The notes below the pieces were generated by a model. That model saw nothing but the letters and a program-made list of their open reading frames with translations, had not been told where the DNA came from and made no database searches. This document shows positions 1-64,000 of a DNA stretch of 64,000 nucleotides, piece after piece; positions within the stretch are counted from its first letter, which is position 1, and each line of letters begins with the position of its first letter. The stretch spans positions 58,301,078 to 58,365,077 of the forward strand of contig NC_134841.1 in assembly GCF_965363235.1 (NCBI RefSeq), given 5' to 3'. A program made the position numbers and the translations under genes. This DNA comes from Mytilus galloprovincialis. Lineage: Eukaryota > Mollusca > Bivalvia > Mytilida > Mytilidae.

Positions 1-560
1 TTTCATATCCATCTCCCTCCAATTATTGCATGCTTTTCATGAATTTGAATTTACAGGAAGTACATGACTGAGCATGTCATTTTGAAAAAGCTCATATGAG
101 CAATGATGTAGGTTAGTTTTAAATGGTTAGAAGAATGGAAAAACTTTTCAAGGTACAAAACTAACATAAAACTAACATGGATGATAAAAGCTCACCTGAG
201 GTTTGAATTGCACATGTGAGCATTATGTTAGATTTTTGTGGGCACATATGAACTACCAAACTGCACATACGAGCAACCTGATTTGCATATAATTCTTACT
301 TGCATCTCATGTGCTTCACATGTGAAACTTATGTGCTTTTGTTAGCAATTTCTGTACGGGATGGTACATGTATACTATAATCAAAATATCTAAATACCTA
401 AGCAATATTTGCATTTGACCATATTATATTAAAAAATGAAATGCACATTTGTTTTGAACACTTATAATAGTATAAAAAAAAAAAATAGGGTTTTAATTAC
501 TATCATGAAAATTGTAAATATTAGCTATGAAAATCTTCACTTTCCAGTTCATTTAATTTA
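1..560. other. AT-rich non-coding stretch with CACATGTGAGC-like motifs
   Basis: No coding signal is seen. The first 340 bases hold at least five degenerate copies of a short motif: CTCATATGAGC near 92, CACATGTGAGC near 209, CACATATGAAC near 243, CACATACGAGC near 262 and a cluster at 300-340. The rest is low-complexity AT-rich DNA, including an A run near 472-485. Confidence 0.5.
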
Positions 561-565
561 AAGAT

Positions 566-690
566 AAGGAAATGTAGTTTTATTGCCAATGAAACAACTC
601 TCAACCAGAAATCAAAAGATGTGATATAGTAGCAACAATTGGTCACTGTATGGCCATTAACAATGAGCCAAACCAATACTTCATATTAAA
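566..690 (+). repeat. GCCAATGAGACAACTC dispersed repeat, diverged copy
   Basis: The block reads ATTGCCAATGAAACAACTCTC, then a CACTGTATGGCC-like segment and CAATGAGCCAAACC. It matches in order the better preserved copies at 9293 and 40560 in this window. It directly abuts the SINE at 705. Confidence 0.7.
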
Positions 691-704
691 TTGCTGTAGC
701 AATT

Positions 705-1035
705 AGAGCCGTGGTGTAGTGGTTACTGCATTGGACTACTAACACAAAGGTTCCTGGTTCGATTCCCGTTCGGTATGAAAATTTCAGGAACTCAATTTTC
801 GGCTCTCCCTTGACACCATTTGAGAGTATGGTCTTGAGGAAATGATGATAGTCCGTCGGAAGGGGATGATAAATGGCTGACCAGTGTTAAGAGAGAGCCA
901 TATCTCTTGCACATTAAAGACACCCTTTTAGATTTTGAAAAAGAGTAGGCTAATGCAGCTACAAGGCAGCACTCGCACCCGCAAAGTGGAAAGGGAATAA
1001 TATAAGTTGCAAAACTTGTTGCCCAATCCACTATA
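705..1035 (+). mobile_element. tRNA-derived SINE
   Basis: The head carries a pol III A box (TGGTGTAGTGG, 712-722) and B box (GGTTCGATTCC, 756-766) at tRNA-like spacing. It is followed by a ~260-bp unrelated body that ends at an AT-rich tail near 1035. The tRNA part has no paired acceptor stem and no CCA end, so this is a retroposon and not a tRNA gene. The family could be one of the V- or Meta-type molluscan SINEs, but I cannot assign it without a library. Confidence 0.75.
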
Positions 1036-1128
1036 AATAATATGTTTAAACTAAATTGCTGTACTTTTAAATAGTCATGCAATGTTTTAATAAATTTTAA
1101 CCTTTTTCTACAATTTATTAATATTCAG

Positions 1129-1357
1129 ATTAATAACCTCCAACTTCTGGAGGGATTAGGCAATAATGCCCCTCAGAAAGCTTGGCAAGATGCCAGTCCA
1201 GTTGACTTTATGACAACTAGTGAAGAGCAGGTTGAAATTAAGTTATCATATATCCAAATGATATGTAAAGTAATTAGTAGATTTATACCAAGTCTAAGTT
1301 TTATGAGAGAGGTTGTTCTCCAGATTATGAAAGGAGATCATTCCAAATTATTGACAG
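1129..1357 (+). CDS. DUF6589-like protein, upstream exon
   Basis: A 229-nt open segment is bounded by a 3' splice site (TTATTAATATTCAG) and a 5' splice site (ACAG|GTGAAC). It starts in phase 0 and ends in phase 1. The translation begins INNLQLLEGLGNNAPQ and includes YIQMICKVISRF and SLSFMREVVLQIMKG. By position it would be the region upstream of the conserved DUF6589 core found in the exons at 3146-3804 and 4433. Its phase-1 end does not match any usable acceptor of the next exon, all of which are phase 0. Either an unseen small exon lies between them or the copy has decayed. No function is known for this family; it occurs in many copies in some animal genomes. Confidence 0.5.
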
Positions 1358-1459
1358 GTGAACTATGCAGAATGTTCTTATGAATACATATAAGTTTTAC
1401 ATGCATTACATAAATAGTATATATATTTTTTTTGTGGGGCCAGCTGAAGTACAATACAG

Positions 1460-1633
1460 GATTTTCTTGCAATATTGAAGCAGATTATTAATAATTTTCA
1501 TCAAATTTTAAAGAAAAAAACAGTTATACCACTTGAAACAAAACCCTTGAATGAACAGAAGTATGAAGATGTTGTGAAAATTTTGGAGCATTATGAAAAT
1601 GTTATTGATGAACTTCATCAGAAGGCCAATGTT
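1460..1633 (+). CDS. DUF6589-like protein, exon left half (split by transposon)
   Basis: This is the left part of an exon. It may start at 1460, 1481 or 1484, because three AG acceptors lie in the same phase. The translation includes FHQILKKKTVIPLE, NEQKYEDVVKILEHYENVI and ELHQKANV, the pattern that precedes the GGDQLTRERFSGAKR-type core in DUF6589 proteins. Coding stops being meaningful at 1633, where a DNA transposon begins. The frame resumes at 3151 on the far side: ..AAT GTT before the insertion continues as GAT CTT after it. Confidence 0.6.
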
Positions 1634-3145
1634 CAGTGGCTGATTCAGAGGGGGCGTAGAGGGCGTATGCCCCCCCCCTTTTTGCTTGGATTTTTTTTTT
1701 GTTTGTTAAATGATTAATCAGACTAGACTTGGTGACTTTGCATTTCCCGTGTACTTAATTTTTATGCGACAATTCATTATTCATAAAGATAATTTTCGCT
1801 GGTATTTTCTGACTATGTCAAAACTGAAAATACTGAACTCCGAGGAAAATTAAAAAATGGAAAATTCCTAATCAAATGGCAGAACACATCAAACGAATGG
1901 ACAACAACTGTCATATTCCTGACTTGGTACAGGCATTTTCAACAAATGTAGAAAACGGTGGATTGAATCTGGTTTTATAGCGCTCAACCTCTCATTTGCA
2001 TGACAGTCGCATCAAATTCATGTGATTCGATATGGTTGAGTTGACCAGTTTGTTGAAAAAACGTAACTCAGTAATTTTGAAATTCAAATTACAGTTACAC
2101 ATTGCATAGGCTGAGCATGACAATCATGACACCTTCAAAGCGAAACAGATTGAGCAGGAACGTGTTGACTTCTATTTCACAATTCCAAAAAACAGAAAGT
2201 GATACTCTACTACGCTCTATTGAAGAAAAAAAATTCCACAGCAATATTATTTACCGAAATTATGTCTAACCTCAAACGCCCTAGTCTATTTTAAAATAAC
2301 ATAGCTGATAATGATTCCCAGTCAGTATAAGCTTTAGATAGATTTAAAGTTTAAGGTACGAACCATTTGTTTGAGGAGGCAGTCAGAGATATTTAAGAGA
2401 AAAAATCTGAATGACTTTTGCCTGAAAACATAAAATCTTGTCCACTTTTTGCTATTAGAAACTAAAATTTCCAACAGAATTATAAAGCATTAAATGAACA
2501 TGATGAATAAAAAACAGGCCCTTTTTGGGGCCGGGGGTTTGCATGTCTGACTGGAATGTTATTTGGCTGATCTGATATATTGAATACTTTTTTCAAGACC
2601 AGACTGAAACCTGTCTGCTGGGTGTTGCCTTTATGTCTCCTTTTGTCGACTGTCGTTTACAAATTCGTTGTCATTTCAGACTCATTCGTAGCCTTTGGTT
2701 AATTTAGAACCCCTCACCTCCCTTAATATTGTATGGTGAAACATATCAACAAAACATTTGGATAAAAAATGCTTGTTTGTTTTTTTTATCTCGTGTCGGT
2801 CGTATTGTAAATTTCATCGAATAGCCTGGCGTATATCTTCTTACAACAAGAATTCTGTGAGATTATGCCAACTTAACATACAACAATCGAGAATTATTTA
2901 CGGACACATCAAATATATATCAGTACATAGCTTTGAACCCATACTTATGATAGACAAATGATAGAGAGAATACAGCATCAAAAATGTCCAACCCTTACAC
3001 TTTACAGCAACAATAAAATATACACGCCCACAGTCAGGAACCGTTTAAAAAGTGCATTTTATGTTAAGTTATTTTATGTTTTTTAGCCCAAAAACTTTAA
3101 GCCTCTTTCACCCCCCCCTTTTGCCAAATCCTGGATCCGCTCATG
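1634..3145. mobile_element. Non-autonomous DNA transposon inserted in an exon
   Basis: The 1512-bp insertion starts CAGTGGCTGATTCAG. The reverse complement of its right end starts CATGAGCGGATCCAG, so the ends form short imperfect inverted repeats. Both ends then run into G- or C-rich stretches. The direct repeat ATGTT flanks it (1629-1633 and 3146-3150). The ends resemble the CAGTGGCGGATCCAG termini also seen at 26455 and 47451. No transposase is visible. The interior carries a copy of another mussel repeat (about 1810-2035). The superfamily is uncertain; hAT-like is possible, but the 5-bp duplication is short for hAT. Confidence 0.7.
1810..2035 (+). repeat. GACTTGGTACAGGCA dispersed repeat, copy 1
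   Basis: This shares ordered blocks with copies at 61715-61930 (same strand) and 62815-63075 (opposite strand): ACTGAACTCCGAGG, CAACTGTCATATTCCTGAC, GAAAACGGTGGATT and CTCATTTGCATGACAGTCG. It lies inside the transposon at 1634-3145, so it is part of that element or was inserted into it. Confidence 0.8.
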
Positions 3146-3181
3146 ATGTTGATCTTAAAGATGAAGATTGTTTCCCTATTG
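3146..3181 (+). CDS. DUF6589-like protein, exon right half
   Basis: This is the remainder of the exon broken at 1633. After the duplicated ATGTT the sequence encodes DLKDEDCFPI and ends in phase 1 at a good donor (ATTG|GTATGT). With the next exon (3629) the junction reads PI-D-GDQLTGEQ, matching the family's (G)GDQLT core. The intact frame on both sides of the transposon suggests the insertion is recent compared with the age of the exon. Confidence 0.6.
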
Positions 3182-3628
3182 GTATGTTTTCAGTAGTCCT
3201 AGTTAATCACTCATTATTAAGAAAGTATGAATAAGTTTCTTCCTAATTTCTTTATTTTGATTTTCTTTTTGCAGGTTGTCCATGTAATGCTGATTTTTTT
3301 AGTAGTTAAAAGAACACTCTCCAAGAGAAATTGGTGCATAAATTGGTCTGGGATTAATTAATGGCTAATTAGAAAGATAATTTCAACTCTGCAATATTTA
3401 TGATTTCCAGATTTTTGGTTTGTGTAATTGGGAAGGAATATCCAATAATAGGATTTGGAGGATGGATTTATAGCATGCTATGTAAAACTATGGTGATTTT
3501 ATTCAGTTCTGTCAATAGACTCAGCTACTTGACAAGGTGTTTTTTTATTACCTTGCCAACTTAGCTTAATCTGTTGTAGAGCATTTGTTTCAACAAAGTA
3601 TAAAAGATGTCTGGTTTCTTCATAAAAG

Positions 3629-3804
3629 ATGGTGATCAGTTGACAGGAGAGCAGTTTTCTGGAGCCAAGAGAGTAAGAGCTAGGACAGACAGCATACAAG
3701 ACAAGTTTGGACATCTTCATCCAATAACATTTGAATTTTTACATCTTCTCATGAATTTCCCAAAAGCATTCAACTATTTCTTGTTTGATAATAGCAGCAT
3801 CCAG
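3629..3804 (+). CDS. DUF6589-like protein, core exon
   Basis: A 176-nt exon is bounded by CTTCATAAAAG and CCAG|GTAGTA. It begins in phase 1 and ends in phase 0. The translation reads DGDQLTGEQFSGAKRVRAR, then HPITFEFLHLLMNF and FLFDNSSIQ. The order GDQLT..FSGAKR..HLxPITFEFxHLLMN is the most recognisable part of DUF6589 proteins. The phases on both sides agree with the neighbouring exons at 3181 and 4433. The molecular role is unknown. An in-frame ATG at 3607 lies upstream but is better explained as intron. Confidence 0.7.
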
Positions 3805-4432
3805 GTAGTATTCAGTAAGAATAACAATTGTCAAAAATGTACAAAATATATATCTATTTTTCTGGTATGTTGTTTCTTTCCATATATTAATGGATATGGT
3901 ATTGACTGATGTTTGATTGATTAACCTCTAGTTAAAAAGTATTTCATGCATGTTCATGGTTCAGATAAGTTAACATAAAATTTGTTTGACTAATTTCATA
4001 TATTTCATTTTAATAGGTAATTTTGGCATTATCTGTTAATTAAATGCTACTAGATATTAGGAGAGACGGTTTAGATGCATTAGGAGACGTTAGACTATTA
4101 GAACATTATCTTCACTTTTTTACGTAGAAATAAACAATACAAGATACCAAATCTGAAACACATATACATCTTTCACCAAAATATATGTATTCATCATTGG
4201 TGCTTTTAACCATATGTTAAACAGTTACACAATTGTATTAAAGAGTAGAATGAAAATCAAAATGTACTTAAAGTATAGTTCAACATGAGAAATAATATAA
4301 ACCATCAGGAAAAAAAATTATTTACAAAAATGGCACTTGCTGTAACAAAATATGTCAATTAATACCTTTTAATAAGTTTTTATGAACTATTTGCTTTGCA
4401 TTAAAACTGTATTGTGCTGTTTTATTATAAAG

Positions 4433-4658
4433 GAAGTTGCAACTATAAGAAGAATAAAGAGGACAAACTTTAAGGAAGATTTAAACTCTGCATATGATGC
4501 TGACAGGGATTTTATTGTGAGCTTCACTGATGCACATATCATAGAAATGGTTTTGGAATATTTTGGAATGGAAAGGATACACTCAAATCAAACAAGACAC
4601 ATCCCTCCTGAGTTTATAACAGATGAAGGAAAGAAAACCTGGATTTTCTTGAAAATAG
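4433..4658 (+). CDS. DUF6589-like protein, exon with YDADRDFIVSF block
   Basis: The exon begins after TTTTATTATAAAG in phase 0, in frame with 3804. It encodes EVATIRRIKRTNF, LNSAYDADRDFIVSF, HIIEMVLEYFGMERI and TRHIPPEF. The YDADxDF..FT..IxEMxLEYFGM pattern follows the GDQLT core in DUF6589 family members. It may end at a weak donor (AATAG|GTTAAA, after 4658) or at the in-frame TAA 4661-4663. Family members usually continue beyond this point. I could not find a convincing next exon before the LINE at 5.6 kb, so the gene is either truncated or has a long intron. Confidence 0.65.
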
Positions 4659-5339
4659 GTTAAAAAATATTAATACTGTTTATCAAAAAAAATGAAAGGA
4701 TTGTTGATGAAATTTTCATTCAGTATTTATATAAAAAAAGTATTAAGATACTGCTTTTTCTTTCTTTCATTTCTTTAATGATAATGACAAACATATCTTA
4801 TCATATATGATTGCAAAATTTTATCTGATCCTTTTCATTGCATTCAGAAAAAACTTTTTTTTTTAATAATCTATGCAAAAATGGACAATTTGATAAATCT
4901 TATACATTTAAAAATAACAAAATGACCCATACTTTTTAGTATTTTTAAAAAAAATTAGGCTACATTTTTGCAAAGTATAAGATGAACCACCATAATTGTT
5001 ATTTTGGTTTAATTTGTATCAAACAATTTGAACTGCAGTTATCTCCCTTATACCACAAAGAATGTTATTTCTTTCATGCAACAATTTAATTCTATTCAAG
5101 AAATGGCATATGAGTTTATTACATATTTTCAAAAGACTTATTGGATGAATATTTGTTCAAGCCACAGTCAGTGTTTCATTATAGTACTACTGGTATCCAT
5201 GATTCCAGAGAAGTTCATCACTAAGATGTTATTGGTAAACCATAGTAATAATGTAAATTTTCAAAACAAAAAGTTAAATAATAGTAAAAGGAATATAGTG
5301 AAAATAGTGAAAATTGGATAAATGCATTCAAACTGAAAA

Positions 5340-5580
5340 GTCGTTGTACTTGTTATAATATATAACACTCTATAATCGAATTAGACGGGAAAATATTACA
5401 TATGTATGTTGTGTACAAGTTACGATTATGTACAGGTTATAACATGTACAAAATATTTGTACAAAGCAAAAATACAAGTTAAAACATGTACAAAAGTACC
5501 TCGTAGACGTTATTACCTGTACAAAATATTGCTTAAAAATTGTACAAAATTTGAAATGAAAAAATGTTTCTATTACAACA
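5340..5580. repeat. TTGTACAA-motif repeat, copy 1
   Basis: About ten TGTACA or GTACAA motifs occur in 240 bases, such as GTGTACAAG, CATGTACAAAATATTTGTAC and CCTGTACAAAAT. A similar block with TTTGTACAAATTATA motifs lies at 50930-51060. ORFs on both strands here are by-products of the repeat. Confidence 0.6.
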
Positions 5581-5629
5581 CTTGCCATTAATCTCAATAA
5601 TATTTTCAGCATTTTATTTTATAGTCCAT

Positions 5630-6130
5630 TCATGTTAGTGTGTTTTCTATGATTGGTAATCTCATGTAGGTCTTTGTTGAAGATTTTGTTTGGCCAGAAT
5701 ATTTGCGCCATCTTCCTCAGACCTCTGTTATTGAAGCTGGAGCCATAAAGGAGTACAGATAATACACAGCTTTTGTAGAGTCTGAGCTTGGTCTACTCTG
5801 AAAAGACTTGTTTTCAAGATGTCACCTAGTATAATGAATGCTGATATAGCTTTTCCTATTCTGATCTTTATATCTCTTCCAGCACCACCTTCTGTAATTA
5901 TACACAATCCTTGGTAATTAAGTGAGTCTAAAGCTACGAGATGTGTCCCTTCTACAAATATGACTGGCAGTCTCTCTGTGTTGATGTACATTAATTTTGT
6001 CTTTTTGTCATTGATTGTAAGTGCACTCATGTTAGCTTTTTTTCTATCTTTTTTGTCTTCTCCTGCATATTGTTTTCAGTATTGTGGTAATCATCAGCTA
6101 GTCTGTGTCCACAAGCATGCTACATAGTGT
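5630..6130 (-). mobile_element. LINE reverse transcriptase fragment (C-terminal part)
   Basis: On the minus strand the longest frame (5728-6030) gives INDKKTKLMYIN, VALDSLNYQGLCIITEGG and DIKIRIGKAISAFIILG. These match the region after the YADD box in many LINE ORF2 proteins (INxxKTKxM..F.YLG..I..GG...DI..RI.KA..AF). Upstream, another frame gives a LADD-like box near 6100. Downstream, a third frame gives RGLRKMAQIFWPNKI near 5690. So the fragment has at least two frameshifts, the usual Y-L-G is altered, and endonuclease and palm-N regions are absent. Confidence 0.7.
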
Positions 6131-6450
6131 CAATCTCAGTGACAGAATTCAATACTGACATAATTACTGAGCTTACTAAGTCATACATGTATATGACCTA
6201 ATCTTAAAGTTTGTTTATTGTAGACCATACAGGCCATTTATGTGTAATGTAGAAGAATGATAGTGTTCTGTAACTCAAGGTGTCACATGTCTCTGTCGTG
6301 AAGCAACTGTAATAAGAGAGTATGATTTTTCTCACAAAATCATCTTTGTCTCCACCAGTACCCCTGTGTTGTGTTACAAGGGAAGTACTTCCTTAGCTCA
6401 ACCATTTACAGATGAAATAATCTTATATATCTTATATACATACATTACTT

Positions 6451-6968
6451 CCTTTCCTTGTCAGTTTTAATCTAGCGTCGTAATACAGTACATGATATAT
6501 AAGACATGAGGATGGAATAGTTGCAGATATATATAGAAGTCTGAAAATTACACCAAACAGTGTTAGAGTTAGATTTTCTGATGACAATATATATATATAT
6601 GTACGATATCACAGTAGCATGGGTTCGAATCCCGTCGAGGGAAGAACCAAAAATTTGCGAAAGCAAATTTACAGATCTAACATTGTTGGGTTGATGTTTA
6701 GATGAGTTATATATATATATATGTATATACATTATGTACACAGCCATGTATCACCATCATTGATGGCGATCCGATGGATACATCTGTTGTAGAGTTGTCA
6801 CTGACTCAGACGTACTTATAAATATAATTATTTTCTGTGACTGTATATTACATTAATTTGTAGGATCCTTTACTATAGATAATTTAGCTGATCTGTAACA
6901 ATAACATCTTTATGCCTTATATATTATGTACTGTAGTACGCCGCTAGATTAAAACTGACAAGGAAAGG
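6451..6968. mobile_element. Element with 53-bp inverted ends, containing a SINE fragment
   Basis: Positions 6451-6503 and 6916-6968 are inverted copies with about 3 mismatches in 53 bp (CCTTTCCTTGTCAGTTTTAA at the left outer end). Between them lie AT repeats and a truncated SINE (6575-6725). This could be a foldback DNA element or a local inverted duplication. I see no clear target-site duplication. Confidence 0.55.
6575..6725 (+). mobile_element. tRNA-derived SINE, 5'-truncated copy
   Basis: Only the B-box half of the head remains (GGGTTCGAATCCCGTCG, from about 6620). The shared tail follows (CAAATTTACAGATCTAACA.. to GTTTAGATGAGTT) and ends in (TA)n. It is nearly identical to 7060-7160. Confidence 0.8.
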
Positions 6969-7000
6969 TAACACACGGCCAGCGAAAGCTTTTTTTTTGA

Positions 7001-7160
7001 GAGCCCAGGTGGTCGTGTGGTCTAGCGGGACGGCTGCAGTGCAGGCGATTTGGTGTCACGATATGGGTTCGAATCCTGTCGAGGGAAGAACCAAAAATTT
7101 GCGAAAGCAAATTTACAGATCTAACATTGTTGGGTTGATGTTTAGACGAGTTATATACAA
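7001..7160 (+). mobile_element. tRNA-derived SINE, full-length copy
   Basis: The head GAGCCCAGGTGGTCGTGTGG starts at 7001 with an A box. The B box GGTTCGAATCC is at 7066-7076 and is followed by CTGTCGAGGGAAG. The tail CAGATCTAACATTGTTGGG runs to TTTAGACGAGTT and an AT tract. The head resembles a class II (Ser/Leu-like) tRNA but lacks a mature tRNA end. Confidence 0.8.
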
Positions 7161-7255
7161 CTCGTCTAAACATCAACCCAACAATGTTAGATCTGTATAT
7201 ATATATACAACTCGTCTAAACATCAACCCAACAATGTTAGATCTGTAAATTTGCT
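7107..7255. repeat. Inverted SINE tails forming a long hairpin
   Basis: The SINE tail at 7107-7152 is followed by two inverted copies at 7159-7197 and 7209-7255. The first pair makes a ~39-bp near-perfect stem with a loop of about 6 bases (ATATAC). Such structure suggests template switching or head-to-head insertion of SINE 3' ends. Confidence 0.85.
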
Positions 7256-7260
7256 ATATA

Positions 7261-8990
7261 TATATATATAATATGGAATGTTGGTTTCATTTAATATCAC
7301 TTCAACAATTACTTTTACCTGTTTGCCTTTTATCATTTTTGCTTTCAGTATTTCAGCTGCTTTTAACACACCTTATAATAACTATTGGCCTCATTTAAAG
7401 GTAACATGTTACATAAATTTAAATTTCCCTTTTTATTGTTGATTCAATCTTTGATAAGGCATCATCTTTTCTGGATGTTTAATGACTATTGTTTAATAAC
7501 TGCTGCAATAGAAATAGAATTACAAAATTAAAAACATTAAAAAGAAACCTTGTGAGAAAAAAGAAGTTTTAGACAATGAATTAATTTAAGTTTGAAATGC
7601 AACTGTTATTATAATCCTGTTCTGTTTAGTCAGCTTCCATGATTTGTATGTCTGTGAGCTTGGAGAGATAGAGGCATAACAATGGATAAAACATAGTGCA
7701 GAAAAATCAAACATAAAATCTGACACAATGTGTAAACCAGTGAAAATGCTTAAATTTGGTCTTCTTTTCTTCACAACAAACACAAACAAGTACACCATGC
7801 AAGAATATTACATATCTGATAAAATGAGAAGATAATAACTAATATATAAACAAACTCTTCAAATTTTAACCTGATTTGTACAAGGAGAATGGTACTGGGC
7901 TACTGGCTGCTTTGTGTCATGTATTGTCAAGTGTCTCTGACATTCTATAACACCCTGCCCCACACCATTTCAATTTACAGTATATCTGAGTTAAGAAATA
8001 ATTGATGCAAGCTATACTTTATTTTAATTTTAACATGGGTAGGCATTTTATTTGTGATTATTTTGCCCGAGCGATAGGGAGGGCGAAAATAACCTGTTTC
8101 TGTTTGGCAATTCCATACACTGTTATGCTTCAGGTTTTTTTTATAGCCATGGAATGTATACTATTAACCATTATCCATTTCACAAATAAGCTTCAATCAT
8201 TATTATTTATTAGAAATTAAAGGGATCCATTCTTTAAAAAGTTTTCCTTGATATATACAAGACATAAACATTGTTTAAAAAGCAGCCTGCTAATCATCTG
8301 CAACAGAGTTCGTTATTGCAACCCATATGCAATACCTACTGATGAGTCATAATTGCATATGAACAAAAATGCATTTTTAAATTTTTTTTATTTCAGGATT
8401 TAGAAGGGACAAAACTCACAAGGCCTGACTGACGCAAAATCAATTCTCTTCTATGATTCAGTGAAGTATATTTTGACACAATATAATTAATCATTCTAGA
8501 TTAGTTTCACTCAAAAGTTTAAATTTATATAGTTGTGATAATGTCAACATGGCCTTGGGAGTCTAGGTGTTATATGAAGCAGCAAACCTTGATGTCAAGT
8601 ATTGTATGTTCATTATATGATGGACCAAACATGAACATGCTATAATCAAATCAAATGCAGATTATATATATCATAAACCAGCATATTAACTATGTAATCA
8701 TTCACGCATCGGTGACCAACTGACAAAAAAAATATTCTTTTGACCCTATATATTCTTTATCTTCATTCACAGCAAGGGTTAATCTATTCCCAAGTTAGAA
8801 AATCTTTTTTAAGCAATACAAAGTTTTGTAAACAGATCATTTTATGACTATTTTGACCTAAGTATTACTACTGGGCATGTGATTATAAATATTACTGAGA
8901 ATATTAAACCATGCCTTTTTAGAATAAATCATTACAGTTGACAAATACTACCATCTACTCTTCCCAGTATCAAAATACTTTACATTCAAT
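7261..8990. other. AT-rich stretch without recognised gene
   Basis: No supported exon was found. ORFs of 60-72 codons occur on both strands but show no family motif. The segment 8320-8580 is related to 10940-11260 (see findings). A CTTTCAG-type acceptor near 7349 and a donor near 7396 bracket an open segment of about 50 nt, but nothing links it to a gene. Confidence 0.4.
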
Positions 8991-8994
8991 AAAC

Positions 8995-9190
8995 TCATCA
9001 TAGATACCAGGACTAAAGTTTTTATTTACGCCAGAAACACGTTTCGTCTACAAAAGACTCATCAGTGACGCTCGAATCCAAAAAGTTAAAAGGGGCAAAT
9101 AAAGTATGAAGTTGAAGAGCAGTACAGACCAAAATTCTTAAAAGTTTTACCAAATACAGCTTAGGTTATCTTTGCCTGAGGTAGAAAAAC
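8995..9190 (+). repeat. Dispersed repeat with CGTTTCGTCTACAAAAGACT
   Basis: The ordered blocks are CCAGGACTAAAG, CGTTTCGTCTACAAAAGACT, CATCAGTGACGCTCGAATCC, AAGTATGAAGTTGAAGAGC and CCTGAGGTAGAAAAACC. I recall this as an abundant mussel interspersed sequence. It is the only copy in this window. Confidence 0.6.
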
Positions 9191-9292
9191 CTTATCTCAT
9201 TACAATACATCATTAAAATAGAATAATATGGCAGATTGTTATGTGAGACAACTTTTCTGATCAACACACATATATATATATATATATACAAA

Positions 9293-9450
9293 ATAAGAAG
9301 ATGTAGTATGATTGCCAATGAGACAACTCTCAACAAGAGACCAAAATGACACAGCAACTAACAACTATAGGTAATCGTATGGCCTTCACCAATGAGCAAA
9401 GTCCATACCACATAGTCTGCTATAAAAGACCCTGAAATGACAATGTAAAA
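9293..9450 (+). repeat. GCCAATGAGACAACTC dispersed repeat
   Basis: A well preserved copy reads AAGAAGATGTAGTATGATTG, CCAATGAGACAACTCTC, CAACTATAGGTAATCGTATG, CCTTCACCAATGAGCAAAG and ends near the CTATAAAAGACCC segment. It follows an (AT)n tract at 9270-9290. Confidence 0.85.
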
Positions 9451-9608
9451 TTAATTGCAATTAAGGCAATACAATACAGATCAAGTATGAATTTTGGTAA
9501 CATCTTATTTACAGTCCAAAAGTTATGTCGCTTTATAATTGGATAAATTGCTAATTCTTCTGTTTCCATTCTCTAACATAAGTTTCCCTTAACCAAATAT
9601 TATTCAGA

Positions 9609-9713
9609 AGTCGATTTCACAAAAAAACTCACGACTAAAATTGCTTGTAAGTATACTGAATTGTTCATAACTTACGATCAATCTTGGTCTTAAGTTTTTT
9701 TGTTAAATCGACT
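9609..9713. mobile_element. ~105-bp hairpin MITE
   Basis: The arm starting GTCGATTTCACAAAAAAACT (from 9610) is matched by an inverted arm ending AAGTTTTTTTGTTAAATCGAC (to 9712). The stem is about 45 bp with a short loop around TACTGAATTG. There is no coding capacity. Confidence 0.65.
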
Positions 9714-9752
9714 CCAGACTTATTTCCAAAAACCTCACATCACAAGTACAAA

Positions 9753-9959
9753 TTTAAGTAGCATCACTTATACTGTTCTTCAGTTATTTAAGTAGCATCA
9801 CTTATACTGTTCTTCAGTTATTTAAGTAGCATCACTTATACTGTTCTTCAGTTATTTAAGTAGCATCACTTATACTGTTTTTCAGTTATTTAAGTAGCAT
9901 CACTTATACTGTTCTTCAGTTATTTAAGTAGCATCACTTATACTGTTCTTCAGTTATTT
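9753..9959 (+). repeat. Minisatellite, 34 bp x 6
   Basis: Six near-identical units follow the core AAGTAGCATCACTTATACTG. Unit starts are 34 bp apart (AGTAGC at 9757, 9791, 9825, 9859, 9893 and 9927). Only one unit differs, by a single base (TTTTTC for TTCTTC), so the array is young. Confidence 0.95.
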
Positions 9960-10348
9960 CCTTTATAATTTTATATGATATACAAGAGCATGCATAATCT
10001 GTGTCCATAGGATACAAAACAATTATATATTATATTACTCCTTCAGTGAGACAAGATTAACCCATTTCAAGACCTATAAATTTACAGATGTTGAAACCAC
10101 TATTATAAAAAAGATTATTTAATCTGTAAACCTGCTTACAATACCAAGGTAAATAGGTCACTAAAAGATCAAAAAAGAGTCATGATATCAGCATAAAACA
10201 TGTATTTTTATTCAGTACTATGTATGTATGTTGTTGTTTTTTTTTTATTGACTTTGTACTAAACAATTGCATTAATGCAGCAATTCACTTCTATTAAATA
10301 TATGAGTATTCAATTATAAACTACCGAGACAGTTAACTGCAATATCAT

Positions 10349-10912
10349 TTAAGGAGGCTCGAGGGTCTAAAAATTTGAAAAAACAATTATTTTTCATTAC
10401 AAATTTTATTGATTACCTTTATTAGTTTTTACTTTTTCATTTTGTACAAAAATCATTAAATAAATCAATTTGTGTTGGCCTCAGATGACTTTTACAATGT
10501 ATATATCAGTGAAAAAACTCCAAATTATCTCCCTTTGGTGCAAAAAATGCCAATTTTTGACATTAAAATTGAAATATCTTTTTTAACCCCTCGGTGACCT
10601 ATATTTTTTTATTATTATTTTCAAACAAGCTGTACTTAAACTAAACTTTTGTAAAATTTGAGCGATTTCTGTAATTTAGTTCTTTTTTATTTCGATGTTA
10701 CCTATTTTTTCTCCTATTAGTTCAACAGAAAAAAAGTAACTTTACAAAAATGTATGCTTCTTTCCAAGGCAGATTGTTAGTGTAAATGAATGGTGACTCC
10801 ATCTTTTTATTTTCTTTTCTTATTAAGTATAAGATAAAGTTCATTAGTAGAAAAATATAGGGAAATACTACATTGAAATAAAATTTTGATTTTGACCCGC
10901 GAGCCACCTTAA
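10349..10912. mobile_element. TTAA-flanked MITE, 564 bp
   Basis: Both ends carry TTAA (10349-10352 and 10909-10912) and 15-bp inverted ends: GGAGGCTCGAGGGTC on the left, and GGTGGCTCGCGGGTC as the reverse complement of the right. The interior is AT-rich with no transposase. TTAA duplication is typical of piggyBac-type transposases, so a non-autonomous piggyBac-like element is likely. A related end sits at 60465-60538. Confidence 0.75.
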
Positions 10913-11289
10913 TGTGCTTTTTCAAATCTGTTTTTGAAGATCTTATAGCCATATGTGCTACCTACTGAAGAGTCCTGAGCACAAATGGTCTTTTATTAAT
11001 GTTTATATACAGGACCAAACTTGCAAGACCAAACAGACTCCCAAAACCCCAAAATTTTATACTAGTTTTTAAAATCAATTTACCAATTACAAGGATCATT
11101 TGTATCTCCATCTTAAAACAAATAAAAACTCAAAATCCTGCACTGCTTTCCATGTTCGAAATTCATGTTTACTAAATTACTATCCTTACAGAAAATCATT
11201 TGATATTCAATTTAAATAATGTCAACAAGGCCTTGGAAGTCTAGGTACAACAGAATTAAAAATAAAAGGATATAACTTAAAAAAAAAAA

Positions 11290-11845
11290 AAAACAAAGAG
11301 TATACATACTATACTACTCAACTGACCTATCAATATATATATATTCATGAAAGCAACAACTATGGAACATGCTTCATCAGAGAAAACCTAAAATAAAAAA
11401 TTACTATCCACACTTATCAGAGTCCATACTTGTTCTTACAACAACAAAAAAAGAAAAAAAAATATTGGACTTGCATATACTTTTCAAGAAAATGATTATA
11501 ACAATGTTTTTTGAATAATTCCACATTACGATTATTCCTTACTTTGGTTGCAGGATAATGAAAAGATTTTTACTAAAATTTGTATTTGGTCTTGGAACAA
11601 AGAGATCATTATCAGAGACATATCGTAAGTTATGGTGTTGCACATCATCAATATTTAGCATTGCTAAGTAATCGGGTGATACTCTTGCATTCACATAAAA
11701 ATATCCCTTTGAGAAGGTTCATTCTAAATTTTGTAATTAAAGCAGTATTAGGACTGAAAAATACAGCCACTAACATAGGTGCTAGATCAGAATTGGGATT
11801 TACTTTGGACTCCTATATAAAAACTCTAACTCATGTATATTTATA
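11290..11845. other. AT-rich stretch without recognised gene
   Basis: It contains an A run (11280-11293), an AT tract and an 88-codon open frame (11580-11846, plus) that matches no family I know. Its codons look like random AT-rich sequence. Confidence 0.4.
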
Positions 11846-11847
11846 GA

Positions 11848-12240
11848 ATAAATTGTAATGATACAAGTGTGGACACAGATCAGTATGGATAGTACGTTTG
11901 AATGTTTGACAGTGTTTTCTGATAAAAAAAAAGAAAAAAGAAAAGGCATGTGGTTTCCCCATAGGGTTCTATGTTGAACTGTTGTGCCCAGTGACAGTCA
12001 ACTTGTACCAAACACTGGACATAAGTGTCTTATATTCAAATTTGTGTTTTACTGTTCAATATATATAAGAAGATGTGGTATGGGTGCCAATGAGACAACT
12101 CTCCATCCAAGTCGCATTTTCTAAAAGTAAACCATTATCAGGAACGAAATCAAGACTGTCATGTAGGAGACACTACTTTAAATCAGTGCTGACCGTCCAT
12201 AGATTTTATTTAGCTAGACATTGCTTATAAGGGAACACAG
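11848..12240 (+). repeat. Duplicated block A1, interrupted by a dispersed repeat
   Basis: The parts 11860-12058 (ACAAGTGTGG, GTTTGACAGTGTTTTCTG, CATAGGGTTCTATGTTGAAC, CAAACACTGGACATAAGTG) and 12152-12240 (TTTAAATCAGTGC, TAGATTTTATTTAGCTAGAC) match 14668-14925 in the same order. There they are continuous. A GCCAATGAGACAACTCTCC copy (12060-12150) separates them here, so 14.7 kb is the empty site. Confidence 0.8.
12060..12150 (+). repeat. GCCAATGAGACAACTC dispersed repeat, short variant
   Basis: It reads AAGAAGATGTGGTATGGGTG, CCAATGAGACAACTCTCCAT, then TAAAAGTAAACCATTAT. The same TAAAAGTAAACCATTATAG segment occurs in the copy at 15757 and inverted at 13780, defining a subfamily distinct from the 9293 type. 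Confidence 0.8.
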
Positions 12241-12289
12241 CTGTAACTGAGTGTGCTCCAACGCTGGAGAGATTTACGTAAAGAAGTGA

Positions 12290-12800
12290 AATATGCATGT
12301 TCCTTTATCTGAACAAAAGGGTTTTCAACTTTATCAAACCCAAACACTGACAAATCATGTTTTGTAACATCTATTTCAACTTTGCAAAAAATATTCAGGA
12401 TATTTTAGTGTTTTTTGTCTCTTTTACCATACTACATCTTTCAGAAATGACTTCGGATTTTCAGTGCATTTCAAGTTTGCAATTGCGCTGCTACACTAAA
12501 AATGATAACTAGATAATTCCCTGAAAAAAAATTGGTTTTCTAAGCCCTTCTTTTTGAAAATATTCTTCAAAAATCAAAAAAAAATTTTAACAGAAAAAAT
12601 ACATGTCATTAGAGTCGACTTGACTCTAAACCGATCATGATAGAAGTTTGATGCACAGTAGATCACATTGCTGGTTATATGAGGATTAATTTGAGCCCTT
12701 AACCACATCTGTACGTCAGCAGATGGCGATGAAACAAGTCTTTGAAATGCCCCTAAAATATCTTAAAATTTGCTTTACTGGTTAAACAAAACTGTGTACT
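12290..12800 (+). repeat. Long repeat with GTTCCTTTATCTGAACAAAAG, copy 1
   Basis: Ordered matches with 13140-13715 include TTCCTTTATCTGAACAAAAG, CATACTACATCTTTCAGAAA, GAAATGACTTCGGATTTT, AGAGTCGACTTGACTCTAAA and CCACATCTGTACGTCAGCAG. A third, shorter copy is at 56640-56860. No coding frame is conserved between copies. Confidence 0.85.
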
Positions 12801-12834
12801 ATAGTTCAGTGATAATGGATGTCTCCGAAATAAA

Positions 12835-13380
12835 AGTTACATTTATTATAAGAGATGATTTTTGCACCCCCGGCAGCGAGATTCGAACACGCGACCTTTC
12901 TTCCTTGAGATAGTTCAGCATACCCCTGTACCACCGGCAACGTCTCGACAATTTCGAAATTAAAGTACTTAACTCTACTACTCATAATCGAAAAAAAATA
13001 AATTAAGAAGATCCTATCCCAGTTTGATTTCTTTAAGAATTATGTGTTCAGATGATATATTTTTGTTGCTAAATGCATGATTTTTACGCAAATATAGAAA
13101 GAATCAACTCCTTAGTCTGTCATTTTCCCATTGAAATATACATGTTCCTTTATCTGAACAAAAGTGTTTTCAACTGTATTATAGCCCAACACTGACGAAA
13201 CCATGTTTTGTTACATCTATTTCAACTTTGCCAAAAATATTCAGGATATTTTAGTGACTTTTTGTCTCTTTTACCATACTACATCTTTCAGAAATGACTT
13301 CGGATTTTTAGCGCATTTCAAGTTTGCGTCTGCGCTGGTACACTAAAAATTATATTTTTAACGCATGAGTGTACATGTTA
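12835..13380. repeat. tRNA-headed repeat block, near-identical to 56336-56870
   Basis: The left part has, on the minus strand, a tRNA-like head (A box TGGTACAGGGGTATG, B box GTTCGAATCTCGCTGCC, about 12873-12945). To its right is a ~420-bp body that runs into the GTTCCTTTATCTGAAC repeat. The same composite occurs at 56336-56870. In this copy the repeat continues to 13715, so a tandem of two related bodies flanks the head. Confidence 0.75.
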
Positions 13381-13724
13381 TAACTATTAATTTGATACTA
13401 TTCTTCTGAAAATCTCACTGCATAATTATTGAAAAACTCATTATTCCCCTAAAAAGCACAGTTTTCTAAGCCGTTCTTTTTGAAAATATTCTTCAAAATT
13501 CAAAGGAAAATAAGTGGTTTCAACAGAAAAGTCATTAGAGTCGACTTGACTCTAAAGCAATAATGATAGAAGTTTGATGCACAGTAAATCACATTGCTGG
13601 TTATCTGAGGACTAATTTGAGCCCTTAACCACATCTGTACGTCAGCAGATGGCGATGAAACAAGATTTTGAAATGCCCCTAAAATATCTTAAAATTTGCT
13701 TCACTGGCTTTATAGCTTTCTGTT

Positions 13725-13850
13725 CGGTGGGAGTCTATAGGCTCCTTGTTGAAGACCGTATCTTGACCTATTATGGTTTACTTTTATAAATTGTGACTTG
13801 GATGGAGAGTTGTCTCATTGGCACTCATATCACATCTTCCTATATCTATC
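13725..13850 (-). repeat. GCCAATGAGACAACTC repeat, short variant, reversed
   Basis: It reads GACCTATTATGGTTTACTTT, GACTTGGATGGAGAGTTGTC, TCATTGGCACTCATATCACA and TCTTCC. It is the reverse complement of the 12060/15757 subfamily. Confidence 0.85.
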
Positions 13851-14439
13851 TATTAATTGCTGCAAATAGAGAAACATATTTTTTCCAATGAAATTCTAAT
13901 AACAGCATTTATGAAACGAGTAAGTTGAAATACAAAATGTAGATCCAAAAAATTAGTTCAGTTGCGGATCCTGGATTTTGAAAAAAAAAGTGAACAACAA
14001 AGTTAACTTTAGGTGTTGGCTTGTGAAAAGACTATGCATTGACCATTTATGTAGCTCAATTAAGACCACCACCTCCTCCCCCCCCCAAAAAAAAAATTAA
14101 TTGAAAAAAATCCACCTTTGAGTTTCAAAATATATTTGTTGATGATGCATACCAAAGTTTGCTTCTGTTATTATAAAAAAAAACAGTATAAAAAAAACTC
14201 TCAATCTGCAATGAAGCACATTATGAATACTGGATGAGAAAAGTAATTCTTTGAATGATCTTAATAGAGGGTCCATGTTATACTTGACCAGAAGCCTTAG
14301 AAGTTTAAAAACAAAACACACATTTATCAATCTTCATTTGTTGATTGGGTTTATTTAATTTGCCACACATTTATAAGTTGCATTTGTTATATATAATCAT
14401 AAATGTCACTTATACTCAGAGTTATACATATAGATACAG

Positions 14440-14660
14440 GCATAGATGGGGTTTACAGAACACAAAACAAAGGACCAACATTTAAAGAAAAGAGAAAAAG
14501 GGGAATAAAGAATAATGAGGTGCTAAAATACAAGGAAAAGAATGATGGAGCGTAAAAAATGAAGACTCTTATTAAATGCATAATCAATAACAATGAGGGT
14601 TATATAGGTTGATCTAGACTTGAATCATCTGTAGTATATTGACATTGGGACCGTATTTAT
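14440..14660 (+). other. Probable dispersed repeat
   Basis: The A/G-rich segment (AAAGAAAAGAGAAAAAGGGG, AATAAAGAATAATGAGGTGC) reminds me of an interspersed mussel sequence. There is no second copy in this window, so support is weak. Confidence 0.3.
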
Positions 14661-14667
14661 TGACTTA

Positions 14668-14925
14668 ATTAGTATACAAGTGTGGATAGTATGTTTGAAT
14701 GTTTGACAGTGTTTTCTGACAAAAAGAGTTCTCTGGTTTTACCTCCATAGGGTTCTATGTTGAACTATTGTGCACAGTGACAGCTAACCTGTACCAAACA
14801 CTGAAAATAAGTGTCTTTCATTTATATTGAGTTTTAATTTTTAACTGTCATGGAACAGACACTAATTTAAATCAGTGCCGACTGTTCATAGATTTTATTT
14901 AGCTAGATATTGCTTTTAATATCAG
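14668..14925 (+). repeat. Duplicated block A2, uninterrupted
   Basis: This is the counterpart of 11860-12240 without the inserted dispersed repeat: the segment TTTTAACTGTCATGGAACAG continues directly into CACTAATTTAAATCAGTGCC. Confidence 0.8.
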
Positions 14926-15044
14926 ATCTACACATTGATCAACGTACATTTAGAGCCTCGTGTATAAGATATGTTATAGAGAACTGTCGTGAACATCCAC
15001 CCTTCATAACCACCTCTATGATCTAACAAACATTTTTTTACATT

Positions 15045-15242
15045 TAAAATAAGGCCGTTAGTTTTCTCGTTTGAATTGTTTTACATTGTCTTATCGGGGC
15101 CTATTATAGCTGACTATGCGGTATGGGCTTTGCTCATTTTTGAAGGCCGTACAGTGACCTATAGTTGTTAATGTCTGTGTCATTTTGGCCTTTTGTGGAT
15201 AGTTGTCTCATTGGGAATCATACCACATCTTCTTTTTTATAT
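15045..15242 (-). repeat. GCCAATGAGACAACTC repeat, long variant, reversed
   Basis: It runs from GGCCGTTAGTTTTCTCGTTT through GCTGACTATGCGGTATGGGC and CTATAGTTGTTAATGTCTG to TTGTCTCATTGGGAATCATA. It is the reverse complement of 40560-40760, including the CCCCGATAAGACAAT segment. Confidence 0.9.
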
Positions 15243-15756
15243 GCCAATTTAAACTACATGAATCAGAACTGAAAAAGACATGTTTTTATATTACATGTAT
15301 GTGTATGTATCCCAGTTTAAACACAAAGTTGTGGGGAAACATTCAGTTTCTTGTATACTAATCAAAGAAGAACTCTGTAAACTGACTTTGCCAACACAAA
15401 AAAAAAGAAGAGTAAAAATAATATTAACTGGTTTATTATCGAAATAAAAACTGATGTGGAAGGATGTGCTATTCTAAGACATACCTTCATTCATATGGCT
15501 TCTGTTTGCTAGAAAATATTTTGAATTGAGTATTCAATAATTGATAGGGGCATTTTAAAATAAATTTTATCATGCTGCAGAATATGTTCCTTTATGTGAT
15601 ATGAGTCAGTATTATACTTCGCTTTTAGCTACCGACCGTGCAAGACCCTCCTGGATAGTCAATGTCGTTATAATCCACCCCAATTTATAGATGTCATTTT
15701 AAAAGTACAAGGCTTAATTGATTAAACTATCTGGATAAGCTTTGATAGATTGATAT

Positions 15757-15895
15757 AGGAAGATGTGGTGTGAGTGCCAATGAGACAACTCTCCATTCAA
15801 ATAACAATTTATAAAAGTAAACCATTATAGATCAATGTACGGCCTTCAACACGGAGCCTTGGCTCACACTGAACAAGCTATAAAGTATGTTTGTA
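15757..15895 (+). repeat. GCCAATGAGACAACTC repeat, short variant
   Basis: It reads GGAAGATGTGGTGTGAGTGC, CAATGAGACAACTCTCCATT, TAAAAGTAAACCATTATAG, GTACGGCCTTCAACACGG and ends in the GAACAAGCTATAAA segment. Confidence 0.9.
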
Positions 15896-15989
15896 TTTGA
15901 TTAGGGTACTTATCAAAGGCTCAGATCAAAAGAGAGCATGGACATGTTTTGTTGGTACTGACATTGAACCAGTATATAAATGGAACATC

Positions 15990-16170
15990 ATCAACATGTT
16001 AAAGAGAGGCGAAAAATACCAAAGGGATTCATAATCATTAGTGGAAATGACAATGCCATGGCTAAAAACAATCAAAAGACCAACAGAAAAAAAACCAAAG
16101 ACTGAGCAACATCAACCCCACCTAATCCCGGGGTGATCTCCGACAATGGCAGATCCTGCTACACATTCTT
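15990..16170 (+). repeat. AAAGAGAGGCGAAAAATACC dispersed repeat
   Basis: The blocks are AAAGAGAGGCGAAAAATACC, TGACAATGCCATGGCTAAAA, AACCCCACCTAATCC and GGCAGATCCTGCTACACAT. I recognise it as an abundant mussel repeat. This copy ends in the AGATCCTGCTACACA segment. Confidence 0.6.
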
Positions 16171-16384
16171 ATTAATATTTTAGGTTGTTTTCCTTGAATG
16201 ATTGATAATGTTCCAGTTTCTCTCTCAGTTTTCCAGTCAGTCAATGTGTGTCTACATACAAGATATATATAGCTCCAGTTACCTTCTATGATACAAAATG
16301 AAAATTCAACAACACACAAATATTCAATTGAAAAATATTTCAATCTATAGGGAAAACATTTTTTACATGTACTTTTTCATACGA

Positions 16385-16930
16385 CATGAGAGTCTGTATG
16401 GGGAGTCATTCGATTCTGTAGTCTTTCAATTTTTAGTCTGGAGCTGGCATGTCAGTTAACTGCTAGTAGTCTGTTGTTATTTATGTATTATTGTCATTTT
16501 GTTTATTTTCTTTGGTTACATCTTCTGACATCAGACTCGGACTTCTCTTGAACTGAATTTTAATGTGCGTATTGTTATGCGTTTACTTTTCTACATTGGT
16601 TGGAGGTATAGGGGGAGGGTTGAGATCTCACAAACATGTTTAACCCCGCCGCATTTTTGCGCCTGTCCCAAGTCAGGAGCCTCTGGTCTTTGTTAGTCTT
16701 GTATTATTTTAATTTTAGTTTCTTGTGTACAATTTGGAAATGAGTATGGCGTTCATTATCACTGGACTAGTATATATTTGTTTAGGGGCCAGCTGAAGGA
16801 CGCCTCCGGGTGTGGGAATTTCTCGCTACATTGAAGACCTGTTGGTGACCCTCTGCTGTTGTTTTTATTTGGTCGGGTTGTTGTCTCTTTGACACATTCC
16901 CCATTTCCATTCTCAATTTTATTTCAATTT
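16385..16930 (+). repeat. Long dispersed repeat ending GACACATTCCCCATTTCC
   Basis: A ~545-bp block of higher GC includes GACATCAGACTCGGACTTCT, CATGTTTAACCCCGCCGC, CCTGTCCCAAGTCAGGAGCC, GGGGCCAGCTGAAGGACGCC and TTGTCTCTTTGACACATTCC. A part (CATGTTTAGCCCCGCC..CCTGTCCCAAGTCAGGAGCC) recurs at 51220-51270. It has no ORF and probably represents a non-coding end of a larger retroelement. Confidence 0.65.
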
Positions 16931-17024
16931 TTAGGCCTTTTTTTATCAATTCTTTATACTTTTGGCTTTATTATTTTTTATTCTGTAAACCTCCGTTAAC
17001 ACTCTCGTGAATTATTTTTATGCC

Positions 17025-17215
17025 CCATTTATGAGCATTATGTTTTCTGGTCTTTGTGTCCGTTCGTCCGTCCGTTCATCCCACTTCAGGTTAAAGTTTT
17101 TGGTCGCGGTAGTTTTTGATGGAGTTGAAGTCCAATCAACTTGAAACTTAGTAAACATGTTCCCTATGATATGATCTTGATAATTTTAATGCAAAATTAG
17201 AGATTTTATCTTATA
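17025..17215 (+). repeat. GTCCGTTCGTCCGTCC repeat
   Basis: It carries GTCCGTTCGTCCGTCCGTTC, CACTTCAGGTTAAAG, CTTGAAACTTAGTAAACATG and CCCTATGATATGATCTTGAT. The reversed copy is at 46290-46520. I recall the type as widespread in molluscs. Confidence 0.8.
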
Positions 17216-17599
17216 TTCACGGTCCACTAAACATAGAAAATGAAAGTGCGGATGGGGCATCCTGGTACTGGGGTCGGCAGAGGGGTCCAAATACAGCACA
17301 AACAGAATTTTTAAAAAGACCAAACAAGTGAAAAAGTATATTTCAACAAAATGCATTTGACTAGCAGGTTGAACAAGGCATGTCCTTAAACCCTGCTGAC
17401 TGCCATTTGCAATTGCCAAATAAACAGCTCACTAGATGTAATAAAATGGATGTAAATTATCAATTTAATCAAACAGAAAACAGAAAACAATAAACTTGCG
17501 GAAAAGATGGTATACATATACTCACATCTGGCGTATTACATTAATTTTATGCCTGGTACCTTTGATAACTATACATATAACCTTAACTTTTTTACCTCA

Positions 17600-17900
17600 A
17601 ATATATAGGCTGACTATGTGGTATGAGCTTTGCTCATTGTTGAAGGCTGTACGATGACCTATAGTTGTTAATTTCTGTCATTTTGTCATTTTGTCTCATT
17701 GGCAATCATAACACATCTTCTTTTTCATATTAACAAAACAAATGTTTGAATTTGTCATTTCAAGGCCTTTTATAGCTGACTATGCGGTAGAGGTTTTGCT
17801 CATTATTGAAGGCTGTACCTATAATTGCTAATTTCAGTGTCATTTGGTCTCTTGTTGAGAGTTGAGTCTAAATGGCAATCACACCACATCTTATTTTTAT
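17600..17900 (-). repeat. Two tandem partial GCCAATGAGACAACTC repeats, reversed
   Basis: Two copies in the same orientation (17608-17728 and 17770-17895) both run from GCTGACTATG(T/C)GGTA to CATTGGCAATCA or TAAATGGCAATCA and ACACATCTT. They are separated by about 40 AT-rich bases. Confidence 0.85.
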
Positions 17901-18160
17901 CAACAACTCAGACAGCTTGAAGAACATAGGATCTTTATATTAGTCTTCTTTCCACTAAATACATTTAACCTTTAACTCCTCAAAGAAAAACACAACACAA
18001 ACTTATGTTTGTTGACTAGCTCAAGTACTGCATATTGTGAGCTGCTGATTTAATAAGACAAATTATCAATATAAACATACACTATACAATATGAATTCAA
18101 TAACTTGTACCAGTACTAGTCTACTAGAAAAATAATCTCATGTGAACCTTATGCATTTGA

Positions 18161-18393
18161 GAGGGCCCTCATGGGGTTTTTGATTATGTGATTACTTGGC
18201 CGTTTTTTTAATGATTATTTGATTATTAAGCCAAATATTTCATGATTATTTGATTACCTAGCACTGTATTTTTAGTTTATGATTATTTGATTACTAAAGA
18301 TAAGCAAATATTTAATGATTATGTGATTATATTGGCAAAAAAATGGTGATTATGTGATTACTAGGACCCCCCCCCCCCCCCATGAGGGGCCTC
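18161..18393. mobile_element. MITE with GAGGGCCCTCATGGGG ends and TGATTAT core
   Basis: The left end GAGGGCCCTCATGGGG and the reverse complement of the right end GAGGCCCCTCATGGGG match at 15 of 16 bases. ATTTGA flanks both sides (18155-18160 and 18394-18399) as a likely target-site duplication. The whole interior is degenerate repeats of TGATTATNTGATTAC. Confidence 0.8.
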
Positions 18394-19353
18394 ATTTGAA
18401 TAACTATACAAATTATATTTGTCAATGCGAGCCAAACTCTAGTGTTGGACCTCACTGGGGAAATGAGAAAAAGAAAACATAATTTTGTTTGTAAATGTGT
18501 AAGTAAAAAAGAAGACAAGGATTTGTAAGGTAAGATGCTACTAAACAAATCCTTGATTAGAACTACGGCTATAAAGTATTTGATACAAAAGTCGAAATAC
18601 AATAACGTTTGTATAGACATTCCTACATAAAAATTAATTTAATATTCAAATGCAAAATTATGCAAATCTTTCTTCTTTAAACATCCCTAAAAAAATACAA
18701 TGTTCAAAGTTCAGGCTAGAACTAAATACATTAAGATGTCACTTTACAACTCAAATATTTTGGTGTTAAAATTCCTACGCCTACATGTACATGTATTACA
18801 CATACGCAAGAAGACAATCAATTCCTGTTATACTTTTAAGCCTAAGGAATTATTATACAAACTCAACTCAAATATGCATTTTGCCGTGCAGACAGACTGG
18901 AGCCAGCATTTAATCAAATTTGTAATGCAATACAGTACAATAATCTCATATTATACATATGCAAACATCATATAACACAGTAATATTATATACTTAATAG
19001 TAGTTTACACACAACTTGGTGAACAAAAAAAATATACTTCTGGCAACACTAGTAATAAATCTATTAACATCCAAGAACATTCCAAATGTTAAATATCATA
19101 TTTTGAATACCCGTCATAAACAGACACTCGCCGCCCAGGAAAAACCAAATAGTTTGGAAACCTGCGTCACGGAGCAATGCAAGAACCGTTTCTGGGTAAT
19201 GATGCCGTACTCCATCATGATTATAATTATATAAAATGACAAATTTTTATACATAAAAGGAAGTTTTAACTGTATGACGTCTACGTCTAGAATGACCACC
19301 TAGACAATTTTTTCACAAACCCACGAAAAACAAATTAGCATAACAAAACATTA

Positions 19354-20923
19354 CCCTGCTTTCCTGACCTTGAATTATTCATGAATATTCATGAACAATT
19401 CATGAATAATATTCATGAATATTCATGAATATTCAAGGTAACAGTTCATGAATATTCATGAATGTTAAATGGCACCTTGAATATACATGAATATTGTTTG
19501 AACTGAATAAGCTTGAATATACATGAATATTGTATGAGCTGAATAAGCTTGAATATACATGAATATTGTATGAACTGAATAACCACGATTAAACATGAAT
19601 AATTATCTGTAGAATATTCATGAACATGAAATAGGATGTCTATGAATAATGCATGATTAGAATCACCATGAATGAAAAATATATATCTATCCCAATTTTG
19701 AATGCTAAATACATACTCTAGAATAACCTTGAATATTTAATGAATATTGAAAGGTTGAATATTCTAGAATAACCATGAATATTGAAAGGTTGAATATTCT
19801 AGAATAACTATGAATATTGAATGGTTGAATATTCTAGATTAACCATGAATATTGAAATAAGTGTCCTTGAGAGGTTTTTTGAAAACCAAAAGCAAATACA
19901 GACATTTAAGTTTAAAATATTTTTTAATCATGATAGCTGTGAAATATGAATTTTACAATCACTTTCATTAAAAGCTAGCAAAATTGTCCACTCTTTAATC
20001 TAGAATTTAATCCAAACCTGTTTAGTCGGATAGCTTTTTGAACATTTTGTAATTATGCAATGATATTTTTTCTCATTTATCTGGGAATTGTTCAAAAATT
20101 GTTATTGTCAATAATTCTTATGTAGGCCTATCTAATGCTGGCTTGACGTCGTCCTTTGCATTGGCTTTTCTTCCTTTCATTAACTTTACCCAACCCGCTA
20201 GTTTTCTCCAAAAATGAACAGGAAAACATCTATGACACATGACTGAAAGTCACTTTTGTTGCTTATTATTTTCTTGACATCTGAGTGTTTTGTATGAAGA
20301 TGTTATGAATATCACCTACATGAGCTATCTATTAAAATTATCATATATTTTTTTCATTTAACTGTGGAATACATACATGTACATGTATGTTATTCCGCAT
20401 CAACAATCAAGTAAAAATATACGTATACAAAAGTCCTAGAACAAATTTCATTATCAATTTTTATGCCGTTTACCACAAATAGTTCTGAGTCATTATCATG
20501 CAGCTTTATTCATGCTTATTCATGTTTGTCACACAATGGAAAAAATATTCTAAGTCCAAAATTTATTCCTCATTATTCATTCTTATTCATGAAATGTATG
20601 CAAAAAAATTCTAAGTCCAAACATTCATTCTTATTCATGTTTATTCATATTGACAAAAAGGGTTTTATTACCACAAAAAAACAATTTTGAATGAAGGAAA
20701 CTTGATTATACTATGATATAGTAAGTGACTAGCATTTTAAGAACATTTATTTGTTGTCTCCAAACAGTTATTAAGAATTCATGTATATTCCACTTAATTC
20801 ATGTTTCATATTCATGAATAATTTTGACACTGGAATAGTAACCATGAATGGAAGTGGAATATTCATGAATATTCATGAATATTCTACTTTATTCATGAAT
20901 ACATGAATATCATGAAAGCAGGG
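19354..20923. mobile_element. TA-flanked element made of ATTCATGAATATTCATGAA repeats
   Basis: The ends are inverted: CCCTGCTTTCCTGA on the left, and CCCTGCTTTCATGA as the reverse complement of the right. TA flanks both (19352-19353 and 20924-20925). Both subterminal regions (19370-19870 and 20750-20910) are dense in ATTCATGAAT/ATTCTAGAAT-type palindromes. The centre (about 19870-20500) is ordinary AT-rich sequence. No transposase is seen. The TA duplication would fit a mariner-like or PHIS-type mobiliser. Confidence 0.75.
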
Positions 20924-20925
20924 TA

Positions 20926-22575
20926 GGTCACTCGACCGATCAAATCATACATCATTGACACATTCAAAATATGAGAAAACTTTAAGACAGTATTTTTTCG
21001 CTATACTGCGAAAGGCTGAAAAAAAATGAATATGTAGTGAAAAAATGTTGGAAACCTGCTTTGAAACTAATTGCTTGGAAGAACTGTGTCAGGAGGTATA
21101 CTTTGGACAGTATAAAAAAAAGGAGAACTAATCAAAACAAAATACAAGATCATGTTAAAATATTCAAGTTAGAGTATATAAAAAGAAACTTGACACTCTG
21201 GGTAGAAAGTGAAGGTTTTCAAAATATTTTCAACCATAATTCTATGAAAGACAAGCAAAATTTAATTATAATACATCATGCTACAAAATACCTAAATAAT
21301 TAATCTGCTTCTACTATATTAAAAAATATCAAATTGCAACTACATTTCTTGCCACTGTAGTTATTTTTGTCACTGTAGTATATCGTCTTACAATTAAAAG
21401 GAAGAAAAGGATTTAATTACACCAAGGATAAGGTCACTAAGGTATCATTAGGAATATACTAGTTGTACAAAATACATTGCAGTATTTATTGTTGATTCAT
21501 TCTTATTTGCTGCATACCAGCACTCAGTCTGGTTTTTGGATTAAAGCTAGAAAATGACAATTTCAGGCTGGACAAGCACATTTTGTGTGGCACATGTCAC
21601 ATAAGCAAATAAATAATTCTGATACAATACAAAAAAGCTATACATTTAATAGGGTTTCAATGCAGCAACAAAACATACTTCTACACATTGTGTTTGTTAT
21701 AAAAAATGAATTATAGACTTGAATATAGTTTGTGGAACCCTAATCTCTTTATTTTCTTGGCCTCATTGTGGTTGAAATTAATTTTCACAAAAAAAATTGT
21801 TTTCAACATAATTAGGATGCTACTGGCCAAGTTTTAATAGTATTTCACTTTCTGGCACATAAGCATCAACTAGAAACACTTTTCATCTTTAGGGTCATTA
21901 AGGGCACTTATGGAACCAATCCTTTCACACTGGCAATTTATTTAAAAAAAATGTTTCTCAAAATTTGTGATTTTTTTTTCAAACCAAAAAATAATATGCA
22001 CATTGACATATGATGCACATTAAAATAACTGAAAAATATACCTATCGATATTTTTGGAGATTTTGCATTTACAAAAGTTATAGATCGACGAACAAAGTGA
22101 AAACTGTAGCTATAGGGCTCCCACATTCTCACAGGGGAGTCCTTATGATGTCCGTTTTGAGATATTGAATTTGTGATGTGATTTCTGTTTCTATCAAAGT
22201 AAAAGAGTATTTTATATCCAAACAATAACTGAAATAGCAAATCTTTTCGAGCACATCTTTTTGGTTAGGGTTTAATAGTGTAAAGAAAAGAAGTTCAAGC
22301 CTCAAAAGCCAACTTTCTGGAAATCCATTTTTGTTATTCATGACCCAAAGACTGAAAATAAAAATCCTCTTTTTGTCAAGTAAACAAATACCAATTCCTA
22401 GTATGCAGCTATAAACATTGGAAAACTTTGAATTCATTTTAAAATGATTAATCCTTTCACTGCCAGCACACTTCTTTTTCTTTTTCAAGATTTTCTAATC
22501 TAAAGCTTTAACTAGGGATTTTGGTATGAAATTAAACTTTAAAAAGAATGTTAAATAAAATTTGTTGAATAATAT
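20926..22575. other. AT-rich stretch without recognised gene
   Basis: Open frames of 88 codons (21037-21303, plus) and 119 codons (22129-22488, minus) exist but show no domain or splice context. The direct motif AATCCTTTCAC occurs at about 21917 and 22450. Confidence 0.4.
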
Positions 22576-22579
22576 TTAG

Positions 22580-22830
22580 TCAAATTTTGCCGAGGTACAT
22601 GCTTCCAATTGGCTCCCCTCAGAGTTACATGCCTCTAATTGGGACCGCTCTGCCAGGGGTACTACTTCTAATTAGCTTTTGCAGACAGAGGTATATATGT
22701 ACTGCTTCAAATCAGCTTCACAACAAGACAGAGGGTGTGCTCCCAGTTAGCTTCACTAAGAGGTACGTACTTCCAATTGGCTTCGCTCAGACAACCATAC
22801 TACTTCCTGTGATGTATATATAAATGGTAC
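22580..22830 (+). repeat. Degenerate ~35-45 bp tandem repeat
   Basis: Five to six diverged units follow the pattern GGTACNTRCTTCCAATTGGC then TTCGCTCAGAC (starts near 22590, 22625, 22660, 22690, 22760). The units differ by many substitutions and small indels, so this is an old minisatellite. Confidence 0.6.
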
Positions 22831-23950
22831 GGATTTGCAAGTCTATACTACTTCTATTGTTGAAATGGTACATAATTGCAATTAATTGTCGTCCAAATTC
22901 AAAAACATATTTTATTTAACATTCTTGATCCAGTTTACTTTCATACCTACCTTCATTCTCTATTTATAATTTCTTCTTATGGTGACAAATTGTGAAGTGC
23001 ACATTATCACTTGGGAATTTTGTACTCTTCTGTAGTTTTAATACTAATGAGGGTACCGTAGGAACCAAAACTTGTCTATCTTATATGCAATCAATTTCAA
23101 CAGAAATTGGAAACTATGAATTTACTTATTGAGGTTATGCAAGAACCAAACGCATAAAAAATATTCTTCAAAAGAATTCTATTCTTCTTCGACCGCTACT
23201 CGACGAATTCTCGATCTCTTCTCGAGGGACTTGCTTCTCTGTCCTTACTTGAGTGTTTTTGACATGTCAAAAACTCTTGGGTAGATGGTTAGATCAATGA
23301 CAAGTAGGGTAGACTATCCCGAACATTCTTGTCGATGGAGTCAGACCAGTCTCCCGATCACGTAATTTGTCTTGATCGGGCGTGATCGAGTTGATCTGAT
23401 CGGCAGTGTGAACCTAGCTTTAAGTACATATAGTACACAAATTATTGTTTTACAGAAACTATATTATTTTCCATTCCCTGAAAGTAAGGTGTTTCATCAA
23501 TATTCTCCTGTTTTTTGGATTTGTCAAAAATTCGGCCAAAGATGCTTAGCATAACTCAATGCATGAAAAGTTTAATGACCGATGCTTTGTAAAACAGTTC
23601 CAGTACTCTGGTACTGCTCAAATCACAGAAGAGAATGTCTTAGTTATATTGGTAAACTGTGCACTAAAGAAACTTCTAGTATGAGGCATTAAACAGGTGC
23701 ATTACCTCCCCTTGAAAATGTTAAACTTATGATCAATTACAATGGAGTCGAGTACCTGTAGCAATAGGCTTGATATTTAGTCAAGAAATGTCTGACTGGT
23801 AGTAAATAAGGATAACTTACATATTGCTACATGTAATCTCTTGAATGTATCATTACACCAATTTTGACAATAATATTTTTGATTTCCATATAAAACCATT
23901 GCCATACTTAAATTATTTACAATATTTTTGTTATTTTTAGATTCTCCATT
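22831..23950. other. Stretch without recognised gene
   Basis: A GC-richer part (23190-23415) has repeated GATCGAG/CTCGA words and ends in CAGTGTGAACCTAGCTTTA. This resembles a DNA-element terminus, but no matching inverted end was found. The rest is AT-rich. Confidence 0.4.
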
Positions 23951-23955
23951 CTTAA

Positions 23956-24941
23956 GGCCACGGTTTTTTAATTTGTTGGTTTACGGATTTTTCGCATAAA
24001 AAAGTCGGGTCGGTCGGTCGGAAAAAAAAAGAAAAAAAATATCTTTCAAAATACGCAAAATAAAATATATATTTCACCTTACTAACAAAATGTTGGTCTT
24101 ATATGCTGTTTTGTCATCATTTCTTAACATTAAGTTCGTTGAAATATTATTGATCAGTGATCATGAACATCGCATGACATCGTTTAATAATTTCCTGTAA
24201 AAAAGGGGGTTGCACGGACAAAGACGAAATTAAATCGTCATTTCACAAACAAGAAAAACAGATTCGCGTAGCTCTCAATCAATTCCAGAAAACTTGGTGA
24301 ATAATGATCTTCAAGCACAAAAACTGATAAAGAAAAAAATATAAAAACGTCGTACAAAATAAGTTTCAACACACGTGTCGAAAAACGTAATAGACTCGTC
24401 CACTGGAAAAACGACAATATCGGGTTAATCAGTTGTCATGCAATCCGGTTTTTATCCCAATGATCGATATTTTTTGTTATCTATGAAACATGAAAATTTC
24501 AAATGATTTGTTAATATTCAGTACTTTAATTGATGTATTCCACCTGTCCACATTTGGACAAGTCTATTTCTCTGAGATGATGCATCTTACGGACTGATGA
24601 CAAATAAGGGAAACAAACTTATTTTGTAAGTGGTTTTAAACACAGGTTTCGTTCCACAAAATTATTTGCGCAAAAGACATTTCAAGGTCAGTTATAATTG
24701 ATTTGTCTATTTTTAGAAACGTAAATTATTTTTCACAACAGAAAGTGTTACAGTCAACTTTGTTAATGATTAATGCATTTCATTTCATAATAAAGAAAAA
24801 TTTAATTATTTTTCAGGGATAATGCATTTAAAAGGGTCGGCGGGAATAAAAAAGCATGAAAAGTCAATTTTATTTTTATTCTGAAAATCGGCAAAATCGG
24901 GTCGGCGGATCCGTAAACCAACAAATAAAAAAACCGTGGCC
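23956..24941. mobile_element. PIF/Harbinger-like MITE, 986 bp
   Basis: The left end GGCCACGGTTTTTTAATTTG and the reverse complement of the right end GGCCACGGTTTTTTTATTTG continue alike for about 34 bp, with one mismatch, to TTGGTTTACGGAT. TAA flanks both sides (23953-23955 and 24942-24944). Ends starting GGCC with a TWA target duplication are typical of PIF/Harbinger. No transposase ORF is present. Confidence 0.8.
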
Positions 24942-25386
24942 TAACCAATGTAAATATTTAAACTTAAGAAACATTTTATCTGTTGAGCCACAATAATAAA
25001 AATTGATAGTATTTAATGGTAGAGAGAAAAAGAAAGTTGAGTGAAAATTGAAACAATACATTAACCTTAATTAAAACTTCCACTCTTGTTGAAAATGGAG
25101 AATCTTTACATTAATTATTTTAGAATTTATCAACTACATTCTTTCTCTTGTTTATGCAAGATTTATATGAACCGTTCATATTGGAAACTGTTCAGTAGAG
25201 TTAGAAAAACCCTAAAGGGAAATATGGTCACTCTTGGTCTTCTTCAGACTGGCAGTAAAATCCTTGCAAAAGTAAGGCATCTGTTTGGTAGTACAAATTG
25301 GAAGCCATGTCCAGTGTCAGAATGGGGATGTTAAATCTGATGTCTTGTGAAGAGCGAGTCCCCAACTGTCAACATGTTAAGAACCT

Positions 25387-25455
25387 TCACAACATCTCTA
25401 AGGAGTATGGAGAATTAATCACACTATTATATCCTTCAGCCACAGTAATAGTTAT
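25387..25455 (-). CDS. Candidate alternative last exon, unknown gene
   Basis: On the minus strand a good acceptor (TTCCTTTTTCAG-like, CTTTTTCAG at 25464-25456) is followed by 22 open codons (ITITVAEGYNSVINSPYSLE..) and a stop. It begins in phase 0, as required after the 155-nt exon at 31249-31403. It would be mutually exclusive with 25705-25767. No homology is recognised. Confidence 0.3.
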   Translation of the reverse strand: MTITVAEGYNSVINSPYSLEML

Positions 25456-25704
25456 CTGAAAAAGAAATACACTTTTCAATTTTCTGTCATATTTTAAGAA
25501 ACTGAAATAGGCAAAAAATAGCAAACTGGGAAATAACAATTAAAGCAGAGAGACTTTTTCATAATAATAATTTTTCGCTTCCTAAAACTTGACAGATCAT
25601 TCCAGAAAATATTAAATTGTAAAAAGATTGTACAAATCACATGGGAATTTACATGATCTTAAATAGAAAATTTTATAAATCTATAAAATTGTTCTTTCTT
25701 ACTT

Positions 25705-25767
25705 TTAAAAGTCAACTCTAATGGCCATTTCCAACATCAATCTGTAAGTACAAGCTGGAATGCTAAC
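25705..25767 (-). CDS. Candidate last exon of the minus-strand unknown gene
   Basis: The acceptor CATTTTATTTTTCAG is followed by 20 codons (VSIPACTYRLMLEMAIRVDF) and TAA, in phase 0, compatible with the end of the 155-nt exon at 31.3 kb. A consensus donor (AAAA|GTAAGA) lies just after the stop. The stop could therefore be followed by a 3'-UTR intron, or this could be an internal exon read in another frame. Confidence 0.35.
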   Translation of the reverse strand, partial: VSIPACTYRLMLEMAIRVDF

Positions 25768-25869
25768 CTGAAAAATAAAATGCTTAGTCATTGAAAATAG
25801 TAAAAAAGGAATCATTGTTGGTATACTAATTTATATGTACATTATATATAAAAATAGATATACAACACT

Positions 25870-26259
25870 TTAAGGGAGTTGGCTTCTCAGTTTCAAAATA
25901 ATTAACTTTTCAAAACACTAGCATATATATTGATAGGGGATTAATAAAGAAATCAAAAGCAAAAAATATATAGGTCATCTTGCTTGTTTTCGAGATATCT
26001 AAGCCATTGAAATTTTGGCGGGAAAATGTTCTCTCTTGACTTTTTATCATTTACAAGTTAAAGTCCTCAAAAACTATTTAAAAGTAATTAAAATTTTATA
26101 AGATTTTAACTGACAGCTTATGATCATACCTGTAAATGAATTATAAAAAGAAAAATGGGGGTCACCAGGCTTAATTTGTTAATGCATTCAAATGGATAAA
26201 ACTAGAGGATTCTGAAAATCTTACCAAAATTCCAAAACATGACGAGCAAGCTTCCTTAA
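25870..26259. mobile_element. TTAA-flanked MITE, 390 bp
   Basis: TTAA lies at 25870-25873 and 26256-26259. The left end after TTAA is GGGAGTTGGCTTCTC; the right end reverse-complemented is GGAAGCTTGCTCGTC. The match is imperfect (about 10 of 15). It has no coding capacity. It is smaller than, and differs in sequence from, the TTAA element at 10349. Confidence 0.6.
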
Positions 26260-26454
26260 GGTAAAAGAAGATGCAAAGAACACAATGTGACAACATCCCA
26301 ACAACACTAACAAATATGAAATACTTTCCAACATCTGAAACCTCAAAGAGTGAAAATCCCTGTCAGCCTTGACACCTTAGGGGGAGATTTTGCGTGAATG
26401 ACATTTTGAAGTTGAATATATGACCTGTACCCTTACTTATCTACAAAACCAGTG

Positions 26455-26570
26455 GCGGATCCAGAACTTTTCATAAAGGGGGAGGGATGCCCCGCTGACT
26501 GACCTAAATGGGGGGGGGGGCGTTCCAGTCAAGCTTCAGTGATTCCCTTTTGATCCGTCTATGAAAATAC
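26455..26570. repeat. CAGTGGCGGATCCAG element end
   Basis: CAGTGGCGGATCCAGAACTT is followed by G-rich tracts and CCAGTCAAGCTTCAGTGA. It matches 47451-47540 and the termini of the transposon at 1634-3145. It is probably a solo or internally deleted copy. Confidence 0.65.
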
Positions 26571-29500
26571 CATTAAAACCAGACAAAGATCTCTTATCTA
26601 GTTGGAGTTGACATAGCAAAAATGATTTGCAATTACCGGTACTAATAAATTAAACATTAAAACTACTGACCAAAAGTTTTCAAGCCCAGTGATAGCTGAC
26701 TGTTTTTTATTTTTTATTGACAGTATGATAAAATTTGTTTAAATAGAGGAATTATATACTTACTTGTATTTAAGATATCTTATACCACAAGTCTTACTAC
26801 CCTTCATGAAAACATTGGCACTGTTTTATAACCTAAAATGGAATTAAAATTGACACAAATTATATATTTGACAAATTTGTTAAATTGCCAGCCTAAATTT
26901 TTATTAATCTATTCTGTATTCTGATTGAGTAATAGTGAGGTGAGTTATCTCCCCATGAAAGAAACATTCTTGCTGTTTATTGTACTAGTCTCCCTTGAAG
27001 TAAAAATTCTATCAGGATTTACTTTTCATGGTATAAAATTTTTTTGTGTACCAGAAAAACATTTATCAAACTGATAAATATCTATTTTTGTGTGTTGTAA
27101 ATGTGCAAAATAACAAAAATGTGTGTTGCCTTACAGATAATCCTTATAGACTTTATCACATTTTTCCTGATAATGTACAGAATTAATTGGCTTGAAAATA
27201 CTTGCATTATTTCTTTCATGACAAAGCCTCAGACTTGTTTGAAGATTAATGTTATAAGTAATCTTCATTCCAGCTGCTATCCTTGCTGCTTGATTGCTTA
27301 CATGGCAAAGCCTCAGACTTGGTTGAAGATTTAATTAAACATCTTCCATGGAGTTGCTACTCATCTGCCATCTGGACTGAAACTTGGACTGGCTGGCTTC
27401 TTGAACAAAAACTATAATTATAAATTAAATTATATTTATAAGACTTCTGTTGGTTAATATAAATGAAATAGACATATATTCCTTCAAGCTTCATATCCTG
27501 ACCTACATCAACTGGGCCATTTTCAGCGTCTTATTTGGTGAACAATTGTAATTTTGTTGGTACTTCATTTTGTGGTTTAGTTAAAGCCTGCATACAAGTC
27601 TTTACAATATCATCAGTGTGATCATTTTAAAATTTTAGAACCTTTAGTCAACAACAAAAAACCATATGACCTCTTTCAACTTTAAGCCTAGTGCACGTTT
27701 TTATCCTGTAAACTTGTTTTATGATGATAAAATTTGTTTAAATAGAGGAATTATATACAGTTTACGTACTTGTATTTAAGATATCTTATACCACAAGTCT
27801 TACTCCCCTTCATGAAAACATTGGCACTGTTTTATAACCTAAAAAGGAATTAAAATTGACACAAATCATATATTTTACAAATTTGTTAAATTGCCAGCCT
27901 AAATTTTTATTAATCTATTCTGTATTCTGATTGTGTAATAGTGAGGTGAGTTATCTCCCCATGAAAGAAACATTCTTGCTGTTTATTGTACTAGTCTCCC
28001 TTAAAGTAAAAATTCTATTAGGATTTACTTTTCATGGTATAAAATTTTATTCCTGTACCAGAAAAACATTTATCAAACTGATAAATATCTATTTTTGTGT
28101 GTTGTAAATGTGCAAAATAACAAAAATGTGTGTTGCCTTACAGATATTCCTTATAGACTTTATCACATTTTTCCTGATAATGTACAGAATTAATTGGCTT
28201 AAATATACTTGCATTATTTCTTTCATGACAAAGCCTCAGACTTGTTTGAAGATCAATGTAATTATTAATCTTCATTCCAGCTGCTATCCTTGCTGCTTGA
28301 TTGCTTACATGGCAAAGCCTCGAACATCTTCCATGGAGTTGCTACTCATCTGCCATCTGGACTGAAATTTGGTTTGGACGGCTTCTTGAACAAAAACTAA
28401 AATTATCAATTAAATTATATTTATAAGACTTCTGTTGGTTAATTAGATAAATGAAATAGACATATATTCATTCAAGCTTCATATCCTGACCTACATCAAC
28501 GGGGCCATTTTCAGTGTCTTATTTGGTGAACAATTGTAATTTTGTTGGTACTTCATTTAGTGGTTTAGCCAAAGCCTGCATACAAATCTTTACAATAAAT
28601 TCAGTATGATCAATTCAAAATTTTAGAACCTTAGTCAACAACAAAAAACCATTTGACCTCATTCAACTTTAAGCCTAGTGTACGTTTTTATCCTGTAAAC
28701 TTGTTTTATGATGATAAAATTTGTTTAAATAGAGGAATTATATACGTACTTGTATTTAAGATATCTTATACCACAAGTCTTACTCCTCTTCATGAAAACA
28801 TTGGCACTGTTTTATAACCTAAAAAGGAATTAAAATTGACACAAATTATATATTTTACAAGTCTGTTAAATTGCCAGCCTAAATTTTTATTAATCTATTC
28901 TGTATTCTGATTGTGTAATAGTGAGGTGAGTTATCTCCCACTGAAAGAAACATTCTTGCTGTTTATTGTACTAGTCTCCCTTGAAGTAAAAATTCTATTA
29001 GGATTTACTTTTCATGGTATAAAATTTTATTCCTGTACCAGAAAAACATTTATCAAACTGATAAATATCTATTTTTGTGTGTTGTAAATGTGCAAAATAA
29101 CAAAAATGTGTGTTGCCTTACAAATATTCCTTATAGACTTTATCACATTTTTCCTGATAATGTACAGAATTAATTGGCTTAAATATACTTGCATTATTTC
29201 TTTCATGACAAAGCCTCAGACTTGTTTGAAGATCAATGTAATTATTAATCTTCATTCCAGCTGCTATCCTTGCTGCTTGATTGCTTACATGGCAAAGCCT
29301 CGAACATCTTCCATGGAGTTGCTACTCATCTGCCATCTGGACTGAAATTTGGTTTGGACGGCTTCTTGAACAAAAACTAAAATTATCAATTAAATTATAT
29401 TTATAAGACTTCTGTTGGTTAATTAGATAAATGAAATAGACATATATTCATTCAAGCTTCATATCCTGACCTACATCAACTGGGCCATTTTCAGCGTCTT

Positions 29501-30743
29501 ATTTGGTGAACAATTGTAATTTTGTTGGTACTTCATTTTGTGGTTTAGCCAAAACCTGCATACAAATCTTTACAATGAATTCAGTGTGATCAATTCAAAA
29601 TTTTAGAACCTTAGTCAACAACAAAAAACCATTTGACCTCTTTCAACTTTAAGCCTAGTGTACGTTTTTATCCTGTAAACTTGTTTTATGATGATAAAAT
29701 TTGTTTAAATAGAGGAATTATATACTTACTTGTATTTAAGATATCTTATACCACAAGTCTTACTCCCCTTCATGAAAACATTGGCACTGTTTTATAACCT
29801 AAAAAGGAATTAAAATTGACACAAATTATATATTTTACAAGTTTGTTAAATTGCCAGCCTAAATTTTTATTAATCTATTCTGTATTCTGATTGTGTAATA
29901 GTGAGGTGAGTTATCTCCCACTGAAAGAAACATTCTTGCTGTTTATTGTACTAGTCTCCCTTGAAGTAAAAATTCTATTAGGATTTACTTTTCATGGTAT
30001 AAAATTTTATTCCTGTACCAGAAAAACATTTATCAAACTGATAAATATCTATTTTTGTGTGTTGTAAATGTGCAAAATAACAAAAATGTGTGTTGCCTTA
30101 CAAATATTCCTTATAGACTTTATCACATTTTTCCTGATAATGTACAGAATTAATTGGCTTAAATATACTTGCATTATTTCTTTCATGACAAAGCCTCAGA
30201 CTTGTTTGAAGATCAATGTAATTATTAATCTTCATTCCAGCTGCTATCCTTGCTGCTTGATTGCTTACATGGCAAAGCCTCGAACATCTTCCATGGAGTT
30301 GCTACTCATCTGCCATCTGGACTGAAATTTGGTTTGGACGGCTTCTTGAACAAAAACTAAAATTATCAATTAAATTATATTTATAAGACTTCTGTTGGTT
30401 AATTAGATAAATGAAATAGACATATATTCATTCAAGCTTCATATCCTGACGTACATCAACTGGGCCATTTTCAGCGTCTTATTTGGTGAACAATTGTAAT
30501 TTTGTTGGTACTTCATTTTGTGGTTTAGCCAAAGCCTGCATACAAATCTTTACAATGAATTCAGTGTGATCAATTCAAAATTTTAGAACCTTAGTCAACA
30601 ACAAAAAACCATTTGACCTCTTTCAACTTTAAGCCTAGTGTACGTTTTTATCCTGTAAACTTGTTTTATGATGATAAAATTTGTTTAAATAGAGGAATTA
30701 TATACGTACTTGTATTTAAGATATCTTATACCACAAGTCTTAC

Positions 30744-30778
30744 TCCCCTTCATGAAAACATTGGCACTGTTTTATAAC
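30744..30778 (-). CDS. Possible 35-nt exon repeated in every ~980-bp unit
   Basis: It starts in phase 0 after TTTTAG and encodes VIKQCQCFHEG before a consensus donor GA|GTAAGAC. Equivalent segments occur in the other four units. Inclusion would leave phase 2, which gives early stops in both candidate last exons, so it is either non-functional or part of a poison exon. Low confidence. Confidence 0.2.
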
Positions 30779-31248
30779 CTAAAACAGAATTAAAATTGAC
30801 ACAAATTATATATTTTACAAGTTTGTTAAATTGCCAGCCTAAATTTTTATTAATCTATTCTGTATTCTGATTGTGTAATAGTGAGGTGAGTTATCTCCCA
30901 CTGAAAGAAACATTCTTGCTGTTTATTGTACTAGTCTCCCTTGAAGTAAAAATTCTATTAGGATTTACTTTTCATGGTATAAAATTTTATTCCTGTACCA
31001 GAAAAACATTTATCAAACTGATAAATATCTATTTTTGTGTGTTGTAAATGTGCAAAATAACAAAAATGTGTGTTGCCTTACAGATATTCCTTATAGACTT
31101 TATCACAATTTTCCTGATAATGTACAGAATTAATTGGCTTGAAAATACTTGCATTATTTCTTTCATGACAAAGCCTCAGACTTGTTTGAAGATCAATGCA
31201 ATAATTAATCTTCATTCCAGCTGCTATCCTTGCTGCTTGATTGCTTAC

Positions 31249-31403
31249 ATGGCAAAGCCTTGGACTTGGTTGAAGATCTAAGTAAACCTCTTCCATGGAG
31301 TTGCTACTCATCTGCCATCTCGACTGAAACTTGGACATTCCTTTAAGCTTCTTATCCAGATCTGTGTCAATGGCGCAATTTTCTGTGTCTTTGCTCTTTT
31401 TGC
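31249..31403 (-). CDS. Unknown minus-strand gene, 155-nt exon
   Basis: The exon is bounded by acceptor TTAATGAATTACAG and donor TGCCAT|GTAAGC and is open for 51 codons in one frame. The translation includes KKSKDTENCAIDTDLDKKL, GMSKFQSRWQMSSNSMEEVY and LDLQPSPRLCH. It needs one preceding base (phase 1) and ends in phase 0. The 78-nt exon at 43.2 kb leaves two bases, so the two cannot join directly. A 26-nt insert between them makes the phase fit. I do not recognise the protein; it is hydrophilic with no membrane segment. The adjoining ~980-bp array derives from this exon and its downstream intron. Confidence 0.55.
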
Positions 31404-31729
31404 CTGTAATTCATTAACCATTTTCATTTTATCTTTTAATCAATATTATGAAGACTGTTTTTTATGATGACATCATTAATTCTGAAATTAATGTATGCAG
31501 ATAATTATCAGAATGTGGTGGCTAACCAAAACAATCTGATGAATACATTTTAAACAAACAATCTAAACAAAGTCATATTTTCCCAATTAAAATGTAAATA
31601 AATATCCAAATTGTCAATATTAAGTCTATTTGTTGTAATAATTAAATTAGAAATTAATGTGATGCCTGTTTTATTTCAAATCCTAAATTAGGGGGATCAG
31701 TCTATTTACAAATACAATAATTCTTTTAG
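31404..31729. other. Intron sequence, AT-rich
   Basis: Nothing recognisable is seen here. This is presumed intron of the minus-strand gene between the 155-nt exon and the duplicated exon block at 31.73-32.04 kb. Confidence 0.5.
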
Positions 31730-32040
31730 AATTATATTTCATTAGAGAATAAATTTGAACAAGAAATTAACGACAATTTTGTGATAAAATTTCAAGTAGA
31801 CTTTCAAAGGAAAAACTGATTTTTATTACCTTAATTTTTTTTAAAAATAGTTTAAATACAATTGTTATGACCAAATACTTACATCATCATTATCTGGTAA
31901 CTAAAATGAAACCATCTTTCTTCAGGTGTAGGACTGAACTTTCATCTGTGCTCATCCATCTGTAATACAAACTTAAATCATCTTAATATTTATGAGACAA
32001 CAGTTAGTAAATTGAAAAAAAATATATACTTAACCTTGTG
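31730..32040 (-). pseudogene. Duplicated exon block with frameshifted copy of the 78-nt exon
   Basis: About 300 bp is related to 43010-43345, including intron flanks. The exon copy (31883-31959) keeps acceptor TTGTATTACAG and donor GATGAT|GTAAGT. It is 77 nt instead of 78: one base is missing in the CCT(G)ACACCT segment, which causes an early stop. Host-gene exon duplication followed by decay is the simplest explanation. Confidence 0.75.
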
Positions 32041-32070
32041 GACAATGTGTCAACCGGGAAAAAACACCAT

Positions 32071-32104
32071 ACACCTATAGAAAAAAGAAAGAAAAAAACA
32101 CCAT
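32071..32104. repeat. 34-bp direct repeat flanking the ~81-bp array, left
   Basis: ACACCTATAGAAAAAAGAAA then GAAAAAAACACCAT recurs at 38134-38167 with few changes, on the far side of the array. On the minus strand it reads as a polypyrimidine tract ending in CTATAG|GTG, itself a splice-acceptor-like sequence. Confidence 0.75.
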
Positions 32105-35100
32105 CCTGGACGCCACCTAGAGGAAATTTGGAGAAAAAAGCATACAAACACACAATCTTATCTTAACATACCTGCTGTCTGATCCTTTGACGCCACCTAG
32201 AGGAAATTTGGACAAAAATGCATACAAACACACAATCTTATCTTAACATACCTGTCCGTCCGATCTTTTGACACCACCTAGAGGAAATTTGGACAAAAAT
32301 GCATACAAACACACAATCTTATCTTAATATACCTTTCCGTTGGATCCTTTGACGGCACCTAGAAGAAACTTGGACAAAAATACATACAAACACACAATCT
32401 TATCTTAACATACCTTTCCGTTGGATCCTTTGACGGCACCTAGAGGAAATTTGGACAAAAATACATACAAACACACAATCTTATCTTAACATACCTTTTC
32501 GTTGGATCCTTTGACGGCACCTAAAGGAAATTTGGACAAAAATGCATACAAACACACAATCTTATCTTAACATACCTTTTCGTTGGATCCTTTGACGGCA
32601 CCTAGAGGAAATTTGGACAAAAATGCATACAAACACACAATCTTATCTTAACATACCTTTCCGTTGGATCCTTTGACGGCACCTAGAGGAAATTTGGACA
32701 AAAATGCATATAAACACACAATCTTATCTTAACATACCTTTTCGTTGGATCCTTTGACGGCACCTAGAGAAAACTTGGACAAAAAGGCATGTAAACACAC
32801 AATCTTATCTTAACATACCTTTCCTTTGGATCCTTTGAAGGCACCTAGAGGAAATTTGGACAAAAATGCATACAAACACACAATCTTATCTTAACATACC
32901 TTTCCGTTGGATCCTTTGACGGCACCTAGAGGAAATTTGGACAAAAATGCATACAAACACACAATCTTATCTTAACATACCTTTTCGTTGGATCCTTTGA
33001 CGGCACCTAAAGGAAATTTGGACAAAAATGCATACAAACACACAATCTTATCTTAACATACCTTTTCGTTGGATCCTTTGACGGCACCTAAAGGAAATTT
33101 GGACAAAAATGCATACAAACACACAATCTTATCTTAACATACCTTTCCGTTGGATCCTTTGACGACACCTAGAGGAAAATTTTGACAAAAATGCATACAA
33201 ACACACAATCTTATCTTAACATACCTTTCCGTTGGATCCTTTGACGGCACCTAGAGGAAATTTGGACAAAAATGCATACAAACACACAATCTTATCTTAA
33301 CATACCTTTCCGTTGGATAATTGGCGGCACCTAGAAGAAACTTGGACAAAAAGACATACAAACACACAATCTTATCTTAACATACCTTTCTGTTGGATCC
33401 TTTGATGTTACCTAGAGGAAATTTGGACAAAAATGCATACAAACACACAATCTTATCTTAACATACCTTTCCTTTGGATCCTTTGACGGCACCTAGAGGA
33501 AATTTGGACAAAAATGCATACAAACACACAATCTTATCTTAACATACCTTTTCGTTGGATCCTTTGACAGCACCTAGAGGAAACTTGGATAAAAAGGCAT
33601 ATAAACACACAATCTTATCTTAACATACCTTTCCTTTGGATCTTTTGACACCACCTAGAGGAAATTTGGACAAAAATGCATACAAACACACAATCTTATC
33701 TTAATATACCTTTCCGTTGGATCCTTTGACGGCACCTAGAAGAAACTTGGACAAAAATACATACAAACACACAATCTTATCTTAACATACCTTTCTGTTG
33801 GATCCTTTGACGGCACCTAGAAGAAACTTGGACAAAAAGACATACAAACACACAATCTTATCTTAACATACCTTTCCGTTGGATCCTTTGACGGCACCTA
33901 GAGGAAATTTGGACAAAAATGCATACAAACACACAATCTTATCTTAACATACCTTTTCGTTGGATCCTTTGACGGCACCTAAAGGAAATTTGGACAAAAA
34001 TGCATACAAACACACAATCTTATCTTAACATACCTCTCCGTTGGATCCTTTGACGGCACCTAGAGGAAATTTGGACAAAAATGCATACACACACACAATC
34101 TTATCTTAACATACCTTTCCGTTGGATCCTTTGACGGCACCTAGAGGAAATTTGGACAAAAATGCATACAAACACACAATCTTATCTTAACATACCTTTT
34201 CGTTGGATCCTTTGACGGCACCTAGAGAAAACTTGGACAAAAAGGCATATAAACACACAATCTTATCTTAACATACCTTTCCTTTGGATCCTTTGAAGGC
34301 ACCTAGAGGAAATTTGGACAAAAATGCATACAAACACACAATCTTATCTTAACATACCTTTCCGTTGGATCCTTTGACGGCACCTAGAAGAAACTTGGAC
34401 AAAAAGACATACAAACACACAATCTTATCTTAACATACCTTTCTGTTGGATCCTTTGATGTTACCTAGAGGAAATTTGGACAAAAATGCATACAAACACA
34501 CAATCTTATCTTAACATACCTTTCCTTTGGATCCTTTGATGGCACCTAGAGGAAATTTGGACAAAAATGCATACAAACACACAATCTTATCTTAACATAC
34601 CTTTTCGTTGGATCCTTTGACAGCACCTAGAGGAAACTTGGATAAAAAGGCATATAAACACACAATCTTATCTTAACATACCTTTCCTTTGGATCCTTTG
34701 AAGGCACCTAGAGGAAATTTGGACAAAAATGCATACAAAAACACAATCTTATCTTAACATACCTTTCCGTTGGATCCTTTGACGGCACCTAGAAGAAACT
34801 TGGACAAAAATACATACACACAATCTTATCTTAACATACCTTTCCGTTGGATCCTTTGACGGCACCTAGAAGAAACTTGGACAAAAAGACATACAAACAC
34901 ACAATCTTATCTTAACATACCTTTCCGTTGGATCCTTTGATGTCACCTAGAGGAAATTTGGACAAAAATGCATACAAACACACAATCTTATCTTAACATA
35001 CCTTTCCGTTGGATCCTTTGACGGCTACCTAGAGGAAATTTGGACAAAAATGCATACAAACACACAATCTTATCTTAACATACCTTTCCGTTGAATCCTT

Positions 35101-38040
35101 TGAAGGCACCTAGAGGAAATTTGGACAAAAATGCATACAAACATACACACAATCTTATCTTAACATACCTGCTGTCTGATCCTTTGACGCCACCTAGAGG
35201 AAATTTGGACACAAATGCAAACAAACACACAATCTTATCTTAACATACCTGTCTGTCCGATCTTTTGACACCACCTAGAGGAAATTTGGACAAAAATGCA
35301 TACAAACACACAATCTTATCTTAATATACCTTTCCGTTGGATCCTTTGACGGCACCTAGAAGAAACTTGGACAAAAATACATACAAACACACAATCTTAT
35401 CTTAACATACCTTTCCGTTGGATCCTTTGACGGCACCTAGAGGAAATTTGGACAAAAATGCATACAAACACACAATCTTATCTTAACATACCTTTCCGTT
35501 GGATCCTTTGACGGCACCTAGAGGAAATTTGGACAAAAATGCATACAAACACACAATCTTATCTTAACATACCTTTTCGTTGGATCCTTTGACGGCACCT
35601 AAAGGAAATTTGGACAAAAATGCATACAAACACACAATCTTATCTTAACATACCTCTCCGTTGGATCCTTTGACGGCACCTAGAGGAAATTTGGACAAAA
35701 ATGCATACAAACACACAATCTTATCTTAACATACCTTTCCGTTGGATCCTTTGACGGCACCTAGAGGAAATTTGGACAAAAATGCATACAAACACACAAT
35801 CTTATCTTAACATACCTTTTCGTTGGATCCTTTGACGGCACGTAGAGAAAACTTGGACAAAAAGGCATATAAACACACAATCTTATCTTAACATACCTTT
35901 CCTTTGGATCCTTTGAAGGCACCTAGAGGAAATTTGGACAAAAATGCATACAAACACACAATCTTATCTTAACATACCTTTCCGTTGGATCCTTTGACGG
36001 CACCTAGAAGAAACTTGGACAAAAATACATACAAACACACAATCTTATCTTAACATACCTTTCCGTTGGATCCTTTGACGGCACCTAGAGGAAATTTGGA
36101 CAAAAATGCATACAAACACACAATCTTATCTTAACATTACCTTTTCGTTGGATCCTTTGACGGCACCTAAAGGAAATTTGGACAAAAATGCATACAAACA
36201 CACAATCTTATCTTAACATACCTTTCCGTTGGATCCTTTGACGACACCTAGAGGAAAAATTTGACAAAAATGCATACAAACACACAATCTTATCTTAACA
36301 TACCTTTCCGTTGGATCCTTTGACGGCACCTAGAGGAAATTTGGACAAAAATGCATACAAACACACAATCTTATCTTAACATACCTTTCCGTTGGATCCT
36401 TTGACGGCACCTAGAAGAAACTTGGACAAAAATACATACAAACACACAATCTTATCTTAACATACCTTTCCGTTGGATCCTTTGACGGCACCTAGAAGAA
36501 ACTTGGACAAAAAGACATACAAACACACAATCTTATCTTAACATACCTTTCTGTTGGATCCTTTGATGTCACCTAGAGGAAATTTGGACAAAAATGCATA
36601 CAAACACACAATCTTATCTTAACATACCTTTTCGTTGGATCCTTTGACAGCACCTAGAGGAAACTTGGATAAAAAGGCATATAAACACACAATCTTATCT
36701 TAACATACCTTTCCTTTGGATCCTTTGAAGGCACCTAGAGGAAATTTGGACAAAAATGCATACAAACACACAATCTTATCTTAACATACCTTTCCGTTGA
36801 ATCCTTTGACGGCACCTAGAAGAAACTTGGACAAAAATACATACAAACACACAATCTTATCTTAACATACCTTTCCGTTGGATCCTTTGACGGCACCTAG
36901 AAGAAACTTGGACAAAAAGACATACAAACACACAATCTTATCTTAACATACCTTTCCGTTGGATCCTTTGATGTCACCTAGAGGAAATTTGGACAAAAAT
37001 GCATACAAACACACAATCTTATCTTAACATACCTTTCCGTTGGATCCTTTGACGGCTACCTAGAGGAAATTTGGACAAAAATGCATACAAACACACAATC
37101 TTATCTTAACATACCTTTCCGTTGGATCCTTTGACAGCACCTAGAGGAAACTTTGACAAAAAGGCATATAAACACACAATCTTATCTTAACATACCTTTC
37201 CGTTGAATCCTTTGAAGGCACCTAGAGGAGATTTGGACAAAAATGCATACAAACATACACACAATCTTATCTTAACATACCTGCTGTCTGATCCTTTGAT
37301 GCCACCTAGAGGAAATTTGGAGAAAAATGCATACAAACACACAATCTTATCTTAACATACCTGCTGTCTGATTCTTTGACGCCACCTAGAGGAAATTTGG
37401 ACAAAAATGCAAACAAACACACAATCTTATCTTAACATACCTGTCTGTCCGATCTTTTGACACCACCTAGAGGAAATTTGGACAAAAATACATACAAACA
37501 CACAATCTTATCTTAACATACCTTTCCGTTGCATCCTTTGAAGGCACCTAGAGGAAATTTGGACAAAAATGCATACAAACACACAATCTTATCTTAACAT
37601 ACCTGCTGTCTGATCCTTTGACGCCACCTAGAGGAAATTTGGACAAAAATGCATACAAACACACAATCTTATCTTAACATACCTTTCCGTTGGATCCTTT
37701 GACGGCACCTAGAAGAAACTTGGACAAAAATGCATACAAACACACAATCTTATCTTAACATACCTTTTCGTTGGATCCTTTGACGGCACCTAAAGGAAAC
37801 TTGGACAAAAAGGCATATAAACACACAATCTTATCTTAACATACCTTTCCGTTGGATCCTTTGAAGGCATCTAGAGGAAATTTGGAAAAAAGGCATACAA
37901 AAACACAATCTTATCTTAACATACCTTTCCTTTGGATCCTTGGACGCCACCTAGAGGAAACTTGGACAAAAAGGCATACAAACATGCACACAATCCTATC
38001 AAAACTTACCTGCTGTCTGATCCTGGACGCCACCTAAAAC
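32105..38040 (-). repeat. ~81-bp array of potential micro-exons, ~73 units
   Basis: The units are 80-82 bp. On the minus strand each reads: donor GTATGTTAAGATAAGATTG, a ~55-nt spacer ending in TTTTTGTCCAAATTTCCTC then TAG, and a segment of mostly 26 nt starting GTGCCGTCAAAGG and ending CCAACGGAAAG, then the next donor. The AG before and the GT after the segment are kept in nearly all units; changes fall mainly within the segment and the spacer. Variant segments are 24 nt (38010-38033), 25 nt (the CTGTCTGATCC units) and 27 nt (GTAGCCGTC units near 35023 and 37052). The array is in the orientation of the neighbouring exons at 43.2 and 31.3 kb. Whether any unit is spliced into mRNA is not shown by the sequence. 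Confidence 0.9.
38010..38033 (-). CDS. First micro-exon-like unit of the array, 24 nt
   Basis: The boundaries are TTATGTTTTAG|GTGGCG and GACAGCAG|GTAAGTTTTG, the strongest donor of the array. The segment is open as VASRIRQQ. It is the 5'-most unit in transcription direction. The last unit (near 32105-32120) carries a truncated version of the same variant (GTGGCGTCCAGGAT), so this variant bounds the array at both ends. Confidence 0.35.
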
Positions 38041-38064
38041 ATAAAATGAAATAGATAGCTATAC

Positions 38065-38089
38065 CTCACTTATAATTCTTTAAAGTGAC
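38065..38089 (-). pseudogene. Diverged micro-exon-like copy, 25 nt
   Basis: It has acceptor CATTTTCTATAG, a segment starting GTCACTTTAAAGAATT and ending AAGTGAG, and donor GTATAGC. The CTTTAAAG core aligns with CGTCAAAG of the array units. One frame contains TAA. Confidence 0.4.
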
Positions 38090-38133
38090 CTATAGAAAAT
38101 GGAAATAGATTAAAAAAAAAAGAAGAAAGAAAT

Positions 38134-38167
38134 ACACCTATAGGAAACAGAAAGAAAAAAACACCAT
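38134..38167. repeat. 34-bp direct repeat flanking the ~81-bp array, right
   Basis: ACACCTATAGGAAACAGAAA then GAAAAAAACACCAT is the partner of 32071-32104. Confidence 0.75.
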
Positions 38168-38193
38168 ACATATGAAAACATAAAAATGAAATA

Positions 38194-38930
38194 TACTGAG
38201 CCAAAAAAGTTTAGCAACACTTTTTTTTTCATTGTTATTTGTTGTTTCTGGTTTTTTTTTTTTATTAAACATCATTGATATAATCCTTAGTTTTACCTGA
38301 AATTTTAAAGAGTCGTACTTTTTGCCAGGTGATTGATTTCGTGCCATTTCAGCTTTGCACGTGTAATTGATGTTTTACTTTCTGTACCTGTACTTTAAAA
38401 ACAAATTTATATTTTTTTTGCACACACGTTCAGAAACACACCATTTGTAAGAAAAACACATAAAAGTTTAAAAAAATTGCATGAAGCGTCAACCATTCCT
38501 CTCGGAAAATGACGGTCAGATGGCTCTTGGAATGTGAGTGTTGCTGACGTCGTGGCTCGACTTTATGTGCATAAGTCAACAGTTTAGGGACTAGCAAACA
38601 AAAATCAACAAATTGCAACAACACAGGATAGGTCAATATGCCGTAGACCAAAAACAACAATCGTCAACATGTGGTAAGTTTTTTCTGGCCACAAGAGTAG
38701 TGCATTGACTAAGGGTAGCTGCACTTAGAACATGGCAGAGAAATTGATTTTGAATAACACTATACTCATTTCCGCATTTTGACCCTCCCGTGCTCCATAC
38801 AAAAAATATCCTAATGAATATGAGTGTTAAACATTCATGTTGCTTCTGACATGTCATAATTCCATTTTTTTTTATTATCTTTTTGTAATAAAATTTCATA
38901 TTTTTGTTGCTAAACTTTTTTAGCTCAGTA
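38194..38930 (+). mobile_element. Tc1/mariner transposon, degenerate
   Basis: The inverted ends are TACTGAGCCAAAAAAGTTTA (left) and TACTGAGCTAAAAAAGTTTA (reverse complement of right), both continuing GCAACA. TA is duplicated at 38192-38193 and 38931-38932. The interior (about 38520-38760, plus) retains traces of a Tc1 transposase N-terminal region, a helix-turn-helix-like VARLYVHKSTV followed by NKNQQ and RPKTT in broken frames with several stops. At 737 bp it is internally deleted. Confidence 0.8.
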
Positions 38931-38941
38931 TAGATATAAAC

Positions 38942-38966
38942 ATCACTTTCGATTCTTTGAAGTTAC
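38942..38966 (-). pseudogene. Diverged micro-exon-like copy next to the Tc1 insertion
   Basis: It has acceptor AGCATAG, a segment starting GTAACTTCAAAGAATCG and ending AAGTGAT, and donor GTTTATATC. The following TATTTCATTTTTATG, split by the Tc1 element, aligns with the spacer after 38065. The Tc1 therefore landed inside the spacer of one unit of this family. Confidence 0.4.
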
Positions 38967-38969
38967 CTA

Positions 38970-39965
38970 TGCTATATATTTTCTATAGGCTATAAAAAAT
39001 ATAAAGAAACTTAAAATCCAATTGTTCAGAGAACAATTGCAGGTCTTTCCACAAGTAAGGATAAATTTAATAGTATTCTTAAAATTTTAATTGGATTACC
39101 TCCCATACACTAGCAAATTTACCTGATGATATCGGGATATAGGTATTTAGTCGGATCTTAACACGTACTTATGATTGCTTCTTACACTTTGAGAAATGAA
39201 TAATCTTTAGCTACTTTATTTAAATATTGTGTAAAAACGTTAATTATGAGCTAGGAAAGTCAAGTGGCTCGAGCATTTTTCTGAGGAAGTTTTAAAAAAT
39301 TGCAAAGAAATATTTTAACAGTGGGTTAGCTTTCATTAGTCTTCACTATCTATAGATTAACAAATTTTGGTTATATTTATAATTAATTTAGAATCATTAT
39401 TGAAGGTAGAGCACGATTGTAGAGTTAATTAATTATATTGATGTGCCATTTGTATGCAAGAGTGACATTCCGTTGTATTATGTGCCAATTCGAAAAAGTT
39501 ATGCAAGTATTGTCTCCCTTTAACAGGTTCATTATTTTATAATATATGTTTCTGATATAATTTTGAATAATTACAAAATGTATCAATTCAATATATTTCA
39601 GCTTTAGTAATTGGTGTATCAAAAAACATTGGTGTACGAATATCATTTCATAAATTTGAAACGTTTAAAATGATAACATACCAATAGAAAGAACCATTCA
39701 TCCTTTTTGAAAAAGACTATGATTGTCCCTTCATGATAGATTGATTGAGAAATGAACCAGAGTTATCTAATGGTTATCACAGAGAGGGACTAGCAAGCAA
39801 TTTTAAATTGAAGCTTATTCAAGGTTAAAACAATTTTCCACTATAAACAAATGTTACTTCATACAAATATAAGGACTTTGTTAGCTAAATCTACAAATTT
39901 TATTAGATATTATGAATTTTTATTACAATAGATTAATATGCTACTTACACTGCTTTCAAATTGTT
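38970..39965. other. AT-rich intronic stretch
   Basis: No exon, element end or tandem repeat was recognised. A 73-codon minus-strand frame (39425-39646) lacks any support. Confidence 0.4.
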
Positions 39966-40128
39966 TAAGTTGTCCAGAAAAACCTTTGTCCCCCCCTTTT
40001 TTGCCCCTTATTGCTTAATGATTTGTTCCATTACCCCCTATAACCATCCTTTGTAGTATGGAAACTTGTGGTATCATTTCAGAGAGATTTATACACTTTT
40101 AAAAAGACAAGTTATTGACTGAAAACTA
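39966..40128 (+). repeat. Left part of a bivalve-type long repeat, split by an insertion
   Basis: It carries CCCCCCTTTTTTGCCCCTTA, CCTTTGTAGTATGG and TTTCAGAGAGATTTATACAC. The pattern continues at 41542-42430 with internal repeats of TTTCAGAGAGATCCATACA. The break at 40128 is the insertion site of the next element. Confidence 0.6.
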
Positions 40129-41541
40129 CCAATAGAGGCTCTTAAGAGCCGGTGTCGCTCACCTTGGATCTATGTGCATATCAAACAAAGGACACAGATG
40201 GATTCATGACAAAATTGTGTTTTGGTGATGGTGATGTGTTTGTAGATCTTACTTTGCTGAAAATTCTTGCCACTTACAATGTTTTTTATCTATAATAAAA
40301 TTGGCCCTTTAGTAACGGAGGAAAATATTTTGTAAAAATTAACAAAATTAATGAAAACTGTTGAAAATTGACTAAAAAATGGACAATAACTCCTTAAGGG
40401 GTCATCTGACTATTTAAGGCATGTTGACTTATTTCTACATCTTACTTTGCTGAACAGAATTATATTTTATATTATTATTAATCATAGATATTGATTTTTT
40501 TAACAATTTAATTCCCTGTCAGATTTGCTCTAAATGCTTTGGTTTCAGAGTTATAATATAAAAAAGAAGATGTGGTATGATTGCCAATGAGACAACTATC
40601 CACAAAAGACCAAAATAACACAGACGTTAACAACTATAGATCATCGTACGGCCTTCAACAATGAGCAAAGCCCATACCGCATAGTGAGTTATAAAAGGCC
40701 CCGATAAGACAATGGAAACAATTCAAACGAGAAAACTAACGGCCTTATTTATGAAAAAAATGAACGAAAAACAAATATGTAACACATAAACAAACGACAA
40801 CCACTGAATTACAGGCTCCTGAGCCAAAATCTACATTTTACCTCTATGTTCTATTTGGCAGCCATCTTGGTTAGTTGGCGAGGTCACCACACACATTTTT
40901 TAAATAAATACCCTAATTATGATTGTGGATAAGATTGGTTAAATTTGGCCCAGTAGTTTCAGAGGAATTTTGTGAAAGACTACATAAATTTATGAAAAAT
41001 TGGTAAAAATTGATTATAAAAGGCAATAACTCCTTAAGTGGTCAACTGACCATTTTAGTCATGTTGACTTATTTGTAGATCTTACTTTTCTGAACATTAT
41101 TGCTGTTTGTAGTTTATATCTATCTATAATAATATTAAAGATAATAATCAAAAACGGCAAAATTTCGAATTCAGGGGCAGTAACCAAACAAGCCATTGTC
41201 CAATACAACTGAAAATTTCAGGGCAGATAGATCTTAACCTGAAAAACAATTTTAATCCATGTCAGATTGCACTAAATGCTTTGGTTTCAGAGTTATAAGC
41301 CAAAATCTACATTTTACCCCTATGTTCTATTCTTAGCCATGGCAGCCATCTTGGTTGGTTGGCCGGGTCACCAGACACATTTTTTAAACTAGATACCCTA
41401 ATGATGATTGTGGCCAAGTTTGGTTAAATTTGGCCAAGTAATTTTAGAGGAGAAGATTTTTGTAAAAGCTAACAACGCTGGACAACGCCAGACGCCAAGT
41501 GATGAGAAAGGCTCACTTTGACCTTTGGGCCAGGTGAGCTA
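40129..41541 (+). mobile_element. AGAGGCTCTTAAGAGCC element, dimeric copy with nested repeat
   Basis: It starts AGAGGCTCTTAAGAGCC then GTGTCGCTCACCTTGG, and ends GCTCACTTTGACC..CCAGGTGAGCTA. A 0.8-kb single-unit copy is at 45219-46010. Here the internal module (GACTTATTT..TAGATCTTAC to AGTTATAAGCCAAAATC..GCCATCTTGGTT) occurs twice, and the first module is interrupted by a GCCAATGAGACAACTC copy. It has no ORF. GCTCACCT occurs inverted near both ends. It is probably a non-autonomous DNA element common in bivalves. Confidence 0.7.
40556..40832 (+). repeat. GCCAATGAGACAACTC repeat, longest copy
   Basis: It runs from AAGAAGATGTGGTATGATTG through GACAACTATCCACAAAAGAC, ATCGTACGGCCTTCAACAAT, GCCCCGATAAGACAATGG and CGAGAAAACTAACGGCC to TGAATTACAGGCTCCTGAGC. 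It interrupts the host element between AGAGTTATAA and GCCAAAATCTAC, so it is the younger insertion. Confidence 0.9.
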
Positions 41542-42430
41542 AAAATGCTTATTTGGGCTGCCACTGTATTTAATGCTAACATTGAAAAAAAAAATTCGGC
41601 AAAAAAAATGTTTGTCCAGAAAAAAAATCCATAGCCCCCTCCCCTCAGAAAATCAAATGGTTGCCGCCTAAGAAACCTTGTAGTATAATTTCAGAGAGAT
41701 CCATACACTTTAACACAACTTATTATCTGTAAACTAGAAAAATGCTTCTTTTTGGCCTCTTATTCCTAAATGTTTAGGGATATTAACCCCAGACTGACAC
41801 CAAACATTCCCTTCATTATATGGAACCTTGTTGTACAATGTCAGAAAGATCCATACAATTAAACATAAGTTATTGTCCCAAAACTTCAAAAATGCTTGTT
41901 TTTGGCTACTTTTTGGTCCTTAATTCCTTAACTGTTTGCCCATAACCCTTACAAGAAATCCCAAACTTCTACTTAATAGTATGAACATTATGGATTGGTA
42001 CAATTTCAGAGTAATTGAAATACTTATACACAACTTGTCCTGAAACAAGATGTCATTAGATGAATGTATGTTTTCGGCCCCCAAAATCAATCCAACCTTC
42101 CTTTTGTGGTTATAAACATTGTGTTAACATTTTATTGATTTCCATTTACTTATACTAAAGTTATTATTTGGAAACCATCTGTCTTTGGATGCCGCTGACG
42201 ACAACGACGTGATACCAATATACGACTGCAAAAATTTTTGCAGTCGTATTAAAATCTTTTACCACAGAGTGAATGTAATGTTTCCTGGCAGAAAAAACTT
42301 AAGTCCATTGGGAAAAACCGGATTTTTTTTTATCAAAATTTACTTCTGGATACTATCTTATGATCACAAACAAGCTTCTGTCAAAGTTTGGTAGAAATCC
42401 AGGATAGTTTTAGAAAGTTATTAAAATTTC
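41542..42430 (+). repeat. Right part of the bivalve-type long repeat
   Basis: It contains three diverged ~150-bp modules with CAGARAGATCCATACA and AACTTATTRTC, then GCCGCTGACGACAACGACG and a perfect palindrome (42219-42249). It ends around GGTAGAAATCCAGG. Confidence 0.6.
42219..42249. repeat. Perfect palindrome ATACGACTGCAAAAA/TTTTTGCAGTCGTAT
   Basis: The arms ATACGACTGCAAAAA and TTTTTGCAGTCGTAT are exact inverted copies with no loop. It follows the GACGACAACGACG motif and may be a terminus or signal of the repeat it lies in. Confidence 0.85.
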
Positions 42431-42800
42431 AACAAGAGTGCACACCCTGAAATGTCTCGCCTTCTTTACTAATCATTGATATTATGTTGACAGTCCTAAG
42501 TATAAAGCTTTAGTACAACTGTCACATAAACTTAACTTTAACCAGGACAAGAGTGCACACGCTGAAATGTCTCGCCTTCTTTACTAATCATTGATGATAG
42601 TCTTAAATATAAAGCTTTATTACAACTGTTACATAAACTTAACATTAATCAAGAAAACTAAACATTGACCAACAAACCATGAAAGTGAGGTCAACGTCAG
42701 ATGAACCATGCCAGGCAGGCATGTACAGCTAACAATTCTTCCATACAACAAATATAGTTGACCTATTACTTAAATGAAAAATATTCATGGGACGGACTGA
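42430..42800 (+). repeat. AAGAGTGCACAC / GAGGTCAAGGTCAGATGAACC repeat
   Basis: Two tandem copies of AAGAGTGCACAC(C/G)CTGAAAT then GTCTCGCCTTCTTTACTAAT (42434 and 42548) are followed by one GAGGTCAACGTCAGATGAAC module. It relates to the module array at 44410-45215. Confidence 0.75.
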
Positions 42801-43009
42801 TGAATTGATGGCTGGATCGACAGACAGAGGTAAAACAGTATTACCTACCCCCACCTCCCCCTTTTTCAAAAGGGGGAAGGGGGTAAAATGAGTTGTAAAA
42901 TGTTAATATTTTTGAACTATGAGATTTCAAGTTATTAGAACATATATTATAGACATTAAGTAACTATAAAGAATTGTATCACTGTATATATTGTATATAT
43001 ATTATAAAA

Positions 43010-43345
43010 TACATTTCATTCGAGTATAAATTTGAAAAATAAATTTTGGACTAATTTGTAATGATTTTTCAAGCTGTTTCTCCAACGAATTTGAAAACTA
43101 ATTTTCAAGCCATTTCTCCAACTAATTTGAAAACTATTTTTTATTATCTAACAAATTTTAACATAGTTTCAAATACAATTGTAATCAGCAAATACTTACA
43201 TCATCATTATCTGGCAACTAAAATGAAATCGTCTGCCTGTAGGTGTCAGGACTGAACTTTCATCTGGGCTCATCCATCTGTAATACAAAAAAAAAATATT
43301 CTTATATGTATGAGAAAACAGTTAGTAATTGAAATAAAAAATATA
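43010..43345 (-). repeat. Parent block of the exon duplication
   Basis: It includes the 78-nt exon and flanking intron. It matches 31730-32040 in the same orientation with many substitutions, so the duplication is old. Confidence 0.75.
43200..43277 (-). CDS. Unknown minus-strand gene, 78-nt exon
   Basis: The exon has acceptor TTTGTATTACAG and donor GATGAT|GTAAGT. The one frame compatible with its neighbour at 47.2 kb is open throughout: WMSPDESSVLTPTGRRFHFS then CQIMM. It starts with the last base of a codon begun at 47189 (AG+A, Arg) and leaves two bases (AT) at its 3' end. A related, frameshifted copy lies 11 kb downstream. The protein family is not recognised. The TPTGRRFHFS segment looks like conserved globular sequence rather than low complexity. 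Confidence 0.6.
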
Positions 43346-43794
43346 CTTAAATCAAAGTTATATGAAGATATCCAAATTGACAATCAGAAGCTTTTCTTTT
43401 GTTCTGTTAGACTAAATTAGAGAAAAGATTTCCAAGCGCATGATACGCTGGACGCTTTTGAAGAATAAAGTTCCATAAGTCCTCAATGTTATAAATTTAT
43501 AAAAAAAAATAATTAAAGGAGGTTTAATTTAATAGGTAGAAACCCGTCACCAAATTTTCATGAAAACTGCTCAAAGCACTTGAGTTATTGTCTGAAAAAC
43601 GGGAAAATCCCCAATTTTTTTATGAATAAAATCTCATGACTTATAAAACACAAAATTCAAAATTTTTAAAGATTGAAAGGGAGCTTACCTCAAAACATTT
43701 TAAAAATAATTATCAAAGTTTTAATGCCAATTGGCATTTTGGAGTTATTGTTGGACAAGGTATACCATAATATGTCCCTTAAATGGGCGTATAA

Positions 43795-43915
43795 AAGTAA
43801 AAAGATGGGGTATAATGAGACAGCTCTCCACAAGAGAACAAATGACACAGAAATTAACAACTATAAGACAGCCTGCGTAATGACAATATGTCTGGAGGAT
43901 GTGGTATTTCAATAA
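43795..43915 (+). repeat. GCCAATGAGACAACTC repeat, diverged
   Basis: It reads AAAAAGATGGGGTATAATGA, GACAGCTCTCCACAAGAGAA and CAAATGACACAGAAATTAAC, then CAACTATAAGACAGC. The GATTGCC core is lost. Confidence 0.8.
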
Positions 43916-44144
43916 ACCTTCTGATCATCACAAGCCAATGAAAAGTGTTCAGACCCTGCATGCAGTTAAAAGACATTAATAAAGATGAGTAAACAGTCCA
44001 ACGAGAATTCAAATGATCTAAAATAAAAGTTTTGACATTCATGCACAGCCCATAACTCACAATTTTCAGGAAGTGATATTACAATGAAAGATGACCTAAA
44101 TCACCCAAAGGGGGGAGGGGGAAGAAAAATTTAATAGCAATCAG

Positions 44145-44275
44145 ATCTTTATGTATATGGGATATATTGCTCTGTGTTGAAGGCTATATTGTGTGTGAAC
44201 TGTATAGGTTACAATTACCTCAACATATTTGGTCTCTGGTGAAAGTTTGTCTCATTGACAATCATACAAATTATT
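44145..44275 (-). repeat. GCCAATGAGACAACTC repeat, diverged, reversed
   Basis: It is recognisable by GTGTTGAAGGCTATATTGTG, GGTTACAATTACCTC and TTTGTCTCATTGACAATCAT. Confidence 0.65.
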
Positions 44276-44404
44276 TTTAAAAGATTTAGTGCATTGTTCA
44301 GTTGGATTGAAGTGCTATTTCAATTACCACAAACACTTATCAATTTCCATGCTTTATAACTTTGTAATGATACTAAAAAATATAAATTAAAGTTTGCAGG
44401 AAAA

Positions 44405-45215
44405 AAAACTTGGTCAAGGTCAGATGAACCATGCCAGACAGACATGTACAGCTGACAATTCTTCCATACAACAAATATAGATAATCGATCTATTGCTTAT
44501 ACATGAAGTTCATGAAAAACAGACAGAAACACAAAAACTTAACAATGAGCAATAAACCACGAAAAAGAGGTCAAGGTCAGATGAACCATGCAAGGCAGGC
44601 ATGTACAGCTAACAATTCTTCCATACAACAAATATAATTGACCTATTGCTTATAGTTTAAGAAAAACAGATCAAAACCCAAAAACTAAACAATGAGCAAT
44701 GAACTGTGAACAAGAGGTCAAGGTCAAATAAAAATTGTGCGACTGATATATAGATCATAAAATATTTCCATGCACCAAATATAGTTGACCAATTGCATAT
44801 AGTATTAGAAAAAAAAGACCAAAACTCAAAAACTTAACTTTGACCACTGAACCATGAAAATGAGGTCAAGGTCATGACACCTGTCAGCTAGACATGTACA
44901 CCTTACAATTATTCCATACACCAAATGTAGTAGACTTATAATTGCATTGCAAACAGTATAAGAAACTGAACCATGTAAATGATGTCAAGGTCAGATGTTA
45001 CCTGCAGGCCCGAGTTGGACATGTTCACCTTACAGTCCTTTCATACATTGAATGTACAACACCTATTGCTTATAGTATCTGAGATGTGGACTTGACCATC
45101 AAAACTTCACCTTGTTCACTGATCCATGAAATGAGGTCAAGGTCAAGTGAAAACTGTCTGACGGGCATGAGGACCTTGCTAGGTACTCACATACCAAAAA
45201 TAGTTATCCTATTAC
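44405..45215 (+). repeat. ~150-bp module array with GAGGTCAAGGTCAGATGAACC
   Basis: Five to six diverged modules each carry AAACTTAAC, GAACCATGAAAATGAGGTCA, AGGTCAGATGAACC, GACATGTACAGCT, TTCCATACAACAAATATAG and TTGACCTATTGCTTATAG. The array continues beyond the insertion 45219-46010 to about 46180. Confidence 0.8.
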
Positions 45216-45218
45216 TAA

Positions 45219-46010
45219 CTAAGAGGCTCTAAAGAGCCTGAGTCGCTCACATTGGTCTAGGTGAATATTAAACAAAGGAAGCAGATGGATTCATGACAAA
45301 ATTGTGTTTTGGTGATGGTGATGTGTTTGTACATCTTACTTTACTGAACATTCTTGCTGCTTACAATTATCTCTATCTATAATGAACTTGGTCCAGTAGT
45401 TTCAGTGGAAAATGTTAGTAAAAATTTACAAATTTTATGAAAATTGTTAAAAATTGACTATAAAGGACAATAACTCCCTAGGGGGTCAATTGACAATTTC
45501 GGAAATGCTGACTTATTTGTAAATCTTTCTTTGCTGAACATTATTGCTGTTTACAGTTTATCTCTATCTATAATAACATTCAAGATAATAACAAAAAACA
45601 GTAAAATTTCCTTAAAGTTACCAATTCAGGGGAAGCAACCCATCAACGTATTGTCCAATTCATCTGAAAATTTCAGGGCAGATAGATCTTGACCTGATAA
45701 ACAATTTTACCCCATGTCAGATTTGCTCTAAATGTTTTGGTTTTTGAGTTATAAGCCAAAAACTGCATTTTACCCCTATGTTCTATTTTTAGCCATGGCG
45801 GCAATCTTGGTTGGTTGGCCTGGTCACCGGACACATTTTTTAAACTAGATACCCAAATGATAATTGTGGCCAAGTTTGGTTTAATTTGGCCCAGTAGTTT
45901 CAGAGGAGAAGATTTTTGTAAAAGTTAACGGCGACAGACAACGACGGACAACCGACAACGGACGCAAAGTGATGGGAAAAGCTCACTTGGCCCTTTGGCC
46001 AGGTGAGCTA
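45219..46010 (+). mobile_element. AGAGGCTCTAAAGAGCC element, single-unit copy
   Basis: It spans AAGAGGCTCTAAAGAGCCTG to GCCAGGTGAGCTA, near the right end with CGACAGACAACGACGGACAA. It is inserted in the GAGGTCAAGGTCA module array. Compared with 40129-41541 it has one internal module and no nested repeat. Confidence 0.75.
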
Positions 46011-46269
46011 ATAATAAGAGATAATTTAACATTAGGCAAGAATCTTAACTTTTTATTACAGTAGTCACTGAATCATAAACATTAGGTCAAGGACATCGGA
46101 CATGTGACTGACAGAAACTTCGTAACATGAGGCATCCATATATAAAGCTTTTAAGAAGTTAGCTAATTCTGACGCCGGATCGCTCACTATCCCTATGTTC
46201 AGTTTTCTGCAACAAAAGTTGCAGGCTTGACAAAAACAAGAATGTGTCTAAAGTACATGAACTTGTACT

Positions 46270-46520
46270 ATTATTTTCAATGTTCAGTGGACCGTGAAAT
46301 TGGGGTCAAAACTTTTAATTTGGCATTAAATATAATATCAAAGGGAACATGTGTACTAAGTTTAAAGTTGATTGGACTTCAACTTCATCAAAAACTACCT
46401 TGACCAAAACTTTAACCTGAAGCTGGACAAATGGATAGATGAACGGACGGACGAACAAAAACGGACGCACAGACCAGGAAACATAATGCCCTCTACTATT
46501 GAAGGTGGTGCATAAAAAAA
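46270..46520 (-). repeat. GTCCGTTCGTCCGTCC repeat, reversed
   Basis: It carries GAACATGTGTACTAAGTTTA, GTTGATTGGACTTCAACTTC, GACGGACGAACAAAAACGGA and CATAATGCCCTCTACTATTG, ending in GGTGGTGCATAAA. It is the inverted counterpart of 17025-17215. Confidence 0.8.
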
Positions 46521-47188
46521 AGTTAACAAATATAATAGTATCATTGTGGTACCACTCCAATGCATTGCAATGCCATCAAGACATTGAAAAATCTTCCAAA
46601 TTATTCAGAGGCTTCAGTGCTTAATATTATAAAGTGCCTAATTGTGGTCTTACACTAAGCACTTTAAACATATTGTATTATCAGTCTGATTAAAATTTTG
46701 ATTTTATGAATTTGAAGACGCAGGTTTCTTTTATAAAAAAAAGTACTTTTTTCTATACAGAAATTTCAGCTGTATAAATATGTTGACTCTATTATTGAAA
46801 TTCAGGTGGTTTATATTATCAGACAAGAGGAATTACTTTCGGGAAAGTGTTTACTTTTGTGAAATATAAAACAATTTGAGTTTTAATAAGGCAAGGATTT
46901 TTAATTTATTGGTTTAATAGGCTTAATTCTTTGAAATTTTCATGCAGAAATTTCATTTTTTTTTTCCATTTAAAACTTTCTGTCATGAAGTCATGTAAAA
47001 TAAACTTATCTAGTTCTCCTGAAAAGTTATGTTTGTTGTTGCCTTGACATTTTAGTAATTAATGTTCCTTTTCATTAGTTAAATTTATAATTTCATAACT
47101 ATAGCTTGCTTGGCATTTTTAGACGAGAGAAATCATATGGAAAAAAAAACATGCCAAGTTAATTAATTCAAAATAATGCTTAGCTTAC
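46521..47188. other. AT-rich intronic stretch
   Basis: Nothing beyond low-complexity AT-rich sequence is seen between the repeat at 46.3 kb and the exon at 47.2 kb. Confidence 0.4.
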
Positions 47189-47267
47189 CTCGCATATTGT
47201 GCATGTAGCACATTTCCAGTGGCCATAAAATATGATTTTGTTGCATCATTCATGTTTTTGGCAGGAC
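47189..47267 (-). CDS. Unknown minus-strand gene, 79-nt exon
   Basis: The exon is bounded by acceptor TTTTAATTTGTAG and donor GCGAG|GTAAGC. It is open in the frame that joins 43277: PAKNMNDATKSYFMATGNVL then HAQYA and a split Arg. It takes two bases of its first codon (phase 1 from the upstream exon, which I could not locate) and leaves AG. Matching phases across 4 kb and consensus splice sites make a real gene likely. No domain is recognised. Confidence 0.6.
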
Positions 47268-47450
47268 CTACAAATTAAAATACAGGTTGCCACCCCAGGT
47301 GGAGATAACCCTTAAATTTGGGACTGTCCATCAGTCAATGGGGTGACATTTAACTAGCTGTTGAAGAAAAACATTGATTTTTTTAACTTAAAAGGGGGGG
47401 GACATGTTTTGACCATATAATACCAGATAGATGTAAAGTTCTCAGTGGCG

Positions 47451-47610
47451 GATCCAGAACTTATCATAAGGGGGGGGGCTGCTGCTGACTGTCCTAAGGA
47501 GGCCCCCCTCCAGTCTTGCTTCAGTGAATCCCTATATATATGTAATCATATAATCAACCAAATTTTTCCAAAGAAAGCCCCCCCCCCCCCCTCCCCATAG
47601 AACCCGCCTA
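47451..47610. repeat. CAGTGGCGGATCCAG element
   Basis: It starts CAGTGGCGGATCCAGAACTT, and ends after C-rich runs with CCATAGAACCCGCCTATGG. It is a short element with G/C homopolymer tracts next to both ends, of the same family as 26455. Confidence 0.65.
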
Positions 47611-47924
47611 TGGTTCTTTGGGTAAAGTTTCTTCAGATAATATAAATATGTGCTCATTTGTACTAAGTGGTTTTTACAAAAAAAAATATTTTATATGACT
47701 TGAAGTGTACCCCTCATAATAGGGATAGTCATTACATTGATAGGCTACCCCTCATTTGAGGGGTTGTTATAGTTGTCAGTACAACAAAAATGATAGACTC
47801 AACTATACAATCCTGTAAAGCACTGAATATGGTTTATACTACATACTTTATAGACCTGTTTTTTTGTTTTTTTTTTATTTCTATTTATTTCTATGGCATG
47901 TTATTTCAACTCGATTTACATAAA

Positions 47925-47978
47925 AAAAAAACACACACACACACACACAGGCCGTGCGGGTCGAGTAGACCCGCCAGG
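47925..47978. repeat. (AC)n microsatellite and short hairpin
   Basis: A run of A then about ten AC dinucleotides is followed by CGGGTCGAGTAGACCCG, a 6-bp stem hairpin. Confidence 0.8.
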
Positions 47979-48394
47979 GAAAATATAGTAGTGTAACAAA
48001 TTCAAAGCAGATTACTGAATTATGAAATTTGAATGTTGAATCTTCTTTCTGTCTTTTTATAAACTCGTTTTCGACATCCACCAAAATAAACTTGACATTC
48101 ATTTTGTGCAACACTTCTATTACTTTTTCATTATTATTAAAGAAAGAATACAATCTACCTTATGCAAGAGACTTCCCAACCAAAGTTATATTTATCCTAA
48201 GTGAACAGCCTGTTTCGTGTAACTAGTAATTCAAAATGAATTCCATGATAAAGTGTTCACAAATTAGAACAAAAGAACTATCCCGCCAAATCATAGTGCC
48301 CAATTAATAGCCGTGAGGCATTTTGTCCAATGAACCATGCAGCCTAAATACAGTATTGTGAAATCTGTTCAAGTTATTAACTTTGAGGGGGGCA

Positions 48395-48560
48395 AGGGGT
48401 TTAACTGTTATGCTGTTATGGGGTAATTCAATTCTTTGGTATCTGTTATTCTGAAAATATATTTGCTGTTAGCTGTTATTGTCTAATTCCTTGTTAGCTG
48501 TTGTAGGACTATTATTTTTATTGTTATCTGTTATTGTGAGATTGTATTTGCTGTTAACTG
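48395..48560 (+). repeat. GCTGTTANCTGTTATTG degenerate repeats
   Basis: About eight spaced CTGTTAT/CTGTTAG words (CTGTTATGCTGTTATGGGG, GCTGTTAGCTGTTATTGTC, GCTGTTAACTGTTATT) form an irregular tandem structure without coding potential. Confidence 0.6.
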
Positions 48561-48586
48561 TTATTAAAAATTGGAATGTTAGCTTC

Positions 48587-50690
48587 TTCTTCTTCTTCTG
48601 ATATACAGTTACAGCTTCATTGCTTGAAGATTACGAACTGTTAAATGCGCGGAGTATATGATTAAAAATATGAACAAAAATATATCTTTAAATTTGTCGA
48701 ATACTTGGTGATATTTACATGTAAGAAAACAACAAGTGATTAAAAAATATGTACATTGTTATTTATAGAATTACATTATGTTGTGGAGAACAGTTGGTGT
48801 CAACTGATCTCTATATGTTTCAATGGTTTGACATGCTACCACAACTTGTGGTAACAAGTTCCATTGGATGATTGTTTGTGGAAAGAATGACCATTTGTAG
48901 CTGTCTTTAGAGGTGGATATTTGCCTAAATGTTTGAGTATGAGATTTTCTTGTTCTAGTATCTAATGGTATGAGGACTAGTGATGGGATGGCAATGAGTC
49001 CATGAATGACCTTGTAGAACATGATAAGTCTGGTTTTGAGGCGGCGCTCAGTGAGTGAGGGCCATTGTAGTTCGTTTAACATGGATGTAACACTACTGGT
49101 GTTGTGGTAATTGTTACATACATATTGGGCCGCACGCCTCTGTACCATTTCAAGCTTATTTTATATTCTGCTGTGTGTGGATCCCATAAACTACAGGCAT
49201 ATTCAAGTTTTGGTCTCACTATTGATTGGTAAGCACGGGGTTTGATACTGGTGTTAGAAATTTTTAAGTTTCGCCTCAGAAAGCCAAGAGATTTATTTGC
49301 ATTTGATATGATGTTGTCGTAGTGATTGTTCCATTTTAAGTTAGACTGTAGGGTTACGCCGAGATATTTTGCAGATGTTACTGGTTCTAAAATATGGTTA
49401 TGTAGGATGTAATCGTGTTTAAATGGTTTCTTTTTTTGTGTGATGGTTAAGATTGTACATTTTCCTGGATGGAAGGCCATGAGCCAATCAGCCTCCCATT
49501 TAGCTGCTGCATTAAGATCTTTTTGTAAATTTGTGCAGTCTTGTTGACATGTAATTTCTCGGTATATAATACTATCATCAGCGAAGAGTCGTAATTTGCT
49601 GTGTTCGAGGTATTCTGGAAAATCGTTGATGTAAATTAAAAAGAGTATAGGCCCAAGGACGGTTCCTTGGGGGGACCCCTGATGTTACTGGTGCTGTATT
49701 TGATGTTATTTCGTCTATTACCACTGTTTGCGTACGGTCTGATAAGAAAGCCTGAATCCATTTTAGAGTGTTCCCTTGAATGCCATAGTATTTTAGTTTA
49801 TAGAGTAGACGTTTGTGGGGAACTTTATCGAAGGCCTTGGCAAAATCCATAATAATGAGGTCTGTTTGTATATTTTTGCTGTTGTTGTTATGAAGTTCTT
49901 GTATAAATTGAATAAGTTGTGATTCACATGATCTCGATTTCCCGAGACCATGTTGGAGGTCGTAGAGTATATGTTATTTGCCTCTAAATAGTTCATAATG
50001 TTACTTGTCACAATATGTTCCATCAATTTACAACAAATATAAGTGAGTGAAATTGGTCTATAATTTTCAGCCTTGTATCGTTCGCCCTTTTTAAATGCTG
50101 GTGCAACAATTGCATGTTTCCAGTCTTTTGGTGTTATTCCCGATTCCAGAGATTTGGTAAACATGGTGGTAAGGATAGGTGCTATTTGTGCTTTTAGTTC
50201 TTTTAATACACGTCCACTGATGTTATCTGGACCACTTGCTTTGTGTGGATTTAGTTTATGTAATAATTTTTCGACACCTGGTGTAGTGATGTTTATTTCT
50301 GGCATTTTTGTGTATGGGCTTGGACGCTTATCAGGAATATTTGATGGTGGTTCATTAGTAAATACTGACTGAAATTGTTGGTTAAGAATGTCTGCTTTTT
50401 CTGTAGTGTCTGTTACAAGTATACCTTCTTTTTTCAGAGGCGCAATTCCTGTATTATCATTTCTAGTGCTTTTGATGAACTGAAATAGCTTTTTTGGTTT
50501 TGTGTTTGTGGACTGATGTTGGTCCGGTTCATTGATTGGTAAATCACAAATAATTTGTTCTATGTAGTTCCAGTATGCCTTTCTTTGTTCTTTTTGTACT
50601 GTTTGTTTTAGTTTCTTGTATTTAGAAGGATTTCTATTTCTGTTTTTATAGCATTTTGACAGCCAATCGTAAGTAGAAATTGAAGAAAAT
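48587..50690 (-). mobile_element. CR1/Jockey-type LINE, 5'-truncated, frameshifted
   Basis: The reverse transcriptase reads on the minus strand in four frame pieces. 50690-49950: linker and fingers with NPHKASGPDNISGRVLKEL and FKKGERYKAENYRPISLT. 49850-49680: palm motif A with MDFAKAFDKVPHKRLLYKL and VTSGVP. 49675-49570: another frame, with the expected QG..LGP and LFADDS box. 49480-48771: thumb and C-terminal region with AFHPGKC, KYLGVTLQSNLKWNNH and RRAAQYVCNNYH. Frame breaks lie near 49945, in the G run at 49670-49675, and near 49130. The endonuclease is missing, and the 5' end abuts a GCCAATGAGACAACTC-type fragment at 50695. A (GAA)n-like tail at 48587-48600 marks the 3' end. Confidence 0.85.
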
Positions 50691-50694
50691 TGAA

Positions 50695-50745
50695 CATTAT
50701 GACTTGGATGAAGAGTTGTCTCTTTGGCTCTCATATCACATCTTA
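50695..50745 (-). repeat. GCCAATGAGACAACTC repeat fragment, reversed
   Basis: GACTTGGATGAAGAGTTGTC then TCATATCACATCTTATATC. It sits at the 5' truncation point of the LINE. Confidence 0.75.
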
Positions 50746-50929
50746 TATCTATTGGGGTCTTTCCACTGGTGATATGGAGGTCATGTATTTGCAGAAGGAT
50801 TCCAGTAACATACATCACATGAACATATTAAAAACAGTCGGGTCTAGGACCATTTCAGTCTAACATTATTATTATTCTTGAAATAAATTCCATTGTCTGT
50901 GAACATGTTTTAAGATGTATAATTTTGTA

Positions 50930-51060
50930 CAAATTATAGTTTGTATTTTGACTTTGTACACATTTTTCTTACAAACTATATATTGTATTTTGACTTTTAC
51001 ACATTTTTTGTACAAATTATAATTTGTAAAAATAACAATTTGTACAAAATTTGACTAAAA
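50930..51060. repeat. TTGTACAA-motif repeat, copy 2
   Basis: Alternating TTTGTACAAATTATAGTTTG, TTTGTACACATTTTTC and ACAATTTGTACAAAATTTG motifs; similar in style to 5340-5580. Confidence 0.6.
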
Positions 51061-51179
51061 TTCACTTATAACTTTTACAATAACTTATCGTATGGATTTT
51101 GTTATAACAAAGCATTGGTACACCGTATAAAATTATAATTCAATGAGCACATTATAAACATTATGTTGTACTGTTACAC

Positions 51180-51500
51180 CACTGTCCAAGGTTAGGGGAG
51201 GGTCGGGCGACAACTAACATGTTTAGCCCCGCCACACTCTGTATGTGCCTGTCCCAAGTCAGGAGCCTGTAATTCAGTGGTTGTTATTTGTTGCTAAGTT
51301 TTTCGTTCAGTATTTTGTAGATAAACTAGGCCGTCAGTTTTTTGTTTGTTGTCATTACAAGGCCTTTTATATCTGACTATGCTGTATGGGTTTGCTCATA
51401 GTTGAAGGCAGTATGATGAGCTATAGTTGTTAATTTCTGTGTCTTTTTGTCTCTTTTGGAGAGTTGTCTGATTGGCAATCATACCACATCTCCTTTTATA
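51180..51500 (-). repeat. Composite: CCTGTCCCAAGTCAGGAGCC piece plus GCCAATGAGACAACTC repeat, reversed
   Basis: The first 100 bp match part of the 16385 repeat. The rest (CAGGAGCCTGTAATTCAGTG to TTGGCAATCATACCACATCT) is the reversed long variant of 40556-40832. The shared CAGGAGCC word is the likely junction. Confidence 0.85.
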
Positions 51501-52279
51501 CTTATTTACAAAATACAAAAAATAGTTATTTATCATTTGTTTGAGTATGTGAGTGAAATATTGCCTTTGGTAATTACACAACATCTTTTTAGCATTCACA
51601 TTTAGAAGTGCTACTCCCCCTCCTTGTATTTACATGAAAGAGAACCCTGACTATAATTTTGTTAAAAGCTTCACATAGTGAAAGTTGAAGATCAGAAACT
51701 GCTGCTGCAAATAAAGACGTGTCTTTAACAGTTTCAATTTAATTTCTCCACAAAATATCCATTTAAGAATGTAACGGCTGTTCCAATGCGATACCCACAT
51801 TCTCCATATAATGTGTTCTCAACTAAAATTTGTAATTCTCATATGCTTAAAGAGAATTTTTTGACAATTTTTGAATTTTTAAGGTAAAATTATGTTGTAT
51901 TCTACTAAATTTTTCAATGTCCAGAGAAAATGTTACGGTCATGTTCCATATTCGGAATATTTCTACTATATTGCCTTTGCTTAAGTATCAACATATCCTC
52001 ATTTTACCAAAAATCATACTGATTCATTTATTTCTATGAATAGTAGATGCTACATAATGAATTTTATTGGGTCTTAAAGATTATGGATGCTCTCTCGATT
52101 ATATTAATAACTTTTGTAGTTGTGAAATTGTTTTGTTTAAAAAGCACTTCTTATTTCTGTACATAGCATATTTCAAAAAAGTGTCTGCGGATAATGAAGA
52201 AAAAGATTAAAATTGCATCTTCACCTTTGATAGATGCTGATGTAATTCTTTTAATTTCATATTGAATACCTCAACGTTT

Positions 52280-52805
52280 GGATGCTGGCTTCCAATTATT
52301 TATAGATTCTAGCATCCCAAAATATCCGGAAACTGACATCCTAACATATCTGGATGCTGGCATCCCAAAATATCCGGATGCTGGCATCCCAATATATCTG
52401 GATGCTGGCATCCCAATATATCTGAATGCTGGCATCCCAAAATATCCGGATGCTGGCATCCCAAAATATTCGGATGCTGGCATCCCAATATATCTGGATG
52501 CTGACATCCCAAACTATCCGGATACTGGCATCCCAATATATCTGAATGCTGGCATTCCAAAATATCCGGATGCTGGCATCCCAAAATATTCGGATGCTGG
52601 CATCCCAATATATCTGGATGCTGGCATCCCAAAATATCGGGATGCTGGCATCTCAATATATCTGGATGCTGGCATCCCAAAATATCGGGATGCTGGCATC
52701 TCAATATATCGGGATGCTGGCATCTCAATATATCTGAATGCTGACATACCAAAATATCCGATGCTGGCTTCCCAAAATATAGGGATTCTGGCATCACAAC
52801 CTTGC
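52280..52805 (+). repeat. 24-bp minisatellite, about 21 units
   Basis: The unit is GGATGCTGGCATCCCAAAAT plus ATCC, with common variants (ATATCT, ATTCGG, ATCGGG). Because the unit is a multiple of three, long ORFs open on both strands. The longest is 52278-52919 (plus, 213 codons, repeating DAGIPKYP/DAGIPIYL). There is no splice or start context and no non-repeat domain, so I treat the ORFs as by-products. GGATGCTGGCATCC is itself a near-palindrome (GGATGC..GCATCC). Confidence 0.9.
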
Positions 52806-54930
52806 AGACATGCACCATTTTTCATTATGATATACGAATTTAAATGCTGCTTCCTAATCAATTGGATTTTAGTATTAATCCACCAATATAACACCCAGTA
52901 CATTTCCTTAAGGTTTTGATGTGTGTTGAATGCATATGAAAACAATCAAGTAAACATAAAAAAAAAAGCTACTGATGAATGCCGGGAAGATTATATTTTT
53001 TATCTTTGTTCATGTCCAGTGGCCAGTTAAATGCATATTGAGAATGTGACATCATAGGTCAGAGTGTGAAATGTATACTTTACCAACAAACTGAGTCTGA
53101 ATTGTAAAATGCTAGTTGACCATGTGAATGCTAAAGTCAACAATTTGATATTTATAAAACTATGTCAATGTACTACCGGTAAGTTTCCAATAATTAGCCA
53201 ATTTTAATGTTATTTTTCTGAATTTGATTACCATTATGTAAGACATGATGTATACATGTTATTGACTATTGTGGTCTCGAGACAATACATTTATATATGA
53301 GGACATCAGGACTACAATTTTCAAATCTGATATGCTGATGTTTCGAATATTCATAGATTTTTTTTTAAATAAGCTTAATGCAATTGCCAGCTAAAATCAT
53401 ATGAAGTTAAGTAGTTCCCAAGGCTTTCAGAAATCAACTGGACAACATTTAAAAAAAAATGCTGTTCATTTTGTATGGCATTTTATCAATCAAATGAATT
53501 TGCCCAATGACCATCAACCTTGGGAATGTCTGATTAAGTAAGTCATCCAGGACAAACACTCTACAAAACGGATTGGTGACTGAACCTTTATTAAATACTA
53601 AATATGAGGTGCGTTATATTTAAACCTGCATAATAATTTTGTTTTGTTTCTATGAGAAACCCCATTGGCATTCAATGTATAAATTAAGGAGATTAGTTTC
53701 CCGCAATTGCCATACTGGTGCACAGTGTCTATGATCTGTACGTACTGGATATTGTCAGTAGGCTCTGGACTTGCTGTATACATCTTCCAATGAGTCAGTA
53801 CATCATGTCAGGATCTTCTAGTACTTGAGCCTTTCATTTTATTAACAAAACTTACATTTTCTTTATTACAATCATTATTAAACTTGTATCTTTTTTTCTG
53901 TATTTTGATATTTCAATATTTGTTAATCATTTAATCAAATCCGATAAACAAACTGGAACTTTCAAACTTTCTATTATCATGTATTGCCAGTAATCTGAAA
54001 TCAGCTGGAATCACAAATGATCTGGTGCTGTTTGGATGATTCGTCGTCTGAGTTTAACCTGTCCAATAACTATAAAGTGTTGAGATAAATTAATACACAA
54101 CACATGAATGGTAACCAGAAAGGTGAAGCCACTTCTTTACAAATGCTGAAAAGAGAAATACTAATTATATGAAAGATTATCAACAAATAAATTTTCGTTG
54201 TAACATCACAATACTAGGGAACGAGAAAACGCATTACTATTCGAAGAAAACCTTCATTTAAACTTCTTTTAAATTAAGTTTTCCACACCAATATATGCCT
54301 GTTGTTTCTGTGTAGTGGTAAAAAACTATTCAAAACACATACATTTGACATATGAACCACTAGTTCAATTGAACAACATCCAGGTCTCTACTGTACATTA
54401 TGAAAGGGAGAAAAGTGGGGTTTTTTTAGAAATACATCCTACATATATTTAGCGACTTTCAGTCGTGAAATTTAATTCCCATCTAAGGGTGTATTTGGTT
54501 AACACATTAATTTGTGTGTGTTTTTATTTTTATTTTAGCCTAGTCCTGGAACAAAAAACTCTTGTAGCGATATTTACATTTCCCTTACTATTTTCGTATG
54601 TTCTTTTCATTCAGTTTGCAAATTTTCTATATATATGCATTGCTTTTATTATCAAGCTTCCACCGAGCTTCGTTTAAAAAAAAAAAAAATAAATCACGAA
54701 AATATCAGCTTAAAATCATTTATGAAAAGATGACTCCGAGGCATATTTGTAAGACTAGCTTGACCCATAAAACTATACATCTAACCTATTATTATTAATT
54801 CCTGCCAGTAAGCTAAGCCTACAAAATGTATATATATTAGAGTAAATTTATTTTGAAATCGGTAAATCTGTTATGCATGATAAGCGTTTCTTTCTTTTAA
54901 AACATAGTATTTCAAATTTTACATTCAATT
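52806..54930. other. AT-rich stretch without firm gene
   Basis: The only notable frame is 53598-53783 (minus, 61 codons), with TDNIQYVQIIDTVHQYGNCG and RFKYNAPH. It looks less like random AT sequence than its neighbours, but no family or splice partner was identified. Confidence 0.35.
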
Positions 54931-55075
54931 TGATTCATATATGACTATTCAGTATGAGTTTTGTTCATTGTTGGAGGACATATGCTGACATTTAATTGTA
55001 AACTGTTTAGTCATATTATTTGGTCTCAGTCCGGTGGAGAGTTGTCTCATTAGCAATCATACCATTACTCAGATA
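54930..55075 (-). repeat. GCCAATGAGACAACTC repeat, diverged, reversed
   Basis: It reads ATATGACTATTCAGTATGAG, TTTTGTTCATTGTTGGAGG and GTGGAGAGTTGTCTCATTAG then CAATCATACCATTAC. Confidence 0.75.
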
Positions 55076-55165
55076 TTACTCTGACTTCAAACGGCTGTTT
55101 TGCAAGACAAGCTAGGCCCATGAGCCTAGGAAGTCAAGACTCAGAGTAATCTCGGACGGGCAGAA
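55066..55165. mobile_element. ~95-bp foldback MITE, copy 1
   Basis: The core CTTCAAACGGCTGTTTTGCA and AGACAAGCTAGGCCCATGAG lies between inverted ends: AGATATTACTCTGACTTC, and TCAGAGTAATCTCGGACGGG on the right. A second copy is at 56005-56098. Confidence 0.75.
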
Positions 55166-55279
55166 GTTAACTGGTTTTAGACCCTTGCAAAAAAAAAAGG
55201 CAAACAACACATTCAATTTTCTAGACCGAAAATCAATCTGAAATTAAGTTTTTCATACTTTATTTTTCTTGAACTCAAA

Positions 55280-55477
55280 GGATTCTTACCAGTGATGCAT
55301 TTTAATGGTTTTCTTATAGGTTGTTTAGGGGTAAACAAATTAATTTTGCTTGCGGACCCAATATTTTTACTGGCCATGGCCATATTGATGGTGGTTTATC
55401 GTCTCGGTGGGGTTTATGTCGATCATATTTTTGTCAAAACTATTCATAATTTCATGAAAAAGTACATATTTCCATAA
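55280..55477 (+). CDS. Candidate exon encoding a membrane segment
   Basis: An open segment follows possible acceptors (GAACTCAAAG and TTTTCTTATAG). It has higher GC than its surroundings. The translation includes NGFLIGCLGVNKLILLADPI, FLLAMAILMVVYRLGGVYVD and ends HNFMKKYIFP-stop. One strong transmembrane helix (LLADPIFLLAMAILMVVY) is visible. It could be the last exon of a plus-strand membrane protein or part of a dispersed repeat. Neither an upstream exon nor a homologue was recognised. Confidence 0.3.
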   Translation, partial: GFLPVMHFNGFLIGCLGVNKLILLADPIFLLAMAILMVVYRLGGVYVDHIFVKTIHNFMKKYIFP

Positions 55478-56004
55478 GGCAAAATAAAAAAAATATATGT
55501 GTATTTCCTATTTCCATACCTACCCTAATAATATAGAAATAGTCTTCCAACAAGTTTTTTGGTAATTTGGCACTAAGCACTGTTACAGTCATAATTTCTC
55601 TCTCATAGACTCAATGTAAAAAAATGGTAAAAACTCTCAGTCATATTAAAGTATATGTCTGTCTTGGAGGCTCATCGATACCATAGGCTGATCCAGCCCA
55701 CCTTCTTTTCCGTGTGAAAAAAAATGGTTAATTATACAGGTAAACACTAAAAGATGACTTTAGCGGGTCCCTTTGATATGGCAGTCAGTGCCCCCACCCC
55801 CCAAAATCCCATTTATAGAAAGTTCTGGAATCACCATTGGCTACCACAAACGGATCGAAGTGCAGCCCCTCCCCCACCCCCCGACGACATGGGAGAATCT
55901 GGCGACTGACATTAATCATTGTTGCCTAACCATTTAAGCCTGTAATTTTCCCTGTGGAAGTAATCAGAATTATATTGTCCGGCTGGCGTATCAAGTCACT
56001 GAAA

Positions 56005-56098
56005 TGCGTCCGAGATTGCTCGGACTTCAAACAGCTGTTTTGCAAGACAAGCTAGGCCCATGAGCGAAGGACGTCAGAGTAATCTCGGACGGGCACAA
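56005..56098. mobile_element. ~95-bp foldback MITE, copy 2
   Basis: The inverted ends are GCGTCCGAGATTGCTCGGAC and GCCCGTCCGAGATTACTCTG (reverse complement of right). The interior is nearly identical to 55066-55165. Confidence 0.8.
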
Positions 56099-56335
56099 GT
56101 CAAATCGTCTCCTATAGAAAAATTCGACATCTGATAATATATATATGAAACCATTACAGACATACAGTTGTCGAGTTGAGTAGAATATTCCTTATGAATG
56201 GCTAAATCTGAGAAATCTCGGACTACGAAGTACATGTAAATAATAAGCAAATCTACTTTGTCTTACCTGTATGAGTAGCGTTCTATTGCGTATATGTTTC
56301 TGTTATATCAAAATGATAATAAATTGCGGCATACT

Positions 56336-56870
56336 GGTTACATTTATTATAGGAGATGATTTTTGCACCCCCGGCAGCGAGATTCGAACACGCGACATTT
56401 CTTCCTTGAGATAGTTCAGCATACCCCTGTACCACTGGCAACGTCTCGAAAATTTTGAAATTTAAGTATTTAACTCTACTACTCATAATCGAAAAAAAAA
56501 AATTAAGAAGATCCTATCCCAGTTTGATTTCTTTAAGAAATTATGTGTTCAGATGATATATTTTTGTTGCTAAATGCATGATTTTTACGCAAATATAGGA
56601 AGAATCAACTCCTTAGTCTGTCATTTTCCCATTGAAATATACATGTTCCTTTATCTGAACAAAAGTGTTTTCAACTGTATTATAGCCCAACACTGACGAA
56701 ACCATGTTTTGTTACATCTATTTCAACTTTGCCAAAAATATTCAGGATATTTTAGTGACTTTTTTTCACTTTTACCATACTACATCTTTAAGAAATGACT
56801 TCGGATTTTTAGCGCATTTCAAGTTTGCGATTGCGCTGGTACACTTAAAATTATATTTTTAACTATGTTA
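56336..56870. repeat. tRNA-headed repeat block, second copy
   Basis: This is near-identical to 12835-13380. It includes the minus-strand tRNA-like head (56372-56445; B box GTTCGAATCTCGCTGCC) and the GTTCCTTTATCTGAACAAAAG body. It ends near TTATATTTTTAACTATG. Confidence 0.8.
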
Positions 56871-56879
56871 TAACTATGA

Positions 56880-57960
56880 ACGGAAATGAAAAAAATAGCA
56901 AATTTTCGATTTGTAAAGGGGCATAACTCAAGAACGATAAAAGTGACACCATCAAAATTCAAACTTGATCTGTGATTTGTGGATGCATTGTGTATAAGTT
57001 TCTTATCATTTTGTTGAGGAAAACTAAAGTTAGAGAAAGGAAACCAATTTGTGGACGTTCGGACGTACGTACAGACTGACAATGGTTTACCAGTTTTTAC
57101 TATATTAGTTTATCAGTGCTCTAACTTTTGATTAAGTGGTCCGGCAATTGTTAGCATTGGTTTGTGGTCAATGTCAGTTGTTTATCATTTGAATTTTGCC
57201 ATTTGATTATGGACTTTCCGGTTTTAATTTTCCATAGAGATCAGTGTTTTTGTGATTTTAATTTTCATATTAGTCATAATCATTTACAAAAAAAATTGCA
57301 ACAGATACATTAAAACTTGGTGGTTAATTGCGTGATGTACAGTCGCACATATATCATGCAAAATCATTTTTTCCATTTGTAAAGGGGCATAACTCAATAA
57401 CAGTAAGAGTGACACCACAAATTCAAACTTGATCTGTGTTTTGTGGTTATAAGCATTGTGTATAAGTTTCATAACATTTGGTTGAGGAAAACTAAAATTA
57501 GAGAACGGAAACCAATACGGGGACGTACGGACGTACGTACAGACGGACAAGATTAAAACTTATGCTCCATCTTCCACGGTGGGGGCATAAAAAGTCGAAA
57601 AAAAATCCATTTGAAAGGGAACATAACTCTATAACAGTAAAAGTAAGGTCACCAAAATTCAAACTTCATCTATGTTTCGTGTTAATAAGCATTGCATATA
57701 GGTTGAATAACATTTGTTTTATGCAAACTAAAGTTAGAGAAAGGAAACCAAAAAATCAGCATTTTCTATTTATACAGGAGCATAACTCTTACAATGGTAA
57801 AAGTCTCGCTGCTCAATTTAAAATTTTATTTCTGTTATGTATTAATAAGCTTTGTGTATAAGTTTGATGACATTTGGTTTTAGGCAAAATAAAGTTATAG
57901 AACGGAAATCAATTTTGGGACATACGGAAGCACGTACGGGTGTACAGACGGCGGATAAGG
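56880..57960 (+). repeat. Three tandem GGGGCATAACTC / ACGTACGTACAGAC modules
   Basis: Modules at 56920-57085, 57370-57585 and 57605-57955 share GGGGCATAACTCAA, ACTTGATCTGTG, GTGTATAAGTTTC, AAACTAAAGTTAGAGAAAGG, and end in GGACGTACGTACAGAC followed by a GGGGGCATAAAA-like word. Between the first two sits a fragment (57170-57265) of the repeat found at 62980-63060. Confidence 0.75.
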
Positions 57961-58012
57961 GTACATTTTAATACCCCCTCCTTTTCGACCCGGATCTTTT
58001 TTTTTTATTTCT

Positions 58013-58640
58013 TTACTCAAATTTTACAATGTTTATTGATAGTAGTACTTTTTAACTCTCAACCAAACATCAGAAAAACTACAAAAAATTAATTGAGTAA
58101 ATTGATTGAAGATTTCAGCTTTATCTTTTTTATACGCCTGTGTTTTAAAACAGAACAAATTATAATATACCGTTGCGTGATCGTCTGTCTGTCATCAACA
58201 TGACATACAATAATTGCAACCTGCTGTCACTATTTCACAATGAAATTAAAAAAGAATTCTTCAATTAATGTAGTGACTTATTTCATCAATTAATTTGACC
58301 CCTGTAACGGAAGGGGTGAAACTGGAATGATTCCAACTTCCCTCTCTCTTACATTTTTTTTGCCAGTGAAGCACATATTATCCCTGCCGCTTAATTCTTG
58401 TTTCCTGCCCTCCGCCTGATTCCCTCACCGCCGCTTGTTTCATATCCTCTTCACCTGGTTCCCGCCCCCTGTAGTTGAGGGGATAAACATTGAGTAGTTC
58501 CCACATCCACTCCCTTTCTATTTTCATTTGTAAAGCATATCAATTTACTCAAATATTTGTAGTTTGTCTGATGTTTGGTTGAGAGTTAAAAAGTACAATT
58601 ATCATTAAACAATGTTAAATTGGGGTAAAGACATTAAAAA
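58013..58640. repeat. Inverted pair of ~95 bp
   Basis: 58013-58113 (TTTTTAACTCTCAACCAAAC, ATCAGAAAAACTAC) is repeated inverted at 58542-58640 (GTTTGGTTGAGAGTTAAAAA) at roughly 80% identity. The intervening sequence holds the first C-rich module described next. Confidence 0.75.
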
Positions 58641-58880
58641 AATAATCCTTTAAATAATTTAGTGATTTATACACTGAACCCTGTAATTGAAGGGGTGAAC
58701 ATGTAAGGATTCCAACTTCTCTCTCTCTCTCTCTCCCTCTCTCTCTCTTACAATTTTTTTGTCAGTGATACATAAATCATCCCCTCGCTTGTGTCCTATC
58801 ATGTCCACCTGGTTCCCTTACCTGTAATTGAGGGGGTGAACATGGGGTATTTCCCACTTCCCCCACCCTTTCTTTTTTAT
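58295..58880 (+). repeat. Duplicated C/T-rich module with (CT)n
   Basis: Two copies (58295-58540 and 58672-58880) each contain CCTGTAA.GGAAGGGGTGAA-like starts, GATTCCAACTTC then (CT)n, CACCTGGTTCCC and GAGG.GGTGAACAT-like ends. The second copy has a longer (CT)n run at 58716-58748. Confidence 0.7.
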
Positions 58881-58901
58881 ATACAAAGAACAGAATACTT
58901 C

Positions 58902-60180
58902 TATTAAACTACCCTCGATAGTCACCTGGTTACCGCCCGGCTCCAAATTTCCTCCAACTTAACTCCCACTCATTCTATGTCTTCAATTCAAGAATCCTGT
59001 CCACCTCAGGGAAGTTCAGAGGGTTGGATCCCCCTTTTTCTCCTGGGTTGGGAACCCCCTTTAAAAAATGGGTGGGTCTGCCCCTCCACCACCTCGAATT
59101 TGTAATTATAATTGTTATATGTACAATACACAAGGGTTCTAATTAGGGGGCGAAAACAAATAGTTGAATACAGATTTTAGTTATTGAATCAAATAGGAAC
59201 AACAGCTAAAGGAAATCTTCCGTATCAAAAACATTGTCTTCCGCAGCCAAGCCGTGTTGTCCCACTTTTATCCCCCTTGTTGTACGTTCTTTTTTTCGTA
59301 AAGAACATTATATTGTTTATTTTCATTGTTTTATATATGTGACTGTATATCATGTATAATGTTTTAATCCATTGGCCCATATGGACGTAGACTGCTTTTC
59401 AATAAAGTAAAGTATATTTCTATTTTACTAGCCTCGATGGGCACCTGGTTACCGCCCGACTCCAAATTCCATCTAACCTAACTCCCAGTCATTCTCTGGC
59501 TTCGATTCAAGAATCCTGTCCACCTCAGAGAAGGTCAGAGGATTGGACCTCTCTTTTTCTCCTGGGTTGGGGACCCCCTTTAAAATATGACTGGACCTGC
59601 CCCTGCACCCCTCGTATTTGTAATCATAATTGATATATGTACAATACAATAGGATTTTTATTATGGAAACAAATAATTGAATACAAATTTTAATAATTAA
59701 ATCAAATAGGGACAACAGCTAAAGGAAAATTTCCGTACCATCAAAAACATTGTCTTCCGCAGCCAAGCCGTATTGTCCAACTTGTATCCCCCTTACTGTT
59801 TTTTTTTCGTGAAGCACATTATATTTCTATTTTACTAGCCTCGATTGGCACCTGGTTACCGCCCGACTCCAAAATCCATCTTACCTAACTCCCCCTCATT
59901 TCCAGGCTTCGATTCAAGAATCCTGTCCACCACAGGGAAGGTCAGAGGGTTGGACTCCCTTTTTTCTCCTGGGTTGGGAACCCCCTTGAAAAAATGGCTG
60001 GATCTGCTCTTGCATCCCTTCGTATTTGTGATCATAATTGATATATGTACAATACACTAGGGTACTAATTAGGGGGCGAAAAAATAGTTGAATATAAATT
60101 TTAATAATTGAATCAAATAGGAACAACAGCTAAAGGAAAATTTCCGTATCAAAGACGTTGTCTTCCGCGGCCAAGCTGTA
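58902..60180 (+). repeat. Three tandem ~400-bp modules
   Basis: Copies at 58902-59275, 59416-59795 and 59827-60178 share CACCTGGTTACCGCCCG, TCAAGAATCCTGTCCACC, TTTTTCTCCTGGGTTGGG, TGATATATGTACAATACA and CAACAGCTAAAGGAAA, ending in a TTGTCTTCCGC.GCCAAGC segment. About 140 bp of extra sequence separates the first two. Confidence 0.85.
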
Positions 60181-60239
60181 TGATGACCATAATTAATTAA
60201 CTATTACAGCTAACAGTAACAATTATGTAGACTATTTAA

Positions 60240-60470
60240 CAATAATATAAAGAAAAGAAATATTCGTTTGACCAATTTGTAATACACACTTTGCAACTAA
60301 GTCCCATTGGTACATGTATTTCATATTTCATCTCACAGTGTGACCTCTTACACCTTCGGTCGGAAAGATTGTCGCATAATATGCCAAAAGGATATATTAC
60401 ATGTAATACACACCTTGCATTTTCCCTGTCCCATTGGTACATGCATTTTGTATATGACCTCAAATAAATA
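60240..60470 (+). repeat. Two copies of GTAATACACAC..CCCATTGGTACATG
   Basis: Units at about 60278-60330 and 60400-60455 share GTAATACACAC(T/C)TTGCA and GTCCCATTGGTACATG, then a CATTTTGTAT- or ATTTCATAT-like end. Confidence 0.65.
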
Positions 60471-60538
60471 AAATTTGTAATGAAAAAAACAAATGTTGAA
60501 TTTTTTGCTGAATTTTTTGTACCCTCGAGCCTCCTTAA
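60465..60538. mobile_element. Terminal fragment of the TTAA MITE family
   Basis: AATAAAATTTGTAATGAAAA then TACCCTCGAGCCTCC and TTAA (60535-60538) is the inverted counterpart of the left end of the element at 10349. The other end is absent, so this is a truncated copy. Confidence 0.65.
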
Positions 60539-60959
60539 GTGTTTTGATATGTTTTCCAGAAGGAAGTTTTTGTTTGTATACCGTACTACTACGAGTGTCT
60601 GGTAAAGGCAGTACTTTGAAAATACAGCTGTTTCTCAAACCAGACCTCTTATGGGGATATATATGATATTCATAGATAATTTGATTTGTTGACATACTGG
60701 TTCCCAAATATGATATCTATGTTTCATCTCACAGAGACATAACTTGGGACTGTTACCATTATAAAAACATACTATTGTGGTGAAAAATTAATTCTCAAGT
60801 AGGAAAAAGGAAAAAACAGGGTAGTACAATATGTTAGTACAAGTTTAAACTCTAACAAGTTCAGGGCATATAAATGTTGAAAATATGCCGCACAGCCCTA
60901 TGTGTTTACCTTTGAATAAAATAGTAGTGCATATCAACTTTCTATTCTAGGATATGATT

Positions 60960-61440
60960 TTTCACAAAACTTCATAGAAAAAATTGTCCAGTTTTATCCG
61001 CAAAGTGAGTTCCTATGGGAAATCGCATTGTCTGTATTTACAGAAATGCAACCTGTAAAAGAATTAGGAATTAATGAGCATTCAGGTAACCCCACATACA
61101 AAGACATATCAAGGATGAGGTTCTGACAAACTATATGTCCTTCATGGCTTCAATGAACATGACACTGAACAGCACATCGCAGGCATTACGTTGTTTGTAT
61201 TGTATACCTAAGCTTCACAAAATTCCGAACAAAAAACGGTACATTTTCGGCTCATCTGCATGCAATTTTGATTTTTCAACCCTGTATACCACCATTCCCC
61301 ATGTGAAATTGAAAAATCGTCTTAAATCCAAAATGCTTTTCAACAAGAAAACAGTAGCATATGCTATACATTTTTTATTTTGGGATACCAAACGGCATAT
61401 TTTGTTAATAGTGAACAAAAAGTAACACGCTATACAAAAG
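60960..61440 (+). mobile_element. Penelope-like retroelement fragment
   Basis: The frame 61135-61425 shows LYCIPKLHKIPNKKRYIFGS, then DFSTLYTTIPHVKLKNRL, both typical of Penelope-type reverse transcriptases (YW.PKLHK.P...R.I..SS and Y.FSTLYT..PH). The stretch between them is much shorter than usual, so the fragment is internally deleted as well as truncated at both ends. Confidence 0.7.
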
Positions 61441-61447
61441 AACAAGT

Positions 61448-61636
61448 ATTCACACAAGTATGCTTGAGTTTCTTATGTTTCATATTTGTTGAATTTGAAG
61501 GTCGAAACGTATTCACACAAGTATGCTTGAGCTTCTTATGTTTCATATTTGTTGAATGTGAAGGTCGAAACGTATTCACACAAGTATGCTTGAGTTTCTT
61601 ATGTTTCATATTTGTTGAATTTGATGGTCGAAATGT
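61448..61636 (+). repeat. 63-bp tandem repeat x3
   Basis: Three units begin ATTCACACAAGTATGCTTGA at 61448, 61511 and 61574. The length is a multiple of three, and the open frame repeats VFTQVCLSFLCFIFVE. Two single-base differences separate the copies. Confidence 0.9.
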
Positions 61637-61714
61637 TAAACTACTTAGAAAATGTCTGTACCAAGTTAGCAGACAGTATTTATCCGTTCGTTTGATGTGT
61701 AAAAAGTAAAATCA

Positions 61715-61930
61715 CAAAAATATTGAGCTCCGAGTAAAATTCAAAACGGAAAGTTCCTAATCAAAAGGCAAAATCATAAGCTCAAACACATCAAACAAAT
61801 GGACAGCAACTGTCATATTCCTGACTTGATACAAGCATATTCCTATGTAGAAAATGGTGGATTAACCCTAGCTAAACCTCTCACTTGCATGACAGTCGAA
61901 AAATTCCTTTATATTGACAACGATGTGTTA
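61715..61930 (+). repeat. GACTTGGTACAGGCA dispersed repeat, copy 2
   Basis: Ordered blocks: TTGAGCTCCGAG, CATCAAACAAATGGACAGC, GTCATATTCCTGACTTGATA, GAAAATGGTGGATTAACC, CTTGCATGACAGTCG. Confidence 0.85.
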
Positions 61931-62029
61931 AAAAAAAACCAACATTATAGTTAAAAATGTCAAAACTAGGGATACAGCAGTCATCTTTGTGTTATTATCT
62001 TATTCACTATAAAAAACCATAAAAATACG

Positions 62030-62470
62030 TAAAGAAACAACATTTACCATGGCACAATAACACAATGACGGAAAGTATGAGTACAGAGGCAAGTCATTTG
62101 TAAAAAAAAAAGAAACACAAAATAGCATATTAGCAAAAATGTATGACAAGAATACAAACATTATCACAGCACAATAACACAATGACGGGATGTAGAAGTT
62201 TAGAGCCACGTCAAATAGATACAACCAAAAAAGACTTTTAAACAGTAAAAGTAATAGTTCAAAGACAAATTCAAGAATACTTAACACGATATGAAGATGA
62301 CAAACAACGTCAGTACCCAGAACTATACTTCAAGATCATCGTGTATTATTTGTGAAATTGATACGAAATATTTATCAACAATGTCTTGGTACCTTCCAAG
62401 GAAAATGTTTAAGATAAAAGACGTTCTTTAACAAATCCCTTGTTAGTCAACTTTCTGCTCAGACACTGGT
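62030..62470 (+). repeat. Dispersed repeat with CACAATAACACAATGACGG
   Basis: Two copies of a ~110-bp unit carry (G)CACAATAACACAATGACGG (62050 and 62170). They are followed by AAGACTTTTAAACAGTAAAA, and by CATCGTGTATTATTTGTG and GTCTTGGTACCTTCCAAGG. I recall these as parts of an abundant mussel repeat. The 95-codon minus ORF here is a by-product. Confidence 0.55.
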
Positions 62471-62814
62471 GACGTTTTTCAAAGTCTGAGTATGCTCTTG
62501 AATGAGTTGGGAAATGTATGCAGATGACGTTGGTATCGTGCTACTAAGGTGGGGGAAAATGATAATTTAAAAATTAAAATGGTCTCGTTTGTTACACCAG
62601 TACTCAAAACCTTCCTTCCTTGATGGGTGCATTTTACATAGACAAATAAAATCGTATAATATAATCAAAATGAAGATGTTAATTTGATGTATGCCTTTTT
62701 GTACTTCTTCGTTACATTTGTTGTTTTTATAGTGATTAAGATGATAACACAATGTTGACTGCTGTACCCCTATTTTTTACATTTTTAACTATTGTGTCTA
62801 TTTGTTTTCTTCAC

Positions 62815-63075
62815 GCATCGGTGACAATATAATGGAATGTGATACGACTGTCATACAAGTGAGAGGTTTAGCTAGCTATAAAACCAGGTTCAATCCACCA
62901 TTTTCTACATTTGAAAATGTCTGTACCAAGTCAGGAATATGACAGTTCTTGTCCATTCGTTTTTGATGCGTTTTGTTATTTGATTTTGCCATGTGATTAT
63001 GGACTTTCCGAATTGATTTTCCTCTGAGTTCAGTATTTTTGTGATTTTACTTTTTGTTATATATTCTAGCGCTGA
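62815..63075 (-). repeat. GACTTGGTACAGGCA dispersed repeat, copy 3, reversed
   Basis: It runs from TTCACGCATCGGTGACAATA through CATACAAGTGAGAGGTTTAG, ACCATTTTCTACATTTG and CCAAGTCAGGAATATGACAG to CAGTATTTTTGTGATTTTAC. It is the longest and best preserved copy in the window. Confidence 0.85.
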
Positions 63076-63506
63076 AATGACAATGTATGTCAAATTCGAG
63101 GCATAAGTCTAAAAATGAGACAGAGCACGCCGTGTCTGTTGTTTTTTTTAATTTCTAGTTCTGGGGGATATATAAACGGAATCCAATCAGAAAAGTTTGG
63201 ATTGTTAATGGAAAGAACATCATCAATATATCTGAATGTGAAATAAAATTACTTTGCTTCTTTGATCTTCTAGTTTTTGACAAGTCAGCTGATTCGACTC
63301 TTGTTTTGATATTGAACCTTAGGCTGATAATACATCTGATATGAAAACAATATTATCCATCCTTAGAAGTTCGGCCCTTCTGGTTTATTTTTTTTACCTT
63401 TAACGACAAAAAAAGACGGGTTCATGTCCCAATTTGCAGGCACTAAAGTATCTTTAACATATCAATAGAAATAATATTACGGTCGACAAATATATTACTC
63501 ATGTGG
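63076..63506. other. 3' flank of the receptor gene
   Basis: No exon is seen. The part nearest 63506 would be 3' UTR of the receptor. I could not place a polyadenylation signal with confidence. Confidence 0.4.
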
Positions 63507-64000
63507 TTAGTAACTTTCCACATCGGCAATTTGCGTGTTTGCGCTGCCTGTTTTCCCTTGATCAGCTTTGGTTGTACATACTGTGAATTTGTCTTTCAAT
63601 TGATCTCGAAACTGTTTAGACATCCCAATATAAACCCAAATATTCATCATGTATGAAACGTTTAGAGTGATATTACAAAACCATATACCCATTGATGTCT
63701 TGATCCATGTTGGCTGTGTTGGCAGGAAACTGTAGTAAAACAGCAACGCATTCGAAGGTAGCTCACCCAGTACAAAAATAAGCATAACCAGAACCAGCAT
63801 AACGGTTGTTCTGGCTTTGATTTGTCGGTTAGACGATTGACTTGACACCATCTGTCTTCTGTTAATAGTCAACAAGCAGATAACCATGGATATAGTTATT
63901 AAACATGCTGGTATGAGACCTAAAGTAACAAATCGTACAATAAAAAACATCTTCCAATAATCTTTGAACCAAACAATGTTTTCAATGCTACAGTACAAAG
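63507..64000 (-). CDS. Rhodopsin-family GPCR, C-terminal part (TM5-TM7), partial
   Basis: The final 163 codons of a seven-helix receptor are read on the minus strand. The gene continues past the window edge, so TM1-TM4 are not visible. Visible residues 18-43 form TM5 with a Pro at 30 (FVTLGLIPACLITISMVICL). A short third loop (RRQMVSSQSSNRQIKARTT) follows. TM6 at 66-91 keeps the helix proline (VLGELPSN) but lacks the CWxP tryptophan. TM7 at 104-126 ends NIWVY in place of NPxxY, followed by helix 8 (SKQFRDQL) and a 32-residue tail. The layout resembles FMRFamide/myosuppressin-type neuropeptide receptors of protostomes. The ligand cannot be told from this part. Plasma-membrane, G-protein-coupled signalling is expected. 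Confidence 0.85.
   Translation of the reverse strand, partial: LYCSIENIVWFKDYWKMFFIVRFVTLGLIPACLITISMVICLLTINRRQMVSSQSSNRQIKARTTVMLVLVMLIFVLGELPSNALLFYYSFLPTQPTWIKTSMGIWFCNITLNVSYMMNIWVYIGMSKQFRDQLKDKFTVCTTKADQGKTGSANTQIADVESY

What the first reader, a model, noticed from the sequence alone, without database searches (positions are those of the whole stretch)
32105..38040. About 73 tandem micro-exon-like units, each with both splice sites, in one 6-kb array
Read on the minus strand, nearly every ~81-bp unit consists of a consensus donor (GTATGTTAAG), a ~55-nt spacer with a pyrimidine-rich end and CTCTAG, and a 26-nt segment. The AG and GT are conserved while the segment and spacer vary. The array lies between exons of a gene on the same strand. 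A satellite in which every unit could be spliced as a micro-exon would generate an extreme range of isoforms, or a very long decoy intron. Alternatively, an exon with its flanks simply became a minisatellite and the splice sites persist only by array homogenisation.
Basis: partly seen in the sequence, partly recalled or inferred. Interest (0 to 1): 0.9.

Follow-up and report, generated by a model that had tools for sequence, protein, structure and literature searches.

The report
Minisatellite of 73 micro-exon-like units
A tiny exon-like sequence with its own splice signals has been copied 73 times head to tail, perhaps inside a gene; the DNA pattern is real, but nothing in hand shows that any copy is spliced into RNA.

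Summary
On the minus strand, 38033 to 32172, there are 73 complete units (47 distinct): a 24-27 nt exon-like segment (26 nt in 64 of 73), then a 51-59 nt intron-like spacer (55 nt in 65 of 73). GT is intact in 73 of 73, AG in 72 of 73. The splice anatomy is strand-specific; 23 of 20,000 random 81-mers from the window match it. The array lies between two copies (84% identical) of an exon-like segment, but its exon part is not significantly better conserved than its flanks (P = 0.25), so a host gene is not established.

A 24-position stretch, from the donor to intron +22, is unusually invariant (stratified scan P = 0.0004, units 2-73), more than a donor needs. 70 of 73 segments break frame; the full chain has stops in every frame.

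Best reading: a minisatellite grown from a micro-exon plus flanking intron. Closest precedent: the repeated 27-bp exon of Schistosoma SmPoMuc genes. RNA evidence is missing.

The parts
32172..38033 (-). array of 73 complete exon-plus-intron-like units, about 81 bp each (the last unit's intron-like part runs on to 32117)
   Evidence: TRF; explicit splitting at splice-like sites
38010..38033 (-). unit 1 exon-like segment, 24 nt, a multiple of three, with donor GTAAGT and a different acceptor (TTATGTTTTAG); the only TGCATG in the array lies in its downstream spacer
32103..32116 (-). truncated last exon-like segment (14 nt, GTGGCGTCCAGGAT, the same start as unit 1), then runs into a copy of the upstream flank
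   Evidence: read; unit 1 segment; context printed
37904..37924 (-). example (unit 2) of the invariant block at the start of the intron-like spacer, GTATGTTAAGATAAGATTGTG: 1 segregating site in 21 over units 2-73
   Evidence: match position
38089..38165 (-). upstream flank with pyrimidine-rich CTATAG|GT sites; part of it recurs directly after the array at about 32053-32104
   Evidence: sequence read by eye
43200..43277 (-). exon-like segment A (78 nt) upstream of the array
   Evidence: copy A' is 69 of 78 identical, flanks in the aligned core 119 of 146, P = 0.25
31883..31959 (-). exon-like segment A' (77 nt), second copy directly downstream of the array; one base shorter, so its reading frame is shifted
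31249..31403 (-). exon-like segment B; open for 110 aa if read on to 31078
26725..31334 (-). 980-bp tandem repeat of about 4.7 copies, each with a version of the 3' part of segment B

Best explanation
A micro-exon (of the unit-1 type, 24-26 nt) together with a short piece of intron was caught in tandem duplication and grew by unequal exchange into a minisatellite of 73 units, probably on the sense strand of a transcribed region. The copies keep both splice sites mainly because they descend from one exon and are homogenised. In a transcript the array most likely behaves as a long intron full of competing sites: mostly removed whole or in long skips, with occasional inclusion of one or a few segments. 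Shown: the array, its splice-like anatomy, its strand specificity, and duplicated exon-like segments on both sides. Inferred: transcription, origin from a real exon, and removal as intron.
For: The unit's donor score is reached by 0.49% of 6151 GTs outside the array and its acceptor score by 4.0% of 5821 AGs; 23 of 20,000 random 81-mers have both at this strength with micro-exon geometry. The plus-strand reading has one GT (score -7.0) and no acceptor above -0.7. G+C is 50.7% in segments and 30.5% in spacers. Unit 1 is the most divergent of the 73 from the consensus (18 differing alignment columns, next 12), and it and the truncated last segment share GTGGCGTCCAGGAT, as expected at the edges of an exchange array. 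GT plus AG show 1 segregating site of 4 against 1.86 expected, P = 0.33. 70 of 73 segment lengths break frame. The locus is prone to tandem duplication: the 980-bp repeat and the A/A' copies.
Against: The invariance is not uniform. Units 2-73 carry 1 segregating site in the first 21 intron positions, against 16 of 26 in the segment and 16 of 34 in the rest of the intron. The cold stretch of 24 positions has scan P = 0.0004 after stratifying by base composition; pure homogenisation does not predict that. All 4 segregating sites in the pyrimidine tract are C/T swaps, against 19 transitions and 21 transversions elsewhere, about 0.05 by chance. Of 73 segments, 66 have no stop in any frame and none of 5329 ordered junctions makes one; a shuffled consensus segment is stop-free 24% of the time. 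The host gene is not established: exon part of A against flanks, P = 0.25; no family match.
Confidence: 0.53

Rival explanations
1. Functional micro-exon array: segments are regularly spliced into mRNA in variable number, as in SmPoMuc genes, giving repeat-length protein variants.
For: Both splice sites are intact in 72 of 73 units; 66 of 73 segments and all 5329 junctions are stop-free in every frame; pyrimidine tract changes stay pyrimidine; segments vary more than introns (16 of 26 vs 17 of 55 sites, Fisher P = 0.015); precedent in PMC2576457.
Against: 26 nt breaks frame; the full chain has 2, 3 and 2 stops; 55-nt introns with few yUnAy branch-site matches (15 over 73 acceptors); GT/AG not specially conserved; the excess of segment variation is weaker once base composition is controlled (P = 0.05), and both CpGs of the unit lie in the segment.
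Confidence: 0.2
2. The array matters at the DNA level: the invariant block holds AGATAAG, a GATA-factor site (motif recalled), so the array would be a string of factor-binding sites, and the donor is conserved because it lies in the same block.
For: AGATAAG occurs 72 times in the array; the block is the coldest part of the unit and reaches well past the donor.
Against: WGATAR occurs 3.6 times per kb outside the array, so one site in an 81-bp unit is not surprising. Unit 1 lacks it (GATAGG). No binding or reporter data.
Confidence: 0.12
3. Chance: an unrelated minisatellite whose unit happens to contain donor- and acceptor-like words.
For: One unit is one event; with 23 TRF rows in the window a 0.1% coincidence per unit is not negligible. 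The exon status of the neighbours is not established.
Against: Strand specificity and G+C contrast; exon-like neighbours on the same strand.
Confidence: 0.12

Closest known systems
SmPoMuc polymorphic mucin genes of Schistosoma mansoni (PMC2576457 and PMC4015677, passages read)
   Same: [quoted passage not shown] intronic parts are over 94% identical; transcripts carry variable numbers of the exon.
   Different: There the repeat is about 1 kb, at most about 20 copies, exon a multiple of three, coding and expressed. Here 81 bp, 73 copies, mostly 26 nt, expression unknown.
Schistosome micro-exon genes and antigen 10-3 with 27-bp exons and 81-base repeats (PMC10526429 and PMC4015677, passages read; Davis 1988 seen only as a reference title)
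   Same: Many very small exons, some tandemly repeated.
   Different: Exons mostly multiples of three and introns 0.1-5 kb, neither met here; signal peptide, not tested here.
Epstein-Barr virus IR1 W repeats encoding EBNA-LP (PMC5834210, passages read)
   Same: Every unit of a tandem repeat carries its own exons; units can be included or skipped.
   Different: Viral, about 6.6 units with a promoter in each, proven transcripts.
Mutually exclusive exons enforced by a branch point too close to the donor, as in OGDH exons 4a/4b (PMC7969005, passages read)
   Same: The commonest UnA words of the spacer lie 8-14 nt after the donor, well below the roughly 50-nt steric limit quoted there.
   Different: Two exons, mapped branch points; here no branch point is mapped and the match is only a three-base word.
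Intronic minisatellites near alternative splicing (CeRep25B in C. elegans, PMC4039745; earthworm metallothionein intron repeats, PMC12783039; passages read)
   Same: Tandem repeats in introns linked or possibly linked to splicing or recombination.
   Different: In the passages read, their units are not described as carrying complete exon anatomy.

Membership tests
minisatellite / VNTR | Head-to-tail array of units of roughly 10-100 bp, many copies, high similarity | tested here: met
   period 81, 72.5 copies, 92% matches
minisatellite / VNTR | Copy number varies between individuals | not testable with these tools
   one haplotype only; no genome is held
Tandemly repeated micro-exon gene (SmPoMuc type) | Each genomic repeat unit holds one small exon with its own acceptor and donor | tested here: inconclusive
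   signals present: GT 73 of 73, AG 72 of 73; that they are exons is not shown
Tandemly repeated micro-exon gene (SmPoMuc type) | Exon length keeps the frame (multiple of three) | tested here: not met
   3 of 73 segments (27, 27 and 24 nt); the other 70 do not
Tandemly repeated micro-exon gene (SmPoMuc type) | Repeat exons present in transcripts in variable number | not testable with these tools
   no RNA data
Schistosome micro-exon gene (MEG) | Introns 0.1-5 kb between the small exons | tested here: not met
   51-59 nt spacers
Schistosome micro-exon gene (MEG) | N-terminal signal peptide | not tested
   no first exon identified
Mutually exclusive exons by steric hindrance | Branch point under about 50 nt from the upstream donor | tested here: inconclusive
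   UnA words at 42, 47 and 48 nt upstream of 65, 67 and 68 of 73 acceptors, that is +14, +9 and +8 in a 55-nt spacer; strict yUnAy is rare; nothing mapped

The most novel reading that the evidence does not exclude
The array is a spliced micro-exon bank with a built-in rule. The only common branch-like words of each 55-nt spacer lie inside the invariant donor block (+8 to +14), too close to the donor of the same spacer. Neighbouring segments then could not be joined, while segments two or more units apart could. Each mRNA would pick one or a few non-adjacent micro-exons out of 73, usually shifting the frame. This would explain why the block is cold well beyond the donor itself, and would fit the 49 of 72 acceptors of units 2-73 with no AG in the 39-44 nt before them (the other 23 have an AG 10 nt before).
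Probability: 0.08. Interest if true: 0.88.

Novelty: new variant of a known kind. Interest (0 to 1): 0.46.

Why it matters
If spliced, it would be an exceptionally dense bank of repeated micro-exons and a natural test of how spliceosomes choose among dozens of near-identical sites 81 bp apart. If not spliced, it is still a clean natural case of a complete exon-like unit amplified into a satellite: the splice signals have stayed intact across 73 copies, and a comparison between individuals could separate selection from homogenisation.

Tried and rejected
Exon conservation as proof of a gene: my first comparison of A with A' (Fisher) gave 69 of 78 exon against 131 of 194 flank columns, P = 0.0003. 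That stretch ran past the ends of the aligned core and counted unalignable edge columns against the flanks. Limited to the BLAST core (43130-43350 with 31812-32033) it is 69 of 78 against 119 of 146, P = 0.25, and without gap columns 69 of 77 against 119 of 142, P = 0.31.

Assembly artefact by duplicated reads: 47 of 73 units are distinct, and no run of 3 or more consecutive identical units recurs, so a stuttered assembly is unlikely. It is not excluded.

A coding reading of the whole chain: rejected as an uninterrupted frame (2, 3 and 2 stops). Selection against stops: 1 of 19 distinct substitutions seen in the 26-nt segments makes a stop against 12 of 78 possible, too few to conclude.

Unspliced coding reading: no stop-to-stop frame of 120 aa or more lies in the array; those of 40 aa or more that overlap it are at most 65 aa.

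Known RNA genes: no Rfam family at gathering score in the window and no tRNA by ARAGORN. A dispersed repeat: no copy of the 19-nt donor block elsewhere in the window with up to 3 mismatches; no exact match in viral contigs; one exact match in a bacterial contig, about what chance gives in 257 billion bases (my estimate, about 2). No eukaryote collection could be searched.

Gene identity: of 8 proteins given to Pfam, only the reverse transcriptase piece passed its curated cut-off. These 8 were chosen by eye, not all open frames of the window. Segments A and B match no family above cut-off.

Limits of method: splice-site scores use generic metazoan matrices recalled from memory, not trained on this species. 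The limits of the cold block were chosen after looking; the scan statistic allows for that, but leaving out unit 1 matters: with unit 1 included the longest stretch is 13 positions and P = 0.06 (unstratified; the stratified scan was run only on units 2-73). Event counts on a FastTree tree point the same way (donor positions P = 0.03 and GT plus AG P = 0.26 in units 2-73; 0.15 and 0.21 with unit 1) but are inflated by exchange between units.

In notebook entry 1 I gave segment A' as 31968-31890; the right limits, read, are 31959-31883. That note also carries the withdrawn exon-against-flank counts.
Full report
WHAT IS THERE. Tandem Repeats Finder reports an array at 32109-37984, period 81, 72.5 copies. 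Read on the minus strand and cut at its splice-like sites it gives 73 complete exon-like segments, from 38033-38010 to 32196-32172. Each is followed by an intron-like spacer, 55 nt in 65 of 73 units; the segment is 26 nt in 64 of 73. A truncated 14-nt segment ends the array at 32116-32103 (sequence). GT is present in 73 of 73 and AG in 72 of 73. There are 47 distinct units among 73, and no run of three or more consecutive identical units recurs in the array.

IS THE UNIT EXON-LIKE BEYOND CHANCE? With generic splice matrices (recalled, not species-trained), 0.49% of 6151 GTs outside the array reach the unit's donor score and 4.0% of 5821 AGs reach its acceptor score, both strands counted. Of 20,000 random 81-mers drawn from the rest of the window, 23 have both at this strength with a 12-41 nt exon. 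Read the other way the unit has one GT, of very poor score, and two poor AGs. G+C is 50.7% in segments and 30.5% in spacers. So the unit is probably derived from a micro-exon. Since the array is one event and the window has 23 TRF rows, chance is not excluded.

ARE THE SPLICE SITES SELECTED? In units 2-73, 33 of 81 consensus positions segregate: 16 of 26 in the segment, 1 of 21 in the first part of the intron, 16 of 34 in the rest. G and C positions segregate far more than A and T (22 of 31 vs 11 of 50), so I permuted within base classes. GT plus AG: 1 of 4, expected 1.86, P = 0.33. Donor +1 to +6: 1 of 6, P = 0.21. Pyrimidine tract: 4 of 8, P = 0.87 on the low side. First 21 intron positions: 1 of 21, expected 7.5, P = 0.0002; of these, +7 to +21 alone: 0 of 15, P = 0.0004. 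A scan for the longest stretch with at most one segregating site gives 24 positions (last two of the segment to intron +22), P = 0.0004. The splice dinucleotides as such are thus not specially conserved, but a block made of the donor and the next 15 or so bases is. Including unit 1, whose donor region differs at four positions, weakens this to P = 0.06 in the unstratified scan. The segment is slightly more variable than expected (P = 0.05), which includes both CpGs of the unit. The 4 substitutions in the pyrimidine tract are all C/T swaps, against 19 transitions and 21 transversions elsewhere.

CODING SENSE. A chain of all 73 segments has 2, 3 and 2 stops in the three frames. The stop words lie in 7 of 73 segments; the other 66 have none in any frame, and none of 5329 ordered junctions creates one. 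A shuffled consensus segment is stop-free 24% of the time, so this is no proof. Only 3 of 73 lengths are multiples of three.

SURROUNDINGS. An exon-like segment A at 43277-43200 has a second copy A' at 31959-31883, just beyond the array, within a matching stretch of 224 columns at 84% identity. Acceptor and donor words are the same in both copies. I first took the exon part to be better conserved than its flanks; a check limited to the aligned core gives 69 of 78 against 119 of 146, P = 0.25, so this is not evidence of a real exon. A' lacks one base, which shifts the frame. Further downstream, segment B (31403-31249) is followed by about 4.7 copies of a 980-bp tandem repeat, each holding a version of its 3' part. 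The array therefore sits in a stretch of exon-like pieces that have been multiplied, all on one strand, but a gene is not established and no protein family identifies one. The edges of the array show local duplication: the pyrimidine-rich upstream flank recurs in part just after the last truncated segment (sequence), and a 28-nt inverted pair at 38192-38219 and 38905-38932 may mark a small transposon beside it.

HOW IT MOST LIKELY WORKS. I think a micro-exon and a short piece of intron were amplified by tandem duplication and unequal exchange, and that the splice sites persist mainly by common descent. In a transcript the array would mostly be removed as intron, with occasional inclusion. Transcription, origin and removal are inferred. 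One observation resists this: the cold block. The commonest UnA words of the spacer, the core of an animal branch site (recalled), lie in that block, 42-48 nt before the next acceptor in 65 to 68 of 73 cases and only 8-14 nt after the donor. Strict yUnAy matches are rare (15 over 73 acceptors). In units 2-73, 49 of 72 acceptors have no AG in the 39-44 nt before them; the other 23 have one 10 nt before. PMC7969005 (passages read) quotes a steric limit of about 50 nt between donor and branch point and reports that closer branch points enforce mutually exclusive splicing of two exons. If the same held here, adjacent segments could not be joined but more distant ones could. That is the boldest reading and untested. 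A GATA-like word in the same block (72 AGATAAG) is an alternative cause of its invariance.

COMPARISON. The nearest precedent is SmPoMuc of Schistosoma mansoni: a 27-bp exon with its introns in about 1-kb genomic repeats, at most about 20 copies, transcripts with 1-100 repeats (PMC2576457, passages read). Epstein-Barr virus W repeats (PMC5834210, passages) also carry exons in every unit. The present array shares the principle and differs in density, copy number, frame and lack of RNA evidence. In nine paper searches I saw, among the titles and abstract starts listed, no report of such an array in a mussel; the lists were capped and the library holds only part of the literature.

VERDICT. Observation confirmed; interpretation partly supported; a new variant of a known kind if spliced, otherwise an exon-derived minisatellite.

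Noticed in passing
26725-31334: A 980-bp tandem repeat, about 4.7 copies, 95.8-99.0% identity between aligned copies; relative to segment B, three of the four further copies have a 22-nt deletion and the fourth an in-frame stop.
   Followed up: partly
38192-38932: 28-nt inverted pair, 96% complementary, 685 nt between the arms: looks like the ends of a small DNA transposon next to the array.
   Followed up: no
52305-52799: 24-bp minisatellite, 20.7 copies, 84% matches, with open frames on both strands (170 aa minus, 217 aa plus).
   Followed up: no
48771-50827: Overlapping open pieces on the minus strand that look like a broken retrotransposon gene; the one piece tested (49076-49684) matches RVT_1, E = 6.5e-12.
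   Followed up: no
63767-63919: Exon-like stretch on the minus strand with a weak 7tm_1 match (E = 0.0048, below the curated cut-off), perhaps part of a receptor gene.
   Followed up: no
L001:5755-5773: One exact 19-mer match to the donor block in a bacterial contig; expected by chance in a collection of that size.
   Followed up: no
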